A DNA stretch of 64,000 nucleotides from Halococcoides cellulosivorans (GTDB lineage Archaea; Halobacteriota; Halobacteria; Halobacteriales; Haloarculaceae), in the NCBI RefSeq assembly GCF_003058365.1, contig NZ_CP028858.1, positions 310,001-374,000 on the forward strand, read 5' to 3'. A program made the translations under genes and the position numbers. Positions within the stretch are counted from its first letter, which is position 1; each line of letters opens with the position of its first letter. The notes below the pieces were generated by a model that was given only the letters and a program-made list of their open reading frames with translations, had not been told where the DNA came from and ran no database searches. Below, piece after piece: positions 1 through 64,000 of the stretch.

Positions 1-574
1 GAACCGACTCGTCCAGCGCATAGTCGGCGGGCGTCGCGACGGTCAGATCGAGGTCGACCATCGCCGCGCCGATCGCAAAGGAACTCGCGACGTTGTTGCC
101 GTCCCCGACCCACGCGACGCTCACGTCCTCGAACCCGCCGAACCGCTCGCGGATCGTCAACAGGTCCGCCAGCGTCTGACACGGGTGGGCGTCGTCGGTG
201 AGCCCGTTGATCACGGGCACGTCCGCGTACGCGGCGAGGTCTTCGGCGTCCTCGTGATCGAACAGGCGGGCCATGATCGCGTCGACGTACCCCGAGAGCG
301 CGCGCGAGGTGTCTTTGATCGGCTCGCCGTGGCCCAGATGGATGTCGTCGGGCCCGAGGAAGATGGCGTGGCCACCGAGGCGGGTCATCCCCGTCTCGAA
401 GGACGTGCGCGTGCGCGTCGAGGGCTTCTCGAACAGCATCGCGAGCGTCCGATTTTCCAGCGGCCGTTCGTCTTCCTGGAGGCGACCGCCCGATTTGAGT
501 TCGGCCGCCCGGTCGAGGACGGCGTGCAGTTCCGCGCGCGTCAGGTCGTCGATGTCGAGGACGTGCCTGGTCAT
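1..574 (-). CDS. argF: ornithine carbamoyltransferase, N-terminal part (cut by window edge)
   Basis: Cytoplasmic enzyme that makes citrulline from ornithine and carbamoyl phosphate. 191 codons are present; the C-terminal ornithine-binding half lies outside the window. The carbamoyl-phosphate loop PSTRTR is at residues 51-56 and HPCQ at 130-133, both standard for the family. The ATG overlaps the TGA of lysK (ATGA), so it is the last visible gene of the argG-to-argF operon and probably translationally coupled. Very secure identification. Confidence 0.96.
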   Translation of the reverse strand, partial: MTRHVLDIDDLTRAELHAVLDRAAELKSGGRLQEDERPLENRTLAMLFEKPSTRTRTSFETGMTRLGGHAIFLGPDDIHLGHGEPIKDTSRALSGYVDAIMARLFDHEDAEDLAAYADVPVINGLTDDAHPCQTLADLLTIRERFGGFEDVSVAWVGDGNNVASSFAIGAAMVDLDLTVATPADYALDESV

Positions 575-1668
575 AACAGATCCTCCGTCGCCGCCCGGAG
601 CACGTCGATCGAGCGGTCGTACTCTGCGAGGACGAGATGCTCGTCGGGGGCGTGATCCAGGTCGGCGTCGCCGGGCCCGTAGGTCACCATCGGAACCGAC
701 CACGCGTCGGCGTAGATGTTCATGTCGGCGGTCCCGGTCTTGCGCAACATGCGTGGGTCGCCGCCCGCGCCGCGGATCGCCGCGCGGAACGACCGCGCCA
801 CGTCGGTCCGCGGACTCACCATCACTGGCTCGACCCGGTCGTCCCAGTTGACGGTGCCGTTCGTGAGGTGGCCGTCTGCGATCTCGCGGATCTCGTCGAC
901 GGTGTACTCGGGCGGGACGCGCAACTGCACGCGCATCGTCGTCTCGACCGAGAGGCCGTCCTCGCTCATCCCGCCCGAGATGTCGACGGGCTTGGGCGTG
1001 ACGCGCTCGAAGATCGGCACCCACTCGTCGGGGTCGAACTCGTCTTCGACGGCGTGCCACCAGTTGATCGCGTCCTGGATCGCGTTGTCGTCGGGCCGCG
1101 AGGAGTGGCCGGATTCGCTCGTCGCGACGTACGCCCCGCCGAGCAGGCCCCGATAGCCCAGCGTGATCCCCGTCCAGCCCGAGGGCTCGCCGTTGATGAC
1201 GGCGTCGGGTGTGTCGCGGTGCTCAGCGAGATACCGGCCGCCACGGGAGTCGACCTCTTCGCCGACGACGCCCGCGAAACTCGCGCCGGTCTCGACGGCG
1301 ACGACCGCCATCGCCGCGAGCGGGCCTTTCGCGTCGACGCTGCCCCGGCCGGTGAGCACGTCGTAGGTGCCGTCCGGCAATTCGCCACCGACGTGGGCAT
1401 TATCGAGCGAGCGCCGTTCGACGGCGACGGGAATGTCGCCCGGGACGGTGTCGATATGCGAGGTCAGGAGGATACCGTCGTCGGCGGGGGCCCGGACGTT
1501 GCCCACCTCGTCGATCCAGACCTCCCGATCGTGGGTCTCGAAGAAGTCGACGAGCCGCTGGGCGCACTCCGATTCCTTCGGCGCGATCGACGGCGTCTCG
1601 ACGAGGTCGACGAGCAACTGGCGGGCCGCCTCCTGGCTCACCTCGGTGGTCGGGATCGATGCGCTCAC
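571..1668 (-). CDS. lysK: [LysW]-lysine/[LysW]-ornithine hydrolase (M20 family)
   Basis: Metallohydrolase that releases lysine or ornithine from the LysW carrier protein at the end of the carrier-bound half of the pathway. 365 aa, normal for the family. Seen: HIDTVPG (H71, D73), metal ligand D112 in GRGSVDAKGP, catalytic/ligand pair E137-E138 in VVGEEVDSRGG, and a late His in DLDHAPDEH. It starts with GTG, overlapping the argD stop by four bases (GTGA), and overlaps argF at its end. ArgE-type deacetylases belong to the same superfamily; neighbouring lysX favours the LysW-dependent enzyme. Confidence 0.9.
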   Translation of the reverse strand: MSASIPTTEVSQEAARQLLVDLVETPSIAPKESECAQRLVDFFETHDREVWIDEVGNVRAPADDGILLTSHIDTVPGDIPVAVERRSLDNAHVGGELPDGTYDVLTGRGSVDAKGPLAAMAVVAVETGASFAGVVGEEVDSRGGRYLAEHRDTPDAVINGEPSGWTGITLGYRGLLGGAYVATSESGHSSRPDDNAIQDAINWWHAVEDEFDPDEWVPIFERVTPKPVDISGGMSEDGLSVETTMRVQLRVPPEYTVDEIREIADGHLTNGTVNWDDRVEPVMVSPRTDVARSFRAAIRGAGGDPRMLRKTGTADMNIYADAWSVPMVTYGPGDADLDHAPDEHLVLAEYDRSIDVLRAATEDLL

Positions 1669-2804
1669 GACGACCCCCCGATCGCGCTATCCAGCGCGTC
1701 GATGGCCTGATCGATCTCACTCTCATCGATCGTCAGCGGCGGGAGCAGGCGGACGACGGTCCGCCCGGCCGGGAGGGCGAGCACCTGGTGTTCGATCGCG
1801 AGCTCTTTGAGGATGCGATTGGCGTTGCGTTTCACCTCGATGCCGACCATCAGGCCCTCGCCGCGGACCTCACGCACGCGGTCGCCGAGGCGATCGCGCA
1901 GGCCCGAGCGCAGTCGCTCGCCCATCGTGGCGGCGTGGTCCGGGATTCCGTCGGCGACGATCGTGTCGACGGTCGCACCGGCCGCCGCCGAGATCACCGG
2001 GCCGCCCGAGAACGTCGAGGCGTGATTGCCGTAGTCGTCGGCGATCCAGTCCCGACAGAGCGTCGCGCCGATCGGGAACCCGTTGCCCAGGCCCTTCGCG
2101 GTCGTGAGCACGTCCGGGACGACCTCGGCCTGCTCGATCGCCCACAGCGATCCCGTCCGACCGAGCCCGGTCTGGACCTCGTCGACGATCATCGCGGCGT
2201 CGTTGTCGGCGGTCACCTCGCGGACGGCCTGGAGGTACGCCGCGCTCGCGGGGTTGATCCCGCCCTCGCCCTGGACCGGTTCGACGATCACCGCAGCGGT
2301 GTCGGGATCGACCGCCTCGGCCATCGCATCGGCGTCGTCGTAGGGCACGAACTCGACGCCGTCGATCAGCGGCTCGTAGTGTTTCTTGTACTTGTCTTTC
2401 CAGGTGGTCGCGAGCGCGCCCATCGTCCGCCCGTGAAACGCCTGCATCGTCGCGACGATTTTCGTACTGTTCGTCGCCGACCGGGCGAACTTCAGCGCCG
2501 CCTCGTTGGCCTCGGTCCCCGAGTTACAGAGCCAGACGTTGTCGGCGTCGCCCGGGCCCGCCTCGGCGAGCCGTTCGTACAGCGCCGTCCGCGCGGGATT
2601 CGGGTACGAGGCCTGGACGTAGGTGATCCGATCGAGTTGGTCCCGGACGGCCGACTGGACGGCCGGATGCCCGTGGCCCAGCGGGACACACGCGTAGCTC
2701 GCGCCCAGATCGAGGTATTCGGTGCCCCGATCGTCGACGACCGTGGTTCCATTGCCCGATTCGATCGTGATGGGTTTTTCCGAAAAGACGAATCCGCCAC
2801 TCAT
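1665..2804 (-). CDS. argD: acetylornithine/[LysW]-aminoadipate semialdehyde aminotransferase
   Basis: PLP-dependent class III aminotransferase that converts the carrier-bound semialdehyde to the amine with glutamate. 379 aa from the ATG at 2804. Seen: SGTEAN (95-100) for phosphate binding, the Asp of IVDEVQTGLGRTG (D208) facing the pyridine nitrogen, and the PLP lysine K237 in TTAKGLGNGFP. The frame is open further upstream, but the start chosen overlaps the argB TGA (ATGA) and begins at the conserved domain. Fourth from the end of the arg operon. Confidence 0.93.
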   Translation of the reverse strand: MSGGFVFSEKPITIESGNGTTVVDDRGTEYLDLGASYACVPLGHGHPAVQSAVRDQLDRITYVQASYPNPARTALYERLAEAGPGDADNVWLCNSGTEANEAALKFARSATNSTKIVATMQAFHGRTMGALATTWKDKYKKHYEPLIDGVEFVPYDDADAMAEAVDPDTAAVIVEPVQGEGGINPASAAYLQAVREVTADNDAAMIVDEVQTGLGRTGSLWAIEQAEVVPDVLTTAKGLGNGFPIGATLCRDWIADDYGNHASTFSGGPVISAAAGATVDTIVADGIPDHAATMGERLRSGLRDRLGDRVREVRGEGLMVGIEVKRNANRILKELAIEHQVLALPAGRTVVRLLPPLTIDESEIDQAIDALDSAIGGSS

Positions 2805-3628
2805 GACTCGCGTGCCTCCTGGTGAACTGTCGTGCCCGCGCCGTCGAGGGCCGCACGGATCGGTGCCTCGGAATTCGCGTCGGCGACGATCGCCGTCGGT
2901 GCGCCCGCATCGAGTGCTTCGGCGGCGGCCATGACCTTCCGGGTCATGAAGCCCTCGGCGCTCGCTTCGAGGGTCGCCCACTCGTCGGCAGTCGCGACCG
3001 ACTCGATTTTCGTCGCCGGATCGTCGGGATCGCGATACACGCCCTCCACGTCGGTCAAGAGGACGAGATCGGCGTCGAGCGCCCCGGCGATCGCCGCCGC
3101 AGAGCGGTCGGCGTCGACGTTCACTGGTGTGATCCCGTCATCCTCTTGTCCTGCCATCGGTGGCCCGACCACCGGGGTGTAGCCCGCGTCGAGCAGCGTC
3201 TCCAGCGGGTCGGGATCGACGGTCTCGATCGACCCCGAGTGATCGCCGCGCTTGATCTTGCGTTTGCCGTCCTCGATGATTCGGATCGCGGACGTGCGCG
3301 GGCCGCTGATGAGTTCGCCGTCGACGCCGCTCAGCCCGATCGCGTCGACACCGGCGGTCTGTAAGTCCGCGACGAGATCGGTCCGGATACGCCCGAAGAC
3401 GGCCTCGACGACGCCCATCGTCTCTGCATCGGTAAAGCGGCCCACGACGCCGTCGGGCGTCTCGACGTACTCGGGGTCGACCCCGCGCGATTCGAGGGCC
3501 TCGTCGACGGCGGTCGATCCGCCGTGGACCAGCACGACGCGCTCGTCGCCCGCGAGCGCGGCGACGTCGGCGATCGCGCCCGCGGGATCGACCGCGCGAG
3601 CGCCGCCCACCTTGACGACGACCGTCAT
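2801..3628 (-). CDS. argB: [LysW]-aminoadipate/[LysW]-glutamate kinase
   Basis: Amino-acid kinase that phosphorylates the side-chain carboxylate of the LysW-bound substrate (LysZ/ArgB type). 275 aa. N-terminal VVVKVGGA contains the catalytic lysine; HGGSTAVD at about 35-42 is the substrate/phosphate loop; a C-terminal segment near VLLTDVEGVYRD is typical of the nucleotide-binding half. ATGA overlaps on both sides (argC upstream, argD downstream) indicate tight coupling. Whether it serves lysine, arginine or both cannot be read from sequence. Confidence 0.92.
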   Translation of the reverse strand: MTVVVKVGGARAVDPAGAIADVAALAGDERVVLVHGGSTAVDEALESRGVDPEYVETPDGVVGRFTDAETMGVVEAVFGRIRTDLVADLQTAGVDAIGLSGVDGELISGPRTSAIRIIEDGKRKIKRGDHSGSIETVDPDPLETLLDAGYTPVVGPPMAGQEDDGITPVNVDADRSAAAIAGALDADLVLLTDVEGVYRDPDDPATKIESVATADEWATLEASAEGFMTRKVMAAAEALDAGAPTAIVADANSEAPIRAALDGAGTTVHQEARES

Positions 3629-4674
3629 GGGGCCCCCACCGGGTGGAGGCCCCGCTGGTCGAGTCCCGCGGTCTCATCGAGTCCGAGTGCGACGTTCGCG
3701 GCGTGGACGGCCTGCCCCGCCGAGCCTTTCATCATGTTGTCGATCGCCGCGAACACGACGACGCGGTCGTCCTCGGCGGCGAACCCGATCTCCGCACGGT
3801 TCGTCCCCGCGACGGCCTTCGGTTCGGGATAGCGGTAGACACCACCGCCGCCGGCGACCAGATCGACGAACGGTTCGTCGCCGTACGCGTCACGGAACGC
3901 TGTCCAGAGGTCGACCGTCTCCAACTCGCCCGCCGCTGCGGCCTCCGGAAAGGTGTGACAGGTCGCACTCGCGCCGCGGATCATATCGACCGCGTGCACC
4001 GTGAAATCGACCGAGCGGTCGAGATACGCCTCGATCTCGGCCTCGTGGCGATGCCCCGTCGGCGCGTAGGGCCGGACGACACCCGACCGTTCGGGGTGAC
4101 TCGACGCCGCACCACCGCCCGCGCCGCCCTCGCTACTTCCGACTTTCACGTCGACGACCGTCCGGTCCGACGGTTCGAGAATGCCCGCCTCGACCAGTGG
4201 ATAGAGGCCGAGCATCGTCGCGGTCGCGTTACACCCTCCGGAGGCGATCAGATCCGCGCCCGGGAGCGCGTCGCGATTGAGTTCCGGCAGGGCGTAGGTC
4301 GCCTCCTCGAGGAGTTCGGGGCGGGAATGGCCGTCGTAGTACTCGTCGTAATACCGCTCGTCAGGCAACCGGAAGTCCGCCGAGAGGTCGACGACGGTGT
4401 CGGCGGCGTCCCGAAACGCGTCGATCTGGTCCATCGAGACGCCGTGTGGCGTCGCGGCGAACAGCACGTCCACCGATGCGAGATCGTCGGGTTTCGAGAA
4501 GCGCAGGTCCAGATCCCGCAGGTTCGGGTGAACGTGGCCGATCGTGCGGTTCGCATCGCTCCGCGAGGTCGCCTGGACCACGTCGAAGGCGGAATGGTCG
4601 GCGAGCAGGCGGAGCAACTCCCCGCCCGTGAAGCCCGTCCCGCCGACGACGCTCGCGGTGTAGGTCTCACTCAT
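3625..4674 (-). CDS. argC: [LysW]-aminoadipyl/glutamyl phosphate reductase
   Basis: NADPH-dependent reductase that turns the acyl phosphate made by ArgB into the semialdehyde. Rossmann loop GGTGFTGG at residues 11-18 and catalytic cysteine C148 in ASGGCNATATM. 349 aa from the ATG at 4674; a TTG four codons further upstream is also open, but the ATG is preceded by a short purine-rich stretch. The start overlaps the end of lysX by eight bases. Confidence 0.93.
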   Translation of the reverse strand: MSETYTASVVGGTGFTGGELLRLLADHSAFDVVQATSRSDANRTIGHVHPNLRDLDLRFSKPDDLASVDVLFAATPHGVSMDQIDAFRDAADTVVDLSADFRLPDERYYDEYYDGHSRPELLEEATYALPELNRDALPGADLIASGGCNATATMLGLYPLVEAGILEPSDRTVVDVKVGSSEGGAGGGAASSHPERSGVVRPYAPTGHRHEAEIEAYLDRSVDFTVHAVDMIRGASATCHTFPEAAAAGELETVDLWTAFRDAYGDEPFVDLVAGGGGVYRYPEPKAVAGTNRAEIGFAAEDDRVVVFAAIDNMMKGSAGQAVHAANVALGLDETAGLDQRGLHPVGAP

Positions 4675-5536
4675 TTCCTTCACCAACTGTTTCGAGGTAA
4701 TCGACGACGCGCGCGGGCACGTCTTCGTCGCTCACCCCGTCGAGGGCCTTGAACTCGACGGTGTGGTTGATCTCGTGGACGGTGTAGCCCGTGACTTCGT
4801 CACCGTCGGTGCGTTCCATCAGGTCGATCCCGAGCAGGCCGCCGCCGACGGCGCTCGAGGCGTCGGCGACCAACTCGCGGACCTCGTCGCTGACCTCGAA
4901 GGTCGCGGTCTCGGCCCCTTTCGCGGCGTTGGTCAGCCAGTGATCCGAGGAGCGCACCATCGCGGCGACGACGTCGCCGTCCGCGGCGAGCACGCGAATG
5001 TCGCGGCCGGGCTTGTCGACGAACTCCTGGAGGTAGAATACCTTGTGTTCGTAGTGGCCGAGCACCTCCTTGTGCTCGAAGACGGCCTCGGCGGTGTTCG
5101 GCGAGTCGAGTTTCGCCATCAGCCGGCCCCACGAGCCCACGACGGGCTTGACGACGCACGGATAGCCCAACTCGGCGGCGGCGTCCAGCGCTTCGTCGCT
5201 CGTGAAGGCCACCCGTGTGGTCGGCGTCGGCACGCCCGCCCCGTCCAGCGCGAGACTCGTCTCGACTTTGTCCGCACAGATCCGCGCAGTCGCGGCGTCG
5301 TTGACGATCGGGATCTCGTAGCGATTCGCGAACTGGGTAATGTAGCGACTGCGCGAGGTCGCGAGACACCGATCGACGAGGACGTCGACGTCCTCGAACG
5401 AGTCCGGTGGGTCCGACAGATCGAACGTCTCGCGGCGGACGTCGATCTTTGTGACCTCGTGGTCGCGCTCGCGGAGTTCGCCGAGCAGGAGCTTTTCGTC
5501 CTCGCGAATCCGGCTGTAGAGGACGCCGACGTTCAC
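4667..5536 (-). CDS. lysX: LysW--L-2-aminoadipate/glutamate ligase (ATP-grasp, LysX/ArgX)
   Basis: ATP-grasp ligase that attaches the alpha-amino group of aminoadipate and/or glutamate to the C-terminal glutamate of the carrier LysW. 289 aa. Seen: ATP lysine K130 in CVVKPVVGSWGR, a second grasp segment at FVDKPGRDIRV, and the metal-binding HEINHTVEF near residue 253. GTG start preceded by GGGGAGGGG, a good ribosome-binding site that decides the start. Only 48 bases separate it from argH; the lysW gene often found at this place is absent. Confidence 0.9.
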   Translation of the reverse strand: MNVGVLYSRIREDEKLLLGELRERDHEVTKIDVRRETFDLSDPPDSFEDVDVLVDRCLATSRSRYITQFANRYEIPIVNDAATARICADKVETSLALDGAGVPTPTTRVAFTSDEALDAAAELGYPCVVKPVVGSWGRLMAKLDSPNTAEAVFEHKEVLGHYEHKVFYLQEFVDKPGRDIRVLAADGDVVAAMVRSSDHWLTNAAKGAETATFEVSDEVRELVADASSAVGGGLLGIDLMERTDGDEVTGYTVHEINHTVEFKALDGVSDEDVPARVVDYLETVGEGNE

Positions 5537-5584
5537 GGCGACCCCTCCCCGAGCGGCGATGCGTCGCGGCTGGTCGATAGGTGT

Positions 5585-7033
5585 TCACACATAGGAATCA
5601 ACGGCCTCCTGACGGCGCGAAGCGGCGTCGGCGACGGCGTCGCGAGCGTCGTCCAGCGCGTCGGCGTCCCGATCCAGCCGGTCGACGGCCCGATCGATCG
5701 ACGCTGCCACCGCGGTGGGGGCTGGGCCGCCGCGTGAGTCGCGGCTGGCGACCGATTCGGCGGGATCGAGCAGGGCGTCGAGTGTCTCTCGATCGAGGTC
5801 CGGCGGGCGCTCGTCCAGGGCGTCGTCGATCGCATCGAGGAGCGCCTCGACCGAGGGCGTGCCGTCGCCAGCGACCTGGGCGACGATTTCGTGGGCGGTG
5901 CGGAACGGGACGCCCGCCATCGCGAGGCGGTCGGCGACACCCGTCGCGGTCCCAAAGCCAGTGCCGGCGTCGACGTCGGCCGGCCAGTCGGCGGTCGCGA
6001 CTGCGCCGATCGCGACGGGGAGCGCGTCGGTGACCGCATCGATCGCCTGCCAGGCGTGGCGGTCGGCACGCTGCAGATCGCGGTTGTATCCCCGGGGGAG
6101 GCCCGCGAGTGTGGTCGCCAGCCCCGCGAACCCACCGGTCGCGTCGCCCGCACGCGCCCGGACGAGTTCCATCGAATCGGGATTTTTCTTCTGTGGCATG
6201 ATCGACGACGTCGATGCGTAGTCGTCGTCGAGGGCGATCAGGCCGTCACTGGCGAACTCGATGGTGTCGGCGGCCAGCCCCGACAGCGTGATCGCGACGC
6301 CGGTCGCCGCCGCCGTGGCTTCGAGGAAGGCGTCGCGGGCGGCGACCGCGTCGGTCGCGTTCTCGACGACCCCCTCGAAGCCCAGCAGGGTGGCCGTGCG
6401 CTCGCGATCGATGTCGAAGGGGGTGCCCGCGAACGCCGCCGCGCCCAGCGGCGAGCGATTCGTGCGTTCGTAGGCATCGCGAATGCGCCCGGTGTCACGC
6501 GCGAGCGCGGACTCGTACGATAGCGCCCAGTGGGCGACGGTCGTCGGCTGTGCGGGCTGGCGGTGCGTGTAGCCCGGAATCAGCGTCTCGCGGTGGGCTT
6601 CGGCGAGTGCGATCAACTGGCGACGCGCTTCGACGAGCGCCCGTTGCAGGTCGAGCAGCCCATCACGCAGTGCCAGGCGCAGACACGTCGCGACCTCGTC
6701 GTTGCGCGACCGGGCGGTGTGCATCCGCCCGCCCGCCGGACCGATCCGATCGATCACGGCGGTCTCGATGGCTTCGTGGACGTCCTCGCCGTCGGGCAGG
6801 GCGTCGTATCCCGACTCCTCGATGGCGTCGAGTGCGGCGAGGATCTGGCCCGCATCCCCATCGTCCAGAATCTCCCGTTCGGCGAGCATCACGACGTGCG
6901 CGCGGTCGACCGCGAGGTCGGCCTCGAAGATGCGCCGATCGGCGTCGATCGAGGACATGAATTCGCGGGCGGGGCCGCCGCTGAAGCGGTCGCCACGGAC
7001 CGCCGGGCTGGCCGCGCGGTCCTCGTCGGTCAT
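5585..7033 (-). CDS. argH: argininosuccinate lyase
   Basis: Splits argininosuccinate into arginine and fumarate; member of the fumarase/aspartase superfamily. About 482 aa. The family signature SSIMPQKKNPD lies near residue 280, and TARSRNDEVATC near 100 matches the substrate loop. GTG (7036) and ATG (7033) are adjacent; the stop of argG directly precedes them, so either works. Between argG and lysX in the arg operon. Confidence 0.95.
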   Translation of the reverse strand: MTDEDRAASPAVRGDRFSGGPAREFMSSIDADRRIFEADLAVDRAHVVMLAEREILDDGDAGQILAALDAIEESGYDALPDGEDVHEAIETAVIDRIGPAGGRMHTARSRNDEVATCLRLALRDGLLDLQRALVEARRQLIALAEAHRETLIPGYTHRQPAQPTTVAHWALSYESALARDTGRIRDAYERTNRSPLGAAAFAGTPFDIDRERTATLLGFEGVVENATDAVAARDAFLEATAAATGVAITLSGLAADTIEFASDGLIALDDDYASTSSIMPQKKNPDSMELVRARAGDATGGFAGLATTLAGLPRGYNRDLQRADRHAWQAIDAVTDALPVAIGAVATADWPADVDAGTGFGTATGVADRLAMAGVPFRTAHEIVAQVAGDGTPSVEALLDAIDDALDERPPDLDRETLDALLDPAESVASRDSRGGPAPTAVAASIDRAVDRLDRDADALDDARDAVADAASRRQEAVDSYV

Positions 7034-7036
7034 CAC

Positions 7037-8281
7037 TCAGTCGCCCCCGTCGGGGGTCTCGACCGCCGCGTCGTCCTCGGTCGTGGCCGTGGGCGACGCC
7101 GACCGCGCCAGACGGTCCTGGAACCCGTGGTATTTCGCGACGCCGGTCGCGTCGTCCTGGGTGATCCCGCCGGTGACGGCCGACTCGTCGAACGACGCGG
7201 CGGACTCGCTGTAGACCGCGTACTCGGACTCGCGGGCGACGGGACGGACCTGCCCGCCTTCCAGGCGGACGGTCACCGTGCCCGTCACGCGCTGCTGGCT
7301 CGAATCGAGAAAGCCTTCCAGGTCGTCGACCAGCGGCGCGTCGATCAGGCCCTCGTAGGCCTTTTCGGCCCAGCGCTGGTCGATCTGGGTCTTGAACTGG
7401 CGCTGTTCGGCGGTGAAGACCAGTTGTTCGAGCGCCTCGTGAGCGGTGAGGAGCACGGTCGCCGCGGGGTGCTCGTAGTTCTCCCGAACCTTCAGCCCGA
7501 GCATGCGGTCTTCCATCATGTCGGTCCGACCGACACCGTGGGCCCCGGCGCGCTCGTTCAACGTCTCGATCAGTGCGACAGGGTCGATATTTTCTCCGTC
7601 GAGGGTGATCGGGCGGCCGTCCTCGAAGGTGATCGTGAGGTCCTCACGTTCGCGATTCCCGGGTGTGGCGGTCCAGTCGTAGATGTCGTCCTCGGGGATC
7701 GTGGCGGGGTCTTCGAGTTCCGAGCCCTCGATCGAGCGACTCCAGAGGTTGGTGTCGATGGAGTACCGCCCGCCAGAGCCGCCCTCGACGGGCAACTCGC
7801 GCTCGGCGGCGTACTCCGACTCCCATTCGCGGGTCAATCCGAGTTCGCGCACGGGCGCGATCACGTCCATCTCGGTCGCCCGCCAGACCGCCTCGAAGCG
7901 CAACTGGTCGTTGCCCTTGCCCGTACAGCCGTGGGCGAGCGCGCTCGCGCCGTGCTCGCGGGCCGCGTCGGCGATGGCTTCGGCGATGACCGGCCGGGCG
8001 AGCGCGGTCCCCAGCGGGTAGCCCTGGTAGGTCGCGTTCGCGCGGACGCTGTCGAGACACAACTCGGCGAACTCGGCTTTGGCGTCGACGACGACGTGCT
8101 CGAGGCCGAGCGCCTCGGCAGTCTCGCGGGCCTCGTCGAACTCCGCGGCGGGTTGGCCGACGTCGACGGTGACGCCGAGGACCTCGTCGTAGCCGTACTC
8201 TTCTTTCAGCAGCGGTACGCAGACGGTCGTGTCGAGCCCGCCCGAGAAGGCGAGCGCGACGGTCTCAGTGGTGGATGTCAT
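7037..8281 (-). CDS. argG: argininosuccinate synthase
   Basis: ATP-dependent condensation of citrulline and aspartate; cytoplasmic tetramer in the family. 414 aa, usual size. The P-loop-like ATP motif ALAFSGGLDTTV is at residues 9-20 and HGCTGKGNDQLRFE carries the citrulline/ATP site. First gene of the eight-gene operon that runs to argF. The stretch before it (8282-8542) contains the likely promoter, but I could not pick one TATA element with certainty. Confidence 0.96.
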   Translation of the reverse strand: MTSTTETVALAFSGGLDTTVCVPLLKEEYGYDEVLGVTVDVGQPAAEFDEARETAEALGLEHVVVDAKAEFAELCLDSVRANATYQGYPLGTALARPVIAEAIADAAREHGASALAHGCTGKGNDQLRFEAVWRATEMDVIAPVRELGLTREWESEYAAERELPVEGGSGGRYSIDTNLWSRSIEGSELEDPATIPEDDIYDWTATPGNREREDLTITFEDGRPITLDGENIDPVALIETLNERAGAHGVGRTDMMEDRMLGLKVRENYEHPAATVLLTAHEALEQLVFTAEQRQFKTQIDQRWAEKAYEGLIDAPLVDDLEGFLDSSQQRVTGTVTVRLEGGQVRPVARESEYAVYSESAASFDESAVTGGITQDDATGVAKYHGFQDRLARSASPTATTEDDAAVETPDGGD

Positions 8282-8542
8282 CGGTGGGTCGTGTGTCGCT
8301 GATTTCGATAGATCGGTGGTGACTGGGTGGTACGGCGAGCGAACGATCGGGGTGGTGAGAATGATGTGGGCCTACCGGCCCGTTCGGCGTCGTCGCTCAC
8401 CGTCGGCACAGCGGGACGCCGACCGCTGGGCTGTCGGGACGGGATCGGCCGACGAGCCAGCCGCAGTCGTCATACTGCCGTGTTGGCCAGTCGGGATACA
8501 AATAGCTTCCGAGACGCGCCAATACGGTCGGGGGTGGACGTC
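8282..8542. other. intergenic region upstream of argG
   Basis: 261 bases between the 3' end of the 8543-9019 gene and argG, both on the minus strand. It should hold the operon promoter; weak A/T patches are near 8305-8315 and 8496-8506. No convincing coding potential, no lysW-like Cys-rich peptide and no RNA gene seen. Confidence 0.4.
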
Positions 8543-9019
8543 CTAGACGACCTGGGCCGAGGCGTCCTGGAGATCGACCGGTCGGTCGCCGGCAGCCAGC
8601 GCGTCGACGTGGTCCTGGACGGTGTGGACGGTCTCGCCGGCGGTACACGGTGAGACCTGCACGAGTTCGCCGTCCTGGTACTCCGCGAGGCCCATCACCG
8701 GCAGCACGATCGTCGTCTCCGTCTCGACGTCCGACTCGGGCCCGCTCGATCGCGTCTGATAAAACGAGTCCAGCGAGACGTTCGTCGACAGTGCCCACTG
8801 CTGGAACTCCGCGACCCGGTTGAGCACGTAGCGTCCCTTGAGCGATCTCGCCGCGACGCTCTCTCGGGAGATCTGGTCGCCCCAGACGACGACCGAAAAC
8901 GACTCGATCTCGTCGTCGCCTTCCAACTGCTCCAACCGTTCGAGGATGGCTTCCTGGCGCTGGTGGGCGCCCTGGGGGTGGAGTGAACGGACGAAGAGTT
9001 CGAGGGAGGGGGGTGTCAT
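8543..9019 (-). CDS. conserved haloarchaeal protein of unknown function
   Basis: 158 aa, soluble and acidic. I do not recognise a domain. Seen: an N-terminal helix beginning TPPSLELFVRSLHP, a central strand-like part SFSVVVWGDQISRES, and a C-terminal half with IVLPVMGLAEYQDGEL. The open frame extends to 9151, but a TATA element (9048-9066) sits about 30-40 bases before the ATG at 9019, so the short form is chosen. Transcribed in the same direction as argG but with its own promoter. Function unknown. Confidence 0.75.
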   Translation of the reverse strand: MTPPSLELFVRSLHPQGAHQRQEAILERLEQLEGDDEIESFSVVVWGDQISRESVAARSLKGRYVLNRVAEFQQWALSTNVSLDSFYQTRSSGPESDVETETTIVLPVMGLAEYQDGELVQVSPCTAGETVHTVQDHVDALAAGDRPVDLQDASAQVV

Positions 9020-9047
9020 TGGAGGTCGAAATCTTGGACACCTTGGC

Positions 9048-9066
9048 TCATATAGATATTGTATAG
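9048..9066 (-). promoter_or_regulatory. TATA-type promoter for the 8543-9019 gene
   Basis: A/T-rich run in otherwise GC-rich DNA; on the minus strand it reads CTATACAATATCTATAT, 30-45 bases before the ATG at 9019, consistent with an archaeal TATA box and a very short leader. Confidence 0.55.
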
Positions 9067-9343
9067 CTTCAAAATCGAGGCGGCTTGCATGAATTAGGAA
9101 TGACCATGAAAGATAGTGGTTCCGGGCGGTAGAGACAGTTTCAGTGGGCATCCCTGTCCGGAAGAAAAACCTTGTACGAAGGAATGATTGGGGTGCTCCG
9201 GACCGTGACCGCTGTCGGGGCCGGTGCCGACGGGGCGTCCTCGATGGTCGCTCGCGAGCTATGTCAGGCGTCGACGGTTGGGACTGCTCGCGAATCGTCG
9301 GTCGAAATCGGTCGGGGGCGTCCGATCACGCGATTTCGTAGCC

Positions 9344-9354
9344 AAGTTTGATAA
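9344..9354 (+). promoter_or_regulatory. TATA-type promoter for the CBS/HPF-like protein
   Basis: AAGTTTGATAA about 30 bases before the ATG at 9382, fitting a nearly leaderless archaeal transcript. Confidence 0.45.
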
Positions 9355-9381
9355 CCCTTCACACCCAAGTTCGAGCGTACG

Positions 9382-10521
9382 ATGGATATTGCCGATATCG
9401 CCACGAGAGAGTACGTCGACGTGGACGGGAACGAACGGATCGCGAAGGTCCGGTCGATCTTCGAGCGCGAGCGGCCGCGTGGCGTGATCGTCCTGGAGGA
9501 CGGCGAGTACGCCGGGGTGCTCTCGGAGCGCCAGTTCGTCCAGAGTCACGTCGAGGATCGCGCCAAGGCTGCCAAACTCGCCCGGAACGCGCCCAAAGTC
9601 GAGCGGACTGCCGACGTCCGCGAGACGGCCCGCGTGCTCGTCGAGAGCGGGTCCCGCGTCGCGCCGGTGTTCGAGGCCGACCGACTCTGGGGGATCGTCA
9701 CCGACGACGCGATCCTCGGGGCCGTCCTGGAGAACCTCGAAGCGATCGACGTGTCGGACGTCTACACCGAGTCGGTGACGACCGTCTCCGAGGAGACCAC
9801 GCTCGGGAAGGCGATCAACCTGCTTCGCGATCGGGGCATCTCCCGATTGCCGGTCGTCGAGGACGGCGTTCTCACCGGCATCGTCACGACCCACGACATC
9901 GTCGATCTGGTCGTCCGGAACATGGACAAATCGACCGTCGGCGAGCGCGCGGGCGACGTCGATCGGATGCTCGACCTGCCGGTGTACGACGTGATGTCGA
10001 GCCCCGTCGAGACGATCACCGTCGACGAATCGGTCCGGACCGCCGTCGACCGGATGCTCGCCAACGACTACGGTGGCCTGGTCGTCACGCCCGAACGCGA
10101 CGACAGCCTCGTCGCCGGGGTCGTCACCAAGACCGACGTGCTCCGGGCGCTCACCTTCACCGAAGAAGAGCACATGGACGTCCAGATCACGAACGTCAAC
10201 TTACTCGATACGTTCTCTCGGGACAGCGTCCGTGAGGGCATCGAGGCGGTCGCTGACAAGTACCAGGACATGCAGGTCCAGCACGCTCACGTCCGCCTCC
10301 ACCAGCACAAGGAGCGACTCCGGGGCACGCCGCTGATCCAGTGTCAGATCCGCCTGCGGACGAACAAAGGCCAGATGGCCGGGTCGGGCGAGGGCTACGG
10401 CGCGAAGACCGCGTTCAACGTCGCCTGTGACAAACTCCAGCGAAACGTCCTCCAGGCGAAAGGGATTACGAGCGACGAGGAGTACCGCGGACAACTCCTC
10501 CGGAAACTCGGTGAACTGTAG
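9382..10521 (+). CDS. four-CBS-domain protein with C-terminal S30AE/HPF-like domain
   Basis: 379 aa cytoplasmic regulator. Four CBS motifs are visible in the first ~255 residues (for example SGSRVAPVFEADRLWGIVTDD and GISRLPVVEDGVLTGIVTT), forming two adenylate-binding pairs in known homologues. The last ~110 residues (from about 270) contain HVRLHQHKERLRG, then an amphipathic strand, then YGAKTAFNVACDKLQRNVL, resembling the ribosome-hibernation fold of S30AE/HPF proteins. A link from cell energy state to ribosome dormancy is inference. Own promoter; convergent with the rnr-like gene. Confidence 0.8.
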   Translation: MDIADIATREYVDVDGNERIAKVRSIFERERPRGVIVLEDGEYAGVLSERQFVQSHVEDRAKAAKLARNAPKVERTADVRETARVLVESGSRVAPVFEADRLWGIVTDDAILGAVLENLEAIDVSDVYTESVTTVSEETTLGKAINLLRDRGISRLPVVEDGVLTGIVTTHDIVDLVVRNMDKSTVGERAGDVDRMLDLPVYDVMSSPVETITVDESVRTAVDRMLANDYGGLVVTPERDDSLVAGVVTKTDVLRALTFTEEEHMDVQITNVNLLDTFSRDSVREGIEAVADKYQDMQVQHAHVRLHQHKERLRGTPLIQCQIRLRTNKGQMAGSGEGYGAKTAFNVACDKLQRNVLQAKGITSDEEYRGQLLRKLGEL

Positions 10522-10588
10522 GAGACCCGCCACCGTCGGACACTCGGCGGGCGGTCTGGGCGCTCTCGACGCCTGTCGCTGTGGCCGA

Positions 10589-11959
10589 TCACTCCTCCTC
10601 TACGGTCTCTCCTTCGTCCTCTCCTCCCTTCTCGTCCCCTTCGGTCTCTCCGTCCTCGTCGTCGACGACGTCGACTCCGCGATTGTTGACTGCGCTGGGG
10701 TCGAGGCCGACCTCCTGAAGGAAGGTCTTGTACTCGCGCTCGCACTGCTCGGCGTCTTTCTGGCGGTCGCTCGCGCGATCACACAGCGCGACCAGGTCCT
10801 CGGGGACGTCGTTGGTGTGGACGATCCAGTGGTTGATGAGGTCGCTCAGCCGTCTGATGGGCGAGGTGAAGTGCCCGTAGATCTCGAAGTTGAGCGCGTG
10901 ATGCCCGCCGAACGGGTCGTTCATGTACCGGGCGCGGGGCATGACCTTCATCACGGCCCACTGGATCTTGTCGAGTTGGCGCTCGGGCGCGGATTCCAGC
11001 GTCGCGTTGACGGCTTTCCGGGGGTCTTCGAACCCACCGCCGGAGATCGAGACACCGTCGAGGTCCTGGATTTCCTGGAGCGCCTCGTTCCACTCCTCGG
11101 GGCTCGGTTGGGGATGGACGCGGTACATCGCTTCGACGCCCCGATCCCACATGAGAACGTGCGTGACGGCCTTGTTGGCCTTGAGCATGCACTCCTCGAC
11201 GATGGTGTGGGCGCGATCCCGCCGCGGATTGAGGACGAGCGAGCCGTCTTCTTTGCGCTGGTCGTGCATCCGATCGGCTAGTTCCCAGATCGATGCGGTC
11301 TTCTCTGCGAGATCGACCGACTGGTCTTCGAGCAGGTCCGCGGCGGTCTCTGGTTCGTCCAGCAGGCGCTCGGCCTCGCTGTAGGTCAGGCGGGCGTCCG
11401 ATCGGATGATCGATTTGTAGATCTCGATCGAGTCGTAGCCCAGATGCTCGGGATCGAGGTGCATCTCGACGGTGTGCGCGAGTCGGTCCTCGTTCGGGAC
11501 GAGCGAACAGACCGTCTCCGCGAGGATCGGCGGGAGCATGTGGACGGTGTATCCGGGGAGATAGACGGTGTTCGCACGCTCGACGGCGCTGTCCCAGATC
11601 GCCGTCTCGGGGTTGACGTAGTGAGTCACGTCGGCGATGTGCACCCAGAGGACGATCTCGTCGTCGCGGCGCTCGATCGAGACGGCGTCGTCGAAGTCCT
11701 GGGCGTCGACGGGGTCGGTCGTCCACGTCGTCAGATCGCGCAGATCCTCGCGCTCGGAGAGTTCCGCGTCGACGTCAGACTGGACGTCGTCGGTCAACTG
11801 GTCGGCTTCGACTTTCACGGCGTCGGGGAACTCGTCTGGAATGCCGAACTTCTCGAACAGTTCCTCGCGTTTGTTTTCGAGGTGGCGGGCCATCTCCGCG
11901 TCGATCTCGACGGGGCCTTTGGCCTCGGCGGTCCCGGCCTCGGCGTTCGCGTCGGTCAT
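10589..11959 (-). CDS. rnr: RNB-domain exoribonuclease (RNase R/II family)
   Basis: 456 aa processive 3'-5' RNase. The RNB active-site motif DPVDAQDFDD is at 82-91 with four acidic residues for two metal ions. Other RNB marks: YVNPETAIWDSA, GYTVHMLPPILAE and the late HFTSPIRRLSDL. It lacks the N-terminal cold-shock domains of bacterial RNase R, as is usual for the short haloarchaeal form, and ends in an acidic tail rich in D, E and G. The frame is open to 12202, but the ATG at 11959 fits the protein start. 50 bases downstream of a membrane gene on the same strand. Confidence 0.88.
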   Translation of the reverse strand: MTDANAEAGTAEAKGPVEIDAEMARHLENKREELFEKFGIPDEFPDAVKVEADQLTDDVQSDVDAELSEREDLRDLTTWTTDPVDAQDFDDAVSIERRDDEIVLWVHIADVTHYVNPETAIWDSAVERANTVYLPGYTVHMLPPILAETVCSLVPNEDRLAHTVEMHLDPEHLGYDSIEIYKSIIRSDARLTYSEAERLLDEPETAADLLEDQSVDLAEKTASIWELADRMHDQRKEDGSLVLNPRRDRAHTIVEECMLKANKAVTHVLMWDRGVEAMYRVHPQPSPEEWNEALQEIQDLDGVSISGGGFEDPRKAVNATLESAPERQLDKIQWAVMKVMPRARYMNDPFGGHHALNFEIYGHFTSPIRRLSDLINHWIVHTNDVPEDLVALCDRASDRQKDAEQCEREYKTFLQEVGLDPSAVNNRGVDVVDDEDGETEGDEKGGEDEGETVEEE

Positions 11960-12009
11960 GGGCGGGGTACGCGGACCGATCGGGTAGGCGTTTCGACGCC
12001 CTCTCGATT

Positions 12010-12858
12010 TCACTCCCGGGACGTGTCGTCGGACTCGAACCCGTCGGTCTCGCCAGTGACCGTAGTGTAGATCTCGGCAAGAACGGCGATCAGGACCGTC
12101 GAGACGACGGCCCACCAGAACGTGCTCGCGAGCCTGAAGGCCGGAACGGCGAATCCGACGACGGACTCCATCACCGCGCCGGAGTCGTGATTCGTCGTCC
12201 ACCGAATCCCGTCGAGGACCGAGAACGGCGTCACGGTGACGATCCAGACGAGGACGATCCCCAGCAGCGACCGGCGGTGATCGCGTGCGATCTCCGCGCT
12301 CCGCCCGAGAGCGGCGAACGGACCCCGGTTTTCGACGGCGATGGCGAACGGGACGAACGGGACGGTTACCGCGGCGTAGATCCAGAGTCCGGCCAGAGCC
12401 ACGAGTCCGAGCACGACCATCGGAAGCCCGATGACGGCGAGCAACTGGAGGCCGAGGAGAGCCACTGCGAGGGCCACGCCGAGAGCGATCTGGACGACCA
12501 GCAGCGATCCCACGGCCCGGAGGATGCGGTCTGTGAACACGCCGAGGTCGACGGTGTCGAGTGTGTCGATCTCGCGGACGAACAGCCGACAGGCTCCGAC
12601 GGTGACGACCAGCGAGAGGCCGCCCCCGACGAGCGTGAGGACTCCGATCCAGACCTTTCGACCGGTACCCAGGTAGGTGAAATAGTCCATCGTTCGTCCG
12701 ACTGCCCTGGGATCGAACCCCGAGTCCAGCAACGTCTCGACGACGACGAACAGCAAAAAGACGATCATCCCAGACGGCGTTTTCGCCCGATCGATGCCCC
12801 TACCGATCACCTGCCCAACACGGAATGCCACGGATATTTTCCGGTTCGGCTCCGGCAA
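12010..12858 (-). CDS. multi-pass membrane protein, haloarchaeal family (paralogue of next gene)
   Basis: Up to 282 aa with five to six hydrophobic segments (about 25-45, 70-90, 110-160, 165-185, 200-220, 235-260). The N-terminal pattern with loops rich in G and R and the EIARDHRRSLLG segment resemble the DUF7847-like families common in Halobacteria. No catalytic motif seen; function unknown. The first codon would be TTG; a GTG nine codons later is an alternative start. Next to a similar protein at 12910-13620, suggesting tandem duplication and divergence. Confidence 0.72.
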   Translation of the reverse strand: MPEPNRKISVAFRVGQVIGRGIDRAKTPSGMIVFLLFVVVETLLDSGFDPRAVGRTMDYFTYLGTGRKVWIGVLTLVGGGLSLVVTVGACRLFVREIDTLDTVDLGVFTDRILRAVGSLLVVQIALGVALAVALLGLQLLAVIGLPMVVLGLVALAGLWIYAAVTVPFVPFAIAVENRGPFAALGRSAEIARDHRRSLLGIVLVWIVTVTPFSVLDGIRWTTNHDSGAVMESVVGFAVPAFRLASTFWWAVVSTVLIAVLAEIYTTVTGETDGFESDDTSRE

Positions 12859-12909
12859 CTTTAGTGACTGCGGTCGTCGGCATCTCGTACCAGCGTGAAC
12901 GCCGAGCGG

Positions 12910-13620
12910 TTACTCGGGGCGGACCGCGACGTCTCGAATCTCGCGCAGGCGCACGACCGCCTCGACGAACACGCCGATCAGCGCGAGTTGGACGGCCGTC
13001 AGCAGCGCCGCCCGGAGCAGGCCACCGACGAACGGGACCGCGATCGCGAGCAGCGACCCGACGAGGCCGACGAGAACGCCGACCGCGAGCAGCGTAGCGA
13101 CGACTGCGACCGTCGCCCGATCAGTCGCCGCGAGCGCCCACGCGCGATCGAGTGCGCCGGCGGCCGACCGATCCTCGATCGCGATCGTGACGAGCGCGAT
13201 CGCGCCCAGCGTCACGACCGCGATCCCCGGAACGACGGCGAGGAGTGTGCCGCCGAGCGCGAGCGGGGCGAGGACGACCGCGAGCGCGACCGTCGAGGCC
13301 ATCGCGCGGCCGATCCGGCGGGTGAACGGGCTTCGATCGCCGGGGACGGCCGGGCCCATCGTGCGGGCCGCGACGACGTGGGCGTACAGCGTCACGACCG
13401 CCGTTCCGATCCAGAGGGCCGCGAGTATGGCGAGGACGCCACCCGCGACCCACCAGCGCCGACTCACCAGCGTGGTCGGGAGGCCGAACAATATCGTCGC
13501 GAGCGTGCCATAGGAGGCCACGAGATAGCTTCCGAACAGGAGTCCCGCGACGGGCACCAGCGACGCCGACAGCGATCGGCCGAGCCCATCGGTGATCGTC
13601 GCGACCGGGTCGATCCGCAT
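12910..13620 (-). CDS. multi-pass membrane protein, same family as neighbour
   Basis: 236 aa, six predicted hydrophobic segments dominated by A, V and L. Shares with the 12010-12858 protein the order of segments and a central ALDRAWALAATDR region comparable to ALGRSAEIARDH there. ATG at 13620. The two genes lie 51 bases apart on one strand and are probably cotranscribed. No function can be assigned. Confidence 0.72.
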   Translation of the reverse strand: MRIDPVATITDGLGRSLSASLVPVAGLLFGSYLVASYGTLATILFGLPTTLVSRRWWVAGGVLAILAALWIGTAVVTLYAHVVAARTMGPAVPGDRSPFTRRIGRAMASTVALAVVLAPLALGGTLLAVVPGIAVVTLGAIALVTIAIEDRSAAGALDRAWALAATDRATVAVVATLLAVGVLVGLVGSLLAIAVPFVGGLLRAALLTAVQLALIGVFVEAVVRLREIRDVAVRPE

Positions 13621-13690
13621 ACAGAGGGGCGGATCGGCCCGGACAAAACGGTGTCGAGGCCGACGCCGGCCGCCGCGGTCAGCCGGACGA

Positions 13691-13697
13691 TTTATTC
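13691..13697 (+). promoter_or_regulatory. TATA box of the PUA protein gene
   Basis: TTTATTC in a GC-rich context, 24-30 bases before the ATG at 13721; indicates a leaderless transcript and supports that start. Confidence 0.6.
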
Positions 13698-13720
13698 ACG
13701 CTCGCGGGCGATCACCGCGC

Positions 13721-14224
13721 ATGGACGTGAAATCGCGACACCACCTCCGCGCGGACGCCATCGACGCCATCGACACGGCGCTCGCGGACCGACTCGGCGT
13801 GCCCCTCGACGGTGACACCTACGAACGCGTGACCTTCGAGGCCGACGACCGGGAACTCGTGCTGGTCGACGGCGACCCGCTCGTGCTCTACCTCGACGAG
13901 GAGTCGGTCGGCGGGGCCGACGGCGACCCGTTCGTCACCGTCCGGGGCGCGAACGCGACCGATCCCGAGCGCGCGACCGTCACGGTCGACGCCGGCGCGA
14001 TCGAGTTCGTCTCCGACGGCGCGGACGTGATGCGCCCGGGCATCGTCGCGGCCGACGACGCGATCGAGGCGGGCGACCCGGTCGTCATCGTCGAAGAAGC
14101 TCACGGGAAGGCGCTCGCGGTCGGGCGCGCACGCGTGGAGGGGTCCGACATGGTCGGTGAGGAGGGGAAGGTCGTCGACTCGATCCACCACGTCGGTGAC
14201 GACATCTACGAGTTCGCGCCGTAG
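13721..14224 (+). CDS. PUA-domain RNA-binding protein
   Basis: 167 aa. The C-terminal ~80 residues form a PUA domain: VMRPGIVAADDAIEAGDPV, VVIVEEAHGKALAVGRA and the final GKVVDSIHHVGDDIYEF are characteristic. The N-terminal part begins MDVKSRHHLR and is a small pre-PUA region. Proteins of this type in Archaea are thought to act on rRNA or tRNA; the substrate is unknown. The start is set by the TATA box just upstream. Convergent with mch. Confidence 0.85.
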   Translation: MDVKSRHHLRADAIDAIDTALADRLGVPLDGDTYERVTFEADDRELVLVDGDPLVLYLDEESVGGADGDPFVTVRGANATDPERATVTVDAGAIEFVSDGADVMRPGIVAADDAIEAGDPVVIVEEAHGKALAVGRARVEGSDMVGEEGKVVDSIHHVGDDIYEFAP

Positions 14225-14259
14225 CTCCGGGCGACGCCCGCCGATCGGCTGGCGCCCGG

Positions 14260-15174
14260 TCAGTGCCAGGCTCGATCGAGCACGTCCGGGCGGCACTCGC
14301 CGGCCGTCCGGGTCGGCCCGCCGATCACGTCGACGGTGACGGTCGCGGGCGCGAACAGGTCGCGATCCAGGTCGGCGTACGCCCAGTCGGCGTCGTCGAA
14401 GATCGATTCGAACGGCGCCTCGGCGGTCGAGACGAGCGCGGCGGGATCCGGGCCCTCGCCGTCGACGGTCAGGTGGACCTGGCCGCCGTGGGCGACGGCG
14501 TCGGTCCCGCGCGCCATCGCGACGCGTTCGTCGGCGGCGACCGGTGGGACTGGCGCGCGACCGCTGGCCGACTGGAGGGACGCGAGGTCGCCGTCCGCTT
14601 CGAGCCATCGATAGACGCCCAACTCGGCCGCACGGGCCGCCGCGGCGACGCTGCCGGTGAGACTCGCCGTCCGGAAGCCCACGAGCGTCACGGCGGACTC
14701 CGCGACACCCGCTCGATCAGCGACCTCGCTCGCGATGGCGTCGGTCGGTCGCTCCTCGGTTTCGAGACACAACACCGCCATCTCGAAAGACTCGTCGTGC
14801 GCGAGGTGTGCGAACACGTCCTCGGCGGCGGCGAGTGCGCGAGCCGGCCCGCTGCCCAGCGCCTCCTGGTCACCGGTGAACTCCCAGCCCGCTTTCTGTG
14901 AGCCCAGCAGGGCGAGACCGGGGTGATCGGTCGCGACCGTCACCACTGGGCGGGTCGCGCCCGCGACGCCGTCGAGGTCGGTCTGGACGCTCGCCAACCC
15001 CCCGGTCTGGATGTCGACGACGAGCGCGCCGGCTTCGAGGCCGCCGCGGTGTTCGATTCCACAGTCGAGAACGGTCGCGCCCGAGTCGAGACGATCGACA
15101 CCGATGCCGTACTCGTCGGCGAACTCGACGGCCTCGTCGACGATCTCGGTCGCCCCGCGATTGAGTGGATCCAT
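14260..15174 (-). CDS. mch: methenyltetrahydromethanopterin cyclohydrolase
   Basis: 304 aa enzyme of C1 metabolism that interconverts methenyl- and formyl-pterin forms. Family features: NRGATEIVDEAVEFADEYGI at the N-terminus, SGATVLDCGIEHRGGLEAG, and LLGSQKAGWEF, which matches the conserved SQxAGW pocket. In non-methanogenic haloarchaea the gene serves folate/pterin-linked C1 transfer (family knowledge). Slightly shorter than methanogen Mch (~320 aa). Convergent with the PUA gene. Confidence 0.88.
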   Translation of the reverse strand: MDPLNRGATEIVDEAVEFADEYGIGVDRLDSGATVLDCGIEHRGGLEAGALVVDIQTGGLASVQTDLDGVAGATRPVVTVATDHPGLALLGSQKAGWEFTGDQEALGSGPARALAAAEDVFAHLAHDESFEMAVLCLETEERPTDAIASEVADRAGVAESAVTLVGFRTASLTGSVAAAARAAELGVYRWLEADGDLASLQSASGRAPVPPVAADERVAMARGTDAVAHGGQVHLTVDGEGPDPAALVSTAEAPFESIFDDADWAYADLDRDLFAPATVTVDVIGGPTRTAGECRPDVLDRAWH

Positions 15175-15259
15175 ACCACCGCGTGCGCGCCCGAACAGTC
15201 AACGGTTGCGGTCGATCGCGTGGAACGGTTGCGGTCGATCGCGTGGCCGGGGCTTCCGA

Positions 15260-15574
15260 TCAGTAGTGATCCCGAACCGGTTCGCGCCCGAGTTCCGCGG
15301 CGAGGTCCTCGACTTTCTCGCGAGCGCGCTGGTCGACCGTGCGTTTGTCGTCGACTTTCAGCGTCGTCTCGACGCGGTCGCCGTCGACGGCGTCGTGGGC
15401 CGCCTGCGCCGCTGCGAACAACGTCTCGGTGTCCTCGGCCTCGATGATCGTCCCCATCGGCGTGGTCTCGTAGGCCACGTCGAACGCCTCCAGCGCTTCG
15501 ACGGCCTTGGCGACCTGGCCGGCGAGACTCCCTTCCATCATCGGTACGACGGCGAGAAATCCGAACACGCTCAC
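15260..15574 (-). CDS. MTH1187-family thiamine-binding-like protein
   Basis: 104 aa. Sequence SVFGFLAVVPMMEG, then YETTPMGTIIEAEDTETLF and a C-terminal helix match the MTH1187/YkoF-like family of small ferredoxin-fold proteins, some of which bind thiamine. The start is the GTG at 15574, where the family's first strand begins; the longer open frame is not supported. Shares its upstream region with the divergent 15730 gene. Confidence 0.8.
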   Translation of the reverse strand: MSVFGFLAVVPMMEGSLAGQVAKAVEALEAFDVAYETTPMGTIIEAEDTETLFAAAQAAHDAVDGDRVETTLKVDDKRTVDQRAREKVEDLAAELGREPVRDHY

Positions 15575-15729
15575 GATCGGTCCCTCCCGGTCGTCGATTG
15601 GGTCCGTGACATCGTCGGTCGTTGGGCGGGCCACCTGTTGAACGGTTCGATCAGGCGGCATCGATTGCCGGTATCCGGTCGGGACGCCGGACCGCAACGC
15701 CGTTGTGGCCCCGGTGTGAACAGTGGACT

Positions 15730-16149
15730 GTGACCGACTGGCGTGATTCGATCGCCGCCGAACGGATGGAACTGGACGGAGCGTTCGCCGACCGCGTGAC
15801 GGACGCTGGCCTCTCGAACCGGCAGTGGGATCTGGTGATGGCTGCCGTCGAGATTCGCATCGAGACCCCCGAGTCGCCCGCCGAGGCGGAACTCCGGGCC
15901 GACACCAGCGCGCTCGGGTCCGTCCTCGACGAGTTGGTCGCGATGGACGACGAGGGCGTGGTGGGCACGTCGAGCGGTGACGACGGCGGCTTTCTGGACT
16001 GGCTGGGGTCGCTCACCGACGACGAGACCAGCGAGATGCGAGCGACGGCCGCGGGGCTGGCCGAGGCCTACGTCGAGACCCTCGAAACCCGACTCCGGGA
16101 GTCCGGTCGGTGGACGGCCGTCTGCGAGCAGGCTCGTGACGACGAATAG
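15730..16149 (+). CDS. DUF5799-type haloarchaeal protein
   Basis: 139 aa from a GTG start. The pattern TDWRDSIAAERMELDGAFADRV, then LSNRQWDLVMAAVEIRI, then a glycine-rich linker and a C-terminal helix ending in SGRWTAVCEQ matches a small conserved haloarchaeal family I know as DUF5799. No enzyme motif; cytoplasmic and acidic. Convergent with the 49-aa gene that follows. Confidence 0.75.
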   Translation: MTDWRDSIAAERMELDGAFADRVTDAGLSNRQWDLVMAAVEIRIETPESPAEAELRADTSALGSVLDELVAMDDEGVVGTSSGDDGGFLDWLGSLTDDETSEMRATAAGLAEAYVETLETRLRESGRWTAVCEQARDDE

Positions 16150-16169
16150 CGCGGGACTGGCCGGTCGCC

Positions 16170-16319
16170 CTAGATCTCGTCGCCCGCACGGAACAGCGTC
16201 ATCTCCTCGGCTTCGTAGATGTTGATGAGTTCCGTGACGATCTCGTCGTAGGTCTCCTCGTCGACACGGAGGCTGTCCAGGCGGTCGACCGTCTGTTCGG
16301 TGAGTTCGACTGTCGGCAT
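16170..16319 (-). CDS. short antitoxin-like/DUF7557-like protein (49 aa)
   Basis: A 49-residue protein beginning MPTVELTEQTVDRLDSLRV and continuing EETYDEIVTELINIYEAEE. This strand-then-two-helices layout is typical of ribbon-helix-helix-like DNA-binding or VapB-like small proteins of haloarchaea. An A/T run at 16342-16353 (minus strand TATCGTTTTTTG) lies about 25-35 bases before the ATG. No toxin gene is adjacent, so a regulator is as likely as an antitoxin. Confidence 0.65.
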   Translation of the reverse strand: MPTVELTEQTVDRLDSLRVDEETYDEIVTELINIYEAEEMTLFRAGDEI

Positions 16320-16511
16320 GCCTGACCGTTGGCCCGCCCGGTACAAAAAACGATACCCCCGGTAGTACTCGTCGTCTCTGGCCGTCTCGACCCGGCAACG
16401 ACGGGCTGATCGCTCGATCGGACGGGTCGACTCGGACCCCGTCTCGCTCGCTCGATCGCCCGGGAATACGTCCACTTCAGTCTTCCAATCTGTACGGTAT
16501 GTTTATGTGCC

Positions 16512-16985
16512 ATGGCTTCGATGACCGCGATGAGTGCGCACGTGGCGCACTCGGTGTCCCCCATGCCAGTGTCAGACCTGATGCGGTCGAACGTCGTCAC
16601 GGCCTCGCCCGAGAGTTCCATCGACTCCCTCGCGGAGTCGATGCGTGACCACGGCGTCGGAAGTGTGGTGATCGAAGACGACTCAACGGTGTCCGGCATC
16701 GTCACCGATCGCGACCTCGTCACACGAGTCATGGCCGAGAACGCCGACTGGTCGACTCTGCAGGCGAGCGACGTCATGACGCCCGATCTCCAGACTGTCT
16801 CCGCAGACACTGGGATCGCTGAACTCGTCGAAACCCTCAGTGAGGAAGGTGTCCGGCGCATGCCCGTCGTCGAGAACGACGACCTGGTTGGGATCGTCGC
16901 ACTCGACGACGTGTTCGCGTTGCTCGCGGTCGAACAGGATCGCCTTGCGAACGTCGTAGAGGCCGAATCACCCGTCTTCGAGTGA
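16512..16985 (+). CDS. CBS-domain pair protein
   Basis: 157 aa or slightly less. Two CBS motifs: DLMRSNVVTASPESSIDSLAE with SGIVTDRDLV, and DVMTPDLQTVSADTGIAE with RRMPVVENDDLVGIVALDD. Such stand-alone pairs bind adenine nucleotides or SAM and usually act as sensors; the partner is unknown. Four in-frame ATGs (16512, 16521, 16530, 16563) are possible starts; a TATA-like GTTTATG at 16499-16506 would favour 16530 for a leaderless message. Confidence 0.85.
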   Translation: MASMTAMSAHVAHSVSPMPVSDLMRSNVVTASPESSIDSLAESMRDHGVGSVVIEDDSTVSGIVTDRDLVTRVMAENADWSTLQASDVMTPDLQTVSADTGIAELVETLSEEGVRRMPVVENDDLVGIVALDDVFALLAVEQDRLANVVEAESPVFE

Positions 16986-17120
16986 TTATTCGGGGCGGCG
17001 TCTGCACCCCTCCGACTGCTTTTCCACCCCTCGTCCTCGTTTCGGCGGGAACTGTCTTCACTCGCGGGGCCGAAGGGGCCCCATGACCACGCCACCTCGT
17101 CGCCGTGGAGGCCCGAGCGC

Positions 17121-17765
17121 ATGACCGGTCCTCACCAGGACCAGCCACTCAAGCGCGCGGGCGCGGACCCCGCGGCCGCCGAGGCGAGCGTCGTCCTCGT
17201 CCACGGACGCGGGGCGACCGCGGACAGCATCCTCCAGATGGCCGACGCGTTCCCGGACGGCGTCGCGTACCTGGCTCCTCAAGCCGCCCGGAACACCTGG
17301 TATCCGAACCCGTTTACCGCGCCCGTCGAGACGAACGAACCCGGCCGGTCGTCGGGATTGCGCGCCGTCGGCGACGCCGTCGCGGTCGCGACCGACGCCG
17401 AGATCCCTCGCGAGCGCGTGGCACTCGTTGGCTTCTCTCAGGGCGCGTGTCTGGCCAGCGAGTTCCTCGTGCGCAATCCGGACCGCTACGGTGGGCTGGC
17501 CGCACTGAGCGGCGGGCTCGTCGGTGAGTCGATCGATCCCGACGAGTATCAGGGCGATCTGCAGGACACGCCGGTCTTTCTCGGCTGTAGTGACGTCGAC
17601 CCGCACATCCCGGTCGAGCGCGTCCACGAGACCACCGCGGTGTTCGAGCGGTTGGGCGCGGACGTGACCGAACGGCTGTACGACGGCATGGGTCACGGCG
17701 TCAACGCCGACGAGCGGAGGGTCGTCGCGGACATGGTCGCGGATCTGCTCGACGACGGCGAATGA
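17121..17765 (+). CDS. phospholipase/carboxylesterase-type alpha/beta hydrolase
   Basis: 214 aa serine hydrolase of the acyl-protein-thioesterase-like family. VVLVHGRGATADS supplies the oxyanion loop, the nucleophile lies in VGFSQGACLASEF (GFSQG), and a late Asp in CSDVDPHIP and His in GMGHGVN complete the triad. Cytoplasmic, no signal peptide. Substrate unknown. Convergent with fba. Confidence 0.85.
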   Translation: MTGPHQDQPLKRAGADPAAAEASVVLVHGRGATADSILQMADAFPDGVAYLAPQAARNTWYPNPFTAPVETNEPGRSSGLRAVGDAVAVATDAEIPRERVALVGFSQGACLASEFLVRNPDRYGGLAALSGGLVGESIDPDEYQGDLQDTPVFLGCSDVDPHIPVERVHETTAVFERLGADVTERLYDGMGHGVNADERRVVADMVADLLDDGE

Positions 17766-17787
17766 GCCGGCCGTGAAAAATGCGATC

Positions 17788-18783
17788 TTACTGCGGGAAG
17801 ATGCTCTGGCCCGCGCTGCCCGAGACCTCGGTCAGACCGGCGTGGACGTCAGCGATGCGCTCGCGGACGTTCCGCCCGCCGACGCGGGGGTCGAAGACGT
17901 CCTTGTTGGGCGACCAGTCGACGCCGTTGTAGAAGGTGTCGCGCTCGTCTGCGACGCCTTCGGGCGGGATGATCTCGTCGATGTGGTCGGTGTACAGGTC
18001 GGCCAGCGTCCGGGTGAACTCGTACTGGTAGCGAGTGTCCTTGTTGACCTTCGCGATTCCCCGTCCCATGAAATCAGAGAGCTGATCGGACTGCAGCCCT
18101 GAGGAGCCGTGGAGAACGAGCGGCGTGTCCAGGCCGTGATCAGCGAGTGCCTGGCTAATGTCGCTGGCCAGGTCGGGCTTGAGGTCGAGGTCTTTGCCTT
18201 TCGCGACGCCGTGCTGTGTTCCGACGGAGATGGCGAGCAGGTCACAGCCCGTCCGGTCGACGAACTCGACGGCCTGCCCGGGGTCGGTGTAGAAGGCCTC
18301 TTCAGCGACGATCTCGTCTTCGACGCCTTTGATCTGGCCGAGTTCGGCCTCGACGAGGATCTCCTCGTCGGCGGCCTCGGTCTTCTGGACGACTTCCTTC
18401 GAGCGGGCGACGTTTTCCTCGAAGTCCTCGTGGGAGGCGTCGATCATGATCGAGGAGGGGATGGCCGTCTCGACTTGCATGTCGATGAAGTCCATGTCCG
18501 TCTGGTGGTCCATGTTGAGGAACACGCCGATGTCGTACTGGTCGGCGACGACGTCGATATAGTTCCCCATGGCGCGCAGGCCGTCTTCGGCGTCGCCGTT
18601 GCCGGCGAACCGACAGGCCCCGGCGCTCATCTGGATCAACAGATCGGAGTCCTTCCGGGCGGCCCCCTCCATCAGACCGGCCATGATCTGGGGCTCCGCG
18701 ACGTTGCTCGCGACGAGACCGTAGTCCTCGTCCTGGGCGTTCTCGTAGACCGTCGCCAGTTCTGCGCCTCCGTAAAATGGCAT
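17788..18783 (-). CDS. fba: class II fructose-bisphosphate aldolase
   Basis: 331 aa zinc-dependent aldolase that cleaves or forms fructose 1,6-bisphosphate. Zinc/substrate regions visible: [12 protein letters not shown] (first His ligand), [23 protein letters not shown] and [11 protein letters not shown] at 18783, 92 bases after the end of the upstream fructose-1-phosphate kinase gene on the same strand. The pair suggests a fructose catabolic route F1P to FBP to trioses. The frame is open further upstream, but the ATG starts the conserved domain. Confidence 0.93.
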
Positions 18784-18875
18784 TGTACACCGGGCGTTTC
18801 GGAGCCTGGGGCTTACAGGTTGCGATGCGGGCCGGTCCCGGTGAATCTGTCCGGGGGTTCGCACTCGCGGCCACC

Positions 18876-19784
18876 TTACCGCATCGACCACAGCCGAACG
18901 TCGTCGATCCGGGCCTCGGGGTCCAGATCGCGCGCACTCGGGCCGTGGACCTCGACGACCTGTGAGGAGACCGAGACGGCGGTCTTCAGCGCGTCTTCGT
19001 CGCTCCGCCCCTGTTCGTACGCCCAGAGCGCCCCCGCGAACATCGAGTCGCCCGCGCCGACGGTGTCGACGGCGTCGACGTCCAGCGCGGGGGCGTACAG
19101 CGTCTCCTCGGGCGTGACGAGCATTGCGCCCTCGCTGCCCATCGAGGCGAGCACGCGCTCGAAGCCCATGCTCTGGAGTTCGCGAGCGGCCTGGGCACAG
19201 TCGTCGATCGAGTCGATGTCGACGCCGGTCGCGGCTTCGAGTTCGACCTCGTTGGGCTTGACGTACTCCGCGCCGTGGTCGAGTTCGACCAACTGCTCGC
19301 CGTGGATGTCCAGGGCAGTCTCCCAGTCGCCCGCCGAGGCGATCCGATCGACCGCGTCACTCGACAGGCCCGGCGGGAGCGATCCACCGATGTTCAACAC
19401 GTCGGGGTCGTGGTCCTGGGCGGTCGCGATGATGTCGTCGACGATCGACGGGTCGACGTCCGGGCCCGACTGGTTGAGTTTGTACTCGTTGCCCGCGGCG
19501 TGGATCGTCGTGTTCAGTCGGGTCGGCTCGTCGGTCCCGACGAAGTCGGTGGGCACGTCGTAGTCGGCGAGGTCCTGCTCGATGAAATACCCCGTGAACC
19601 CGCCGGTGATGCCCGTCGCGACGGTCTCGGCGTCGAACGCGCGGAGGAACTGCGAGACGTTGATCCCGTTGCCGCCGGAGTCGAACTGCGCGCCCGTCGA
19701 GCGCTGGACGCGGCCGGCTTCGAGGTCTTCTTCGATCTGGACGGTCTGGTCGACGGCGGGGTTCGGTGTGATCGTGAGTATCAT
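18876..19784 (-). CDS. pfkB: 1-phosphofructokinase (PfkB family)
   Basis: 302 aa ribokinase-family sugar kinase. N-terminal [15 protein letters not shown] is the hallmark of 1-phosphofructokinase/tagatose-6-P kinase; [11 protein letters not shown] binds sugar phosphate; [14 protein letters not shown] contains the catalytic Asp. With fba downstream it most likely phosphorylates fructose 1-phosphate. No fructose PTS or importer gene is in the window. Divergent from hisG. Confidence 0.92.
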
Positions 19785-19840
19785 CGTATCACCCGGCCAG
19801 GCCGGGAGTGGTCATCGCCCGGAACCACTCGCGCGTCGCC

Positions 19841-19849
19841 TTTAAACGG
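19841..19849. promoter_or_regulatory. TATA-like element between pfkB and hisG
   Basis: Palindromic TTTAAA in a GC-rich divergent spacer, about 60 bases before the pfkB ATG and 90 before the hisG ATG. The distance suits a pfkB transcript with a leader of ~30 bases better than hisG. Confidence 0.35.
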
Positions 19850-19931
19850 GTCGAATTCACTCCGCGCCGACGGGTCGGGCTGTGGGTCCGGACAGAAAGG
19901 CAGTTGAGCGCCGGTCCCAAAGCGGGGCCAA

Positions 19932-20780
19932 ATGCGACTCGCGATTCCCAACAAGGGCCGATTGCACGATCCGAGCGTCGATCTCCTGGAGCGTGCCGGC
20001 CTCCACGTCCGGAACGGTGCCGACCGGCAACTGTACGCAGAGACGGTCGATCCGGACGTGACGATCCTGTACGCCCGCGCGGCGGACATTCCCGAGTACG
20101 TCGCCGACGGGGCCGCCGACGCGGGGATCACCGGCCTCGATCAGGTTCGCGAAGCCGACACCGGTCGGCTGGACTCGCTGCTCGATCTGGAGTTCGGGGA
20201 GTGCCGTCTCGTCCTGGCTGCCCCCGAGGACGGGGCGATCGAAACCGCCGACGACCTCGACGGTGGGCGCATCGCCACGGAGTTCCCGACGATCACGCAG
20301 ACCTACCTCGACGAGGCGGGCATCGACGCCGCGATCACCGAGGTGTCGGGCGCGACCGAACTCACGCCACACGTCGACATCGCGGACGCCATCGTCGACA
20401 TCACCTCGACGGGGACGACCCTGCGGATGAACCGCCTCGCGGTGATCGACGAGGTGCTCGACAGCTCGGTCCGCCTGTTCGCCCGCGAGGAGACCCGCGA
20501 CGACCCAAAGGTCCAGCAGGTCGCGACGGCGCTCGGGTCGGTCGTCGCCGCCGAGGACAAACGCTACATCATGATGAACGCGCCCGCCGACCGACTGGAC
20601 GACGTCGAGGATGTCCTCCCCGGCATGGGTGGGCCGACCGTCATGGACATCCCCGACCGGGACGCGCTCGCCGTCCACGCCGTCGTTGCCGAGCGCGAGG
20701 TGTTCGAGACCGTCACTGCGCTCAAGGAGGTCGGCGCGAGCGACGTGCTCGTCACCGAGATCGAACGGCTGGTCGAGTGA
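19932..20780 (+). CDS. hisG: ATP phosphoribosyltransferase (long form)
   Basis: First step of histidine synthesis: ATP + PRPP to phosphoribosyl-ATP. 282 aa, the long form that carries its own C-terminal ACT-like histidine-sensing domain (about residues 210-282), so HisZ is not needed. Seen: [25 protein letters not shown] and the PRPP loop [12 protein letters not shown]. Other his genes are not in the window, as usual for haloarchaea with dispersed his genes. Confidence 0.95.
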
Positions 20781-20843
20781 CTCGTCCGCTGGCCTGATCG
20801 AGTAGCCGGGAGCGATTTGTACCCGGCGCGTGTCGGCGTGGAC

Positions 20844-21164
20844 ATGACCGACGACATCGACGCCATCGCTGACTCGCTGGGGGCCGTCAAGGCCGGCCCG
20901 TCGATCGGGGCCGCCGAGGTGGCCGACGTCGTTATCAGTCAGGATTCTGTCGCGTTCACACTGGAGACGCCGGCGGGATCGACGGTCCACACCGAGGTGG
21001 TCCGCCCACCCGTCTGGGGCCCGAACTGTGCGCTCAAACGCCTCTGTGCGACGTATGGCGTCGAGCCACCCGACTTCGAGGCGTTCGAGGGCGAACAAGT
21101 GCCGGTCCGGCGGACCCTCGATGAGGGTCGCCCGCGCCTCGAAATCGACGTCGACGCGCTGTGA
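20844..21164 (+). CDS. conserved haloarchaeal protein of unknown function
   Basis: 106 aa, acidic, no membrane segment. Begins with a helix TDDIDAIADSLGAVK, then strands with DVVISQDSVAFTLETP and a central VWGPNCALKRLCATYG containing two Cys. Not recognised. An A/T patch GATTTGTAC about 30 bases before the ATG supports the start. Same direction as hisG and the next gene but with its own promoter. Confidence 0.7.
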   Translation: MTDDIDAIADSLGAVKAGPSIGAAEVADVVISQDSVAFTLETPAGSTVHTEVVRPPVWGPNCALKRLCATYGVEPPDFEAFEGEQVPVRRTLDEGRPRLEIDVDAL

Positions 21165-21170
21165 TCGACG

Positions 21171-21208
21171 GGGCACGCGCTCAGCGACAGGGCACGCGCT
21201 CAGCGACG
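21171..21208. repeat. two perfect 18-base tandem units with a degenerate third
   Basis: GGGCACGCGCTCAGCGAC occurs at 21171 and again 19 bases later at 21190, followed by a decayed third unit with GCGCTCAGTGGC. It sits in the spacer between two small genes; no function evident. Confidence 0.7.
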
Positions 21209-21280
21209 GCGCCGCGCTCAGTGGCGGCGCTCTGCGTGCCGTCTCGGTGGACCTTTGGGGGTCCTGTGGCTACAGCACGC

Positions 21281-21628
21281 ATGGAGCGTCACGAGATTCG
21301 CATCGCGGACGGCGACGTCGAGATCGAAGCCGAGTCGGGATGGGCGACCGTCGGGTCGGTCGAGGCCGTCGAGGCCCTCGTCGGTGAGACCTACGAGATC
21401 GAGTACACGAGTCGGCAGTCCGCGACGGCCTGGCTGAACACCGACAGCGAGGACCGGGTCACGATCGAACTCCGGGAGGCGCTCGACGAGTTCGCACTCG
21501 ATCCCGACCGGGCGAGCGACGTGCTCGCAGAACCGACCGAGTCGGGCGAGAGTGGGCACTCGAAGCGAGCAGAGACGTTCGCGGACCGACTCGTCGAAAT
21601 CTTCGATCTCCAGGGTGCGGATCGGTGA
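21281..21628 (+). CDS. hypothetical haloarchaeal protein
   Basis: 115 aa, strongly acidic, soluble. A beta-rich N-terminal half (HEIRIADGDVEIEAESGW), a segment YEIEYTSRQSATAWLNTD, and a C-terminal amphipathic helix FADRLVEIFDLQGAD. No known family. The ATG at 21281 is preferred because upstream sequence is the tandem repeat and non-coding. Confidence concerns gene reality, not function. Confidence 0.65.
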   Translation: MERHEIRIADGDVEIEAESGWATVGSVEAVEALVGETYEIEYTSRQSATAWLNTDSEDRVTIELREALDEFALDPDRASDVLAEPTESGESGHSKRAETFADRLVEIFDLQGADR

Positions 21629-21690
21629 TTGAGATCGAATTCTGTCTCTGACTGGCCGGTATTCTCCACGGACCGAATTGAGTGTTACAG

Positions 21691-22038
21691 CTACCCGAAC
21701 AGGAGGAAAGCGATAGCAGTCAGTACGACGCCGAGTGAGAATGCACCCGCCGTCGCCGCAGTCAGGTATTGCTTTGTCCGTTCGAGTCGGTGCTGGCCGG
21801 CCCCAGTTTCGACGCCGAACTGGTGGTTCGCACAGGTCTGACACCACCTCTCGACCGTCGGGGTTGGACCGTCGACTCCCGTAACCCCGATGTGAGCGAC
21901 TGGATCGGTCCACTCTCCGACCGTCGCACCGACGGCTACGTCGACGGTTGCCGACTCCGGAACGTGTTCCTCACAGTATGGGGATTCACACTGAACGGTG
22001 TCGCCTGACGATCGCCTGATCTCTGTTCGATCACTCAT
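21691..22038 (-). CDS. small zinc-ribbon protein with C-terminal membrane helix
   Basis: 115 aa. Two cysteine pairs, CESPYC (near 17-22) and CQTC (near 67-70), could form one zinc site; the last ~22 residues (TAGAFSLGVVLTAIAFLLFG) are a membrane anchor, so the Zn part probably faces the cytoplasm. It overlaps the end of the upstream Tat-signal gene by eight bases and is the last gene of a four-gene set of membrane and secreted proteins. No family recognised. Confidence 0.72.
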   Translation of the reverse strand: MSDRTEIRRSSGDTVQCESPYCEEHVPESATVDVAVGATVGEWTDPVAHIGVTGVDGPTPTVERWCQTCANHQFGVETGAGQHRLERTKQYLTAATAGAFSLGVVLTAIAFLLFG

Positions 22039-22510
22039 CTGTCGGTCGATCGATATCCATCACTTCGATCGTCTCCAGATACGCCTCTTCGTCGATGGAG
22101 CCATCCAGATAGGCCCGGAGCGAACTCTCGGGAACGATCGCTTGAACCTCGGCGGTGACGACTGTCAGCGTCACCGGTTGCTCATCAGACTCTTCGACAA
22201 CTGCTGCGTACTCCGCGGCGATCCCGTTGAGTTCGGTCTGGAGAGCGTTGACACTCTCTGCGTCTGTTGGATAGTCCATCGCGATCGTGCCATCGTCGGA
22301 GATGAACACACGAGCGTTCGGGTAGTACTGATTTATCTGACGGTGGAACGCCGTTGCGAGTGGTTTCGACTTCGCGACCGAGTCGGGTGGGTTCTCGACG
22401 GTGGATGGTCTCCGGTTGTCGGCGCTACTTGGCCCCGTAAACCAGAGGCCTCCGAGGAGTCCAATGGCCCCGACTCCACCGATTCCTCCGAGGAATTTAC
22501 GACGATCCAT
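22031..22510 (-). CDS. Tat-signal secreted protein of unknown function
   Basis: 159 aa. The twin-arginine signal MDRRKFLGGIGGVGAIGLLG is followed by a ~130-residue exported domain containing FHRQINQYYPNARVFISDDG and a run VTLTVVTAEVQAIVPES. The ATG at 22510 is chosen because it begins exactly at the signal and overlaps the upstream lipoprotein gene by 14 bases. Function unknown; partners are the lipoprotein and TM proteins of the same operon. Confidence 0.75.
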   Translation of the reverse strand: MDRRKFLGGIGGVGAIGLLGGLWFTGPSSADNRRPSTVENPPDSVAKSKPLATAFHRQINQYYPNARVFISDDGTIAMDYPTDAESVNALQTELNGIAAEYAAVVEESDEQPVTLTVVTAEVQAIVPESSLRAYLDGSIDEEAYLETIEVMDIDRPTDE

Positions 22511-23135
22511 CGGTCTGACCCCCATCGTTGACCTCGTCGACGAGGAGGACCTCGCTCTGGATGTTCTTCGGCTCTTCACTGACCAGATAGATCCCGTTCC
22601 ACTCGACGTAGTGGCCGTCGGTCGTGAAAAAGAAGATCGCGTCCCCGTTTTCACCGTACGAACCGTCCATCTGTGGGCTTTCGACGACCTCGAAACAGCC
22701 ACTTTTGTCTTCTCGGTGGGTCGACTGAAGGCACTGGTTGGACGAGACGATCTGACGATTGTTCGTCAGTTTCGAGTTCACCGAGGAAACCTTGCCCTGT
22801 GCTGTGTAGTAGGAGATCACCTGACCGTTTTCAGACAACAAATACACGTGATGAACGTTCGTGCGGTCGTTGAGGTATTTGTACCGGTCGATGAGATTCT
22901 GTCTTTCGAGCGAATTGTCCATTACGAACGGTGGCTGTCCCTGTACGAGGCCGTACTGGTTTTTCTCAGTGATCTTCACTTCGTATTTGTACGATTCACC
23001 GATCGTGACGTTTCCAAGGTCTTGGTTGGTGTCTGCAGCCAGTTGTTCGCCGGTTCCAGTGTTCGGTGAGTTACAGCCTGCGAGAACGATCAGGAGAACG
23101 ATTCCGAGGCCGATCAGTGTCGATTTACTCGTCAT
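22497..23135 (-). CDS. lipoprotein of unknown function
   Basis: 212 aa. N-terminal hydrophobic stretch ending in VLAGC is a lipobox, so the mature Cys21 would be lipidated and the protein held on the outer face of the membrane. The rest is less acidic than neighbouring core genes and rich in N, Q, S and Y, with DNSLERQNLIDRYKYL and a beta-rich C-terminal half. No known domain. Second gene of the four-gene operon. Confidence 0.78.
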   Translation of the reverse strand: MTSKSTLIGLGIVLLIVLAGCNSPNTGTGEQLAADTNQDLGNVTIGESYKYEVKITEKNQYGLVQGQPPFVMDNSLERQNLIDRYKYLNDRTNVHHVYLLSENGQVISYYTAQGKVSSVNSKLTNNRQIVSSNQCLQSTHREDKSGCFEVVESPQMDGSYGENGDAIFFFTTDGHYVEWNGIYLVSEEPKNIQSEVLLVDEVNDGGQTDGSS

Positions 23136-23196
23136 GGGATTGTTCGGGCGAGTCGCCCGATTGTGGTCGAAGGGATTGACCCAGGGACTGATATCC

Positions 23197-23790
23197 TTAC
23201 GATTCTATTCGATCGGGCAGTCCGTCACACTGATCGTACGATGGTGGGGTTTGCTCTGGGTCGATCGGATCGCCCTCGACATCGACGTCGGTCGGGTGGT
23301 CGGCTGGATCCGATCCTGGGGGGCCCCTAATGGCGAATTGTTCGTCAACCTGGTATGGAAGATGACACTTGAAGACGGCCCGCGTGGCGTCACTCGACCG
23401 CGCGTTGTAGTCTGCGATCAGCGTTTCGAGAACGTTTTGATTCCCAGTAATTCGTTCCTGGATGCGTCCGTGCCGCGTCTCGGCCTGCCGACTCCATGTC
23501 TCTGGGTCCTCTCCGTGGATGTCGTAAAACCGATCGAGTTCGTCGTAACTATTCTGGACTTGTGCTCGCTGGGCCTGGATGTCCTCGTACTGGCGGCGGA
23601 ACCAGCGGTACTCCTGGATCGCGGTGTCGGCGTCCATCTGGTCACTAACGATCTCTTCACCGGCCTGTCGCTGTTCGAACCACGGGAGAAACGGGAACCA
23701 CACGTAGGAAATGACGTTGAGGACGACGAACAGCGCCAATCCAATTGCGATTATCGTCGCCCAGTCCCGCTGGGATTTCTTCGCTGGCAT
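23197..23790 (-). CDS. membrane-anchored coiled-coil protein
   Basis: 197 aa. One N-terminal membrane helix (ATIIAIGLALFVVLNVISYVW), then a long heptad-rich region (about 50-135, e.g. EYRWFRRQYEDIQAQRAQVQ) predicted to form a coiled coil, and a proline/aspartate-rich tail with two Cys. First gene of the operon that continues with the lipoprotein, the Tat protein and the Zn-ribbon protein (61-base gap, then overlaps). Function unknown; an envelope complex is the natural guess. Confidence 0.75.
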   Translation of the reverse strand: MPAKKSQRDWATIIAIGLALFVVLNVISYVWFPFLPWFEQRQAGEEIVSDQMDADTAIQEYRWFRRQYEDIQAQRAQVQNSYDELDRFYDIHGEDPETWSRQAETRHGRIQERITGNQNVLETLIADYNARSSDATRAVFKCHLPYQVDEQFAIRGPPGSDPADHPTDVDVEGDPIDPEQTPPSYDQCDGLPDRIES

Positions 23791-23959
23791 ATACGAGTCC
23801 GTCGAACCCAGTGGTCAGACTTTCTTTCGATTCGGATTTTCCGACTGTCCTTGGCAGTGGCTGGGCAACCAGACGATCCGAACTGATTTCCAGGCGCGGT
23901 CTCCGCAATATCGTCGCGGATCGGTAGTCGAACTCCTCGATCGGACGCCGTCCGGCCGA

Positions 23960-24520
23960 TCAGTCGAGCAGACCCAGCTCTTCGAGTCGGGAGACGATCT
24001 TGTCGACCGCCTTCTCGGCGTCGACTGGCTCTTTGCCGCCCGTGATCACGAGTTTCCCCGAGCCAAAGAGCAGCGCCACCACGTCGGGGTCCTCCAGTCG
24101 GTAGACCAGACCGGGGAACTGCTCGGGTTCGTACTCGATGTTTTCGAGCCCGAGGCCGATCGCGATCGCGTTCAGATTGAGATTCCGCCCCAGATCGGCG
24201 GAGGTCACGATGTTCTGGACCACGATTTCGGGGTCGTCCTCGACCTCGATTTCGAGTTCGCGGAGCTTCTCGAAGACGATGCGCAGACTCTGGTGGACGT
24301 CGTCGGTACTTTTCGCGCCGGTGCAGACGATCTTCCCCGATCGGAAGATCAGCGCCGCCGACTTGGGATCCTGTGTGCGGTAGACCAGCCCGGGGAACTG
24401 CTCGGGGTCGTAGTCCGCGCCGGTGAGGTCCATCGCCACGCTCTGCAGGTCGAGTTCCTGCCCGATACCCGTCGAGGCTACCACGTTTTCGATGTTGATC
24501 GTCTCTTTGGGGTCGGCCAT
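23960..24520 (-). CDS. tbp: TATA-box-binding protein
   Basis: 186 aa general transcription factor that binds TATA boxes and recruits TFB and RNA polymerase. Two direct ~90-residue repeats are obvious: YDPEQFPGLVYRTQDPK / FRSGKIVCTGAK in the first and YEPEQFPGLVYRLEDPD / FGSGKLVITGGK in the second. Haloarchaea often carry several tbp genes; this full-length copy in core DNA looks like the housekeeping one. It has a strong A/T-rich promoter of its own. Confidence 0.97.
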   Translation of the reverse strand: MADPKETINIENVVASTGIGQELDLQSVAMDLTGADYDPEQFPGLVYRTQDPKSAALIFRSGKIVCTGAKSTDDVHQSLRIVFEKLRELEIEVEDDPEIVVQNIVTSADLGRNLNLNAIAIGLGLENIEYEPEQFPGLVYRLEDPDVVALLFGSGKLVITGGKEPVDAEKAVDKIVSRLEELGLLD

Positions 24521-24536
24521 GCCTTGTCCCGTGAAT

Positions 24537-24557
24537 CGTATTTAAGGGATATAAAAG
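24537..24557 (-). promoter_or_regulatory. tbp promoter
   Basis: On the minus strand TTTTATAT (24549-24556) is 29-36 bases before the ATG, with a second TATA-like TTAAATAC at 24538-24545 and further A/T runs upstream. The dense TATA elements would allow autoregulation by TBP itself (inference). Confidence 0.6.
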
Positions 24558-24745
24558 TTGGTATTTAAGGTTTAAATGGGGAGTGTCGGTGTGTACGACG
24601 CCCAACGCGGGCGTTTCGGGGTGAGTGGCTGTCCCAATCGACGGGTCCATCACCGGCGATCGGCCGATCGAGGACTGTCGGGGGCGATCGGGTCGGCCGG
24701 CCACGAATCGGCAAGCAAAACTCCCTCGCGGCGGTAGCCCCGGTC

Positions 24746-25705
24746 GTGTACCTGCTGGAACTGGTCGGGACCGACGACGCGCTCGCGGCCCAGGAGGCCG
24801 GGACGCGCGCGTCGGGCGTCGAGCGGATCGCGCCCGCGCTCGCGGTCGCCACCGGGATCGACGACCGGGTCGGTGATCTGGCCTTGACCCACCGCGTTGG
24901 CGACCTGCTCGCCCGGACCGACGCGTCGCTCGACGCCGTGCTCGCGGCCCTCACCGACGCCTCGATCGACCGCGAGGGGTCGGTCGCGGTGCGCGCTCGG
25001 ACCGTTCGCGAGACCGCTATCGACACCCAGCGCGTCGAGCGCCGTCTGGGGGCGCTCCTCGTCGAGCGCGGCTTCACGGTCGATCTGGATTCACCCGATC
25101 ACGAACTTCGGGCGGTCTTCTCGGGCGAGTGCGGCGCGCTCGCGTGGCTCACCCACGACCTCGATCGTTCGGTCGCGGATCGCGCTCCGACCGACCGGCC
25201 CTTCTTCCGCCCGGGCTGTATGGCCCCGACGCTCGCCCGCGCGCTCGTCAACCTCGCTGGCGCACGGCCCGGGCGGACGATTCTCGATCCGATGTGTGGC
25301 ACCGGCGGCCACCTCGCCGAGGCACGACGGGTCGGTGCGCGAGCGATCGGTATCGACGTCGAGCGGGCGATGGCAGCGGGCGCAGCCCAGAATCTCGCGG
25401 CGGTCGACGACGACGGCTGGCTGGTCGCCCGCGGCGACGCGACCGCACTGCCGGTCGGGGCGGTCGAGGGTTGCGTCGTCGACGTGCCCTACGGTCGCCA
25501 GACGAAAGTGGCCTCTCGGGACGTCGAAACGCTCGTCGAGGCGGCCCTGGCGGAACTCCGTCGGGTCACCGGACGGGTCGTCCTGGTCGGTGATCGTCCG
25601 TACGTCGATCTGGCGCGAGCCACGGGCTGGACGGTCTCCGTTCACGTCGAGCGGCGCGTGCATCGATCGCTCGACCGGCACATTCACGTCCTCGATCGGG
25701 CCTGA
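24746..25705 (+). CDS. tRNA (guanine(10)-N2)-dimethyltransferase
   Basis: 319 aa Trm-G10/Trm11-type enzyme that methylates G10 of tRNA. The N-terminal ~150 residues form the THUMP region; the C-terminal Rossmann methylase has the SAM loop LDPMCGTGGHLAEA (about 185-198) and the acidic IGIDVERAMA. Motif IV reads VDVPYGRQT, where most members have (D/N)PPYG, so one proline is replaced by valine. It starts with GTG at 24746. Confidence 0.88.
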   Translation: MYLLELVGTDDALAAQEAGTRASGVERIAPALAVATGIDDRVGDLALTHRVGDLLARTDASLDAVLAALTDASIDREGSVAVRARTVRETAIDTQRVERRLGALLVERGFTVDLDSPDHELRAVFSGECGALAWLTHDLDRSVADRAPTDRPFFRPGCMAPTLARALVNLAGARPGRTILDPMCGTGGHLAEARRVGARAIGIDVERAMAAGAAQNLAAVDDDGWLVARGDATALPVGAVEGCVVDVPYGRQTKVASRDVETLVEAALAELRRVTGRVVLVGDRPYVDLARATGWTVSVHVERRVHRSLDRHIHVLDRA

Positions 25706-25735
25706 CCGACCGTCCTCGCGAGCGATCGACCGCTA

Positions 25736-26086
25736 TTATTCGGCGTGGAGTTCGTCCCAGAGTTCGCTGAACCGATCCGAGAGGTTCCCCGTCCGGTAGA
25801 TCCGGACGTGATACTCGTCGTCTTCGAGCGAGATGACGGTGCTCTCGAAGTTGGATTCGAACACCTTGTAGTGGTTCCCGTCGTCGGCAACGAGCGTCCG
25901 ATCGGTCACGAGGTCGTGTTCTTCGAGGAGTTCCAGACGGCGATAGACCGTCGGCTTCGAGAGATCACACTCGTCGGCCAGTTCCTTGGCGGAGAGCGGT
26001 TCGCGACTGACCGCAGCGAGCACCTCGCGGGCGTGTTCGTCCCCGATGGTATCGAGGACGTCTTCGATCGGCCGATCGCCTGACAC
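25736..26086 (-). CDS. winged-helix transcriptional regulator
   Basis: 116 aa from a GTG start. The N-terminal HTH, DEHAREVLAAVSREPLSAKE then LSKPTVYRRLELLEEHDLV, is a clear ArsR/TrmB-like winged helix; the C-terminal part, NHYKVFESNFESTVISL, may sense a ligand or dimerise. The same frame stays open far upstream across other genes, which is a GC artefact; the GTG follows a TATA box (26109-26117) by about 25 bases. Confidence 0.82.
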   Translation of the reverse strand: MSGDRPIEDVLDTIGDEHAREVLAAVSREPLSAKELADECDLSKPTVYRRLELLEEHDLVTDRTLVADDGNHYKVFESNFESTVISLEDDEYHVRIYRTGNLSDRFSELWDELHAE

Positions 26087-26108
26087 GCTCGTCGATACGG
26101 GGTGATCG

Positions 26109-26117
26109 GTAAAAAAG
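26109..26117 (-). promoter_or_regulatory. TATA box of the HTH gene
   Basis: CTTTTTTAC on the minus strand, centred about 27 bases before the GTG at 26086. Confidence 0.5.
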
Positions 26118-26150
26118 GCTGGTTCTTTTCGGGCGAACGGATCGAACGCG

Positions 26151-26330
26151 CTATTCGGCCGCCGGGGCCCACCCACACACCGAGCACCGACTCGCGGTGT
26201 CGCCGTGGAGGCCGCCACAGTCCGGACACTGCTTTTTGTTGTAGGAGGTCTCCCACGCCGTCGGATCTCGACTCGCCAGGAAATCGTCGATCGGATCACT
26301 CGCTTCGGGGGCCGACATACAGTGTGGCAT
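26151..26330 (-). CDS. small double-CxxC zinc-finger protein (HVO_0416-like)
   Basis: 59 aa (55 if the second ATG at 26318 is used). C-terminal YNKKQCPDCGGLHGDTASRC and VCGW contain two CxxC pairs for one zinc ion. N-terminal DPIDDFLASRDPTAWETSY is typical of the short haloarchaeal zinc-finger family. A TATA-rich AATAAACATATATGG on the minus strand around 26340-26355 supports a start near 26318-26330. Role unknown. Confidence 0.75.
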   Translation of the reverse strand: MPHCMSAPEASDPIDDFLASRDPTAWETSYNKKQCPDCGGLHGDTASRCSVCGWAPAAE

Positions 26331-26407
26331 AGACTCCCGTACCATATATGTTTATTGGTCACATGGGTCTCGGGCCTGGACGACACAGGTAAACCGATGA
26401 ATCGACT

Positions 26408-27079
26408 ATGATCGATCCGATGGAGATCGCCCTCGTCTCTGATATCCACGGCAACAGGGTGGCGCTCGACGCCGTCCGCGAGGACATGCCGGCGGTGGAC
26501 GAGGTCGTCTGTGCGGGCGACGTGGTGGGGTACAATCCGTGGCCCGCCGCAGCGGTCGAGTGGGTCCGATCGGAATCGATTCCGACGGTGATGGGCAACC
26601 ACGACCGGGCCGTGGCGACCGGCGACACACCCCGGTTCAACGACATGGCGCTCGCGGGCGTCGAGTACGCTCGCGAGGTGCTCGCTGACGACCAGATCGA
26701 CTGGCTCGGATCGCTCCCGGCGGTCACGACCGCCGTCGACGGGCGCGTCCGGATCGTCCACGGCCACCCCGACGACCCCGACCGGTACGTCTACGCCGAG
26801 TCGGTGACCGCTTCGATACTCGACTCCGAGGACCTCCTCGTTCTGGGCCACACCCACGTCCCGTTCGTCCGGGAGTTCGAGGACGGCCTCGTCGTCAATC
26901 CAGGCAGCGTCGGCCAGCCACGCGACGGCGACCCGGGGGCAGCCTACGCCGTCGTCGACCTCGACGCCCGGACCGTCGAGCACCACCGCGTCTCGTACGA
27001 CGTGGGCGCGGTGATCGACGCCGTCGAGGAGGCGGGCCTCCCGCGGCGCATCGCCACGCGACTGGCGTACGGCGAGTGA
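26408..27079 (+). CDS. calcineurin-like metallophosphoesterase (YfcE/MJ0936 type)
   Basis: 223 aa phosphodiesterase with two metal ions. Motifs in order: ALVSDIHGN (D, H), VCAGDVVGY (D), VMGNHDRAV (N, H), VHGHPDDPD (H) and VLGHTHVPF (GHTH). This full set is intact. The substrate may be cyclic dinucleotides or phosphodiesters; it cannot be told here. ATG at 26408; a second ATG four codons later is possible. Confidence 0.92.
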   Translation: MIDPMEIALVSDIHGNRVALDAVREDMPAVDEVVCAGDVVGYNPWPAAAVEWVRSESIPTVMGNHDRAVATGDTPRFNDMALAGVEYAREVLADDQIDWLGSLPAVTTAVDGRVRIVHGHPDDPDRYVYAESVTASILDSEDLLVLGHTHVPFVREFEDGLVVNPGSVGQPRDGDPGAAYAVVDLDARTVEHHRVSYDVGAVIDAVEEAGLPRRIATRLAYGE

Positions 27080-27202
27080 GTGGGCCTGGTCGTCCACGCC
27101 CGCGGCGGTCTCGACCCGACCGACCCCGCTGATGGCGAAATCTCGACGTCGACCTGGACGTATGCACGCCGTAACGAAGACCGATCGCGGTGACCGCCAC
27201 GT

Positions 27203-28882
27203 ATGGCACGGGAGCCAACAGATCGCGTGAGCGTTCGCCGTCGACGGCTGCTGTCGATCGGTGCCGGCGTCCTGACGGCCGGAATCGGCGGATTCGTTGG
27301 GACGGCGACGGCGTGGGATCGCTTCGACGTTCACTTCGAGAGCCCCACCGAGGTGTGGCTCCTCGTCGCAGACGACCTCGAGTACGACCCACCGGCGGTT
27401 GCCCACGTCGTCGTCGACACCGGCGATGGGGTGGCGTGTCGTCTCCTCGAAGTCACCCCGGCGGCCGCGACGACCACCACCGGTCGGATCGGCGACACTG
27501 CGGGCCGATACACGGTCGTCCCGTACAGCGACGACCAGGAGACTGTGCTCGGTGTCCTTCCGTACAACCGTCCGAACGGCGGCGGCCGCTTTCACCGCCC
27601 GCGGTGTGTCATCAGAAACGACCGCCTGGACTGGAACGGGACGACCGCCGCCATCGAGGAGGCCGCGTGCGTCCGGGCGGCGATGGCGGGCCACTGGGGT
27701 GGCGACCTGCGAGACTGCTGGTTCGATCCGGTCGATCGTCGTGACGACGGCGTCACGATCGCGTTCGTCAGTACCTATTCGGCCGGCGATCGCGCGAGCG
27801 CTCGGGCGCTCGTCGAGACCGAGGACGGCGGGTTCGCGATTGCCGGATGGACCGATCCGGGCCACGCTGGCACGGACGCGTTGCTGGTGAAAACCGATGC
27901 GTCGGGGACCGAACAGTTCAGACAGACCTACGGCGGGAGCGGGATCGATCAGGCGCTCGATCTCGTTCAGACTCCGGACGGCGGGTACGCACTCGCCGGT
28001 CTGACGAATTCCGCCGGCGCGGGCGGGTACGACGCCTGGCTGATCTCGACTGACGACCGGGGCATCGTGGACTCCGAGTGGACCTACGGCGGGACGTCGC
28101 GCGATCGCGCGAAATCGATCGCACAGACCGACACGGGGTTCGTCATCGCCGGCGATACGACGTCCGCCGGTGCCGGCGTCGCCGACTTCTGGCTGCTCGA
28201 TGTCGACCGATCGGGGACCGTCCGCCGGGAGTGGACCTACGGCGGTCCCTTGAGCGAGACCTGCAACGCAGTCGCCCTGACTGACGATGGCGGGTACGCA
28301 CTGGCCGGCACGATGCTCGCTGCGGGCAGCCTGGACAACGACTGCTGGCTGGTGAAAACCGATGCAGCCGGCACCCAGGAGTTCGACGCACAGTTCGGCG
28401 GAGACGGCCTCGAGGTCGCGACCGATCTCGTCGCGACCGGCGACGGCGGCCTCGCGCTGGCCGGGGTGACGACCTCGGCCGGACAGTCCGGAGACTGCTG
28501 GCTGGTCCGAACCGACGAGACGGGCCGCCAACTGTTCGCAACGACGTACGGCGGCACCGCCGGAGACGCCGCCGACGCGCTGGTCCGGGCCGCCGATGGT
28601 GGGTTCGCACTGGCGGGCTACTCCTCGTCGTTTGGTGACGACTCACGTGACGCTCTCCTCGTGAAAACACGTGCCGACGGCACCGAGGAGTACCTCCAGC
28701 CGATCGATCTCGGGGTCGGTACCGACGACCGGGCGCGGGCGATCGTGCGGACGAGCGACGGCGGCTACGCGCTCGCCGGCGAGACGGCCGGACGGGACAG
28801 TTCCGCTGCGGGCTCCGGCGGGCCAGGTGCCGATGGCCATCGCGGCGATCTCCTGCTGGTCAAAACCGGGCCCGAAAACTGA
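27203..28882 (+). CDS. Tat-exported beta-propeller-like repeat protein
   Basis: 559 aa. Twin-arginine signal SVRRRRLLSIGAGVLTAGIG (about 10-29). Residues ~30-190 form a separate N-terminal domain. From ~195 to the end there are about seven repeats of ~50 residues with the core DGGYALAG, then a W/L-L-x-K-T-D strand and a YGG turn (e.g. TPDGGYALAGLTNSAGAGG). Seven such repeats suggest one seven-bladed propeller on the cell surface. Binding partner unknown. One repeat has TDTGFVIAGDT in place of DGG. Confidence 0.85.
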   Translation: MAREPTDRVSVRRRRLLSIGAGVLTAGIGGFVGTATAWDRFDVHFESPTEVWLLVADDLEYDPPAVAHVVVDTGDGVACRLLEVTPAAATTTTGRIGDTAGRYTVVPYSDDQETVLGVLPYNRPNGGGRFHRPRCVIRNDRLDWNGTTAAIEEAACVRAAMAGHWGGDLRDCWFDPVDRRDDGVTIAFVSTYSAGDRASARALVETEDGGFAIAGWTDPGHAGTDALLVKTDASGTEQFRQTYGGSGIDQALDLVQTPDGGYALAGLTNSAGAGGYDAWLISTDDRGIVDSEWTYGGTSRDRAKSIAQTDTGFVIAGDTTSAGAGVADFWLLDVDRSGTVRREWTYGGPLSETCNAVALTDDGGYALAGTMLAAGSLDNDCWLVKTDAAGTQEFDAQFGGDGLEVATDLVATGDGGLALAGVTTSAGQSGDCWLVRTDETGRQLFATTYGGTAGDAADALVRAADGGFALAGYSSSFGDDSRDALLVKTRADGTEEYLQPIDLGVGTDDRARAIVRTSDGGYALAGETAGRDSSAAGSGGPGADGHRGDLLLVKTGPEN

Positions 28883-28928
28883 CGGACGGGTCCAGACACC
28901 GGCGACGATGACGGTCCGCTCCGGCCGA

Positions 28929-30107
28929 TCAGTGCGCGTCCTGAACGAGATTCAGCGCCTGTTCGCGGTCGTCCCAGGGGACCATAATCGAGATGGAGGT
29001 CGCGGAGGTGATCACGTCGATGAGGTTGATCCGTGCGTCCGCGATCGGATCGATCACGCGGTTGACTGCGCCCGGCTGGTCGGGCAACTCCCCGCCGGTG
29101 ATCCGGATCACGGCGACCGAGTCCGTCACGGTGACCGAGGACAGCGTGTCGGTGTCGACCACACAGTCGTGCAACACCGTCTCGGCGGTCTCGACGTCCG
29201 CTTGTCGGACGTAGAACGTGATCGAGTCCATGCCGCTGGAGACCGCTTCGACGTTGATGCCCTCGTCGGACAGTGCCGTGGAGAGTTCCGAGAGAATCCC
29301 CGGCCGATTGCGCACCGCGCGCCCGGCGACGGTCAGACACGACAACCGATCTTCCTGAAGGTCGATCAGTCGCTGGAACTCGCCCTGGATGGTCGTCCCG
29401 CCAGTCAGCAGGTCGTCGTGCTGGTAGTGCAGGACGCGAACGCCCAGCCCCGAATCCTTGTAGGACAGCGCCGACGGCGCGACGACTTCCGCCCCGCGGA
29501 AGGAGAGGTTGCGCAACTCGTCGACGCTGATCTCACCGACGTTGCGCGCGCCCTCGACCACGGAGGGATCGCCGGTCATGACGCCCTCGACGTCGGTGAC
29601 GATGACGACTTCGTCGGCGTCCATGTACTTGCCGAGCATGACCGCCGTGGTGTCCGACCCACCGCGACCCAGCGTCGTGACGTTGCCCGCGTGATCTTCC
29701 GCGAGAAAGCCCGTCACGATCGGGACTTCGTCGCGCATCGTGCCCGCGAGCGCGTGCGTGCGCCTGGTCGTCTCGTCGATGTCGACTTCACCGAACTCGT
29801 CGGTGATGATCGGCCAGTCCTCGTGGCCTGGTTCGTAGAACTCGGCGTCGACGTCGTGTGCCGACAGCGCGCCTTTGAACATCCGGACGGCGGTCCGCTC
29901 GCCCATGCTGACGATCTCCGCGCGATCCGATTCGTCGGCGTCGTAGACGATGTCGTCGAGCAGTTCGTCGGTCGTGTTGCCCATCGCGGAGGCGACGATG
30001 GCGACCTCGTGGCCCTGCTCGACCGCGCGGGCGACCGACGTCGCCGCTCGCTCGATGCGTTCGCCACTGCCGAGACTCGTCCCGCCGAACTTTACGACGA
30101 TGCGCAT
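28929..30107 (-). CDS. lysC: aspartate kinase
   Basis: 392 aa; phosphorylates aspartate to start threonine, methionine and homoserine synthesis. N-terminal VVKFGGTSLGSGERI is the aspartokinase signature; LGRGGSDTTAVMLGKYM and VTDVEGVMTGDP complete the kinase domain (1-~235). Two ACT domains follow (about 255-320 and 325-392), as in feedback-regulated enzymes. Cytoplasmic. The ATG at 30107 begins at the signature. Confidence 0.94.
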   Translation of the reverse strand: MRIVVKFGGTSLGSGERIERAATSVARAVEQGHEVAIVASAMGNTTDELLDDIVYDADESDRAEIVSMGERTAVRMFKGALSAHDVDAEFYEPGHEDWPIITDEFGEVDIDETTRRTHALAGTMRDEVPIVTGFLAEDHAGNVTTLGRGGSDTTAVMLGKYMDADEVVIVTDVEGVMTGDPSVVEGARNVGEISVDELRNLSFRGAEVVAPSALSYKDSGLGVRVLHYQHDDLLTGGTTIQGEFQRLIDLQEDRLSCLTVAGRAVRNRPGILSELSTALSDEGINVEAVSSGMDSITFYVRQADVETAETVLHDCVVDTDTLSSVTVTDSVAVIRITGGELPDQPGAVNRVIDPIADARINLIDVITSATSISIMVPWDDREQALNLVQDAH

Positions 30108-30255
30108 GCGACCACCCTGTGAGTGTCTCGGATTGCCATGGAGGGCGTTTCTGCCGGGCGCGAATAACTGTGTTCATTCGTCCGGTTCTGGGCGCGGAGC
30201 CGTGTCGCCGTCTCTGACCGTGGGGGGTGATGGTTTCGGGTCGATTCGGCCACGG

Positions 30256-30300
30256 GTAGGCCCCCGATATCCACGACGTCGCTTCCCGACGTTGGCCTAC
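30256..30300. repeat. nested inverted repeat upstream of the MscS-like gene
   Basis: Outer arms GTAGGCC (30256-30262) and GGCCTAC (30294-30300); inside, ACGTCG (30276-30281) pairs with CGACGT (30287-30292) over a 5-base loop. It lies in the divergent spacer between lysC and the channel gene and could be an operator. Confidence 0.55.
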
Positions 30301-30340
30301 TCCCTGCTTTGGCTCTGTCTAACAATGTGTGACTCTCTGC

Positions 30341-31354
30341 ATGTCCTTCGTGACGATGATCACTCAGCAACTCGCGCCCGTCCCCCAGATCGGGCCAGCG
30401 ATCGAACAGACGCTTTCGAACGTCATACAGTATCTCCCGACGCTGTTGTCCGCACTCCTCATCCTCCTCGTCGGGCTCGTCGTCGGCCGGATTCTCGGAG
30501 CGATCGTCCGGCGGATCGTCCGCCGACTCAGCATCGACCGGTACACCAAAGGCACGGCGATGGAAGATGCCGGCGGCGACGATGCCGTCGCGCACGCACT
30601 CGGCAAGATCGCGGCCTATTACGTCTACTTCATCGCGATCCTCGCGGCAGTGGACGTGCTCGGCATCCCACGACTGACCGACATCCTCTCCGAGGTGGCG
30701 TCGTTCCTGCCGGTCGTCCTCGGCGCGCTCGTCGTGCTCGTCGTCGGGTTCGTCGTCGCACGGATCATCGGCGACATCGTCGCGACGATCGTCGGCGACT
30801 TCGGCGTCGGCCAGTACCTCCGCGAGACGCCGTTCGAGAACCTCGGCGACAGAGACGGTGAGTTCGGCCGCCTCGTCGGCAAACTCGTCACCTACTACGT
30901 CTACCTGTTGACGCTGATCGCGGTCGCCGACATCCTCGAGATTACCGCGCTCTCCACGCTGTTGGACACCTTCGCGTCGTACCTGCCCGCGCTGGTTGCC
31001 GGCCTGCTCGTCCTGTTGGTCGGGGTCTGGGTCGCCGAACGCGTCGCCGACCTGGTCGCCAGTACCGACGACACGCGTCTGATCTACGGCGTCAGTCTCG
31101 GCGTGAAACTGTTGATCTACTATCTCACGATCACGGTCGCGCTGGCGACGGTCGGCATCGACGTGACGGCGATCACGACCCTGTTCACCGCCTTCGTCGC
31201 GGCCTTCTTCGGGGCGCTCGCGCTCGCGCTCGCGATCGGCATCGGCATCGCCGTCGGTTTCGGCGGGCAGGACTACGTCGCCGAGAACATCGACGACTGG
31301 GTCGATACCGCCGTCGGGGCCGCGACCGAGGAGGACACTCCGGAGTTCGACTGA
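30341..31354 (+). CDS. membrane protein with mechanosensitive-channel-type TM repeats
   Basis: About 337 aa with at least eight hydrophobic helices. Segments LPTLLSALLILLVGLVVGRILG, FLPVVLGALVVLVVGFVVARIIG and YLPALVAGLLVLLVGVWVAER are three copies of a TM-helix repeat found next to or within MscS-like channels (CmpX type), and GFGGQDYVAENI near the end is the MscS helix signature. It ends before the usual beta domain, so it is a short form. Start uncertain: GTG 30329, ATG 30341 or ATG 30356. Confidence 0.83.
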   Translation: MSFVTMITQQLAPVPQIGPAIEQTLSNVIQYLPTLLSALLILLVGLVVGRILGAIVRRIVRRLSIDRYTKGTAMEDAGGDDAVAHALGKIAAYYVYFIAILAAVDVLGIPRLTDILSEVASFLPVVLGALVVLVVGFVVARIIGDIVATIVGDFGVGQYLRETPFENLGDRDGEFGRLVGKLVTYYVYLLTLIAVADILEITALSTLLDTFASYLPALVAGLLVLLVGVWVAERVADLVASTDDTRLIYGVSLGVKLLIYYLTITVALATVGIDVTAITTLFTAFVAAFFGALALALAIGIGIAVGFGGQDYVAENIDDWVDTAVGAATEEDTPEFD

Positions 31355-31590
31355 TCCCGTCGCGGTCCGAACGTCGGTCCCTCGTTTGTCGACACTCGCC
31401 GAACAAACACTGACAAGCGAGTCGCTTATTCTGGACTGACGCTGTTCCAGGCTGAGCACGTCTGTGAACAGTTCCTGCGGATTATTCTCTTACCATCAAC
31501 TGGGTTACCTGTTCTGTAATTGTGCGGGTCGCATGAGGAAAGATAATCCAACCCCAACCTATTTTACAAATAATTGCCTATCTAATATTC

Positions 31591-31860
31591 ATGACCAGTG
31601 GGATTGGGGATATTTTGGAGAGCTTTGAAGGTCCGCGCACCCTCTGGTATTTTTTAACACTGTTGGTATTTGTCGTCGGAGTGTTGGTTGTCGCCTCTAT
31701 CTTGTCCAGCTTGTATGGGATTCACTTAGTCGAGGAGATCGGACTTTCTCTTGCGGAGAACCCGATGACGCTGTTGAGCTTGGCGGGTATCTTAGCACTC
31801 GTCGCGCTAGCACTTTCTATCATTTCATTATTGTTGAAGTATTCAGATCATCTATTTTGA
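31591..31860 (+). CDS. small two-helix membrane protein
   Basis: 89 aa: short N-terminal part TSGIGDILESFEGPR, a first membrane helix (TLWYFLTLLVFVVGVLVVASIL), a linker with HLVEEIGLSLAENP, and a second helix (LLSLAGILALVALALSIISLLL). No family recognised. An A/T-rich CTATTTTACAAATAA ends about 20 bases before the ATG and can act as promoter. AT-rich codon use marks it as foreign to the surrounding core. Confidence 0.65.
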   Translation: MTSGIGDILESFEGPRTLWYFLTLLVFVVGVLVVASILSSLYGIHLVEEIGLSLAENPMTLLSLAGILALVALALSIISLLLKYSDHLF

Positions 31861-31911
31861 CGCCAATATCAGATAACTGCTCAAAATAGCGGCTCCGTTC
31901 AGAAAGCTATA

Positions 31912-31993
31912 CCAGTTTCGGCCCTGCTACTCATTGCACGCTTTGAGCGCCATGCGCTTTATCGTGCTTCTTCGTCGGGGAGTCCGAAACTGG
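31912..31993. repeat. 10-base inverted repeat in island spacer
   Basis: CCAGTTTCGG (31912-31921) and CCGAAACTGG (31984-31993) are perfect complements around 62 bases. May be a remnant of a small mobile element or a structured RNA; no transposase frame seen. Confidence 0.45.
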
Positions 31994-32068
31994 CTCGCCC
32001 TTTTGATCTGTATGGATTTGGCAAATTCGCGGGGTGATACTCGCATTTTGGATGGTGGCAATTCACCT

Positions 32069-32080
32069 GGTTATAAATAT
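32069..32080 (+). promoter_or_regulatory. TATA promoter of the 32104 gene
   Basis: GGTTATAAATAT, 24-35 bases before the ATG at 32104; a textbook leaderless archaeal promoter that validates this start. Confidence 0.65.
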
Positions 32081-32103
32081 CGACACATGATATATTCTTG
32101 TAG

Positions 32104-32670
32104 ATGCCACCGGAGTCACTCACATTGGCATTGGGTCTTTCCGCTGTTTTGGCGACGCTCTGCATAGGTATATGGCGACACCATTCAAAAATTGAAAAAA
32201 AGTATGGGGATGATTATTATGAATATGAGGACTATCAGTGGAGTGAGTTCAGTAGCGATCTAGGGGAACTGGTCGCAGAAATAAACCAACTTACCGATTT
32301 TAATCCTCAAAATGCTGAGGCGGATGTCCCACCACAAGGCGAAATAATAACAGTAATTCATAATAATATTGATCGAGAAGAGATGGAGAATATTGAATCC
32401 TCATTGAGAGAGTTTGATACCGCAATTGAATTAAAAAGCGAAGCAAAGGATTATTATATGTCTTCATATAGGTTTTTGGGTATTTCATGCATTATTGTCG
32501 TTCTTATCGCAATCGGTATTGTGGCGGTTGAATCCCAGAAGGATTGGGTTCCAATGTTGGTTTCGGCTGTATTTCCGGGATTTCTGGGGGTTTTGAAAGC
32601 TAGAAATGGCTACTCTTGCGAAATGGAACTCGATAATTTAATCGATGATTACCGCTCCCCAAGGAGGTGA
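32104..32670 (+). CDS. membrane protein of unknown function (three helices)
   Basis: 188 aa. N-terminal helix SLTLALGLSAVLATLCIGIW, a long soluble acidic middle (~25-115, rich in Y, E and D), then a helical hairpin (FLGISCIIVVLIAIGIVAV and VPMLVSAVFPGFLGVL) and a short charged tail. The C-terminal 2-TM-plus-helix shape recalls SLATT-type effectors, but there is no sequence match I can prove. Ends 15 bases from the end of the convergent Panacea-like gene. Low-GC codon use. Confidence 0.7.
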   Translation: MPPESLTLALGLSAVLATLCIGIWRHHSKIEKKYGDDYYEYEDYQWSEFSSDLGELVAEINQLTDFNPQNAEADVPPQGEIITVIHNNIDREEMENIESSLREFDTAIELKSEAKDYYMSSYRFLGISCIIVVLIAIGIVAVESQKDWVPMLVSAVFPGFLGVLKARNGYSCEMELDNLIDDYRSPRR

Positions 32671-32685
32671 ATTCACCCCTCTCTT

Positions 32686-33171
32686 TTATACTCGGGAATA
32701 TTCTGAGTTTTTAGCCATTTTCGGATATTGGTTGTAAACGAAGCTTAGGATTTGGGGAAGTGGTCGGTCAAGGTGCCTCTCCCGTACCCATGTGAGTAGA
32801 CTCTGTTGGCTATCTTCAATTTCTTGAAAGTGGCTTTCTGCGACTTTTTCTCCTTCAGGGGTTAGTTTGTGGCAGTCTCCCTCAAATTCTGGCCTATTCT
32901 CTATAACAAGGAGTCCTTCTTTTTCTAACTCTTCTATTGTCTCGAAGACTCCTTGATCAAATGGGCCATATTTGTCGGGTTCAAAGTCGAAATCTGTGGC
33001 TATATCGAATTCTCCCTCTAACTTTTTCGCAATCAAAAACGCCCCCTTCATAAGCCGAGTTCGACCACAGATCTCCTTGGCAGTTTCATCGTGTTCTCGG
33101 GCATAGAACAGCCTCAGAAGCCACTCTCTTCGATCTCCAACTGCCGGGGTCATTTCTTCTCTCCAACTCAT
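32686..33171 (-). CDS. Panacea/YwgA-like protein (possible antitoxin-type)
   Basis: 161 aa. The stretch TRLMKGAFLIAKKLEGEF followed by EPDKYGPFDQGVFETIEELE (KLQK-FLIAKKL...YGPFS-type pattern) matches YwgA/SocA-Panacea proteins, which in bacteria and phages serve as antitoxins or protease adaptors. The C-terminal part (EKVAESHFQEIEDSQQSLL) is helical. Soluble. Its partner is unclear: the gene is convergent with a membrane protein and next to tRNA-Thr. Family placement is moderately sure; an antitoxin role is inference. Confidence 0.65.
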   Translation of the reverse strand: MSWREEMTPAVGDRREWLLRLFYAREHDETAKEICGRTRLMKGAFLIAKKLEGEFDIATDFDFEPDKYGPFDQGVFETIEELEKEGLLVIENRPEFEGDCHKLTPEGEKVAESHFQEIEDSQQSLLTWVRERHLDRPLPQILSFVYNQYPKMAKNSEYSRV

Positions 33172-33436
33172 TTTGATACACCTGATTGTTGGGGCCCTTC
33201 GACCGGTGCGTTCGAATTAAAGAATGAGTTGCTTTCGTAAAAGAATACCCCTCTCTCAATCCAAAATTATCGTTTGGTCCATATCTTGGCCAAATCCTTC
33301 ATTACAGTAGAAAATGGGATACTACTGAAGAATTTATGAAATTATTTGTGTACTTTTCAATCTTTGGTCAATCCTCAAGTGGGTTATCTTCTCTGAAGTT
33401 AGATCATAGACCGTTCAACTGCGAAACGAAAATCGA

Positions 33437-33511
33437 AGCCGGTGGGGGGATTTGAACCCCCGGCCTAATCCTTACGAAGGATTCGCTCTAGCCAGTCTGA
33501 GCTACACCGGC
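33437..33511 (-). tRNA. tRNA-Thr (anticodon CGT)
   Basis: Full cloverleaf on the minus strand: acceptor GCCGGTG pairs with CACCGGC, D arm GCTCAG...CTAGAGC, anticodon stem AATCC/GGATT around loop TTCGTAA (anticodon CGT, reads ACG), T arm GGGGG TTCAAAT CCCCC. The discriminator base at 33437 is T, as expected for archaeal tRNA-Thr; CCA is not encoded; no intron. Lies downstream of trm5 on the same strand, behind a hairpin array. Confidence 0.93.
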
Positions 33512-33624
33512 GCGCTTCGTTCCTCGCGCCCCGAGCCCTGCATCGCTGCGCTCTGCAGGACACCGGCAGACTCGCGGTGCTCGCCTGCCGAGCCTTGCCT
33601 CACTGCGTTCGGCAAGACACCGGC
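33504..33624 (-). repeat. hairpin array next to tRNA-Thr with octamer ACACCGGC every 56-57 bases
   Basis: The octamer that forms the tRNA 5' end (ACACCGGC, 33504-33511) recurs at 33560-33567 and 33617-33624. Between them are four perfect 6-bp hairpins: 33509-33530 (GGCGCG/CGCGCC), 33537-33559 (CCTGCA/TGCAGG), 33564-33590 (CGGCAG/CTGCCG) and 33594-33616 (CTTGCC/GGCAAG). Hairpins 2 and 4 keep nearly the same 11-base loop (TCGCTGCGCTC and TCACTGCGTTC) while their stems differ by paired changes. It would be the 5' leader of the tRNA transcript. Confidence 0.8.
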
Positions 33625-33629
33625 CTGTA

Positions 33630-33650
33630 CTTCCAGTTAAATCGCAGTCC
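33630..33650 (-). promoter_or_regulatory. possible tRNA-Thr promoter
   Basis: Minus-strand GATTTAAC (33634-33641) is the nearest TATA-like run upstream of the tRNA. Transcription from it would start near 33610 and include most of the hairpin array before the mature 5' end. Confidence 0.4.
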
Positions 33651-33671
33651 ATGAATAAGCGTTGCGAATCC

Positions 33672-34664
33672 CTACGCCCGCAGGCGGACGTCGAGACAGA
33701 CGTTGAGTTCGTGCGGGGCGTACGAGCGGACCTCTCGACGGTCCTCGACCGACACGTCGTAGCCCGCCGCCTCGGCCGCCTCGCGGATCGCGCGCTCGCC
33801 GGGGCCGAACGCATCGTCCTCGTGCTGAATGTCGTAGTAGTGGAGCACACACTCGTCGCCGGCCATTGTCATCGCCGCGTCCAGAAATTCGTCGGCGCTG
33901 TGTGGGAGGTTCATCACCAGCCGATCCGCCCGGTCGGCATACTCTGGTGCCACATCGCGCACGTCGCCCGCGATCGCCGTGATCCGATCGCTCACCCCGT
34001 TGCGCTCCGCATTCCCCTCCAGAAAGTCGATCGCGCGCTCGTTCAGATCGACCGCGATTACCTCGGCCCCGCGGGCGGCCATCGGGACGGCGTAGGGCCC
34101 GACGCCCGCGAACATGTCGATTACGCACTCGCCCGCTTCGACCTGCTCGACGACGCGGTGGCGCTCGGTCGCCAGCCGCGGCGTGAAAAACACCTCGTCG
34201 ACGTCCAGCGCAAAGGAGTGTCCATGTTCGCGGTGGACCGTCGCGGTCGTCTCGCCGACGAGCACGTCCCACTCGCGGACCCGATCCGACCCCTGGATCT
34301 TCGAGGCGCGATTCAGCACGCTCTCGGCGGGCAGATCCGACCGATCGATGGCGTCGGCCAGTTCGCGCGCCCGTTCGGGGTCGTCCTCGTCGATGACGAC
34401 CAGCTCGCCCAGGCGGCCATAGCTGGCGTCCTCGATCAGATCGGCGGGCATCGTCTGGGTCTCGCGCCCGTCGAGATCGGCGGTCGTCAACTCGAATGCG
34501 GGCAGCGCGTCCGCGGGCACCGCTTCCGTATCGGTGACGGGGATCGCGATCTGCCCGTCCTCGACGCTGATCTCGTGGTCGTGGTCCAGGCAGTCGTGCT
34601 CAGCCAGGACCTGACGCGTCCGCTCGCCGTCGGTTCGATCCACGCGGACGCAGGGGACGCCCAT
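33672..34664 (-). CDS. trm5: tRNA (guanine(37)-N1)-methyltransferase Trm5
   Basis: 330 aa. Makes m1G37 next to the anticodon, which prevents +1 frameshifting. N-terminal D1 region (1-~80), D2 region with VLNRASKIQGSDRVREW, and a D3 class I methylase with DMFAGVGPYAVPMA (SAM loop), IAVDLNERAIDFLEGN and the catalytic NLPH motif (VMNLPHSADEFLD). Length is normal for the archaeal enzyme. The ATG at 34664 begins the conserved domain. The stop is ~160 bases before tRNA-Thr. Confidence 0.93.
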   Translation of the reverse strand: MGVPCVRVDRTDGERTRQVLAEHDCLDHDHEISVEDGQIAIPVTDTEAVPADALPAFELTTADLDGRETQTMPADLIEDASYGRLGELVVIDEDDPERARELADAIDRSDLPAESVLNRASKIQGSDRVREWDVLVGETTATVHREHGHSFALDVDEVFFTPRLATERHRVVEQVEAGECVIDMFAGVGPYAVPMAARGAEVIAVDLNERAIDFLEGNAERNGVSDRITAIAGDVRDVAPEYADRADRLVMNLPHSADEFLDAAMTMAGDECVLHYYDIQHEDDAFGPGERAIREAAEAAGYDVSVEDRREVRSYAPHELNVCLDVRLRA

Positions 34665-34738
34665 ACGGCCGATCGACGGTCGAACGCGGTAAGCGTGACG
34701 GACCGCTCCGGGGGGAGCGTGCCAGCGGCTCGTCGTCG

Positions 34739-35014
34739 CTACTCGTACGGATACCGGGCCTGCCCGCCACAGTCACAGGTCACGACGACGTGGCCGTCCT
34801 GGGTGCGGACGCGCGCGTTCACCCCCGGGCGGAGGTAGACGTCACACCGATCGCAGGAGAACCGTTTCAACTGCCGGGGCAGGCCGATCCGGTTGCGCTC
34901 GGCGACCCGTCGCGCGAGGCGCACGCGCTCGCGAGCGCGGTCGTACTCGCCGGACTGGGCGGCCTCACGAGCCAGTACGGCGAGTCGTTCGATGCGCTCG
35001 CTGGCTATCGACAT
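34739..35014 (-). CDS. rnp4: ribonuclease P protein component 4
   Basis: 91 aa zinc-ribbon subunit (Rpr2/Rpp21 family) of archaeal RNase P, which trims tRNA 5' leaders. An N-terminal helical half rich in A, E and R (ASERIERLAVLAREAAQSGE) is followed by CDRCDVYLRPG and VTCDCGG, giving four Cys for one zinc. Helix-plus-ribbon and length fit exactly. The ATG at 35014 starts the family; the open frame upstream is antisense to the glycosyltransferase. Close to trm5 and a tRNA gene. Confidence 0.9.
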   Translation of the reverse strand: MSIASERIERLAVLAREAAQSGEYDRARERVRLARRVAERNRIGLPRQLKRFSCDRCDVYLRPGVNARVRTQDGHVVVTCDCGGQARYPYE

Positions 35015-35101
35015 GTCTCGACCGAGCGGACCGACCCACATGGGCGTTCCGGGCGCGCCCGAACCGACAGCCGTTTTGATCCCGCTCGCCCAGTCGGGCG
35101 T

Positions 35102-36175
35102 GTGCGCGTCTGTCACTATCTGGAGTTCGCCGATCGCCTCGCGCGCAGCGGCATCGGCACGAGCGTCGATCACCAGCGCGCGGCACTCGCCGAGACGTCG
35201 ATCGAGGTGACCCGCTCGCCCTGGCGCGGGGGTGGCCCCCGGGGCGGTCTCCGCGCGCCTGCCGGCGCCCGATCGCCGCTGGCCGACGCCGACGTCGTCC
35301 ATCTCAATGTCATCGGCCCGGCCAGCCTCGCGGTCGCGCTCGCGGCCCGCGCCCGGTCGATCCCGCTGGTGCTGCACGCCCACGTCACCCGCGAGGACTT
35401 CCGGGACAGCTTTCGGGGTTCGAACGTCCTCGCCGGGCCGCTCGGGGCGTATCTCAAACGCTTCTACTCGCTGGCGGATCTCGTGCTCTGTCCCAGCGAA
35501 TACACCCGCGAGACCCTCCGCTCGTACCCCATCGACGCGCCGATCCGACCGATCACCAACGGGATCGACATCGATTCCCTCGACGGCTATCGCGAGTTTC
35601 GTGCGTCGACGCGCGCGGAGTACGACCTCGACGGCCTGGTCGTGTTCGCGGTGGGCAACGTCTTCGAGCGCAAGGGCCTCTCGACGTTCGGTCGCCTCGC
35701 CCGCGAGACAGAGTACGAGTTCGCGTGGTTCGGCCCGTACGACTCGGGCCCCCAGGCGAGTGCGACCGTCCGAAAGTGGACGAGCGATCCACCCGCGAAC
35801 CTCACGTTCACGGGGTGGGTCGACGACAAGCGCGCGGCCTTCGGCGCGGGCGACGTCTATCTATTCCCCACGAAGGTCGAAAACCAGGGCATCGCGGTGC
35901 TCGAAGCGATGGCGACCGGGAAACCCTGTGTCCTCCGCGATCTCCCGGTGTTTCGGGAGTACTTCGAGGACGGCGTGGACTGTCTGCTCTGTGAGACCCA
36001 CGACGAGTTTCGAGACGCTCTCGATCGCCTCGCGGACGATCCCGACTTGCGCGAGCGACTGGGCGAGAACGCCCGCGAGACCGCCCGCGAGCACAGCCTC
36101 GACCGGGTTGCGGAGGGCCTCGACGCCGCCTATCGCGACGTGATCGCGGGTGATCCGAGCCCCGAACGGCACTGA
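35102..36175 (+). CDS. GT4-type glycosyltransferase
   Basis: 357 aa, GT-B fold. N-terminal acceptor half contains DADVVHLNVIGPASL and LVLCPSEYTRETL; the donor half has VVFAVGNVFERKGLSTF and the sugar-nucleotide motif FPTKVENQGIAVLEAMATG. Start is a GTG at 35102 with a TATA-like GTTTTGATC about 28 bases before it; longer starts would overlap rnp4. Followed by a second glycosyltransferase, so the pair may build a surface glycan or glycolipid. Acceptor unknown. Confidence 0.85.
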   Translation: MRVCHYLEFADRLARSGIGTSVDHQRAALAETSIEVTRSPWRGGGPRGGLRAPAGARSPLADADVVHLNVIGPASLAVALAARARSIPLVLHAHVTREDFRDSFRGSNVLAGPLGAYLKRFYSLADLVLCPSEYTRETLRSYPIDAPIRPITNGIDIDSLDGYREFRASTRAEYDLDGLVVFAVGNVFERKGLSTFGRLARETEYEFAWFGPYDSGPQASATVRKWTSDPPANLTFTGWVDDKRAAFGAGDVYLFPTKVENQGIAVLEAMATGKPCVLRDLPVFREYFEDGVDCLLCETHDEFRDALDRLADDPDLRERLGENARETAREHSLDRVAEGLDAAYRDVIAGDPSPERH

Positions 36176-36192
36176 CGATCGGCGAACACAAC

Positions 36193-36200
36193 GCATAATC
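36193..36200 (+). promoter_or_regulatory. TATA box of second glycosyltransferase gene
   Basis: GCATAATC about 25-32 bases before the ATG at 36225; supports this start and an independent promoter just after the first glycosyltransferase. Confidence 0.45.
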
Positions 36201-36224
36201 GCGTGCTCGACGAAAGGGCCCACG

Positions 36225-37340
36225 ATGGAGTTGCCCCACGTCGCGGCCTTTACCGACACCTACCTGCCGACGATCAACGGGGTGACCTACACCGTCCAGG
36301 CCTGGCGCGACGCCTATCGCGAGCGCGGTGGGCGCATGGACGTCGTCTATCCGAAGAGTCGCGAGTACGACCCCGAAGACGGCGAACACCCCGTCCGAAG
36401 CCTCCCCTTCCCGTTCTACGAGGGGTATCGCGTGGGGATGCCACGCGTCCCCGATGCGGTCTCCTCGGCGGACATCGTCCACGTGCACTCGCCGTTTGGC
36501 GTCGGGATGAGTGGGCTTCGGGTCGCCCGCAAGGCCGACCTACCGATCGTGGCGTCCTATCACACGCCGACCGGCGAGTACGCCGAGTACATCGCCTCGA
36601 ACGGCCGCCTGGAGCGCACGCTCCGCTCGGCTGCGGACTCCTACGAGCGGTGGTTTTTCGACCGCGCGGACGTGGTGCTCACGCCGAGCGAGCGCACCCG
36701 CGACGACGTTCGCGAGGTCGGCGTCGAGACGCCCGTCGAGGTCGTCCCGAACGGCGTCGACACGACGACCTTCCGGCCCGTCGAGACCGATGCGTTCCGC
36801 GAGCGCCACGACCTGCCCGATGGCCCGCTCGTTGGCTACACCGGCCGCCACGGCTACGAGAAGTGTCTCGGTGACGCCATCGCCGCCGTCGAGGACCTCC
36901 CGGTGACGCTCGTGTTCGGTGGCGACGGCCCCGCACGCGACGATCTGGAGGCCCGCGCGGCGACCAGCGACGCCGACGTGCGCTTTCTGGGCTTTCTCGA
37001 CCGCGAGGAGTTGCCCGCGTTCTACTCGATTCTCGATGCGTTCGTCTTCCCGAGTCCCGTCGAGACCCAGGGCCTGGTCGCCCTGGAGGCCAACGCCTGC
37101 GGGACGCCCGTCGTCGGCGTCGACTCGGGTGCCCTCCAGAACACGATCGACGACGGCGAGACGGGGTATACGTACCCCCCGGGCGATCTCGACGCGTTCG
37201 GCGGCACGATCGAACGCGTTCTCGACGAGCGCGATCGACTCGCCGAGAACTGTCTCGACCGACGCGAGGACATCAGCGTCGAGGCCTCGGTGGCGCGTCT
37301 CGCCGCGATCTATCGCGATCTCTGCCCGGCGATCGCCTGA
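36225..37340 (+). CDS. GT4-type glycosyltransferase (diacylglycerol/lipid glucosyl- or mannosyltransferase-like)
   Basis: 371 aa. FTDTYLPTINGVTYTVQ at the N-terminus is the typical start of GT4 enzymes that transfer to lipids or phosphoinositides; HVHSPFGVGMSG and VVPNGVDTTTF mark the acceptor half; the donor site is FPSPVETQGLVALEANACG. No membrane span, but such enzymes often sit at the membrane surface. The substrate can only be guessed; S-layer N-glycan or sulfated glycolipid synthesis are alternatives. Confidence 0.87.
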   Translation: MELPHVAAFTDTYLPTINGVTYTVQAWRDAYRERGGRMDVVYPKSREYDPEDGEHPVRSLPFPFYEGYRVGMPRVPDAVSSADIVHVHSPFGVGMSGLRVARKADLPIVASYHTPTGEYAEYIASNGRLERTLRSAADSYERWFFDRADVVLTPSERTRDDVREVGVETPVEVVPNGVDTTTFRPVETDAFRERHDLPDGPLVGYTGRHGYEKCLGDAIAAVEDLPVTLVFGGDGPARDDLEARAATSDADVRFLGFLDREELPAFYSILDAFVFPSPVETQGLVALEANACGTPVVGVDSGALQNTIDDGETGYTYPPGDLDAFGGTIERVLDERDRLAENCLDRREDISVEASVARLAAIYRDLCPAIA

Positions 37341-37406
37341 GCGGGGCGGACTCTGCTGGCGGTCCCGACCGCGGACCTTAGGGGCGGGCCCGCCTCAGAC
37401 GAGCGT

Positions 37407-38681
37407 ATGCTCATCACCGACGCACGTCTCGCCGACGGTCGCCGGGTCGACGTTCGGGTTCGCGACGGATCGATCGCCGCTGTTGACGCCGACATCGCAC
37501 CCGATGCCGACGAGCGTACGCTCGACGCCGCCGGGCGAACGCTGCTCCCGGGGGTGATCGACCCGCACGTCCACTTTCGGGAACCCGGGGCCGACCACAA
37601 AGAGACCTGGACGTCGGGGTCGCGCAGTGCGGCGGCGGGCGGCGTCACGACCGTGATCGACCAGCCCAACACCGACCCGCCGACGGTCGATGCGGACGCG
37701 TTCGACGCCAAAGCCGAGCGCGCGCAGGCCTCGCTGGTCGATTACGGCCTGGCGGGCGGCGTCACCGCCGAGTGGGAGCCCGACACGCTGTTCGACCGTC
37801 CGATCGCCGCGCTCGGGGAGGTCTTCCTCGCGGACTCGACCGGCGACATGGGGATCGACGAGGGTCTCTTCCGTGCGGCGCTCGACCGTGCGGCCCGCGA
37901 GGACGTGCTCGTGACCGTCCACGCCGAGGACGCGACGCTGTTCGACGAGCACGCTCGGGACCGCTCCGATGCCGACGCTTGGAGCGCATATCGGACGCCC
38001 GAGGCCGAGTCTCGGGCCGTCGAGCGCGCCGTGGAACTGGCCGCCGACGTGGGGGCCGATCTGCACGTCGCCCACACCTCCACGCCCGAGGCGATCGATA
38101 TCGTCGCCGATTCGGCGGCGACCTGCGAAGTCTCGCCCCATCACTGCCTGCTCTCGCGGGCGGATCTGCCCGACCTGGGCACGCACGGCCGGATGAACCC
38201 GCCGCTACGCTCGGAATCTCGTCGCCAGGCCGTCTTCGAGCGGGTGCGGGACGGTCGGGTCGATTTGATCGCGACCGATCACGCGCCCCATACCCGCGCG
38301 GAGAAAGACGCCGGGATCTGGGCGGCGCCGTCGGGCGTCCCGGGCGTCGAGACCGCGTTGCCGCTCCTGCTTGGCCTCGTTGCGGAGGACGAGATCGCGC
38401 TGGAGCGCGTGGTGGACCTGACGGCGCGTCGCCCTGCCGACCGCTTCGGTCTCGCCGCGAAGGGTGCGATCGAGGTGGGTCGAGACGCCGATCTGACGCT
38501 GGTCGATCTGGACGCGACCGGCGAGATTCGGGCCGCGGACCTGCATACCGCCTGCGAGTGGACGCCGTTCGGGGGCTGGACCGGCGTCCGGCCCGAGTGG
38601 ACGATGGTCCGGGGCGAAGTGGTGTACGAGCGCGAGGGCGATCGCTTCGGTGATCCGGTCGGCGAGAACGCCTGGGCGTGA
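37407..38681 (+). CDS. pyrC: dihydroorotase
   Basis: 424 aa class I dihydroorotase of pyrimidine synthesis (carbamoyl aspartate to dihydroorotate). Metal ligands are seen in GVIDPHVHFREPG, VTVHAED, VAHTSTPEA and LIATDHAPHTRAEK (catalytic Asp). Length fits the AllB-like dihydroorotases. An own weak TATA element lies about 30 bases before the ATG. Last core gene before an AT-rich island. Confidence 0.93.
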   Translation: MLITDARLADGRRVDVRVRDGSIAAVDADIAPDADERTLDAAGRTLLPGVIDPHVHFREPGADHKETWTSGSRSAAAGGVTTVIDQPNTDPPTVDADAFDAKAERAQASLVDYGLAGGVTAEWEPDTLFDRPIAALGEVFLADSTGDMGIDEGLFRAALDRAAREDVLVTVHAEDATLFDEHARDRSDADAWSAYRTPEAESRAVERAVELAADVGADLHVAHTSTPEAIDIVADSAATCEVSPHHCLLSRADLPDLGTHGRMNPPLRSESRRQAVFERVRDGRVDLIATDHAPHTRAEKDAGIWAAPSGVPGVETALPLLLGLVAEDEIALERVVDLTARRPADRFGLAAKGAIEVGRDADLTLVDLDATGEIRAADLHTACEWTPFGGWTGVRPEWTMVRGEVVYEREGDRFGDPVGENAWA

Positions 38682-38973
38682 CGGGTCCACCTACGATCTC
38701 GGTCCTCCTCTACCCAGACGAGACTGCTGACCGACGCGTGCCGCCCTGGTCGATTTCTTGAGACCACCCACTCCCCTGGCCAAGCGGACTACTGGTTTAT
38801 CGGGGGGCTGACCAATTACATTTCTTCAGGGGCATCGTCGAGACTGATCAGAACGACAGCGAATCATATGAAACGATGCATTGGGAAGTCACCGCTCATA
38901 CTGGTTGTATATTGTATTGGTTGTCTCAAATTGCGAAAGGGACTTATGAATGCATTGCGTTGAGTGAGACAAC
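38682..38973. other. spacer at the left edge of the AbiE-like island
   Basis: 292 bases in which the GC content falls stepwise. It holds the operator/promoter of the 38974 gene at its right end. No gene or transposase seen. Confidence 0.5.
38920..38973 (+). promoter_or_regulatory. promoter framed by perfect inverted repeats
   Basis: GTTGTCTCA at 38920-38928 and its exact complement TGAGACAAC at 38965-38973, the second arm touching the ATG. Between them a TATA-like CTTATGAA (38943-38950) is ~25-30 bases before the start. A protein bound to both arms would cover the whole core promoter; this is the arrangement expected for autorepression by the HTH protein encoded just downstream. Confidence 0.75.
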
Positions 38974-39924
38974 ATGATCGGTGAGAGCCAACTACGGCTC
39001 CTATCATATCTCGCAACTGAATCCAATTCGGAGGTACCGATTAGTACCCTCGCTGATCAACTTGGGTGGAGTACTGGGCACACATCGCGAATCGTCTCCG
39101 ATCTAGAAGCACGAGGATGCATCCGAACCACTGAATCAGGACGTCACAAGTTGACTAAGCTCTCTGATATCGAACCGGTTGCACAGCTCCAGGCTCTCAT
39201 GACCGAATACGGCCACGTAGACTTTCCTCAACTCGTGGCTGGTTCTGGACTGCGACTGCTCTACTATCTAGATCGTCGCCGGACCGCGACCGAACTCGCC
39301 GAAGTGAGCGACCTCAGCCGTGCGACGGTCTACCGTCGATTAAACGACTTACAGGCAGTCGGGATCATCGGTAAGTCAAAATCACACTACGAGCTTAACG
39401 ACCCCTTCTCGAAGCTATCGTCGATCGCACGGGGATTGGCGCATCATGAGCACCGTCGAGAAGCTGAACGTCGTGCAGACAGGGTGAATATTCTCTGGGA
39501 GACCCACGAAGAATACCTCTTTGCGTCCGATAGTGAACTTGACCGTGACGGGTTCTTTCTAACCGGCCCCTCACTCTTCGCCGAGTTCGACATCCCCCTC
39601 CTCACACGAAATCGGCGACATTACTTCCATTCCGACCGGATTACCGGAGTTTCGTCGGCGGACTTGGTCTGTCATACGCTACTGATCGACGACGACTCTC
39701 GCTATCGAACCTACTGTCTTCTCCTCATCCAGCGAGAAACAATTGGATGGACGACGCTACGGGAGCGCGCGAAATATTACGAACAAGAAGCAGATATCGA
39801 CTTACTGACGATCATTACCGACCTCGTTGCATATCTGGAGACTGGGGGGCGGATACCCTCTGACCGCCTTCCCTCATGGGAAGACTTCAAAAGTACCGCC
39901 GCAGACTACGAGATTAACGTATGA
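38974..39924 (+). CDS. double winged-helix regulator, AbiEi-like antitoxin candidate
   Basis: 316 aa. Two helix-turn-helix domains: residues ~5-60 (VPISTLADQLGWSTGHTSRI, MarR-like) and ~90-140 (ATELAEVSDLSRATVYRRLN). The C-terminal ~170 residues (from SKLSSIARGLAHHEH) are mixed alpha/beta with no family I know. The stop overlaps the start of the nucleotidyltransferase gene (ATGA), so the two are coupled. Regulator-then-NTase order and inverted repeats at its promoter resemble AbiE toxin-antitoxin systems. Low-GC codon use. Confidence 0.75.
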   Translation: MIGESQLRLLSYLATESNSEVPISTLADQLGWSTGHTSRIVSDLEARGCIRTTESGRHKLTKLSDIEPVAQLQALMTEYGHVDFPQLVAGSGLRLLYYLDRRRTATELAEVSDLSRATVYRRLNDLQAVGIIGKSKSHYELNDPFSKLSSIARGLAHHEHRREAERRADRVNILWETHEEYLFASDSELDRDGFFLTGPSLFAEFDIPLLTRNRRHYFHSDRITGVSSADLVCHTLLIDDDSRYRTYCLLLIQRETIGWTTLRERAKYYEQEADIDLLTIITDLVAYLETGGRIPSDRLPSWEDFKSTAADYEINV

Positions 39925-40760
39925 CCTCCCGTGCTCGATTCGACCGTGACTATATTGAAATGGAACTACATCGAATCGCTGAACACCTCAAAATGGAGGT
40001 CGATGCATATCTCATTGGCGGGGGCGCAATGTCGTTTCGCGATCTCAAGGACACGACCAAAGACATCGACCTCGTTGTAGCAAACGAAGAGGCGTTTTGC
40101 CGTCTTATGGGGACGCTTCGAGATCTGGGCTACGAAGTGGTCTCCGATCTCGGTGAGGAGTACGAGAATCTGGGAGCCCGTCACTGCGTACGGAATGAGG
40201 AAGGCTGTCAACTCGATTTGTTTCACTGCCAGATCGCGAATAAACTGGTCTTCAGTGACGGAATGAAAGAACGGAGTGAAGAATTCTTATCGAGGCAGTC
40301 CCTCTCCATCGGACTCGTCTCTCTTGACGATATCTTTCTGTTCAAATCAGTCGCGGAGCGCCCGGATGATATCGGAGACATGGCGACACTCGTCCAGTCT
40401 GGTCTAGATTTTGATACAATCGAACGAGAGATCGCTACACAGGTCGATCTCATCGGCGGTGAGAGGTTCGTTACTGTCATTTCTGAATCGCTGGAAAAGC
40501 TAGACGAACAGGCAGGAATACAAACGCCTCTCGACGATACGATTCACGACTACTACGAACGGTACATGGAGGGGTACGAGCTTCGTATGAACCTAGATGT
40601 GGAGACACCAAAGACGGTTCCAGAGTTAGCGACCGAGTTGGGGGTCTCTGAGGAAGAAGTTAACCATCGATTTGAGTATCTTGAGAAATATGGCTTTGCA
40701 AAACGGACCAGCGATGGAATTCTCGACACAGGCGACCGAGACAAATTCAAACGCTCCTGA
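39921..40760 (+). CDS. nucleotidyltransferase, AbiEii-like toxin candidate, with C-terminal winged helix
   Basis: 279 aa. Pol-beta-type NTase motif: YLIGGGAMSFRD (GGG 33-35, S38), then TTKDIDLVVAN with D48 and D50 as metal ligands, and a third carboxylate D99 in CQLDLFH. Residues ~225-279 (VPELATELGVSEEEVNHRFE) look like an added winged helix, which classical AbiEii toxins lack. In known AbiE systems the NTase is the toxin. No HEPN partner is nearby. Toxin role is inference; the fold is well supported. Confidence 0.77.
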   Translation: MTSRARFDRDYIEMELHRIAEHLKMEVDAYLIGGGAMSFRDLKDTTKDIDLVVANEEAFCRLMGTLRDLGYEVVSDLGEEYENLGARHCVRNEEGCQLDLFHCQIANKLVFSDGMKERSEEFLSRQSLSIGLVSLDDIFLFKSVAERPDDIGDMATLVQSGLDFDTIEREIATQVDLIGGERFVTVISESLEKLDEQAGIQTPLDDTIHDYYERYMEGYELRMNLDVETPKTVPELATELGVSEEEVNHRFEYLEKYGFAKRTSDGILDTGDRDKFKRS

Positions 40761-40979
40761 GTGGGGCTAGAACGACAACAAACGTAGGTACCCAGCATAC
40801 TCATCTGCTGATGGCATTTTCACAATCGTCAAGTACCCATCCCTGACCAAAATCTGTCGAAAGTGGTTCTTGCGGAGACGAAATCAGCGGAAACATAGAA
40901 CAGCACCGGGTGAACCTGCCAGACAATAGCGTTCCGTCAGATCTTGCCGTCTTGGATATATATTGTAGTGCTGGGGACC
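40761..40979. other. spacer at the right edge of the AbiE-like island
   Basis: 219 AT-rich bases between two convergent genes. TATA-like TATATATTG near 40957-40965 points into no recognisable gene. No repeat matching the left edge was found. Confidence 0.45.
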
Positions 40980-41675
40980 TTAAATCTCATCTAGCCGCCG
41001 GACGTGATCGCTGTGCTCCGCGCCGGTCTGGTCGCGAAGCGTCGCGGGGTCGGTCTCACCGTTCGCATTCACCAGATACAGCCGGCCGTTCGTGTCGCCG
41101 TACACCGACTGGAAGTCGTAGACCAGCCCGTAGACCGCGACTGCGTCGGGTACGTCCCCGCTCGCACGCAGGAACTCGACCTGGCGGTCGACGTTGTACT
41201 CGACGAGTTGGTCGACCAGCGATGCTTTCCGTTCGGAGTCGATTCGATCGTCGTTGAGGCCGTCCTCGACGATCGGGACGAGCGCCTCGACCCACTTCTC
41301 GATGCCCGCGGGCTGGTCGGATGCGCCCGACTGCACGGCCTCCAGCGCGGCGGTGACCGCGCCACACCCGGTGTGGCCGACCACGAGCGCGACCCGGGTC
41401 CCGGTGTGAGCGATCGGGTAGAGCACGCTGCCGTCGATCACCCACTCGCCGTCCACCAGATCGCGCACCTGATTGCCGATCGTACTCGGGGTGAACAGCC
41501 AGCCTGGGTCGACAGCGTCGACCATCCCGGTCTGTGAGACCCGCGAGTCCGAACAGCACATCGACACCGCCGCGGGGGCCTGGCCCGACTGGACGTCGTC
41601 GAACTGGTCGTCGGGCAGCGATTGGACGTGGCGGTCGTTGCGCGCGAGGATCTCGTCGAGTGTCGTCTCGACCAT
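40980..41675 (-). CDS. beta-class carbonic anhydrase
   Basis: 231 aa zinc enzyme for CO2/bicarbonate conversion. Zinc ligands and dyad: MCCSDSR (C41, D43, R45) and VVGHTGCGAV (H101, C104). Cytoplasmic, no signal. A long C-terminal part after residue 150 carries NVDRQVEFLRASGD and YGLVYDFQSVYGD. ATG at 41675; the open frame upstream overlaps the divergent lipoprotein gene and is not real. Confidence 0.92.
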   Translation of the reverse strand: MVETTLDEILARNDRHVQSLPDDQFDDVQSGQAPAAVSMCCSDSRVSQTGMVDAVDPGWLFTPSTIGNQVRDLVDGEWVIDGSVLYPIAHTGTRVALVVGHTGCGAVTAALEAVQSGASDQPAGIEKWVEALVPIVEDGLNDDRIDSERKASLVDQLVEYNVDRQVEFLRASGDVPDAVAVYGLVYDFQSVYGDTNGRLYLVNANGETDPATLRDQTGAEHSDHVRRLDEI

Positions 41676-41755
41676 ACCGGCGTTCGCCCCGGGCCGGCCT
41701 TCGGTGTTTGGGGTCCGGCGATCCCGACCGAAGTTTGGACGGACCCCGAACGGAG

Positions 41756-41769
41756 TTTGAAAAATATAC
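41756..41769 (+). promoter_or_regulatory. TATA promoter of the thioredoxin-like lipoprotein
   Basis: TTTGAAAAATATAC, 27-40 bases before the ATG at 41796, within the divergent spacer shared with carbonic anhydrase. Confidence 0.6.
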
Positions 41770-41795
41770 TTTCGTTGATCGGTCGAACGACGGGT

Positions 41796-42479
41796 ATGCA
41801 CGACGAACGCGATCTGACGCGACGACGGACCCTGATCGGTGCCGGGGCGACGAGCGCGAGTCTCCTCGCTGGCTGTCTGGGGCGTGGTGAGGAGTCCACC
41901 GGCGAGGACCGGACGACCGACGGCACGGAGACGGCGACGACCGGGGACGGCACGAGTGCGACGACCGCCGCACCGACCACCGAGACGCCCCTGGAGTGTC
42001 GTGGGGATCCGACGCTGCCCGCCGACGCTGAGTCTGCCGAGAACGGCGCCGCCGATGGCTCCACGGACGCCGACTGGCAGGAGATGGAACTCACGAGCGT
42101 CCGGTGTGCGGACCCGTTCACGATCGGCAGTCTCGACCCGCCGGTCGTCGTCGAGACGTTCGCGGTCTGGTGTCCGACCTGTTCGGCCCAACAACAGAAC
42201 ATGCGTGACCTGGAGGGCGTCACGCGGGTGAGCCTCAACGTCGACCCGAACGAATCGCGCGATATCGTCCGCGAACACGCCGCCGGCAACGGGTTCGACT
42301 GGCGATACGCCATCGCGCCCGAACCGATGACCTCGGCGCTGATCGACGCTTTCGACGGGGCGATCGTCCACCCGCCGAGCACGCCGATCGTCGTGGTCTG
42401 TGCGGACGGATCGACGATCTACCGCTCGGGCAGTCTGAAGAGTGCCGACGAGATCGAATCGCTCGCGGCCGAGTGCTGA
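41796..42479 (+). CDS. thioredoxin-like lipoprotein with Tat signal
   Basis: 227 aa. Twin-arginine signal (TRRRTLIGAGATSASLLAG) with lipobox Cys27, a long threonine-rich surface linker (30-65), then a thioredoxin fold with redox pair CPTC at C126-C129 in ETFAVWCPTCSAQQQ and a cis-Pro region STPIVVV. It faces outside, lipid-anchored. The next gene, a CcdA-like electron carrier, overlaps its stop (TGATG), so the pair likely moves reducing power across the membrane to extracytoplasmic thiols. Confidence 0.9.
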   Translation: MHDERDLTRRRTLIGAGATSASLLAGCLGRGEESTGEDRTTDGTETATTGDGTSATTAAPTTETPLECRGDPTLPADAESAENGAADGSTDADWQEMELTSVRCADPFTIGSLDPPVVVETFAVWCPTCSAQQQNMRDLEGVTRVSLNVDPNESRDIVREHAAGNGFDWRYAIAPEPMTSALIDAFDGAIVHPPSTPIVVVCADGSTIYRSGSLKSADEIESLAAEC

Positions 42480-43150
42480 TGGTCCTCGGATCGATCGTGA
42501 CGGCGTTCGGGTTGGGGCTGGCGACGCCGCTGACGGCCGTGTGTGTTATCCCACTCTACCCGGGCTTTCTCGCCTTCCTGGCCGATCAGGGCGAAAATGC
42601 CCCCTCGGTCGCGACGCTCGGTGCGCTCGTCGCGACGGGCGTGATCGGCACCATGGCCGCCATCGGCGTCCTCTTCACGACCGTCCTGGAGACGTCACTG
42701 ACCCGCGTCGTCGAGGTCCTCTCGCCGCCAGCGTTCGCCCTGCTGGGTCTGCTCGGAATCGCACTGATCGTGGGGTTCGACCCCCAGGCCCGCCTGCCGA
42801 GCGTCGAGCCACCCCAGTCCCGCCGGCCCGGCCTGTCGGCGCTGGCCTACGGCGCTTTCTTCGCGGCGATCGTGTTGCCCTGCAATCCGGCCTTTATCGC
42901 GGTGTTTTTCGCCCGTGCGACGCTGATCGCGGACCCCGTCCGGAGCCTCCTCAACTTCCTGTCCTTTGGCGTCGGCATGGCCGCGCCGCTGCTCGCGCTC
43001 GCGGTCGTCTCCGAGGCGGCCCGTGATCGCGTGCTCGGGACGCTCACGGCTCACCGGCGCGCGGTCGACGTGGGGTCGGGCCTGCTGCTCGTCGGCGTCG
43101 CGGCCTATTACCTGCTGGCGGTCTTCGAGGTCGCCGGCCCGCTGGGCTGA
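42479..43150 (+). CDS. CcdA/DsbD-family transmembrane thiol-electron carrier
   Basis: 223 aa with six membrane helices. Two single Cys face each other in the typical positions: VCVIPLYPGFLAFL in TM1 and VLPCNPAFIAVFF in TM4 (Cys-x-x-Pro-like), as in CcdA. Takes electrons from cytoplasmic thioredoxin and passes them to an outer thioredoxin-like partner, here almost surely the preceding lipoprotein, to which it is translationally coupled. Confidence 0.88.
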   Translation: MVLGSIVTAFGLGLATPLTAVCVIPLYPGFLAFLADQGENAPSVATLGALVATGVIGTMAAIGVLFTTVLETSLTRVVEVLSPPAFALLGLLGIALIVGFDPQARLPSVEPPQSRRPGLSALAYGAFFAAIVLPCNPAFIAVFFARATLIADPVRSLLNFLSFGVGMAAPLLALAVVSEAARDRVLGTLTAHRRAVDVGSGLLLVGVAAYYLLAVFEVAGPLG

Positions 43151-43234
43151 TCGGGGGCCGATGCCCCCAAGCCCGTCGCGGTCGGCGATCGACACAAGCC
43201 AGAGGGTTTTGTCCGCGCCGGCCCAACGCCGATC

Positions 43235-43948
43235 GTGCGCGAACTCGCCTTCGCTCTGGAGTACGACCCCGGGTGTAACGCCGTCGCGGACGCGCTGGCG
43301 GCCCACCCCGACGCCCGGATCCGCTCGCTGTCGGTCCACGTCACCGACGACCGCCTCTGGCGGGTCGATCACGCCACCGGGGGGAGCGACGCCCTCGCCG
43401 CCATCGAATCGGCCTTTCGCGACGCCGACTACTACGCCGACTGTCTCGCGACCGACGACTGCGGAGCGACACAGACCACCGACGTGCTCGACCGCTCGGA
43501 TGACACGCTCGTGCTCTTCTCGTACTGGGAGCGCTCGCCGGTCTGTGTCTCGGTGCCACACCTCGCACGCGATCACCTCGGGGACGGCCTCCTGTTCGAT
43601 ACGCGCCACGAGCAACGCCACTACACCTGGCGGATCATCCACTCGGGTGAGGGCGATGAGAGTGCCTTCTTCGGGGCGCTGGAGGACGCTCTGGGGGAGT
43701 GTGCCGCCATCGAGATGCTCCGCTCGGGCGCGACGGCGGCGACCGACGCCGAGATGCCGGCCGAACAACGGGCGGCGCTCCGGGCCGCCGTCGAACACGG
43801 CTACTACGAGACGCCCCGCGAGGTGGACGTGAGCGATCTGGCCGCCCATCTCGACGTGCCTCGATCGACGCTGAATTATCGATTGCGCCGCGCAGAGGCC
43901 CACCTCGCGACCCAGTTCGTCGACCGACAGCGGCCGACCCACGATTGA
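43235..43948 (+). CDS. Bat-type HTH-10 transcriptional regulator
   Basis: 237 aa. The C-terminal ~55 residues are an HTH-10 domain: LRAAVEHGYYETPREVDVSD then LAAHLDVPRSTLNYRLRRAE, shared with the bacterio-opsin activator family. The N-terminal ~170 residues are a ligand- or metal-sensing domain with several Cys and His (ADCLATDDCG, VCVSVPHLARDH). GTG start. Immediately before the P-type ATPase gene, whose promoter carries a palindrome; metal-responsive control is inferred. Confidence 0.85.
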   Translation: MRELAFALEYDPGCNAVADALAAHPDARIRSLSVHVTDDRLWRVDHATGGSDALAAIESAFRDADYYADCLATDDCGATQTTDVLDRSDDTLVLFSYWERSPVCVSVPHLARDHLGDGLLFDTRHEQRHYTWRIIHSGEGDESAFFGALEDALGECAAIEMLRSGATAATDAEMPAEQRAALRAAVEHGYYETPREVDVSDLAAHLDVPRSTLNYRLRRAEAHLATQFVDRQRPTHD

Positions 43949-43964
43949 GTTGGAACGTTCCAAC
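43949..43964 (+). promoter_or_regulatory. 16-base perfect palindrome before the P-type ATPase gene
   Basis: GTTGGAACGTTCCAAC is its own reverse complement. It ends five bases before a TATA-like GCTTATCG (43969-43976), which is 25-32 bases before the ATG at 44001, so it covers the BRE/upstream edge of the promoter. Probable operator for a metal-responsive regulator, perhaps the neighbouring HTH-10 protein. Confidence 0.75.
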
Positions 43965-44000
43965 CAAGGCTTATCGATCTCTCGCTCCTGCGTTCTCGTA

Positions 44001-46382
44001 ATGAGCGACGAGGACGCGGGAGCGAGGTCGAACGACGAGGACGCCCCAGGGACCTCGAGCGACGGGACCCCTTCCAGCGGGGCGGGCAGCGCCGAGTCGG
44101 CGCAGACGGTCACGGCCCGCCTCGTCGTCCCCGAGATGGACTGTCCGTCGTGTGCGAAGAAAGTCGACGGGAGTCTGGAACGGGTCACGGGAATCACGGC
44201 GGTCGAGCTCTCACCGACCCAGGGGACGGCGGCGGTCACGTACGACGCCGAGGCGACGACCCGGCGCGACGTGATCGCGGCCATCGAGAGTGCGGGCTAC
44301 GAGGTGCTCGACGGTGGGGGTGGAGACGACGAGACGGACACCGGGGGGCCCGCGATCGCCCCGCCGACGGACGTCTGGACGAGTGCGCGCGCGATCAAGA
44401 CCTGGATCGGGGCGGTCGTCCTGACGCTCGGACTGATCGTCGAGTTCGTCCTCACCGGCGGGAACGTCGGCGTGGCGACCGTTCTCGGCGCGTCGATCAC
44501 CGTCGCGGACCTCCTCTTCCTCCTCGCGGTCGTCGTGAGCGGTGCACCGGTCGTCCGGAGTGGATTCCACTCGGCGCGCGCCCGGAGCCTGGACATCGAC
44601 TTGCTGATGGGGACGGCGATCATCGCGGCGACGGCGATCGGCCTGTTCGTCGAGGCCGCGACGCTGGCCGTCCTGTTTTCGATCGCCGAACTGCTCGAAG
44701 ACTACGCGATGGACCGGGCACGCGATTCGCTCCGGGAGTTGATGGAACTCTCGCCCGACGAGGCAACGGTCCGGCGCGACGGCGAGGCGGTGACCGTCCC
44801 CGCCGACGACGTCGCGATCGGCGACCGGGTGCTCGTCAAACCCGGCGAGAAGATCCCCCTCGACGGGACCGTCGTCGAGGGCGAGAGCGCGGTCGACGAG
44901 TCACCGATCACCGGCGAGAGCATGCCCGTCGAGAAGCGCGCGGGCGACGAGGTGTTCGCCGGATCGATCACCGCCGAGGGCTACCTGGAGATCGAGGTCA
45001 CCTCTCGGGCGGGCGATTCGACGCTCGCGCGCATCATCGATCTCGTCCAGGGCGCTGAACGCAATCAGACCGACAGCGAGCAGTTCGTCGACCGCTTCGC
45101 GGGCTACTACACGCCGGTCGTGGTCGTTCTCGCCGTGCTGACGGCGACGATCCCGCCGCTCGTCATCGCGTCGGACGTGACGCTCGCCGTCGCGGGCGTC
45201 GACGTCGTCCTCCCGGCGGGGTGGCGCGCGTGGTTCGTCCGTGGGCTGACCTTGCTCGTGATCGCGTGTCCCTGCGCGTTCGTCATTTCGACGCCCGTCT
45301 CGGTCGTCTCGGGGATCACCAGCGCCGCCCGCTCGGGCGTGCTCATCAAGGGTGGGAACCACCTGGAGACGATGGGTACCGTCGAGGCGGTCGCCCTCGA
45401 CAAGACCGGGACGCTCACGCGGGGCGACCTCTCGGTGACCGATATCGTCCCGTCGGGCGATCGCGACGCCGACGCGATTCTCCGGATCGCGGCGGCGCTC
45501 GAACGGCGCTCGGAACACCCGATCGCGGCGGCGATCCTCGACCGGGCCGACCGCGAGGGGATGGTGATCCCCGAACCGAGTGCCTTCGAGACCCGCCCCG
45601 GCGAGGGTGTGCACGCGACGATCGACGGCGAGACCTATTATGCAGGGACGCCCGCGCTGTTCGCGGACCTGGGGGCCGACGGCGCGGGGGCGGCAGTGGG
45701 GAGCGACGACGCCGACGACGCCGACGACGCCCGGGCGACCCTCGAAGCCGACGGGAAGACCGTCGTCGCGGTCGGGACGGCCGACGCGGTCCACGGCCTG
45801 ATCGGCGTCGCCGACACCGTCCGTCCGGGCGCACGCGAGGCCGTCGAGCGCTTACTCGACCTCGGCGTCGCCCACGTCGTCATGCTCACCGGCGACAACG
45901 AGGGGACGGCGCGAGCGATCGCCGACCAGACCGGCGTCGACGCGTATCGCGCCGAACTCCTGCCCGAGGACAAAGTCGCTGCGGTCGAGGCCGTCCGCGA
46001 GGAGTACGGCACGGTCGCGATGGTCGGCGACGGCATCAACGACGCGCCCGCGCTGGCGACCGCCGACGTGGGGGTCGCGATGGGCGCGGCGGGCACCGAC
46101 ACTGCGATCGAGACTGCCGACATCGCGCTGTTGGGCGACGACGTCCGGAAGTTGCCCTACCTCTACGATCTCTCGCGGACCGCCAATCGCGTCATCCGCC
46201 AGAACATCTGGTCGAGTCTCGGCGTGAAGGCCTTGCTCGCGGTCGGCGTCCCGATCGGCCTGGTCAGCGTCGCCGTCGCGGTCGTCGTCGGTGACATGGG
46301 GATGAGTCTCGGCGTCACGGGCAACGCGATGCGTCTCGCGCGCGTTTCGCCCGAGACGACTGATGCCGACGGGAGCGAGTAG
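44001..46382 (+). CDS. zntA: P1B-type heavy-metal ATPase, Zn/Cd/Pb type
   Basis: 793 aa metal exporter. N-terminal acidic tail, then an HMA domain with MDCPSCAKK (C48, C51); eight membrane helices; actuator loop with PITGESMPVEK; CPC metal site in VIACPCAFVISTP; phosphorylation site ALDKTGTLTRG; HP motif RRSEHPIAAAI; hinge VAMVGDGINDAPAL. The last helices have a Lys (NIWSSLGVKALL) and GDMGMS, the K...DxG pattern of Zn/Cd/Pb rather than Cu pumps. ATG at 44001 set by the TATA box. Symbol by class, substrate untested. Confidence 0.9.
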   Translation: MSDEDAGARSNDEDAPGTSSDGTPSSGAGSAESAQTVTARLVVPEMDCPSCAKKVDGSLERVTGITAVELSPTQGTAAVTYDAEATTRRDVIAAIESAGYEVLDGGGGDDETDTGGPAIAPPTDVWTSARAIKTWIGAVVLTLGLIVEFVLTGGNVGVATVLGASITVADLLFLLAVVVSGAPVVRSGFHSARARSLDIDLLMGTAIIAATAIGLFVEAATLAVLFSIAELLEDYAMDRARDSLRELMELSPDEATVRRDGEAVTVPADDVAIGDRVLVKPGEKIPLDGTVVEGESAVDESPITGESMPVEKRAGDEVFAGSITAEGYLEIEVTSRAGDSTLARIIDLVQGAERNQTDSEQFVDRFAGYYTPVVVVLAVLTATIPPLVIASDVTLAVAGVDVVLPAGWRAWFVRGLTLLVIACPCAFVISTPVSVVSGITSAARSGVLIKGGNHLETMGTVEAVALDKTGTLTRGDLSVTDIVPSGDRDADAILRIAAALERRSEHPIAAAILDRADREGMVIPEPSAFETRPGEGVHATIDGETYYAGTPALFADLGADGAGAAVGSDDADDADDARATLEADGKTVVAVGTADAVHGLIGVADTVRPGAREAVERLLDLGVAHVVMLTGDNEGTARAIADQTGVDAYRAELLPEDKVAAVEAVREEYGTVAMVGDGINDAPALATADVGVAMGAAGTDTAIETADIALLGDDVRKLPYLYDLSRTANRVIRQNIWSSLGVKALLAVGVPIGLVSVAVAVVVGDMGMSLGVTGNAMRLARVSPETTDADGSE

Positions 46383-46383
46383 C

Positions 46384-47001
46384 GTGAGCCAGTCGAACCG
46401 CTGGAATCGGATGCGATACCGGGTCTACGCACCGATCTACGATCTCGCCGTCCGGCCGTTTCGGGCGGCCCGCGAGCGGGCGATCGACGGCCTCGAGTTC
46501 GAATCGGGCGATCGCGTCCTCGTCGTCGGCTGTGGCCCCGGCCCGGATCTCGACCATCTGCCCGCCGGCGTGGGCGTGATCGCGGTCGATTTGACGCCCG
46601 CGATGGTCCGTCGAGCGGCGACTCGATCGAGCACTCACGACGTGAGCGCGGCGATCGCGGACGCGGCCGCCCTGCCGATCGCCGACGACTCGGTCGACGC
46701 CGTCCTCGCCCATCTCGTGCTCTCGGTGGTGGCCGATCCGACGCGGGTCGTGGCCGAGATCGCCCGGGTCTGTCAGCCCGACGGGCAGATCTCGATTCTC
46801 GACAAGTTCGTCGCACCGGGCACCGACGGATCGCTGGTCAGGCGTGCGATCGATCCCGTCGCTCGACTCGCGTTTTCGACGCTCACGCTCGATCTCGATC
46901 GACTGATCGACGGGAGTGGGCTCAGAATCGACCACCGCGACCGCTCGATTGCCGGCCTGTACACGATCGCCCGTGCGCGACCGGAATCGACTGGCGGGTG
47001 A
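46384..47001 (+). CDS. class I SAM-dependent methyltransferase
   Basis: 205 aa. SAM-binding VLVVGCGPGPDLDHL, acidic VIAVDLTPAMVRRA, AAALPIADDSVDAVLAH and the post-motif ILDKFVAPGTD fit the UbiE/Methyltransf_11 group. N-terminal NRWNRMRYRVYAPIYDLAVRPF resembles that of small lipid/quinone methylases and arsenite or phospholipid methylases; substrate unknown. GTG directly after the stop of the P-ATPase gene (ATG 46363 is an alternative), so cotranscribed with it. Confidence 0.82.
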   Translation: MSQSNRWNRMRYRVYAPIYDLAVRPFRAARERAIDGLEFESGDRVLVVGCGPGPDLDHLPAGVGVIAVDLTPAMVRRAATRSSTHDVSAAIADAAALPIADDSVDAVLAHLVLSVVADPTRVVAEIARVCQPDGQISILDKFVAPGTDGSLVRRAIDPVARLAFSTLTLDLDRLIDGSGLRIDHRDRSIAGLYTIARARPESTGG

Positions 47002-47033
47002 TCGCGTGGCGGGGGATCGCGTCCGCGCCCGAC

Positions 47034-48284
47034 TCACAGCAGGACGGTCTGGGCCAATCCGAGGAAGACCAGAAAGCCCAGGACGTCCGTCGCGGTCGTG
47101 ATGAAGATCGTCGCCGACGTCGCGGGGTCCTGACCGACGCGATCGAGGACGAGCGGGATGAGCGCGCCGAAAAACCCCGCGATGAGGAGGTTCGCGACCA
47201 TCGAGACGCCGACGACCGCACCGAGGAGGACGCCGAACTGCGCCGACGAGATCGCCGTCGCGATGACGGCGACGAGCGCCCCGATGATCGCGCCGTTGAT
47301 CGCACCGGCGACCGCCTCGTTGCGGATCACGCGGGCGCCGGTCGCGAGCGAGACCTGGCCCAGACTGATCGCCCGGACCGTCACGGCCATCGCCTGCGTG
47401 CCGGCGTTGCCGCCCATCCCGGCCACGACGGGCATGTACGCCGCGAGCACGGCGATCTGGGCGATCGTCGTTTCGAACAGGCCGACGACCGCCGCGGCGA
47501 GGAAGGCGGTCCCGAGGTTGATAATTAGCCAGGTGTACCGACTCTTGACCTTCACGAGCGGGCCGTCCAGCGCATTTTCGGCCTCGGCGACGCCCGTGAA
47601 CTCGAACAGCGTCTCGCCGGCGACGTCTTCGACGACGCCGAGGAGATCGCCGGCGTGGATCACACCGAGCACGGAGCCGTCGGCGTCGAGCACGGCGACC
47701 GCGCGGTCGCGATTCTCACGGAAGACTGCGAGGACGTCGCTGTCCTCGCGATCGTAGCGGACGCTCGGGACCGCTTCGACGTACGCGCGGGCCCGGTCGT
47801 CGGGGGCGGCCATCGCGAGCGTCCCGTTCGGAAGCGCGCCGAGAATGTCGCCGTCCTCGACCACGAAGATCGTCGGATACCGACCGGTGCGGGACTCGAA
47901 TCGCCGGACGCGCTCGGTGATCGCGTCGATCGGCCGGTCGGCACTCACGGTCACGAAATCCAGATTCATCAGCCCGCCCGCGCTGTCGGCGTCGTAGCTG
48001 AGCAGGCGGTCGATCTTCTCGGCGCGCTCGGTGTCGAGGCGGTCGAGGACGGTCTCACGGGTGGTCTCGTCGGCGTCGGTGAGGACGCTCCGGGCCTCGT
48101 CGGGGTCCAGGTCGTGGACGAACGCCAGGAGGTCGTCTTCGCTCAGCGCGTCGAGGACGGTCTCGCGGATCGGCGGCGGGAGTCGCTCGAAGGCGGCCAG
48201 TCGGTCCTCCCGGGGGCACGCCATGAGCGCGGCCGCAGGGTCCGACGCGGCGCCGATCTCTTCGTGTGCGGTCGCGGCCTGCAT
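47034..48284 (-). CDS. mgtE: MgtE-type magnesium transporter
   Basis: 416 aa. An N-terminal MgtE domain of helical repeats (~10-110, with DALSEDDLLAFVHDLDPDEA), two CBS domains (~115-235, e.g. RYPTIFVVEDGDILG and RDRAVAVLDADGSVLGVI), then five membrane helices with PVVAGMGGNAGTQAMAVTVR, the MgtE pore signature. Mg2+-gated uptake through the cytoplasmic domains is known for the family. ATG at 48284. Confidence 0.92.
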   Translation of the reverse strand: MQAATAHEEIGAASDPAAALMACPREDRLAAFERLPPPIRETVLDALSEDDLLAFVHDLDPDEARSVLTDADETTRETVLDRLDTERAEKIDRLLSYDADSAGGLMNLDFVTVSADRPIDAITERVRRFESRTGRYPTIFVVEDGDILGALPNGTLAMAAPDDRARAYVEAVPSVRYDREDSDVLAVFRENRDRAVAVLDADGSVLGVIHAGDLLGVVEDVAGETLFEFTGVAEAENALDGPLVKVKSRYTWLIINLGTAFLAAAVVGLFETTIAQIAVLAAYMPVVAGMGGNAGTQAMAVTVRAISLGQVSLATGARVIRNEAVAGAINGAIIGALVAVIATAISSAQFGVLLGAVVGVSMVANLLIAGFFGALIPLVLDRVGQDPATSATIFITTATDVLGFLVFLGLAQTVLL

Positions 48285-48366
48285 GTCCGATCGGATCGGG
48301 GGCCGATTCCAAGAGTGTGGCGGGGTGGGACCCAACTGTTTTGCCTGCCCCGCCTGAGTGGCCTGC

Positions 48367-48594
48367 ATGGGAGTGCTCGATTCGTTCGGTGCGCTCGCCG
48401 CGAGTCTGATCGCGGCGGTCGTCCTGCTCGTGTTTGCCGTGTTGAGTTTTTTCGTGACCGTGTTCATCGTCGACGTGGGGGCGAGTCTCGCCGGCCTCTC
48501 TCCGACGGCCGACTACGTCACGCTGTCGGCCGCACTCATCTCGACGGGCGCGATCGTCGCGGGCGCGTCGCCGCTGACGCGCGTCGGCGAGTAA
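48367..48594 (+). CDS. small two-helix membrane protein
   Basis: 75 aa. Two hydrophobic helices (ALAASLIAAVVLLVFAVLSFF continuing into VTVFIVD, and VTLSAALISTGAIVAGASP) joined by ASLAGLSPTADY. A TATA-like GTTTTG about 25-30 bases upstream of the ATG fits a leaderless message. Short haloarchaeal membrane proteins of this kind are common and uncharacterised. Divergent from mgtE. Confidence 0.68.
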   Translation: MGVLDSFGALAASLIAAVVLLVFAVLSFFVTVFIVDVGASLAGLSPTADYVTLSAALISTGAIVAGASPLTRVGE

Positions 48595-48646
48595 GGCCCG
48601 TTCGGTCCTCACGTCCTGTCTTTCCGGGTCAGATCCGATCGAACGG

Positions 48647-50836
48647 TCAGACCAGCTCGAACAGCGCGAGGACGTCCTGGAGGTCGAGGTCACCCGTGCC
48701 GTCGAAGTCGTACGCCGCCGGGTGGTCGGTGACGCTCCGTTCGTCCATCGTTCGAAACAACGTGTTCACGTCCGCGAAGTCCAGTTTCCCGTTCGCGTTG
48801 AGGTCTTCGTAGAGTCCGTCCCCGTCTCGGTCCCGGGGAACGACCCCCCGAATCGGATCGAGGCGGTGCTCTGTGGTGGTCTGGGTCCCGTGTACTGGCC
48901 CGGTTTCGCGGACCGTCGCCGAACCGACCGACCGCGTCCCCGATGGGATGAGTCTGAGCTGGTATATCAGCGACTCACTCTCGGTGAAGCCTCTGAGGCG
49001 TGGGCGGTCGTAATGGGGCCACAGCTCTGGGCTGACCCCGGTCCGGACGCTCAGGTCCAGGTCGTACTGGCCGCCCGCGATACCGATCCGATCGAGGTCG
49101 ACGAGTCGGGTGGTTCGCTCGACGGCGACGGCTCCATCGACGGTGATCTCCGAGGCTGCCGTCTGGATCGCCGGCCGTTCGTTGACCGCTTCGACGCGTC
49201 GGTCGACGAACGTCGTGTCGAGGTGGTAGTTCAGCACGCGCTCGCCGGTGGCCGTCGTGGTCGTCCCGTGGACATGCCAGAGTCCGGCCCGCCCCCACTC
49301 CGCGACCGTAATCTGATCGACGGTCGCCTCCGGATCGACCGTGGCCTCCAGGCGGTACCGCCTCGTGGCGACGTCCTCGGAGCAGACTCGCCCATAATTC
49401 GGTCGGCGCGCCCCCATCACTGCGAGTTTGAGGTGGCCATCGGCGTGTCTCGCTTCGGCCAGACGGATCTCGTTACACGAACTCGACCCGTACACCATCT
49501 GCCCCGTGACCGTGATCGTCTCCCCGTCGACGGAGACCGCGGGGTACTCCTCACTGCCCGTGGGATCTCCCTCCATCGTCACGTCGATGGCGTCGATGGC
49601 GTCCGGGCGGTCGACCGGCGGGTGCAGATATTCGACCGATCGACGGGGGTACTTTGCGTCGGACCACCCCTCCTTTCTGACGACGACCGTGTCGATCTGA
49701 TCGGTTCCCACGACTTCGATCTCACAGCGGTGCCCGTCGCCGTCGCCCGGACAGGGGATCGCTGACGGGGGGTCGGGGATCGGTTCGATCGCGACCGAAA
49801 GGAGGCCCCGATCCTGGTGAATACTCGTCGGCGTGACCGCGAAACAGTCTGTGTCGGGGTCGACCGCCGGCACCACGATCTGGACGCGATCGCCATCGAA
49901 CGACACGCGCGGTTCGGGTTCGGGTGGCTCCATCGGGGTGGTCCGCCAGTCCAGGCTGGCGTCTGCAATCCCACCCGTACTGATCGGCATCGGTGGGTTC
50001 GAGATCAACCGATGGGCGAGTGTCGTCCGGCGCGAGTCGGGCGTCCGCTCGACCACAGACAGCATCTCGGGAACGGAGTCGACGGTGAGCGTGACGGTGT
50101 AGCCCACGGCCTCGGTCTCGGGACAGTCTCGGTCGCCCGGTGGTCGGCGCGCGAGTTCGAGGACGAGGTGGTCCCCATAGTCGAGATGGAGGGCCGCGAT
50201 CTGGGGCAATCCACAGGGTTCGGTGGCGGCCATCGCACCGCTCACCTGGATCTGGCCGGACCCGAGGGTGATCTCCGGGTCTCGTGGGCTGTCGGCAGGA
50301 GAGTGACTCACCTGGCGGTCGGTAATGCCGATCCGAAACGAGTTCCAGTCGTCGTAGGGGTAGTGACGCTCGCGCTCACCATCGCCCGGGGGGTCGACGA
50401 CCACGACCGTGGGCGTCGTCTTCACGTGGATCTCGTACGCGTAGACGTAGGCGTCGTCCGCGGGGCAGTCCGGGGCCGGTTCGGTGGTGAGATCGACCGT
50501 CAACTGGCGTCGGTCGGTGTCGAACGTGGCTCCCGCTGGCGTGACGCGCCGACAGGACTCCTCGGGCGTGAATGCGCCACGGACGACGATCTGATCGTCG
50601 GACCCCTCGACCCGTGGTTCGGTGTCGATATCGTCACGCCCGAACCCCCCGCGAAACGACGTCAGGCGGATCTGATCGACGCGGAGATCCTGGGTCTCGG
50701 CGGTCACCGCCGTCGCCTGCGGCCCGAGGCCAGCGACCAGCCCGACACTCCCGAGTGCGGCGAGCACCTCCCGGCGTGTCGACTGCCTCTCCGCATTCGA
50801 TTCCCCCCGGCCCGACGGTGGCGTCTCGACTGGCAT
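48647..50836 (-). CDS. Tat-exported protein with C-terminal dockerin-like domain
   Basis: 729 aa. Tat signal RREVLAALGSVGLVAGLG near residues 21-38, so it is folded before export. Residues ~45-640 contain about five beta-rich units of ~110-130 residues that recur with patterns such as DQIRLTSFRGGFG and DQIVVRGAFTPEESCRRV, many with a Cys pair. The last ~70 residues hold two dockerin calcium loops, DLNANGKLDFADVNTLF and DFDGTGDLDLQDVLALF. No cohesin gene is in the window. Ligand and partner unknown. Confidence 0.82.
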   Translation of the reverse strand: MPVETPPSGRGESNAERQSTRREVLAALGSVGLVAGLGPQATAVTAETQDLRVDQIRLTSFRGGFGRDDIDTEPRVEGSDDQIVVRGAFTPEESCRRVTPAGATFDTDRRQLTVDLTTEPAPDCPADDAYVYAYEIHVKTTPTVVVVDPPGDGERERHYPYDDWNSFRIGITDRQVSHSPADSPRDPEITLGSGQIQVSGAMAATEPCGLPQIAALHLDYGDHLVLELARRPPGDRDCPETEAVGYTVTLTVDSVPEMLSVVERTPDSRRTTLAHRLISNPPMPISTGGIADASLDWRTTPMEPPEPEPRVSFDGDRVQIVVPAVDPDTDCFAVTPTSIHQDRGLLSVAIEPIPDPPSAIPCPGDGDGHRCEIEVVGTDQIDTVVVRKEGWSDAKYPRRSVEYLHPPVDRPDAIDAIDVTMEGDPTGSEEYPAVSVDGETITVTGQMVYGSSSCNEIRLAEARHADGHLKLAVMGARRPNYGRVCSEDVATRRYRLEATVDPEATVDQITVAEWGRAGLWHVHGTTTTATGERVLNYHLDTTFVDRRVEAVNERPAIQTAASEITVDGAVAVERTTRLVDLDRIGIAGGQYDLDLSVRTGVSPELWPHYDRPRLRGFTESESLIYQLRLIPSGTRSVGSATVRETGPVHGTQTTTEHRLDPIRGVVPRDRDGDGLYEDLNANGKLDFADVNTLFRTMDERSVTDHPAAYDFDGTGDLDLQDVLALFELV

Positions 50837-50931
50837 GGGTGTACGTCCCCTCTCTTACAACGAATTTCGGGTTGAAATAACCACCCGATGTATCGAACGG
50901 TCGAGGAATTGACTTCACCGAAGAGACGGTG

Positions 50932-51150
50932 CTACTCGTCCGTGTAGACGATCTCGCTGATCTCGTGGCGCGGGTTCTCGTCGTCGTCACCCTCGTACTT
51001 GTAGACGGCGTCGCCCTCGTCGCCGGTCGCGGCGTGCGAGCCGTCACATAGCGGGACATCGTCGCTCAGCCCGCACATGCAGATCGCGGCCTGGCCGTCG
51101 GGGTCGATCATCTCGGGACCGGTCGCTTCGTGAGTCACTTCGCGTGCCAT
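50932..51150 (-). CDS. CDGSH-type iron-sulfur protein
   Basis: 72 aa. CMCGLSDDVPLCDGSH contains the [2Fe-2S] ligands C24, C26, C35 and H39 of a CDGSH cluster. Single, small, cytoplasmic form; a redox or cluster-transfer role is known for the family. The preceding VTHEATGPEMID and following AVYKYEGDD are usual flanks. Between two secreted-protein genes without obvious link. Confidence 0.92.
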   Translation of the reverse strand: MAREVTHEATGPEMIDPDGQAAICMCGLSDDVPLCDGSHAATGDEGDAVYKYEGDDDENPRHEISEIVYTDE

Positions 51151-51219
51151 GGACTAGCGTGTGACGGGATGGCGCATAAAACTACGGTCGGGAAAGGGCG
51201 GTGGGGATCGGCGCCCGCG

Positions 51220-51393
51220 TCACTCCTCGTCGAGCGCCTCGCGATACCCCTCGCGGGCCTCGCCGAGGAGGGTCCGTGGGCCGAAATCGCCGTTGAACAG
51301 TCTGTACCAGAGCACTCCCTGGAGGACGAGAATGACGAGGCCCATGCCGATGACGGTGACCCGCATCACCCACTCGGCCAGTTCGAGTGTCAC
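51220..51393 (-). CDS. 57-aa single-pass membrane protein
   Basis: Reads MTLELAEWVMRVTV, then a membrane helix IGMGLVILVLQGVLWYRL, then the cytoplasmic tail NGDFGPRTLLGEAREGYREA. GTG start. The gene is too short for usual ORF cut-offs, but the helix, the balanced codon use and the fit between neighbours (70 bases to CDGSH, 86 to the phosphorylase) argue for a real gene. Function unknown. Confidence 0.65.
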   Translation of the reverse strand: MTLELAEWVMRVTVIGMGLVILVLQGVLWYRLFNGDFGPRTLLGEAREGYREALDEE

Positions 51394-51479
51394 GTTCGTC
51401 GGTGAGACGCGGAGCTCGAAAACGGTGGCGGTGCCGTCGGCGTGTCGATATCACGTGCGGGCGCTCTGCTCGATCCCGC

Positions 51480-53834
51480 TCAGCCCATCACGACGCGCAC
51501 GTCGTGGGTGTCGCCGTCCTCGAAGACCGGCACGACATCCCCGTCGATTTCCTCACCGTCGACCTCGATCTCGGCGACGCCCGATTCGACGCTATCGGGG
51601 TTCTCCACGGTAATCTCGTAGGTCGCGCCGCGGAACTCCCGGGTCACCTCGAATGCGTCCCAGTCGGCCGGAATCGTCGGGTCGACGACGAGGCCGTCGA
51701 AGGTGGGCCGGACGCCGATGAGGTACTGCGTCCCGGCGACGTACGCCCACGAAGCCGTCCCCGTCAGCCAGGAGTTCGACGCCTCACCGAAGTCGGGGTG
51801 GGTCGGGCCGAGGACGTTCTGACTGTAGACGTACGGCTCGGTCAGGCGCTGGTCCGCAATGTCCTCGTGTTCGAGCGGATTGAGTTGTCGGTAGTACTGG
51901 TGGGCGCGCTCGCCGTCACCGAGCATCGCGGCGGCGACGATCGACCAGGTGTGGGCGTGACAGAAGATTCCGCCGTTCTCTTTCGCACCCGGGGGATAGG
52001 TTGTCGTCCCACCGATCGAATCGAGCGTGCCCTCCACGTCGTAGGGTGGGTCGATCAGCGCGAAGCCGTACTCGGTGTTCAGCCGATCGTGAGCGGCCGA
52101 GAGCGCCTGTTCGCCGCGATCCTGGTCGGCGATGCCGCCGAGAATCGACCAGGTCTGGGCGTTGAGCGTGATCTGGTTGAACTCGCTCTCGCTCGCGCCG
52201 ATCGGGGTCCCGTCGTCGTCGTACCCGCGCATGTAGTAGTCGCCGTCCCAGGCCACGTCGTCGATGAGTTCGGCCATCGCGTCGCGATCCGCGCGGTACT
52301 CGTTGGCGGTCGACTCCTTTCCCAGGTGCTCGAACAACCCAGCGGCCTCGTCGAGCGCCCGACAGTACAGCGCGCCGGTCATCATACTCGCGGCCTTGCC
52401 GCTGCCGTGGTCGGCGTTGAGCGTGTCGTTCCAGTCCGAATACCCGAGGCGTGGCAGGCCGTCTTTGCCGCGGTGCTCGTCGGTGAACGCGAGCGCGCGC
52501 TCGATGTGCTCGCGGACGGGCGCGGGATCGGTGTCCTCGAAGTCGATCTCCCGATCGAGAAAGTCCGTGTCGCCGGTCTCTTTGACGTACTGGACGGTCC
52601 CGAGGACGAGCCAGAGGTGGTCGTCGGAGAACCACTGCGGCTTTTCGGGCTCTTCGTTGGCGATGCCGACGTCGCCCTCGCCGCTGAGCGGGTAGACCTG
52701 GTGCCAGGTGTGGCCATCCTCGAACTGCAGGCCCCAGAGCATCTCCAGGGTCTCCCGAACCTGATCGGGGACGGCGTGGACGATCGAGAGGGTGTCCTGG
52801 CCCGAGTCACGCGTGCCCATGCCACGCCCGAGTCCGGCCTGGTACAGCGACGCCGACCGCGACCAGTAGAGCGTCGAGCGACACTGGATGGGGTTCCAGA
52901 CGTTGAGCATTGCGTTCAGGTTCTCGTCGGGCGTGTCCACGGTCATCGTCGCGAGGTAGTCGTCCCAGTCGTCGCCGAGCGCCTCGAACGCCTCGTCGAC
53001 CGCCGCGGGGTCGGTGTACTCCTCGATGACGTCGTCGTCGGCTTCGGGCGCGGTGAGATAGACGATTCGCTCGCTCTCGCCCGGTTCGAGGGTGATCTCG
53101 TGGGTGAACGATCCGATGACGTTGCCGTGGGTCGAAATCGAGTCGCGTGGCGTGCCCTTGGCGACGACCTCCGGCGATTCGAGTCCCTCGTAGATCCCGA
53201 CGAATTCCTCGCGATCGGTGTCGAACCCGACGGGATGGCCCGACGTGGCGTGGACGTAGTCGATCTCCATCGCCGAGGAGACCATCGTGATCCGGTTCGG
53301 CGCGGCGTCGGCCTGCATGATCTGGCCCGTCCAGTCCAGATTCGTCTGGTCCATGTAGGCGTCGGGGAAGGAGAACTCGACGTAGCTGTAGGTCTCGATC
53401 GTTCGCTCACGATCGGAGTCGTTGGTCAGTTCGAGGTCCCAGACCTCGCAGGTCTCGCCCGGCGGGACGAAGTAGGTGATTGCGCCCGAAATGCCGTCGT
53501 TGGACCCTTCGATCGTGGTGTAGCCGGGCCCGTGGCGACACTCGTAGTCGTCCAGGTCCGCTTTGACGGGCTGATAGGTCGGTGACCAGAACTCTTCGGA
53601 CTCGGCGTCACGAAAATAGACGTAGCGTCCGGGCTGATCCCGCGGGATCGCGTTGTATCGGTAGCGCGTGACGCGCTGGTTGCGCGGATCCTCGTGGAAA
53701 CTGTAGCCGCCGCCGGTGTTGGTGACGATGCCGCCGTAGACACCTTCACCGAGGTAGTTCGTCCACGGTCTGGGGGTTTCGGGGTCGGTCACGACGTACT
53801 CGCGGGTCGACTCGTCGTAGTGGCCGTAGGACAT
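51480..53834 (-). CDS. GH94-family glycoside phosphorylase (cellobiose-phosphorylase-like)
   Basis: 784 aa, the size of cellobiose phosphorylase. N-terminal beta-sandwich (1-~290, with RPWTNYLGEGVYGGIVTNTG), linker, alpha6/alpha6 barrel holding the acid YSDWNDTLN, GLGRGMGTRDSGQDTL and YPPGAKENGGIFCHAHTW, then a C-terminal beta domain. Such enzymes split beta-glucosides with phosphate to give sugar 1-phosphate, saving ATP. Cytoplasmic (no signal). Its place between dockerin-bearing secreted proteins suggests use of cellulose-derived or related sugars; exact linkage unknown. Confidence 0.9.
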   Translation of the reverse strand: MSYGHYDESTREYVVTDPETPRPWTNYLGEGVYGGIVTNTGGGYSFHEDPRNQRVTRYRYNAIPRDQPGRYVYFRDAESEEFWSPTYQPVKADLDDYECRHGPGYTTIEGSNDGISGAITYFVPPGETCEVWDLELTNDSDRERTIETYSYVEFSFPDAYMDQTNLDWTGQIMQADAAPNRITMVSSAMEIDYVHATSGHPVGFDTDREEFVGIYEGLESPEVVAKGTPRDSISTHGNVIGSFTHEITLEPGESERIVYLTAPEADDDVIEEYTDPAAVDEAFEALGDDWDDYLATMTVDTPDENLNAMLNVWNPIQCRSTLYWSRSASLYQAGLGRGMGTRDSGQDTLSIVHAVPDQVRETLEMLWGLQFEDGHTWHQVYPLSGEGDVGIANEEPEKPQWFSDDHLWLVLGTVQYVKETGDTDFLDREIDFEDTDPAPVREHIERALAFTDEHRGKDGLPRLGYSDWNDTLNADHGSGKAASMMTGALYCRALDEAAGLFEHLGKESTANEYRADRDAMAELIDDVAWDGDYYMRGYDDDGTPIGASESEFNQITLNAQTWSILGGIADQDRGEQALSAAHDRLNTEYGFALIDPPYDVEGTLDSIGGTTTYPPGAKENGGIFCHAHTWSIVAAAMLGDGERAHQYYRQLNPLEHEDIADQRLTEPYVYSQNVLGPTHPDFGEASNSWLTGTASWAYVAGTQYLIGVRPTFDGLVVDPTIPADWDAFEVTREFRGATYEITVENPDSVESGVAEIEVDGEEIDGDVVPVFEDGDTHDVRVVMG

Positions 53835-53894
53835 ACCGCCCGATTCGGGCCGAACGCGTCCTGAGTGTTTCGAAAGACGGTCGGGACCGACCGG

Positions 53895-55580
53895 TCACAC
53901 CGTCTCGAACAGCGCGAGGACGTCCTGGAGGCCGGCCGCGCCGTCGCCGTCGATGTCGAAATACGTCACGAACGCGGTGATGACGCGGTCTTCGGTGTGC
54001 TGGAAGTAGGTGTTCACGTCGGGGAAGTTGATCGTGCCGTCCGCAGAGAGGTCCTCGAAGACGCCGTCGAAGTCGTCGTCCCGCGGGACCGTTCCGTCGA
54101 TCGGTTCGACGGGGAGCGCGCGATCGGCAACGGCAGTCGGTGCGATCGGCGTGTCGGCGGGCGCGGCACTCTCGACCGGCCCGGAGACGTCCGCCGCGGT
54201 CGGGCCGCCGGCCTGCCCCCACCACGAGCCGGTGGTGTTGATCGCCGTCGTGCGCCCGCTCGCCTCGACGACCCGATCCGTCGTCGCGAACTCGCTGGCC
54301 TCGATGTCGATCGACGCCCCACTCGCGCTCCGGACCGTCGGCGCGCTCCCCGTCGAGAGCCACGAGCGACTGACCGAGACCGATCCACTCGCGGGCACGG
54401 CGAGCGCCGCCCGGGTGGCGGTCACGTCGCTGTGGTCGATCCCGACCTGGACGTGTCCCATCGCGTGGACGCCGCGCCAGGCCTCCAGGCTGAGGTCGCT
54501 GGCGTCGAGGGCCGCCCGGGAGGCGTTGACGGCTGTGCGATTCGCCCGGATGCCGGCTCTCGACGCCGAGAACACGCCGTTCGAGAGCGCCAGGCCGTCA
54601 CGACCCGCCGTGACCGAGACCCGCTTCACGCTCGCGTTGGTCGACTCCGCGACGACGCCGTCGGTCCCGGCGTCGATCGCCGTGGCCTCGATCGATGCGT
54701 TGGCGCCGTTGAGGCCGACGCCGACGCTCTCGGCCGTCACGTCACTGCTCGTCAGACTCGCGCCGTTCGCCGTCCAGGCGGCGACGCCGTAGCCCCGGGT
54801 ATCGACGGTCAGATCCGTCAGCGAGGCCGTTCCTGCGATCGTCGTGAGTCCGTCGGCGGGCGAGTAGACCCGAACGGTTTCGACGTTCAGCGAGTCGGCG
54901 CGGACGCCAACCGCCGACCCGTTCGCGACGACGGTACTGTTTCGGATGGAGACGGTCGCTGCCGTCGTGGCGGTGCTCGGTGCGCCCGCCGAGCGACCCG
55001 ACGACATCGCCACGTCGATCCCCCGCCCCTCCGAGTCGATCGTCGTATTCTTGACGGCGAGGTGGCCAGCGGGATACGTCCGGGCGATCCCGTCATCGGT
55101 CGCCCGCAACTCGCTGTTCTCGACGACGACCGGGCCCGTGGCGTTCGTCCCCTCGACGGCGACGCGGGTGTCACCCGCCAGCAGGTCGTCGATTCTGACT
55201 GTGCCCGACGTGTCGACGACGACGGCGGCCTGGGTCGCGCCGATCGCCAGGCCCTCGATGGCGGTCGGGGCCTGTGCGACGACGCCAGCGCCGCCGTCGG
55301 TCGGCCCGCTGCCGGCGATGGTCGCGTTCGGTCCGACGATCCTGACTGGGTCCGTGACGGTGACGTTGCCGGCATAGAGTCCCGATTCGACGTAGACGGT
55401 CCCACCGCTCGGTGCCTGATTCACGCCCTCCTGAATCGTCGTGGCGTTCGCTGCCGAACTGTCTCCGACCACGATGTCGGCCTCTGACGGTGTCACGTCG
55501 GCGGCCGCCCCCGATCCCGCGACGAGTCCGACCCCCAGAACCGTCGCCACCCCGATGAAAAACAGTGTTCTCGCGTTCAT
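53895..55580 (-). CDS. secreted parallel beta-helix protein with dockerin-like C-terminus
   Basis: 561 aa. Sec-type signal (ARTLFFIGVATVLGVGLVAG). Residues ~45-440 show short repeats of turns and strands (VTVTDPVRIVGPNATIAG, VVVENSELRATDDGIA), typical of right-handed parallel beta-helix carbohydrate-binding or lyase proteins; many N-x-S/T sites suggest glycosylation. The C-terminus has two calcium loops, DLSADGTINFPDVNTYF and DIDGDGAAGLQDVLALF, close to those of the 48647-50836 protein. No pectate-lyase active-site pattern recognised. Confidence 0.83.
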   Translation of the reverse strand: MNARTLFFIGVATVLGVGLVAGSGAAADVTPSEADIVVGDSSAANATTIQEGVNQAPSGGTVYVESGLYAGNVTVTDPVRIVGPNATIAGSGPTDGGAGVVAQAPTAIEGLAIGATQAAVVVDTSGTVRIDDLLAGDTRVAVEGTNATGPVVVENSELRATDDGIARTYPAGHLAVKNTTIDSEGRGIDVAMSSGRSAGAPSTATTAATVSIRNSTVVANGSAVGVRADSLNVETVRVYSPADGLTTIAGTASLTDLTVDTRGYGVAAWTANGASLTSSDVTAESVGVGLNGANASIEATAIDAGTDGVVAESTNASVKRVSVTAGRDGLALSNGVFSASRAGIRANRTAVNASRAALDASDLSLEAWRGVHAMGHVQVGIDHSDVTATRAALAVPASGSVSVSRSWLSTGSAPTVRSASGASIDIEASEFATTDRVVEASGRTTAINTTGSWWGQAGGPTAADVSGPVESAAPADTPIAPTAVADRALPVEPIDGTVPRDDDFDGVFEDLSADGTINFPDVNTYFQHTEDRVITAFVTYFDIDGDGAAGLQDVLALFETV

Positions 55581-55605
55581 CCTGGCTTCATTTTAGGGAG
55601 TCGTC

Positions 55606-55619
55606 GTCAATAAAAAGTT
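55606..55619 (-). promoter_or_regulatory. TATA promoter of the beta-helix/dockerin gene
   Basis: Minus-strand CAACTTTTTATTGA about 28-38 bases before the ATG at 55580. Confidence 0.55.
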
Positions 55620-56079
55620 GCGACGATCCACACGAGTTTCGGACCGTTCAATACCCGCAGAGAAGACCGCTGTGTGGGTTTTCGACCGTCAGCTCGCTTC
55701 CGACGAGGTGTGCACTGGAACATAAATAGGGGGTGCCGACCCATCCGGACTCCGTCGGATCGAGGCCGCGTACCTCGACGGCGTGCCGTGCGCCGCAGAG
55801 CGACCGAGCGCACTGGCGGTGTGACACAGTCCCGGAGCACAGACCAGCCGCAGGGAGCGCATCGAGGCGAACTTCGGGGCGAGCGTCGAGTGGCCTGGCC
55901 TCGGGTGATATTCGAAACTCCGAATCAGAGACCGGTCGTTCCGCTCTCCGCCCGGTGTTCGGTCGGCATGCGATCGTCGGAACGCACCACGGCGGGCCCG
56001 ACCGGACGAGGGTCGTCCGGGATGGCGTGCCGAGCCGTCACCGATCCCACGGTAAGCCGTGCTATCTCGTCGCTAAGCT

Positions 56080-56091
56080 GTCTATAGATAA
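56080..56091 (+). promoter_or_regulatory. TATA promoter of the Cys-rich Tat protein
   Basis: GTCTATAGATAA, 25-36 bases before the ATG at 56116. Confidence 0.55.
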
Positions 56092-56115
56092 TGTCGTTCC
56101 CGAGCAGTCCCAGGT

Positions 56116-57210
56116 ATGACGGATTCGAACTCGTCATCCGAAGGGATCGATGATACCGACCGTGGTGTGAACCGACGCACTGTGCTCACGGGAGTGGCCA
56201 CCGGCGCGCTCGCCGGGCTCGGCCTCGTCGGCACTGCCAGTGGACACTGGGTCCGCGGCACGCCGGTCTTCTGTGGTTGTGACCAACTCTGTGTCTGTGT
56301 GGCGGGCAACGCAGACGTGTTGATGGCCCAGGAGACCGACGACGGCGGGTACGACGTCGGATTCGTCGTCGACGGGGGCCGTCTCGACCCCGCCCCGACG
56401 GGGACGCCACACTACAGCGGCGACTTCTGCGTCTCGACTGCCGACGACAACGTTCCCGATGGGAAAATCATCGGCCTCCAGGTGGCGGGCACACGATGGG
56501 TCAACCCCGACCAGTGTGCTCAGGACGCCCTCGACGCAGAACAGCGGCAGTTGGATTCGACCCATCTCCGACCGGCGGGGAACCTCGCCAGTGATTGCGA
56601 GACGCCGCCGTGTGTGGACAGCGAGATCGAGGCCACCTGGGAGGACTGCGAGACCGTCTCGCTGTCGGGGCCCGACGAAAACCTAGAGGAGATCGTGGTG
56701 TACCTGATGCGGTGTTTCGACGATCCCGGGTTGGGCTGTCCCGACGGCGCGCAGGCAACGATCGACGATCCCGAGTTGCCACTGACGCTCGGGCGAGATC
56801 GGTTGGCCGTCGGAGACGAACCGTACCACATCGATGCGGTCGAGTTCGTCGGCGGCGTGCACCCAGACCACATCACGCCACCGGACGACTTCGACTGTGG
56901 CTTCGACCAGGACGACACCGACGCGATCGAGGTTATCTGGACGGACTGTGAGACCGTCTCGCTGTCGGGTCCCGACGAAAACCTAGAGGAGATCGTGGTC
57001 TACCTGATGCGCTGTTTCGACGATCCCGGACTGGGCTGTCCCGACGTTGCGCAGGCAACGATCGACGATCCCGAACTCCCGCTGACGCTCGGGCGAGATC
57101 GGTTGGCCCTCGGTGACGAACCGTACCACATCGTCGCACTCGACTTTATCGGGACCGTCCAGCCGGACGACGCGACGCCACCGGACGACTTCGACTGTCA
57201 CTTCGAGTAG
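56116..57210 (+). CDS. Cys-rich Tat-exported protein with duplicated domain
   Basis: 364 aa. Tat signal NRRTVLTGVATGALAGLG (19-36). Residues ~45-165 form a Cys-rich domain (PVFCGCDQLCVCVAGNAD). Then two nearly identical ~90-residue units (about 174-264 and 274-364), each with ETVSLSGPDENLEEIVVYLM, then RCFDDPGLGCPD, then ELPLTLGRDRLA and DEPYHI. DNA of the two copies is offset by exactly 300 bases. Paired Cys suggest disulfides outside the cell. No family recognised; a surface adhesion or binding role is a guess. Confidence 0.82.
   Translation: MTDSNSSSEGIDDTDRGVNRRTVLTGVATGALAGLGLVGTASGHWVRGTPVFCGCDQLCVCVAGNADVLMAQETDDGGYDVGFVVDGGRLDPAPTGTPHYSGDFCVSTADDNVPDGKIIGLQVAGTRWVNPDQCAQDALDAEQRQLDSTHLRPAGNLASDCETPPCVDSEIEATWEDCETVSLSGPDENLEEIVVYLMRCFDDPGLGCPDGAQATIDDPELPLTLGRDRLAVGDEPYHIDAVEFVGGVHPDHITPPDDFDCGFDQDDTDAIEVIWTDCETVSLSGPDENLEEIVVYLMRCFDDPGLGCPDVAQATIDDPELPLTLGRDRLALGDEPYHIVALDFIGTVQPDDATPPDDFDCHFE
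56638..57207 (+). repeat. 300-base in-frame tandem duplication
   Basis: Copy 1 (56638-56937) and copy 2 (56938-57207) align without gaps at a constant offset of 300 bases; long stretches are identical, with scattered, mostly silent, changes. Recent duplication or gene conversion within the Cys-rich protein. Confidence 0.9.
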
Positions 57211-57298
57211 ACGCCGGGGACGGACCGTAGGCCTTCGGACGGCAGGGTGTCGGGCCCGGCAGTTTTCGCTTGCTGACTTCTCGACTCTCTTCTGGGCA

Positions 57299-57682
57299 CT
57301 ACTCGCGCTCGTTGCCTTCTTCGATCGGAATGCGGTCGTCGGTCACGTCGTCGAACGCCTGGTCCGAGGAGACGATGGGATCGTCACCCGCGAACGCGAG
57401 GTGATAGGCGTCGAACGCGGTGAGGCCGTACTCGTCCATGTAGTCCGCGGCCTGGAACAGGACTGACACGTCCGCGTCGACCGTCGCGATTTCGAGGGCG
57501 TAGCTCAGCGCTGCCATCCGATCGAACTCGAACCGATCCGAGACCATCAACAGTTCCAGCAGCGTCGCCCGAGAGGAATAGAGTTCTCCCTCATACTCGG
57601 CAGCGATCGCGGCGGCCCGCTCCCCCAGCCAGTCGTCGTCTTCCACCAGCGCGATGAAAAAGTCCGTGTCGGCGTCAATCAT
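57299..57682 (-). CDS. vapC: PIN-domain ribonuclease toxin (VapC-like)
   Basis: 127 aa. The PIN acidic residues are all present: D3 (MIDADTD), E43 (LLELLM), D91 (FDAYHLA) and D107 (SSDQAF). In VapC toxins these bind Mg2+ and cut tRNA or rRNA. ATG at 57682 overlaps the stop of the upstream AbrB-type antitoxin frame (TGATG); GTG at 57685 is an alternative. The toxin looks intact while its antitoxin gene is frameshifted. Confidence 0.85.
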   Translation of the reverse strand: MIDADTDFFIALVEDDDWLGERAAAIAAEYEGELYSSRATLLELLMVSDRFEFDRMAALSYALEIATVDADVSVLFQAADYMDEYGLTAFDAYHLAFAGDDPIVSSDQAFDDVTDDRIPIEEGNERE

Positions 57683-57943
57683 CACTCGTCGGACTCGGTG
57701 GCCTCGTCCAGGGCCTCTGATCTCGCCGCCTCACGGGCCTCGCCAGTGATTTCCGCGATCGATCTGTCGTCGAAGGCGTCACCGACGGCGTCGCGAAGCC
57801 CCCCGATCGGGTCGTCCGCGATGGGGATCAGTTCGACGCGATCGGCGAGTGTCGAGGACGTAGCGGTCGCCGTGGCGTTCTCGAATCCCGCTGGGGATGA
57901 CGATCCGTCCCCGATCGTCGGTGGAGACGGTCTTGCTCATCAT
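57682..57943 (-). pseudogene. vapB: frameshifted AbrB/VapB-type antitoxin
   Basis: The first frame gives SKTVSTDDRGRIVIPSGIRE, then RHGDRYV, the N-terminal swapped-hairpin DNA-binding domain. It then turns into Arg-rich nonsense and stops. From ~57850 another frame continues as LADRVELIPIADDPIGGLRD, then AVGDAFDDRSIAEITGEARE and a helix ending TESDE, with its stop overlapping vapC. The junction (57845-57862) has one base too many or two too few. TATA-like CATTTTGTG (57967-57975, minus) precedes the ATG. Real mutation, sequencing error or programmed shift are all possible. Confidence 0.8.
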
Positions 57944-58243
57944 GTCCGAGCGTATGCGAGACGACACAAAATGATTCCCGTGATATGGTTGAGAGCCCCC
58001 TTTACTTCTCTCGGAGGATTTTATTTTGCGTAAGGGAGCGGTGGGCCAGTGAATGCCTGCATAGAATGGGCCTATGGGTCTTCACTGGAGGCCCTCGGAA
58101 ATGTCTGCACCCTCTGATGATTGGGTTGGATTCTGGAGCAGCGTCGACAACAGGATACAGATATCTCTCGGAGATTTGGATGATAGAACCGTAATGGGGG
58201 ACCGTGTTTGTTTTCGTAGGGTGGTCCCGGCCCCTTCTGCTCA
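57944..58243. other. 300-base AT-rich spacer with inverted repeat
   Basis: No convincing gene. CCAGTGAA (58046-58053) and TTCACTGG (58081-58088) are perfect complements, extended by GGGCC/GGCCC with one bulge, and an inner CATAG/CTATG can pair. This is the left border of the restriction-modification locus. Confidence 0.5.
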
Positions 58244-58357
58244 CTATTTCGAACTGACGTACACGAACGCAGCGATTGCGCCGAGGCCGAGCAGTAGTTC
58301 TCTGTCGGTAACCTTGCCATCTTTCACGATGGCGCTGATAGTTTGACCTATCATCAT
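58244..58357 (-). CDS. 37-aa membrane microprotein
   Basis: Reads MMIGQTISAIVKDGKVTDRE followed by LLLGLGAIAAFVYVSSK: a short charged N-terminal part and one membrane helix with a Lys end. A clear TATA box (58379-58386) is 22-29 bases upstream of the ATG, the best spacing in this part of the window, so the transcript would be leaderless. Divergent from hsdM, with the two promoters side by side. Unknown function; could be a small toxin, an anti-restriction or a regulatory peptide. Confidence 0.6.
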   Translation of the reverse strand: MMIGQTISAIVKDGKVTDRELLLGLGAIAAFVYVSSK

Positions 58358-58376
58358 TCGATCGTACCACACCTAT

Positions 58377-58404
58377 CGTTATAAATGTTACGTGATATTA
58401 ATTT
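58377..58404. promoter_or_regulatory. divergent promoters of the microprotein and hsdM
   Basis: Minus strand: AACATTTATAACG (58377-58389) for the microprotein. Plus strand: GATATTAATTT (58394-58404), 22-32 bases before an ATG at 58426 that is in frame with hsdM. The two TATA elements are only ~10 bases apart, so the two genes may compete for transcription. Confidence 0.6.
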
Positions 58405-58500
58405 CGGGGACTTCGAGTTAGTATAATGGAGTGGGGGTCAGCATTTCAACCATCGCGCTCCATCGCAGAGCATAACCTCCCTCCATTGCACTCTCGTGGT

Positions 58501-60003
58501 ATGCCCCTCTCTTTGCCCGACCTTGAAACGCACCTCTTCAAGTGCGCCGACATTATCCGCGATGCCGTCGATCCGACCGACTACAAGGAGTACATTCTCC
58601 CGCTCGTCTACTACAAATCGATCTCCGACGAGTTCGAGACTCAGTACGCGGCCAACGTCGAGGAGTACGGCGAGGAGTTCGCCCGGCGGAGCAACCTCTA
58701 CGATATTCCCGTCATTCCCGAGGGCTATCTGTGGGACGACGTTCGCGCCGTCTCGGACAACGTCGATCAGGCGCTGAACGACGCGTTCGACGCGCTCACC
58801 GAGGAGAACCCCGAACTCACGGGGGTCTTCCGCGCAGACTACATCGACGCAGACGCGCTCGACGACGACCGGCTTGGAAAACTCGTCGAACACCTCACGA
58901 CGTACGATCTCGACCGCGAGAGCGTGCCGCCGGACATGCTCGGGGAGGCGTACATGGATCTGGTGCGGCACTTCGCGGAGGAGGAAGGCAAATCGGGCGG
59001 GCAGTTCTTCACGCCGCCGCACATCGTCAACCTCTGCGTTCGCCTCGTGGACGAGTTCGAGGACGGCATGACGTTCCACGACCCGACCGTTGGCTCGGGC
59101 GGGATGCTCATCGAGGCCGCCCGCTACTACCGCGAACAGCAGGGCGGCGACCCGACGAAGCTGACGTTCACCGGGCAGGAAATCAACCCCGACATCGCCG
59201 CGATCGCGAAGATGAACCTCTCCATTCACGGCCTGGATGGCGAGATCGAGCGCGAGGACTCACTGTCGAGTCCGGCGTTCACCGACGAGGACACCAGCGA
59301 CCTCACGCGCTTCGATCGCGTCCTCGCCAACTTCCCGTTCTCGGCGGACTGGGCGAAAAGCGACCTCCAGGACGACGCCTTTGGCCGGTTCGACTGGCAC
59401 GAGAAACTCCCGCGTGCCGACCGGGGCGACTACGCCTTTATCATGCACATGGCGGAGCAACTCAAGCGGCCCGAGCGCGACGGGGTGGGCGGCAAGGCCG
59501 CGATCGTCATTCCCCACGGCGTCCTCTTCCGCAAACACGAGTCCCGGTATCGGGAGCCAATGCTCGAAAACGATCTGGTGGAGGCCATCGTCGGGTTGCC
59601 CGAGAACCTGTTCCAGAACAACTCGATTCCCTCCGCCGTCCTCGTGTTGAACGCGGACAAGCCCGCCGAGCGCGAGGGCGAGGTGCAGTTCATCCACGCC
59701 GCCGACGAGGACTTTTACGAGGAACTCTCGAACCAGAACGAACTCACCGACGACGGCCTCGACCACATCGTCGCAAATTTCCGCGAGTGGGCGACCGAGG
59801 AGCGCGTGAGTCGAACGGTGTCGATCGAGGAGATTCGGGAGAACGACTACAACCTCAACATCGCGCTGTACGTCGATACGACGGAGCCAGAGGAGGACAT
59901 CGACGTGGTGGAAGAACTGGCGACGTTGCGCGAGTTGCAGGCCGAGCGGAGCGAGATCGAGGCGACGATGACCGAGCACATGGAGGCGTTGAACTATGAG
60001 TGA
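58501..60003 (+). CDS. hsdM: type I restriction-modification system, methylase subunit HsdM
   Basis: 500 aa N6-adenine methylase. N-terminal HsdM helical domain (LETHLFKCADIIRDAVDPTD), SAM motif HDPTVGSGGMLIEAARYY, catalytic motif NFPFS (N-x-P-F type), and C-terminal NYNLNIALYVD-like end contacting HsdS. The conserved start is the ATG at 58501; an in-frame ATG at 58426, placed ideally for the TATA box at 58394, would add 25 unconserved residues. Overlaps hsdS by eight bases. Confidence 0.93.
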   Translation: MPLSLPDLETHLFKCADIIRDAVDPTDYKEYILPLVYYKSISDEFETQYAANVEEYGEEFARRSNLYDIPVIPEGYLWDDVRAVSDNVDQALNDAFDALTEENPELTGVFRADYIDADALDDDRLGKLVEHLTTYDLDRESVPPDMLGEAYMDLVRHFAEEEGKSGGQFFTPPHIVNLCVRLVDEFEDGMTFHDPTVGSGGMLIEAARYYREQQGGDPTKLTFTGQEINPDIAAIAKMNLSIHGLDGEIEREDSLSSPAFTDEDTSDLTRFDRVLANFPFSADWAKSDLQDDAFGRFDWHEKLPRADRGDYAFIMHMAEQLKRPERDGVGGKAAIVIPHGVLFRKHESRYREPMLENDLVEAIVGLPENLFQNNSIPSAVLVLNADKPAEREGEVQFIHAADEDFYEELSNQNELTDDGLDHIVANFREWATEERVSRTVSIEEIRENDYNLNIALYVDTTEPEEDIDVVEELATLRELQAERSEIEATMTEHMEALNYE

Positions 60004-61306
60004 GGAGGCGACGCTGGGGGAGTTTGCTCAGGGGGATGAGAGCGATAACCAGGAACAGGAGTGGAGGAACGTCCAACTCCACGAGATAGCATATAAACGG
60101 TCTGATAACATTGACCCACAGGAGGTAGCGTTAGAGAAACACGTAGGGTTGGAGCATATTGACCCGAACAGGCCCGATCCTGATTGGGAGTCTCTTGATG
60201 ACCTATCGAGTACTAAGCGCCGATTTGAGGCCGGAGATATTCTCTTTGCAAAACTCCGTCCAAATCTTGAGAAATCGGCACAACCTGATTTTGAGGGCGT
60301 CGCGTCTACCGATATTTTCCCTATTGTGGCGGAGTCCAATGTAAACTCAAAGTGGTTACTGTATCGCCTAAGTTCAAAGCCTGCGTATGACTACGCTCGG
60401 CGTACTTCAGCGGGGACGCGGATGCCGCGAACGTCGTGGAATCTGTTCTGTAACTTTGGTTTCGACCTTCCACCACTCCCCGAACAGCGCAAAATCGCCA
60501 CCGTACTCTACACGGTTGACCGGGCGATTGAGAAGACTGAGGAAATCAAATCCCAGATAGAACGCATCCGCGATGGTGTCCGGCAAGACGCATTTTCTCG
60601 TGGTATTCAGGAGTCTGGGATAGAGCGATCAGATGACGGTTTGAAAGAAACATATCTCGGATCTGTGCCAAATGATTGGCAGTTGCGACGCGTTGACGAG
60701 GTCTGCTCTCACGTAGTCGATTGCCCCCATTCAACCCCGGACTATTCGGAGCACGGAACCCCGGTCGTTCGCACTTCCGAGATCGAAGATGGTCGTTATT
60801 ATCCAGACGAATCTCCACGAGTGGATGAAGAAGGGTATCAGAAGCGAGTTTCTCGGCTGGAGCCGAAACCGGGGGATGTAGTTTTCACTCGTGAGGCACC
60901 TATTGGTGAAGCCTTCAAAATATCTGAAGGTATGAAACTATGTCTTGGTCAGCGGTTGATGCACCTCCGACCCGAAAATGGCGTTCTAGATGCTGATTTC
61001 CTCGTTGAACTGCTGTATTCTGATATGATGCAGAGTTGGTTTGAACGATCTGCACGAGGGAGTACAAGCACTCACGTCAATGTGGGAGATATTGAAAGTA
61101 TGGAAATTCCAGTACCACCGATCGAGGAACAGCATCGTATCGTGGACATTCTCGGTGGTTTTCGTGAACAACTGGATTCAGAACGCAATCTCTTGAGTAG
61201 ATACGAGCGCCTCAAACGCGGCCTTATGCAAGACCTGCTCTCCGGCGCGGTTAGAACCACGAACACCGACATCGAGGTGCCCGACGACATCGCCCAGCAC
61301 GGCTAA
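59996..61306 (+). CDS. hsdS: type I restriction-modification system, specificity subunit HsdS
   Basis: 436 aa with two target-recognition domains. TRD1 ~20-165 ends in FDLPPLPEQRKIATVLYTVD, then a long helix; TRD2 ~225-385 ends in IPVPPIEEQHRIVDILGGF, then the second helix. The two helices form the spacer that sets the gap in the bipartite site. Both TRDs are AT-rich compared with the flanking helices, a sign of exchange of recognition modules. The stop overlaps the next start (TAATG). Confidence 0.93.
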   Translation: MSEEATLGEFAQGDESDNQEQEWRNVQLHEIAYKRSDNIDPQEVALEKHVGLEHIDPNRPDPDWESLDDLSSTKRRFEAGDILFAKLRPNLEKSAQPDFEGVASTDIFPIVAESNVNSKWLLYRLSSKPAYDYARRTSAGTRMPRTSWNLFCNFGFDLPPLPEQRKIATVLYTVDRAIEKTEEIKSQIERIRDGVRQDAFSRGIQESGIERSDDGLKETYLGSVPNDWQLRRVDEVCSHVVDCPHSTPDYSEHGTPVVRTSEIEDGRYYPDESPRVDEEGYQKRVSRLEPKPGDVVFTREAPIGEAFKISEGMKLCLGQRLMHLRPENGVLDADFLVELLYSDMMQSWFERSARGSTSTHVNVGDIESMEIPVPPIEEQHRIVDILGGFREQLDSERNLLSRYERLKRGLMQDLLSGAVRTTNTDIEVPDDIAQHG

Positions 61307-61971
61307 TGTACCGCCTTGCGATCAAAGAGTCGGCCCGCGAGGCGAACGACGCCGTCGCGGACCTCGTCGCTGACCGTGGCGATGTCCTCGACTGCGAGTC
61401 CGAAGGGGCGGCCCAGGCCCTCGCGGAGCGGGTCAGTGCCGCCGGGGAGCGCGTCCGTGTGCAGGCCGCCGCGCCGCAGGACTCGAGCGACGCGGACGGC
61501 TATCTCATCCGGCACCCGCGGCGGTACGTGTCCGACCCGAAGCCCTCGGACACGACCGGGCTGACCTTCGACGTGGGCGCGAACCAGTACGGCGCACTTG
61601 GGGAGGCGCTCGTCTGCGGTACGTCCGGGCTGGCTCGGGGCATCAAGCACGTCCTGCGCAACGAACTCGACGACGTGATCGACGAGCGCCACTACCTGTA
61701 CGGGATTCCAGACCCCTACATCACGGACGACCTCGACGCGGACGTGTCCTGGTCGCCCGATCTGCTGGTGCTGGTCGGGTCAGAGTATCAGGATAATCCT
61801 GTAGCGATGTACTACTGCGAGATCAAGACCGGCGACGCGTCCTTTCAGCGCACTCAAGCGGACGATATGCAGGCCGTCGCTCGGGAGTACGGCGTGCTGA
61901 AGATCAGGGTCATCGTCGAGGCCCTGCCCGACGAGTACACGCTTGAAGTCTCCGAAGTTCAGGCCGATTGA
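61306..61971 (+). CDS. PD-(D/E)XK nuclease-like accessory protein inside the type I RM operon
   Basis: 221 aa; not one of the three standard Hsd subunits. The C-terminal half fits a PD-(D/E)XK fold: acidic E100 in a helix (GALGEALV), D152 in WSPDLLVLVG, E172 and K174 in YYCEIKTGDASF, and Gln in QRTQADDM after it. The N-terminal ~90 residues (LAIKESAREANDAVADLVAD) are helical. Start overlaps the hsdS stop, so it is made with the methylase and specificity subunits. GC-rich, unlike hsdS. May cut, guide or restrain HsdR; function unproved. Confidence 0.78.
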   Translation: MYRLAIKESAREANDAVADLVADRGDVLDCESEGAAQALAERVSAAGERVRVQAAAPQDSSDADGYLIRHPRRYVSDPKPSDTTGLTFDVGANQYGALGEALVCGTSGLARGIKHVLRNELDDVIDERHYLYGIPDPYITDDLDADVSWSPDLLVLVGSEYQDNPVAMYYCEIKTGDASFQRTQADDMQAVAREYGVLKIRVIVEALPDEYTLEVSEVQAD

Positions 61972-62225
61972 TCGAGACCGCACACGAGTTCTGCCATGCG
62001 GTCCTCTCCGACCGATTCGATCGCTGGGGTGACTGACTGCGCTTGAGTTACGCGCTCGAAATTCGCTCTAACTCAAACTGATCCTGGCTATATTTGAGTG
62101 AGAGGCGAAATCTCCGACACCGATTTATTGGAGCACATCACCGCCGCCAGCGCTAACTCAAATACGGCTGTCCGGTTCGGGCGATCCACCGATACAAACT
62201 TCCATCCCGCGAACAACTGTCAGCT
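61972..62225. promoter_or_regulatory. hsdR upstream region with four TTGAGT/ACTCAA elements
   Basis: TTGAGTTA (62043-62050) pairs with TAACTCAA (62069-62076), and TATTTGAGT (62091-62099) with ACTCAAATA (62156-62164); the same hexamer core in alternating orientation. A TATA-like GATACAAAC near 62191-62199 is 27-35 bases before the hsdR ATG. So hsdR has its own, probably regulated, promoter. Confidence 0.65.
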
Positions 62226-64000
62226 ATGGATGCCATCCCATCCGAGGGCGGCGTCGAACGTTCGCTTCTCTCGTGGCTCGACGGCGTCGGATGGGAGACA
62301 CACGGACAGGACGGCGGACGCGGGGCGACCGTGCTCGACGAGGCCCACGAGCGCGACAGTCACGAGGTGATCTACTGGGATCTCCTTGCCGAGCAGGTCG
62401 TCGCGCTGAACGAGGGCGTGACCGAGGCCACCGTCGAGCAGTTCGTCTCCTCGCTCCGGCGTGATCTCGACGCCGAGAACCTGATGGACGGCAATCGCGC
62501 GTTCTACCAGGTGCTCACCAAGGGCAAGACGTTCAATGTCACGCGCGATGATGGCGCGACCGACACAATCTACGTTGACCTCCTCGACTACGAGAACCCC
62601 GAGAACAATCGCTTCCACGCGGTGAATCAGTTCTCCGTCTCTCGCGAGACGACCATCCGCCCGGACGTGACCCTGTTCGTCAACGGGATTCCGCTCGTGA
62701 CGATGGAACTCAAGAGCCTCGCGCAGGACAACGACTGGCACGACGCCGTTCGCGATCTCAAGGCCTACGAGGAAAGCGTGCCCCGGTTGTTCGTCCCCGG
62801 ACTGTTCAATATCGCCGCCGATACGATGGCACTGCGCTACGGCGCGGTCGGCGCGCCCACGGAGTTCTACGAGCCCTGGAACGACGCGCCGGCGGTGTAC
62901 GAAGACGACAACGCAATGCGGCAGGCGGTGCGGGCGCTGTGCAATCCCGAGGCGATTCTCGACCTGCTCAAACACTTCGTGTTCTACGAGCGCCGAGCGG
63001 GTGGCGACGCGAAGATCGTCCCGCGATATATGCAGTACTACGCGGTGAATCGCATCCTCGATCGGGTTCGCGAGGGCGAGCACAGGCGCGGGCTGATCTG
63101 GCACACTCAGGGGTCGGGCAAGTCGTTCACGATGCTCTACGCCGCCGAGAATCTTCTCTCGCGCCCCGCCGTGGCGCGCAACCCGCAGGTGTTCGTCATC
63201 GTGGACACGGACAAACTCAACAGCCAGATGCGCGACCAACTGGCGAACCTCTCGCTGGAGCAGTGGACGGAGGCCGAGAGTATCGACCACCTCCAGCAAC
63301 TCATCGAGGAGGGGCGCAGTCAACTCGTCCTCACGACGATTCAGAAGTTCGAAGATGTCGATCCCGACGTGCAGGGGAACGACGAGGTGATCGTGATGAG
63401 CGACGAGGCCCATCGCTTCATGGAGGGTGGCCTTGGCAGTCGTCTCGAAAACGCTCTCGATGGGGCCTACCACTTCGGATTTACTGGCACGCCGGTTCAG
63501 GAAGGGGAGCGGTATGCACCGGACGAAAGTGAGCAGGCCAAGCGCAATACGATGCGCGAGTTCTGCCCCGAGGGCGAAGACTATCTCCACCGCTACTCGG
63601 TCAAGCAGGGCATCGACGACGGGCTGATCTTGCCCGTCTACTTCACGCTCCGCCACGAGATGGCGTGGGAGATCGACGAGGCCGGACTCGACGAGGAGTT
63701 CGAGCAGACGTTCCGTGGGATGACGACCGACGAGAAACGCGATTTCATCCGAGAGACCGTGACGGCGACGACGCTTGCAGAGATCGAGCCCCGCGTCGAG
63801 ACGGCCGTCGCAGAGATCGACGCCCACTACGACGACCACGTCGCTCCGAACGGGTGGAAAGGGATGGTCGTCACGCCGAGCCGACGCTCGGCGGCGATGT
63901 ACGGTGAGCGACTCGTCGAACGGCGCGGTGACGAGGAGGTGGAGGTCCTCTACACGGCGACCAACGACGACCCCGATATTATCCAGCAGTTCCACACGGA
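62226..64000 (+). CDS. hsdR: type I restriction enzyme, HsdR subunit (cut by window edge)
   Basis: 591 codons of a DNA-translocating endonuclease. N-terminal nuclease domain with PDVTLFVNG, then LVTMELKSLAQD (PD...ExK), then SF2 helicase motor: Walker A IWHTQGSGKSFTM, VIVDTDKLNSQM, LVLTTIQKFED, DEAH in VMSDEAHRFM and motif III FGFTGTPVQ. The second RecA domain and C-terminus lie beyond the window. ATG at 62226 is just after a TATA box. Separated from the nuclease-like gene by 254 bases, unlike the overlapping genes before it. Confidence 0.94.
   Translation, partial: MDAIPSEGGVERSLLSWLDGVGWETHGQDGGRGATVLDEAHERDSHEVIYWDLLAEQVVALNEGVTEATVEQFVSSLRRDLDAENLMDGNRAFYQVLTKGKTFNVTRDDGATDTIYVDLLDYENPENNRFHAVNQFSVSRETTIRPDVTLFVNGIPLVTMELKSLAQDNDWHDAVRDLKAYEESVPRLFVPGLFNIAADTMALRYGAVGAPTEFYEPWNDAPAVYEDDNAMRQAVRALCNPEAILDLLKHFVFYERRAGGDAKIVPRYMQYYAVNRILDRVREGEHRRGLIWHTQGSGKSFTMLYAAENLLSRPAVARNPQVFVIVDTDKLNSQMRDQLANLSLEQWTEAESIDHLQQLIEEGRSQLVLTTIQKFEDVDPDVQGNDEVIVMSDEAHRFMEGGLGSRLENALDGAYHFGFTGTPVQEGERYAPDESEQAKRNTMREFCPEGEDYLHRYSVKQGIDDGLILPVYFTLRHEMAWEIDEAGLDEEFEQTFRGMTTDEKRDFIRETVTATTLAEIEPRVETAVAEIDAHYDDHVAPNGWKGMVVTPSRRSAAMYGERLVERRGDEEVEVLYTATNDDPDIIQQFHT

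Follow-up and report, generated by a model that had tools for sequence, protein, structure and literature searches.

To our knowledge, the only organisms in which cellulosomes have been described are bacteria and, for a different form of the complex, anaerobic fungi, and the archaeal cohesin-dockerin pairs known to us come from Archaeoglobus and ANME archaea, where they occur without cellulases. The Archaeoglobus gene layout, namely a cohesin-dockerin gene and an anchored cohesin gene, is similar to that of one gene pair in the genome studied here (the canonical pair, see below). For ANME archaea, a section of PMC9012536 describes genome-predicted proteins that combine a dockerin with as many as five cohesins, the common dockerin proteins being transporter binding and S-layer proteins. 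The proteins discussed below are likewise archaeal and predicted from genomes, but here the dockerin carriers are cellulases and other hydrolases.

Starting from a 64-kb stretch of the Halococcoides cellulosivorans genome (the window), we arrive, as our best reading, at an unreported haloarchaeal surface cohesin-dockerin system that has been expanded into a cellulosome-like form in cellulose degraders. Like the bacterial cellulosome (type I, of Clostridium thermocellum and relatives), it would have dockerins on dozens of enzymes, several cohesins in one protein, cohesins with anchors and the cohesin fold; unlike it, the host is an archaeon and the complex is putative.

Dockerin modules in the window and in the genome

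Two genes for putatively exported proteins lie on either side of a GH94 phosphorylase gene, as follows:

48647..50836, minus strand: 729-aa Tat-like exported protein with repeated Cys-paired beta units and a C-terminal haloarchaeal dockerin (ORF and domain profile)
48650..48838, minus strand: haloarchaeal dockerin module (HCD) of the 729-aa protein (A1 profile E 6.4e-30, row included in A1; no Pfam dockerin match)
51480..53834, minus strand: GH94 phosphorylase, 784 aa, context gene (Pfam Glyco_hydro_94 E 7e-128)
53895..55580, minus strand: 561-aa Sec-like exported NosD/beta-helix protein with a C-terminal haloarchaeal dockerin (ORF; Pfam NosD E 2.6e-7)
53898..54086, minus strand: haloarchaeal dockerin module (HCD) of the 561-aa protein (A1 profile E 1.8e-26, row included in A1; Pfam Dockerin_1 E 0.031)

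A reading of the sequence alone had proposed that both proteins end in two-loop dockerins with near-identical last helices, and the ORFs and the A1 profile bear this out (the C-terminal ends are LQDVLALFELV and LQDVLALFETV). Its coordinates are right as well. The 729-aa protein starts with a twin-arginine N-terminus (TRREVLAALG; the NCBIfam TAT model gives E 0.54 only) and, on direct reading, contains at least four beta units with one Cys pair each; the N-terminus of the 561-aa beta-helix protein is Sec-like. No signal peptide is visible in the sequence of the GH94 protein, which looks cytoplasmic and not a dockerin carrier, and which may serve in using imported cello-oligosaccharides.

In the whole-genome search with A1, a profile made from 48 module copies with both window rows among them, the window dockerins scored E 6e-30 and 2e-26, and the matches are therefore far beyond chance. 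Pfam Dockerin_1 recognizes only the 561-aa protein in the window, below the cut-off; genome-wide, 49 of its 69 matches lie above the cut-off, neither window module being among these. The search for the same C-terminus that the sequence-only reading had advised returned 70 copies of the module. Sixty-seven end within 3 aa of the stop codon, while the other three are N-terminal and follow the signal region. Most of the 70 carriers have export signals and many are polysaccharide hydrolases, including 22 GH5, 5 GH10, 3 GH9 and 2 GH43 proteins and 2 SASA esterases; CBMs also occur among the carriers.

Each module consists of an N-terminal DPDGDGLYED extension followed by two calcium F-hand repeats, with V or I as the last C-terminal residue. 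In all 48 A1 rows, each loop has an invariant aspartate at its positions 1 and 12, in agreement with the two linker-separated, calcium-binding F-hands that define a dockerin. Loop positions 10-11 differ between the repeats (FP vs. xQ), and both these residues and the extension set the module apart from the dockerin of the bacterial cellulosome. Among the 60 best matches listed for A1 against the PDB there are only EF-hand proteins, e.g. calmodulin.

Candidate cohesins and their fold

The claim that no cohesin accompanies these proteins stands for the 64-kb window, where we found none, but not for the genome, where 11 proteins contain 17 cohesin domains between them: two above the Pfam cut-off, and the rest identified with our own profiles. 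The nearest is a three-cohesin gene whose frame starts 7.6 kb past the right end of the window. The two Pfam cohesins form the canonical pair at C1:2197 kb, made up of a cohesin-dockerin beta-helix protein and an anchored cohesin; only this pair passes the cut-off (24.1 bits), the third-best Pfam Cohesin match in the genome reaching 16.2 bits.

The other 15 domains, in 9 proteins, are of a haloarchaeal type. A 770-aa protein has three cohesins and a dockerin plus an unassigned N-terminal domain, and a 719-aa protein has three cohesins, the first one weak (E 3e-9); the 719-aa gene is in tandem with the gene of an anchored 913-aa cohesin protein. Furthermore, 1672-aa and 1369-aa proteins have two cohesins each. 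PGF-CTERM scores above the NCBIfam cut-off in the 332-aa and 1672-aa cohesin proteins, and a C-terminal hydrophobic segment can be seen by eye in the 913-aa and 227-aa cohesin frames. These anchors differ from those of the bacterial cellulosome, as does the result of a CBM search of the 770-aa and 719-aa three-cohesin proteins, which gave no match.

Unlike bacterial cohesins, those of haloarchaea mostly fall below Pfam detection: 10 of 66 homologues of the haloarchaeal type match Pfam Cohesin at E≤1 (best 1.7e-6). Profile A2, the first made for cohesins, combined the two Pfam cohesins with one weak match and with two segments of the 1369-aa protein chosen by eye. The later profile A6 came from other species and used 66 of the 83 cohesin rows, near-duplicates being excluded; it recovered the members of A2 apart from the two Pfam cohesins, though its own rows had been obtained with profile A4. 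The two Pfam cohesins were matched by neither A4 nor A6 at E 1e-3, and the two cohesin groups are therefore joined by fold, not by sequence. Searching the PDB with the sequence profiles gave no convincing cohesin (the best A4 match is a xylanase at E 0.46, and the A6 match to a cohesin is no better than E 0.44); fold prediction was therefore used.

An AlphaFold2 model of a homologous haloarchaeal cohesin has a pLDDT of 95.2. All 50 of the best Foldseek matches listed against the PDB are cohesin entries (best E 3e-10), and 49 of the best 50 VIA-align rows are cohesin or cohesin-like (Z 15.8-11.4), the first other domain having Z 11.0. The non-cellulosomal A. fulgidus cohesin 2xdh is among the best matches (Foldseek E 7e-10, Z 15.2); unlike it, the haloarchaeal type has diverged in sequence and undergone expansion on carbohydrate-active enzymes. 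Since the local cohesins align with the family of the modelled homologue at an hhalign probability of 99.8 (E 2e-30), the model predicts a cohesin beta-sandwich for them as well.

We regard it as probable that a haloarchaeal cohesin-dockerin system exists with both window proteins as clients. As a dockerin, the C-terminal module would bind cohesins exposed on the outside of the cell, and the 70 carriers would dock on the 15 haloarchaeal-type cohesins. The 332-aa and 1672-aa proteins (through PGF-CTERM) and the 913-aa protein (through its hydrophobic C-terminus) are the predicted anchored receptors, the 770-aa and 719-aa proteins the putative multi-cohesin components, and the canonical proteins form a second cohesin-dockerin pair. 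The shared but unnamed surface receptor guessed at earlier gains support from these divergent cohesins, of which several are predicted to be membrane-anchored.

Cohesins and dockerins across haloarchaea

Among 292 haloarchaeal genomes, 112 have both dockerin and cohesin, 15 dockerin alone, 4 cohesin alone and 161 neither (Fisher p 5e-58). For rich genomes the per-genome counts are lower bounds, being capped at the 21, 14 and 8 candidates scored in the three surveys. Further profiles detected convincing cohesins in three of the 15 dockerin-only genomes (G041 and G275 with A6, G015 with Pfam) and weak ones in two (G045 and G078, Pfam); in the other 10 they gave none (the Pfam run covered 13 of the 15).

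GH5 and dockerins are linked only in part when genomes are compared: two that are rich in GH5, G160 and G274, show no dockerin match (G274 does not figure among those listed), and two others, G078 and G088, combine dockerins and GH5 with no clear cohesin. In the related genome G264, adjacent genes encode an anchored cohesin, a protein with five cohesins and a dockerin, a GH5-cohesin-dockerin protein and a GH5-dockerin protein, and G103 has a GH5 frame with at least five cohesins.

These multi-cohesin proteins, together with the three-cohesin proteins of Halococcoides, make it unlikely that dockerin proteins are attached one per anchored cohesin, with no multi-enzyme complex. Such pairwise tethering, a weaker and non-exclusive form of the best explanation, agrees with the commonest layout at PhoX phosphatase loci, where one dockerin protein adjoins one anchored single-cohesin gene, and with the CBM search, in which neither three-cohesin protein had a recognized CBM.

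A role of the module in binding substrate or the S-layer, instead of cohesins, is improbable. A passage in PMC10963439 reads the haloarchaeal type I dockerin as taking part in substrate binding, perhaps because the cohesins lie below Pfam detection, and a passage in PMC13260240 repeats this role. In addition, three profiles gave no convincing cohesin in 12 of the 127 dockerin-bearing genomes, two of which have 7 and 5 copies of the module, respectively; these genomes also count against our main reading. Against the substrate reading stand the many substrates of the carriers (cellulases, a GH18 protein, esterases, beta-helix proteins and PhoX phosphatases), the co-occurrence with cohesins over the 292 genomes and the neighbouring cohesin gene at PhoX loci. 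Thirty-seven of these loci have both a cohesin-dockerin tail and the neighbour gene, 6 the tail alone, 1 the gene alone (at a contig break) and 35 neither. PhoX phosphatases gain or lose the tail jointly with the neighbouring anchored cohesin gene: tail and gene change together in 7-9 of 9 independent pairs and oppositely in none (p about 0.008; L108, at a contig break in Haloarcula japonica, was dropped and L129 kept as a row without a downstream gene).

One prediction failed at PhoX loci. Tails lacking a neighbour gene were predicted to have an unlinked anchored cohesin, and in 5 of 5 such genomes (holding all six loci) no cohesin was found outside the PhoX tails. Nor did a mirror-tree test favour the trans partner: dockerin divergence is more closely correlated with that of the cis cohesin (partial r 0.60) than with that of the neighbour cohesin (0.45). 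Both results count against our main reading and, like the adjoining cohesin in PhoX proteins, are in keeping with a dockerin that acts as an intramolecular calcium-stabilized cap, as the sequence-only reading allowed, or that has the preceding cohesin as its cis or homotypic partner, yet this is very doubtful as a general account, being possible for the 5 of 70 copies with a cohesin alongside and unable to explain the 65 without one in the same chain, at odds with the three copies near the N-terminus, and weakened by a tail model in which cohesin and dockerin are only loosely positioned against each other (pTM 0.67).

A possible cellulosome-like assembly

Returning to the cohesin-dockerin system, three features of a cellulosome were found in Halococcoides, namely: dockerins on many plant-polysaccharide enzymes, a scaffoldin with several cohesins and, by motif, an anchoring cohesin protein. 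As the enzymes share dockerins and the genome has matching cohesins, some of them membrane-anchored, the enzymes may be held at the cell surface as in bacterial cellulosomes. What the sequences show directly are module counts and positions, the cohesin fold of the homologous module, anchor motifs, co-occurrence and gene-pair coupling; binding, its need for calcium, the matching of particular dockerins to particular cohesins and the joining of several enzymes into one complex are inferred.

More tentatively, Halococcoides and at least two other haloarchaea (G103 and G264) might make true cell-surface cellulosomes of archaeal origin, derived from an ancestral protein-tethering cohesin-dockerin pair such as that of PhoX, with species-specific recognition codes working in saturated salt. 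With candidate partners named, whether archaea make cellulosomes becomes directly testable; the PhoX pair in Haloarcula is an easy first test case, and the system offers salt-tolerant cohesin-dockerin parts.

A separate observation, which weighs against our main reading, concerns the likeness of the dockerin copies in this genome. Their synonymous identity is 0.589 against 0.435 expected, and a codon saturation test did not show their likeness to be due to selection alone; the copies are partly recent duplicates that share some recent descent.

Dockerin carriers of the genome

The sequence-only reading had placed two dockerin-ended proteins (729 and 561 aa) on either side of a GH94 gene, and the open frames of the window agree with its positions. 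The two proteins end in LQDVLALFELV and LQDVLALFETV, the near-identical last helices that it described. Pfam matches likewise bear out the GH94 identity of the middle gene (E 7e-128) and a beta-helix in the 561-aa protein (NosD/beta-helix). The Pfam dockerin match is sub-threshold in the 561-aa protein and absent from the 729-aa protein.

The same reading had proposed looking for this C-terminus across the rest of the genome. The source, Halococcoides cellulosivorans HArcel1, grows on cellulose according to PMC10267330. On its single contig C1 (2,723,120 bases), of which the window spans positions 310001-374000, Pfam Dockerin_1 has 69 matches with E<=1 (49 of them over cut-off), and a profile built from 48 copies (A1) finds 70 copies with E below 1e-23, as well as one canonical dockerin (E 1e-5). 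A stop codon lies within 3 aa of the dockerin end in 67 of the 70 copies, the last residue being V in 58 and I in 9. In the other three, the dockerin follows an N-terminal signal region:

L034, 2285-aa frame
L036, 1021-aa frame
L050, 591-aa frame, a PKD-GH18 protein

A Tat-like motif is flagged in 54 of 68 frames (one of the 68 being the canonical dockerin protein) by a crude regular expression that also flags some Sec-like frames. Among the 25 families listed of 55 (Pfam E<=1e-4), the 70 carriers include GH5 (22), GH10 (5), GH9 (3), GH43 (2), SASA (2), CBM6 (2), CBM35 (2), CBM3 (2), fn3 (9), ricin-type (4) and NosD (3) domains.

In bacterial dockerins, the cohesin-contact region includes positions 10, 11, 14, 17, 18 and 22 of the first loop-helix. 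At positions 11/14/18, the 70 local copies carry P (63), N (68) and Q (65); 30 of the 47 copies in the related genome G103 carry N (26), V (28) and E (26), and 44 dockerin copies on PhoX phosphatases of many species have mixed residues. In all three sets, the remaining exposed positions are highly variable. The pattern agrees with each species having a single set of partners common to its copies, but the likeness of the copies is partly due to recent descent.

Cohesins in the same genome

The earlier statement that no cohesin is present does not hold genome-wide: two Pfam cohesin genes and 15 domains of a haloarchaeal type were found. Two adjoining genes (C1:2197182-2198077) pass the Pfam Cohesin cut-off, and a third match is weak. 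By eye, the first encodes a beta-helix, a cohesin and a canonical dockerin, and the second combines one cohesin with a hydrophobic anchor at its C-terminus; this pair differs in sequence from the haloarchaeal type. A first mixed profile (A2) gave 17 matches; the 15 haloarchaeal-type domains come from profiles of local cohesins (A4) and of cohesins from other species (A6). Protein lengths below are those of open frames.

L067:8102-10245, C1:2196-2198 kb, canonical cohesin-dockerin pair (Pfam Cohesin)
C1:381575-383887, 770 aa, three cohesins and a dockerin, 7.6 kb beyond the right end of the window
L084:10440-12596, 719 aa, three cohesins, the first weak
1672 and 1369 aa, two cohesins each
566, 495, 332, 913 and 1298 aa, one cohesin each

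A haloarchaeal-type cohesin lies in the same chain in 5 of the 70 dockerin proteins and is absent from 65. In the 332- and 1672-aa cohesin proteins, a PGF-CTERM signal scores above the NCBIfam cut-off, and the 913-aa protein has a C-terminal hydrophobic anchor (by eye). Downstream of the 719-aa gene, which has a Tat-like signal, the 913-aa gene lies no more than about 40 bases away, and a GH3-like dockerin gene comes next (read by eye). A degenerate, half-dockerin-like stretch (GDYLIGDISLEDAVTVMRAYFF) closes the 719-aa protein and perhaps docks on the adjoining 913-aa cohesin. The anchored cohesin proteins at L085:5663-10678 and L084:7684-10422 contain Ig-like repeat units of the SLDGIPTDWTIESYD type, which cannot be clearly placed in a Pfam family. 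A long stretch of TDEPG repeats is also present in the 1672-aa protein.

The modelled cohesin, from Haloarcula amylolytica (L099; A6 alignment of 66 rows), is predicted by AF2 with pLDDT 95.2 and pTM 0.88. Cohesin entries make up 50 of the 50 Foldseek matches listed (best E 3.4e-10, TM 0.78; Archaeoglobus 2xdh, E 7e-10). VIA-align returns 49 cohesin or cohesin-like entries (Z 15.8 to 11.4), followed by a CLIPPER adhesin domain (Z 11.0). The local cohesins (A4) match the A6 alignment with probability 99.8 (E 2e-30). The joint cohesin-dockerin tail model has pLDDT 88 but pTM 0.67, and its cohesin part again matched cohesins.

Co-occurrence across haloarchaea

Dockerin is present in 127 of 292 haloarchaeal genomes (E<=1e-8) and cohesin in 116 (E<=1e-6): 112 have both, 15 dockerin only, 4 cohesin only and 161 neither (Fisher p 5e-58, with species not independent). 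Other profiles detect convincing cohesins in 3 of the 15 dockerin-only genomes. Genomes mostly hold 1-3 dockerins; H. cellulosivorans has 70, G103 47 and G264 at least 16. Across the 112 genomes, dockerin and cohesin counts correlate with rho 0.60, counts being lower bounds in rich genomes. G078 and G088 have no clear cohesin despite 7 and 5 dockerin copies and several GH5 genes.

In the available parts of PMC10963439 and PMC13260240, the haloarchaeal dockerin is presented as a substrate-binding module, and PMC9012536 describes archaeal proteins from ANME that hold as many as five cohesins. Neither dockerin nor cohesin is mentioned in the available part of PMC10267330. The open-access literature, judged largely from listings, yielded no report of dockerin with cohesin in haloarchaea or of a cellulosome in halophilic archaea or haloarchaea, and no cohesins in work on the dockerin of Halobacteria, Haloarcula or Halorhabdus (including the available part of PMC11239784).

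PhoX loci and GH5-bearing relatives

In ordinary haloarchaea, the usual locus pairs two adjoining genes. One encodes a PhoX phosphatase (Pfam E 9e-18) that is exported by Tat and has a cohesin-dockerin tail; the other encodes a cohesin placed between a signal and a linker, with a hydrophobic anchor at the C-terminus. Loci L099-L177 hold PhoX with or without this tail and anchored neighbour. Among 79 loci, 37 have tail and gene, 6 the tail only, 35 neither and 1 the gene only, the last being a contig break that was dropped before independent pairs were counted. The tail requires 10 changes on the PhoX-core tree (82 rows), and in 9 independent pairs differing in tail, the gene differs in the same direction in 7 to 9 and oppositely in none (median p 0.008). 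Dockerin divergence tracks the cis cohesin closer than the neighbour's, and the five genomes holding tail-only loci have no cohesins beyond those in their own PhoX tails; both count against a simple trans reading.

G264 and G103 are related genomes with several GH5 genes. Four genes lie next to one another in G264: one for an anchored 241-aa cohesin, one whose 1040-aa product combines five cohesins with a dockerin, and two for GH5 proteins, of GH5-cohesin-dockerin and GH5-dockerin build. G103 has, amid dockerin genes, a frame truncated at the end of its contig that contains GH5 and at least five cohesins.

Follow-up and report, generated by a model that had tools for sequence, protein, structure and literature searches.

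Why does a haloarchaeal type I restriction-modification (RM) operon carry an additional gene between hsdS and hsdR, and is the encoded protein a part of the restriction enzyme? The question arises at the end of the window, i.e. the whole stretch of 64,000 nt that was analysed, which belongs to the genome of Halococcoides cellulosivorans, a single contig of 2.72 Mb. The additional gene, here called X, looks like an added weapon or a passenger of the operon and not like a standard part of the machine. The reading that we favour, with modest confidence, is that of an auxiliary, PD-(D/E)XK-like nuclease whose gene was captured by a type I accessory slot.

The hsd operon and gene X

The features of the operon are the following:

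58426..60003, plus strand: hsdM, modification subunit (Pfam N6_Mtase, E=6e-80, and HsdM_N)
59996..61306, plus strand: hsdS, specificity subunit (Pfam Methylase_S, 8e-26, two stretches; PADLOC Specificity_I)
61306..61971, plus strand: gene X, predicted PD-(D/E)XK nuclease-like protein of 221 aa (ORF, sequence, 40-member family alignment)
61306..61527, plus strand: N-terminal domain of X, residues 1-74 (N-terminal-only matches in more than 100 genomes)
61549..61965, plus strand: nuclease-like domain of X, residues 82-220, with E100, D152, E172, K174, R182 and Q184 (invariant or nearly invariant columns; predicted fold)
61759..61827, plus strand: D152 codon (61759-61761) to E172-I-K174 codons (61819-61827) (sequence; D152, E172 and K174 identical in 40/40 homologues)
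61972..62225, no strand: gap of 254 bp before hsdR with four TAACTCAAA-like half-sites, direct and inverted; possible control region
62226..64000, plus strand: hsdR, restriction subunit of 993 aa, running past the window end (HSDR_N 8e-41, SWI2_SNF2 5e-56, TIGR00348)

A first, sequence-only reading had placed an ORF of 221 aa at the end of hsdS, and its location between genuine hsdM-hsdS and hsdR genes was confirmed. The ATG of X overlaps the stop codon of hsdS (TAATG), in agreement with the translational coupling to hsdS that had been proposed. The true start of hsdM may be an internal ATG at residue 26, since the homologues begin further in. HsdR was read at full length in the sequence extending beyond the window (L032) and looks complete, including a nuclease domain of its own (HSDR_N).

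Given the gap of 254 bp, a separate promoter is plausible for hsdR. The half-sites in the gap are located at 62042-62050, 62069-62077, 62093-62101 and 62154-62162, and one further half-site (TTCGAGTTA) precedes hsdM at 58412-58420. Of the four exact copies of TAACTCAAA in the 2.72-Mb genome, two are in the gap, and the repeats may represent an operator peculiar to the window locus. A conserved RM operator was considered and rejected, as none of the further type I loci that were examined showed this arrangement of repeats, not even the one in genome G140, which also carries X. A PIN-domain protein (Pfam E=1e-9), possibly a VapC-type toxin, is encoded on the minus strand (57299-57685) some 700 bp before the operon, and an ORF on the plus strand (56116-57210) combines a Tat-like start with an internal duplication of about 90 residues in which DCETVSLSGPDENLEEIVVYLMRCFDDPGLGCPD is repeated.

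The first ~74 residues of X form a separate domain, which many haloarchaea also encode by itself, in the form of small proteins. These proteins have a length of about 100-140 aa (L152-L168, e.g. L152 1465-1803), many of them possess a basic RRRRLRG stretch and a QxxL/F-like C-terminus, and the one that was scanned had no Pfam match. Relatives consisting of the nuclease-like domain only were also found (L111 10412-10972 and L170 1297-1824); one is encoded two genes 3′ of hsdR in another type I locus (genome G034) and the other adjoins a Fic-like gene.

Conserved residues and the nuclease question

E100, P151-D152 and E172-I-K174 were found at the positions named in the sequence-only reading, and in the alignment of 40 homologues D152, E172, K174 and the following Gln (Q184) were invariant (40/40), while E100 was kept in 37/40. 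The complete set of invariant residues in the 40 full-length sequences comprised W149, P151, D152, E172, K174, G176, R182 and Q184, and a 35-member alignment contained 13 invariant columns. With 13 invariant columns distributed randomly over 221 positions, the four named positions would all be invariant by chance with p ~7e-6, a hand calculation that ignores residue-specific conservation. The PD-(D/E)XK active-site set, (E)...(P)D...(D/E)xK, is present in the X family, and it is well supported by the alignment that the conservation pattern is the one expected for such an active site with a helix Gln.

The motif order E ... PD ... ExK ... Q is common to X and the PD-(D/E)XK nucleases of the Mrr_cat, VRR_NUC and HSDR_N families, and the spacing of PD, ExK and Q in X presumably resembles that of VRR_NUC. 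In contrast, sequence or profile similarity of X to Mrr_cat and HSDR_N was undetectable, hhalign of the X family giving no signal against either and the positive control (Mrr_cat vs HSDR_N) failing as well; for VRR_NUC the archaeal members were too few for an alignment. The N-terminal domain of X is specific to its family.

Searches with the window protein against Pfam, NCBIfam, PHROG, PADLOC and PDB sequences yielded zero matches to a named family. With 35 homologues nothing significant was obtained in Pfam and PHROGs (NCBIfam and PADLOC being searched with the window protein only), and the family profile found nothing in the PDB. The best hints within the family were DUF2188 (E=0.026, three members) and DUF1491 (0.0033, one member). 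AF2 models of X calculated from few-sequence input (two sequences) had mean pLDDT values of 38 and 33 and were unusable because few sequences had been submitted.

Because neither the structure models nor the profile comparison gave a usable signal, it is the conservation of the motif that carries the nuclease assignment. Of the claim that X is a PD-(D/E)XK nuclease, the part concerning the active-site residues held well, whereas a matching named nuclease family was absent. A protein that binds DNA or acts as a regulator, with the motif serving in another role, would agree with the missing fold support from AF2 and profile comparison, and the basic tails (KRRRRLRG) of the stand-alone N-terminal domain proteins suggest nucleic-acid binding. 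On the other hand, the D...ExK...Q set together with the upstream E persists in some 40 proteins, most of which share 31-45% identity with the window X, and this makes a non-nuclease role appear very improbable. X probably cuts DNA.

A mostly solitary family and its C-terminal tails

Full-length homologues of X were present in 39 of the 391 haloarchaeal genomes searched, and additional genomes from three families contributed few more. No full-length X was found outside the order in the phylum sample, and no relatives were found in viral contigs and a phage collection, by which a viral origin of X is unsupported. The 40 aligned homologues were 31-56%, mostly 31-45%, identical to the window protein. 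At two of the 40 full-length homologue loci only, those of the window and of genome G140, were hsd genes located within ~9 kb of X, a few of the 40 loci lying near contig ends. X therefore belongs to an undescribed haloarchaeal family that is mostly solitary and mostly independent of RM systems.

Annotated examples are borne on plasmids in Halomicrococcus, Haloarcula, Natronomonas pharaonis PL131, Haladaptatus and Natrinema, where they are designated 'hypothetical proteins' and have varied surroundings. Some tail-less solitary X genes are located near a pAgo, HerA, PLD-helicase, AddAB-like or Fic-like gene (L050 with pAgo at 9980-12715, L048, L065, L044 and L043, candidate defence genes of PADLOC included), an observation uncorrected for background.

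A C-terminal tail of at least 17 aa was observed in 17/40 homologues, and all 17 tailed proteins contained a PIP-like motif (TLDEF, SLDSF, SLDDW, TLGEF) within the last 12 residues, in 14 of them at most two residues from the C-terminal end. The strict motif was found 15 times among the 535 proteins called in these loci, 14 of which were X homologues; the single other protein ends in NQSTLGDF. The archaeal PIP-box has been described as QxxI/L/MxxFF/Y, usually at the extreme terminus (PMC2737543, PMC3504372). Its Gln is often replaced in the tails of the X homologues. We infer that many solitary members bind PCNA, which is a prediction from the tail sequences. The long-tailed solitary proteins ending in TLDEF, SLDSF or SLDDW come near to haloarchaeal DNA repair enzymes with a PIP-box (PMC2737543), unlike the window X, which has no such tail. 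Neither the window X nor its RM-linked sister carries a C-terminal PIP-like motif; the tail is missing in both RM-linked proteins and in roughly half of the solitary members.

The window X and the X of G140 are sisters (SH-aLRT 99 in the X tree) with 56-57% identity, all others being below ~48%. Their genomes belong to different families, and the HsdM and HsdR proteins of the two loci fall into different supported clades (the HsdR tree being a quick one). X may have been transferred from one system to the other, perhaps along with hsdS; the alternative is that a single lineage was captured on two occasions. A rough hand estimate based on 39 X genes, about 12% of genomes with the system and one junction among about 3000 genes predicts ~0.0015 such coincidences under random placement; the association of X with type I loci is therefore real though rare.

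The hsdS-hsdR junction and known systems

A search with HsdM identified the same type I system in many haloarchaea, and the junction was compared in 40 loci with readable hsdS and hsdR genes (HsdM 76-89% identical). In these loci hsdS and hsdR normally overlap (CAGcATGGTTAG, with HsdS ending in ..QHG* and HsdR starting with MVS), and in about 12/40 the junction is occupied by X or by unrelated genes, namely X (2 loci), a 111-aa membrane protein (5), PIN-type genes (2), a second hsdS (2) and an antisense subtilase-like ORF (1). Some of the occupants are thus of toxin-antitoxin type. By this comparison, the hsdS-hsdR junction appears to serve archaeal type I loci, too, as a slot with changing accessory genes. 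The unclassified 111-aa membrane protein (L117 5347-5682, oriented; also L120, L122, L126 and L132), starts in the overlapping frame context (MVS..) normally used by hsdR. At the 3′ side of hsdR, a gene for a YgjP-like metallopeptidase (Pfam PF01863, E=1e-56 in L111) was present in 39/40 loci as a near-constant further gene of the operon that usually overlaps the end of hsdR; in the window operon it lies just beyond the window end (L032 13201-13920).

In the window, HsdS still ends in ..QHG*, the embedded start of hsdR is gone and the start of X is in its place. In G140, the sequence before X probably retains a trace of the former hsdR start (ATGGATAGCCTCTGA). Two genes come after X there, the first for a nucleotidyltransferase and the second small; they resemble an MNT-HEPN pair, and a Pfam match was obtained for the first only. 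The position of X therefore coincides with the junction, and X is now coupled to hsdS in the way that is usual for hsdR.

The proposal that X is a component of the type I system was contradicted from both sides, as 38/40 related type I loci lack X and 38/40 homologue loci lack hsd genes within ~9 kb. The expected recurrence of hsdM-hsdS-X-hsdR in a neighbourhood survey does occur, but it is narrow, covering two loci from two archaeal families. An integral fourth subunit, or a processing nuclease that the type I enzyme requires, would account for the translational coupling to hsdS and for the conserved catalytic residues; it is nevertheless highly improbable in view of the absence of X from 38/40 loci with such closely similar HsdM proteins and of an HsdR that appears complete with its own nuclease domain.

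At the opposite extreme, X might be an independent defence or DNA-repair gene riding in a tolerant slot and functionally unrelated to restriction. The other occupants of the slot (membrane protein, PIN-type genes and extra hsdS), the nucleotidyltransferase gene beside X in G140 and the solitary state of most X genes point in this direction, but the RM-linked copies are tail-less sisters in non-sister systems and X has assumed the coupling that normally belongs to hsdR, so that a pure passenger is distinctly unlikely.

The favoured reading, in which X is a captured accessory gene instead of a type I subunit, is preferred because a sister X is found at the corresponding junction of another type I system that is not itself a sister, and because the X family is mostly RM-independent. 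The conserved active-site residues and the location of some solitary relatives beside defence genes such as pAgo, HerA and a PLD-helicase speak for it as well. X would then be a metal-dependent PD-(D/E)XK DNA nuclease whose N-terminal domain is small and whose synthesis accompanies that of the M and S subunits; it would cut DNA and either add a second nuclease barrier to foreign DNA or process DNA cut by HsdR, HsdR not being needed. With the PIP-box-like tail gone, the RM-linked lineage would presumably no longer act through the PCNA clamp. A more specific history, in which a tail-less lineage arose from a PCNA-tethered haloarchaeal PD-(D/E)XK family and was recruited by type I systems as an additional DNA nuclease coupled to the methyltransferase, is rather unlikely; if true, there would be type I systems with two independent cutting enzymes.

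A functional link of X with the type I enzyme is weakly supported, because the RM-linked examples are two only. X may be a second effector, and the suggestion of a control on HsdR found no direct support. The locus draws attention to an uncharacterised nuclease-like family in haloarchaea: if X works with the type I enzyme, it would be a second effector missed by current annotation, and if it does not, it would still be a predicted, unannotated haloarchaeal nuclease, many tailed members of which probably act on the PCNA clamp.

Among known systems, PrrC of the type Ic prr/hsd loci of E. coli and others is likewise a nuclease encoded within a type I hsd locus, and it is silenced by the type Ic enzyme (PMC3874168). 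By analogy, the type I complex could keep X inactive and let it go once HsdR is blocked by a virus, whereupon X would act as a second and possibly suicidal nuclease, the coupling to hsdS fixing the stoichiometry. The slot and the coupling logic shared with PrrC, together with the formation of a separate lineage by the RM-linked copies, are in favour of such a guard. However, PrrC is an RNase that cuts tRNA, contains an ABC-ATPase and an anticodon-nuclease domain and is invariably linked to type Ic loci, whereas X, with 221 aa, PD-(D/E)XK-like motifs and no Pfam match, shows neither domain and is mostly solitary; moreover, 38/40 relatives have no nearby hsd genes, so a silencing partner of type I is not generally needed. 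A PrrC-like function of X is thus unlikely.

The accessory slot has a further parallel, since the bacterial hsdS-hsdR junction is a described site of embedded defence genes (PMC12255303). DarTG2 and other embedded pairs of the RptR-controlled RRDM island lie between hsdS and hsdR, in the same position as X, but they are different, bacterial proteins, and the window operon showed no gene for an RptR-like repressor. Such a slot was not mentioned under the terms searched in surveys of archaeal and halobacterial RM systems (PMC10609329, PMC6471742). Both the position between hsdS and hsdR and the variable occupancy among related loci were found for X. This type of slot is known, and what is new is the kind of occupant, a predicted DNA-nuclease-like protein of an undescribed family.
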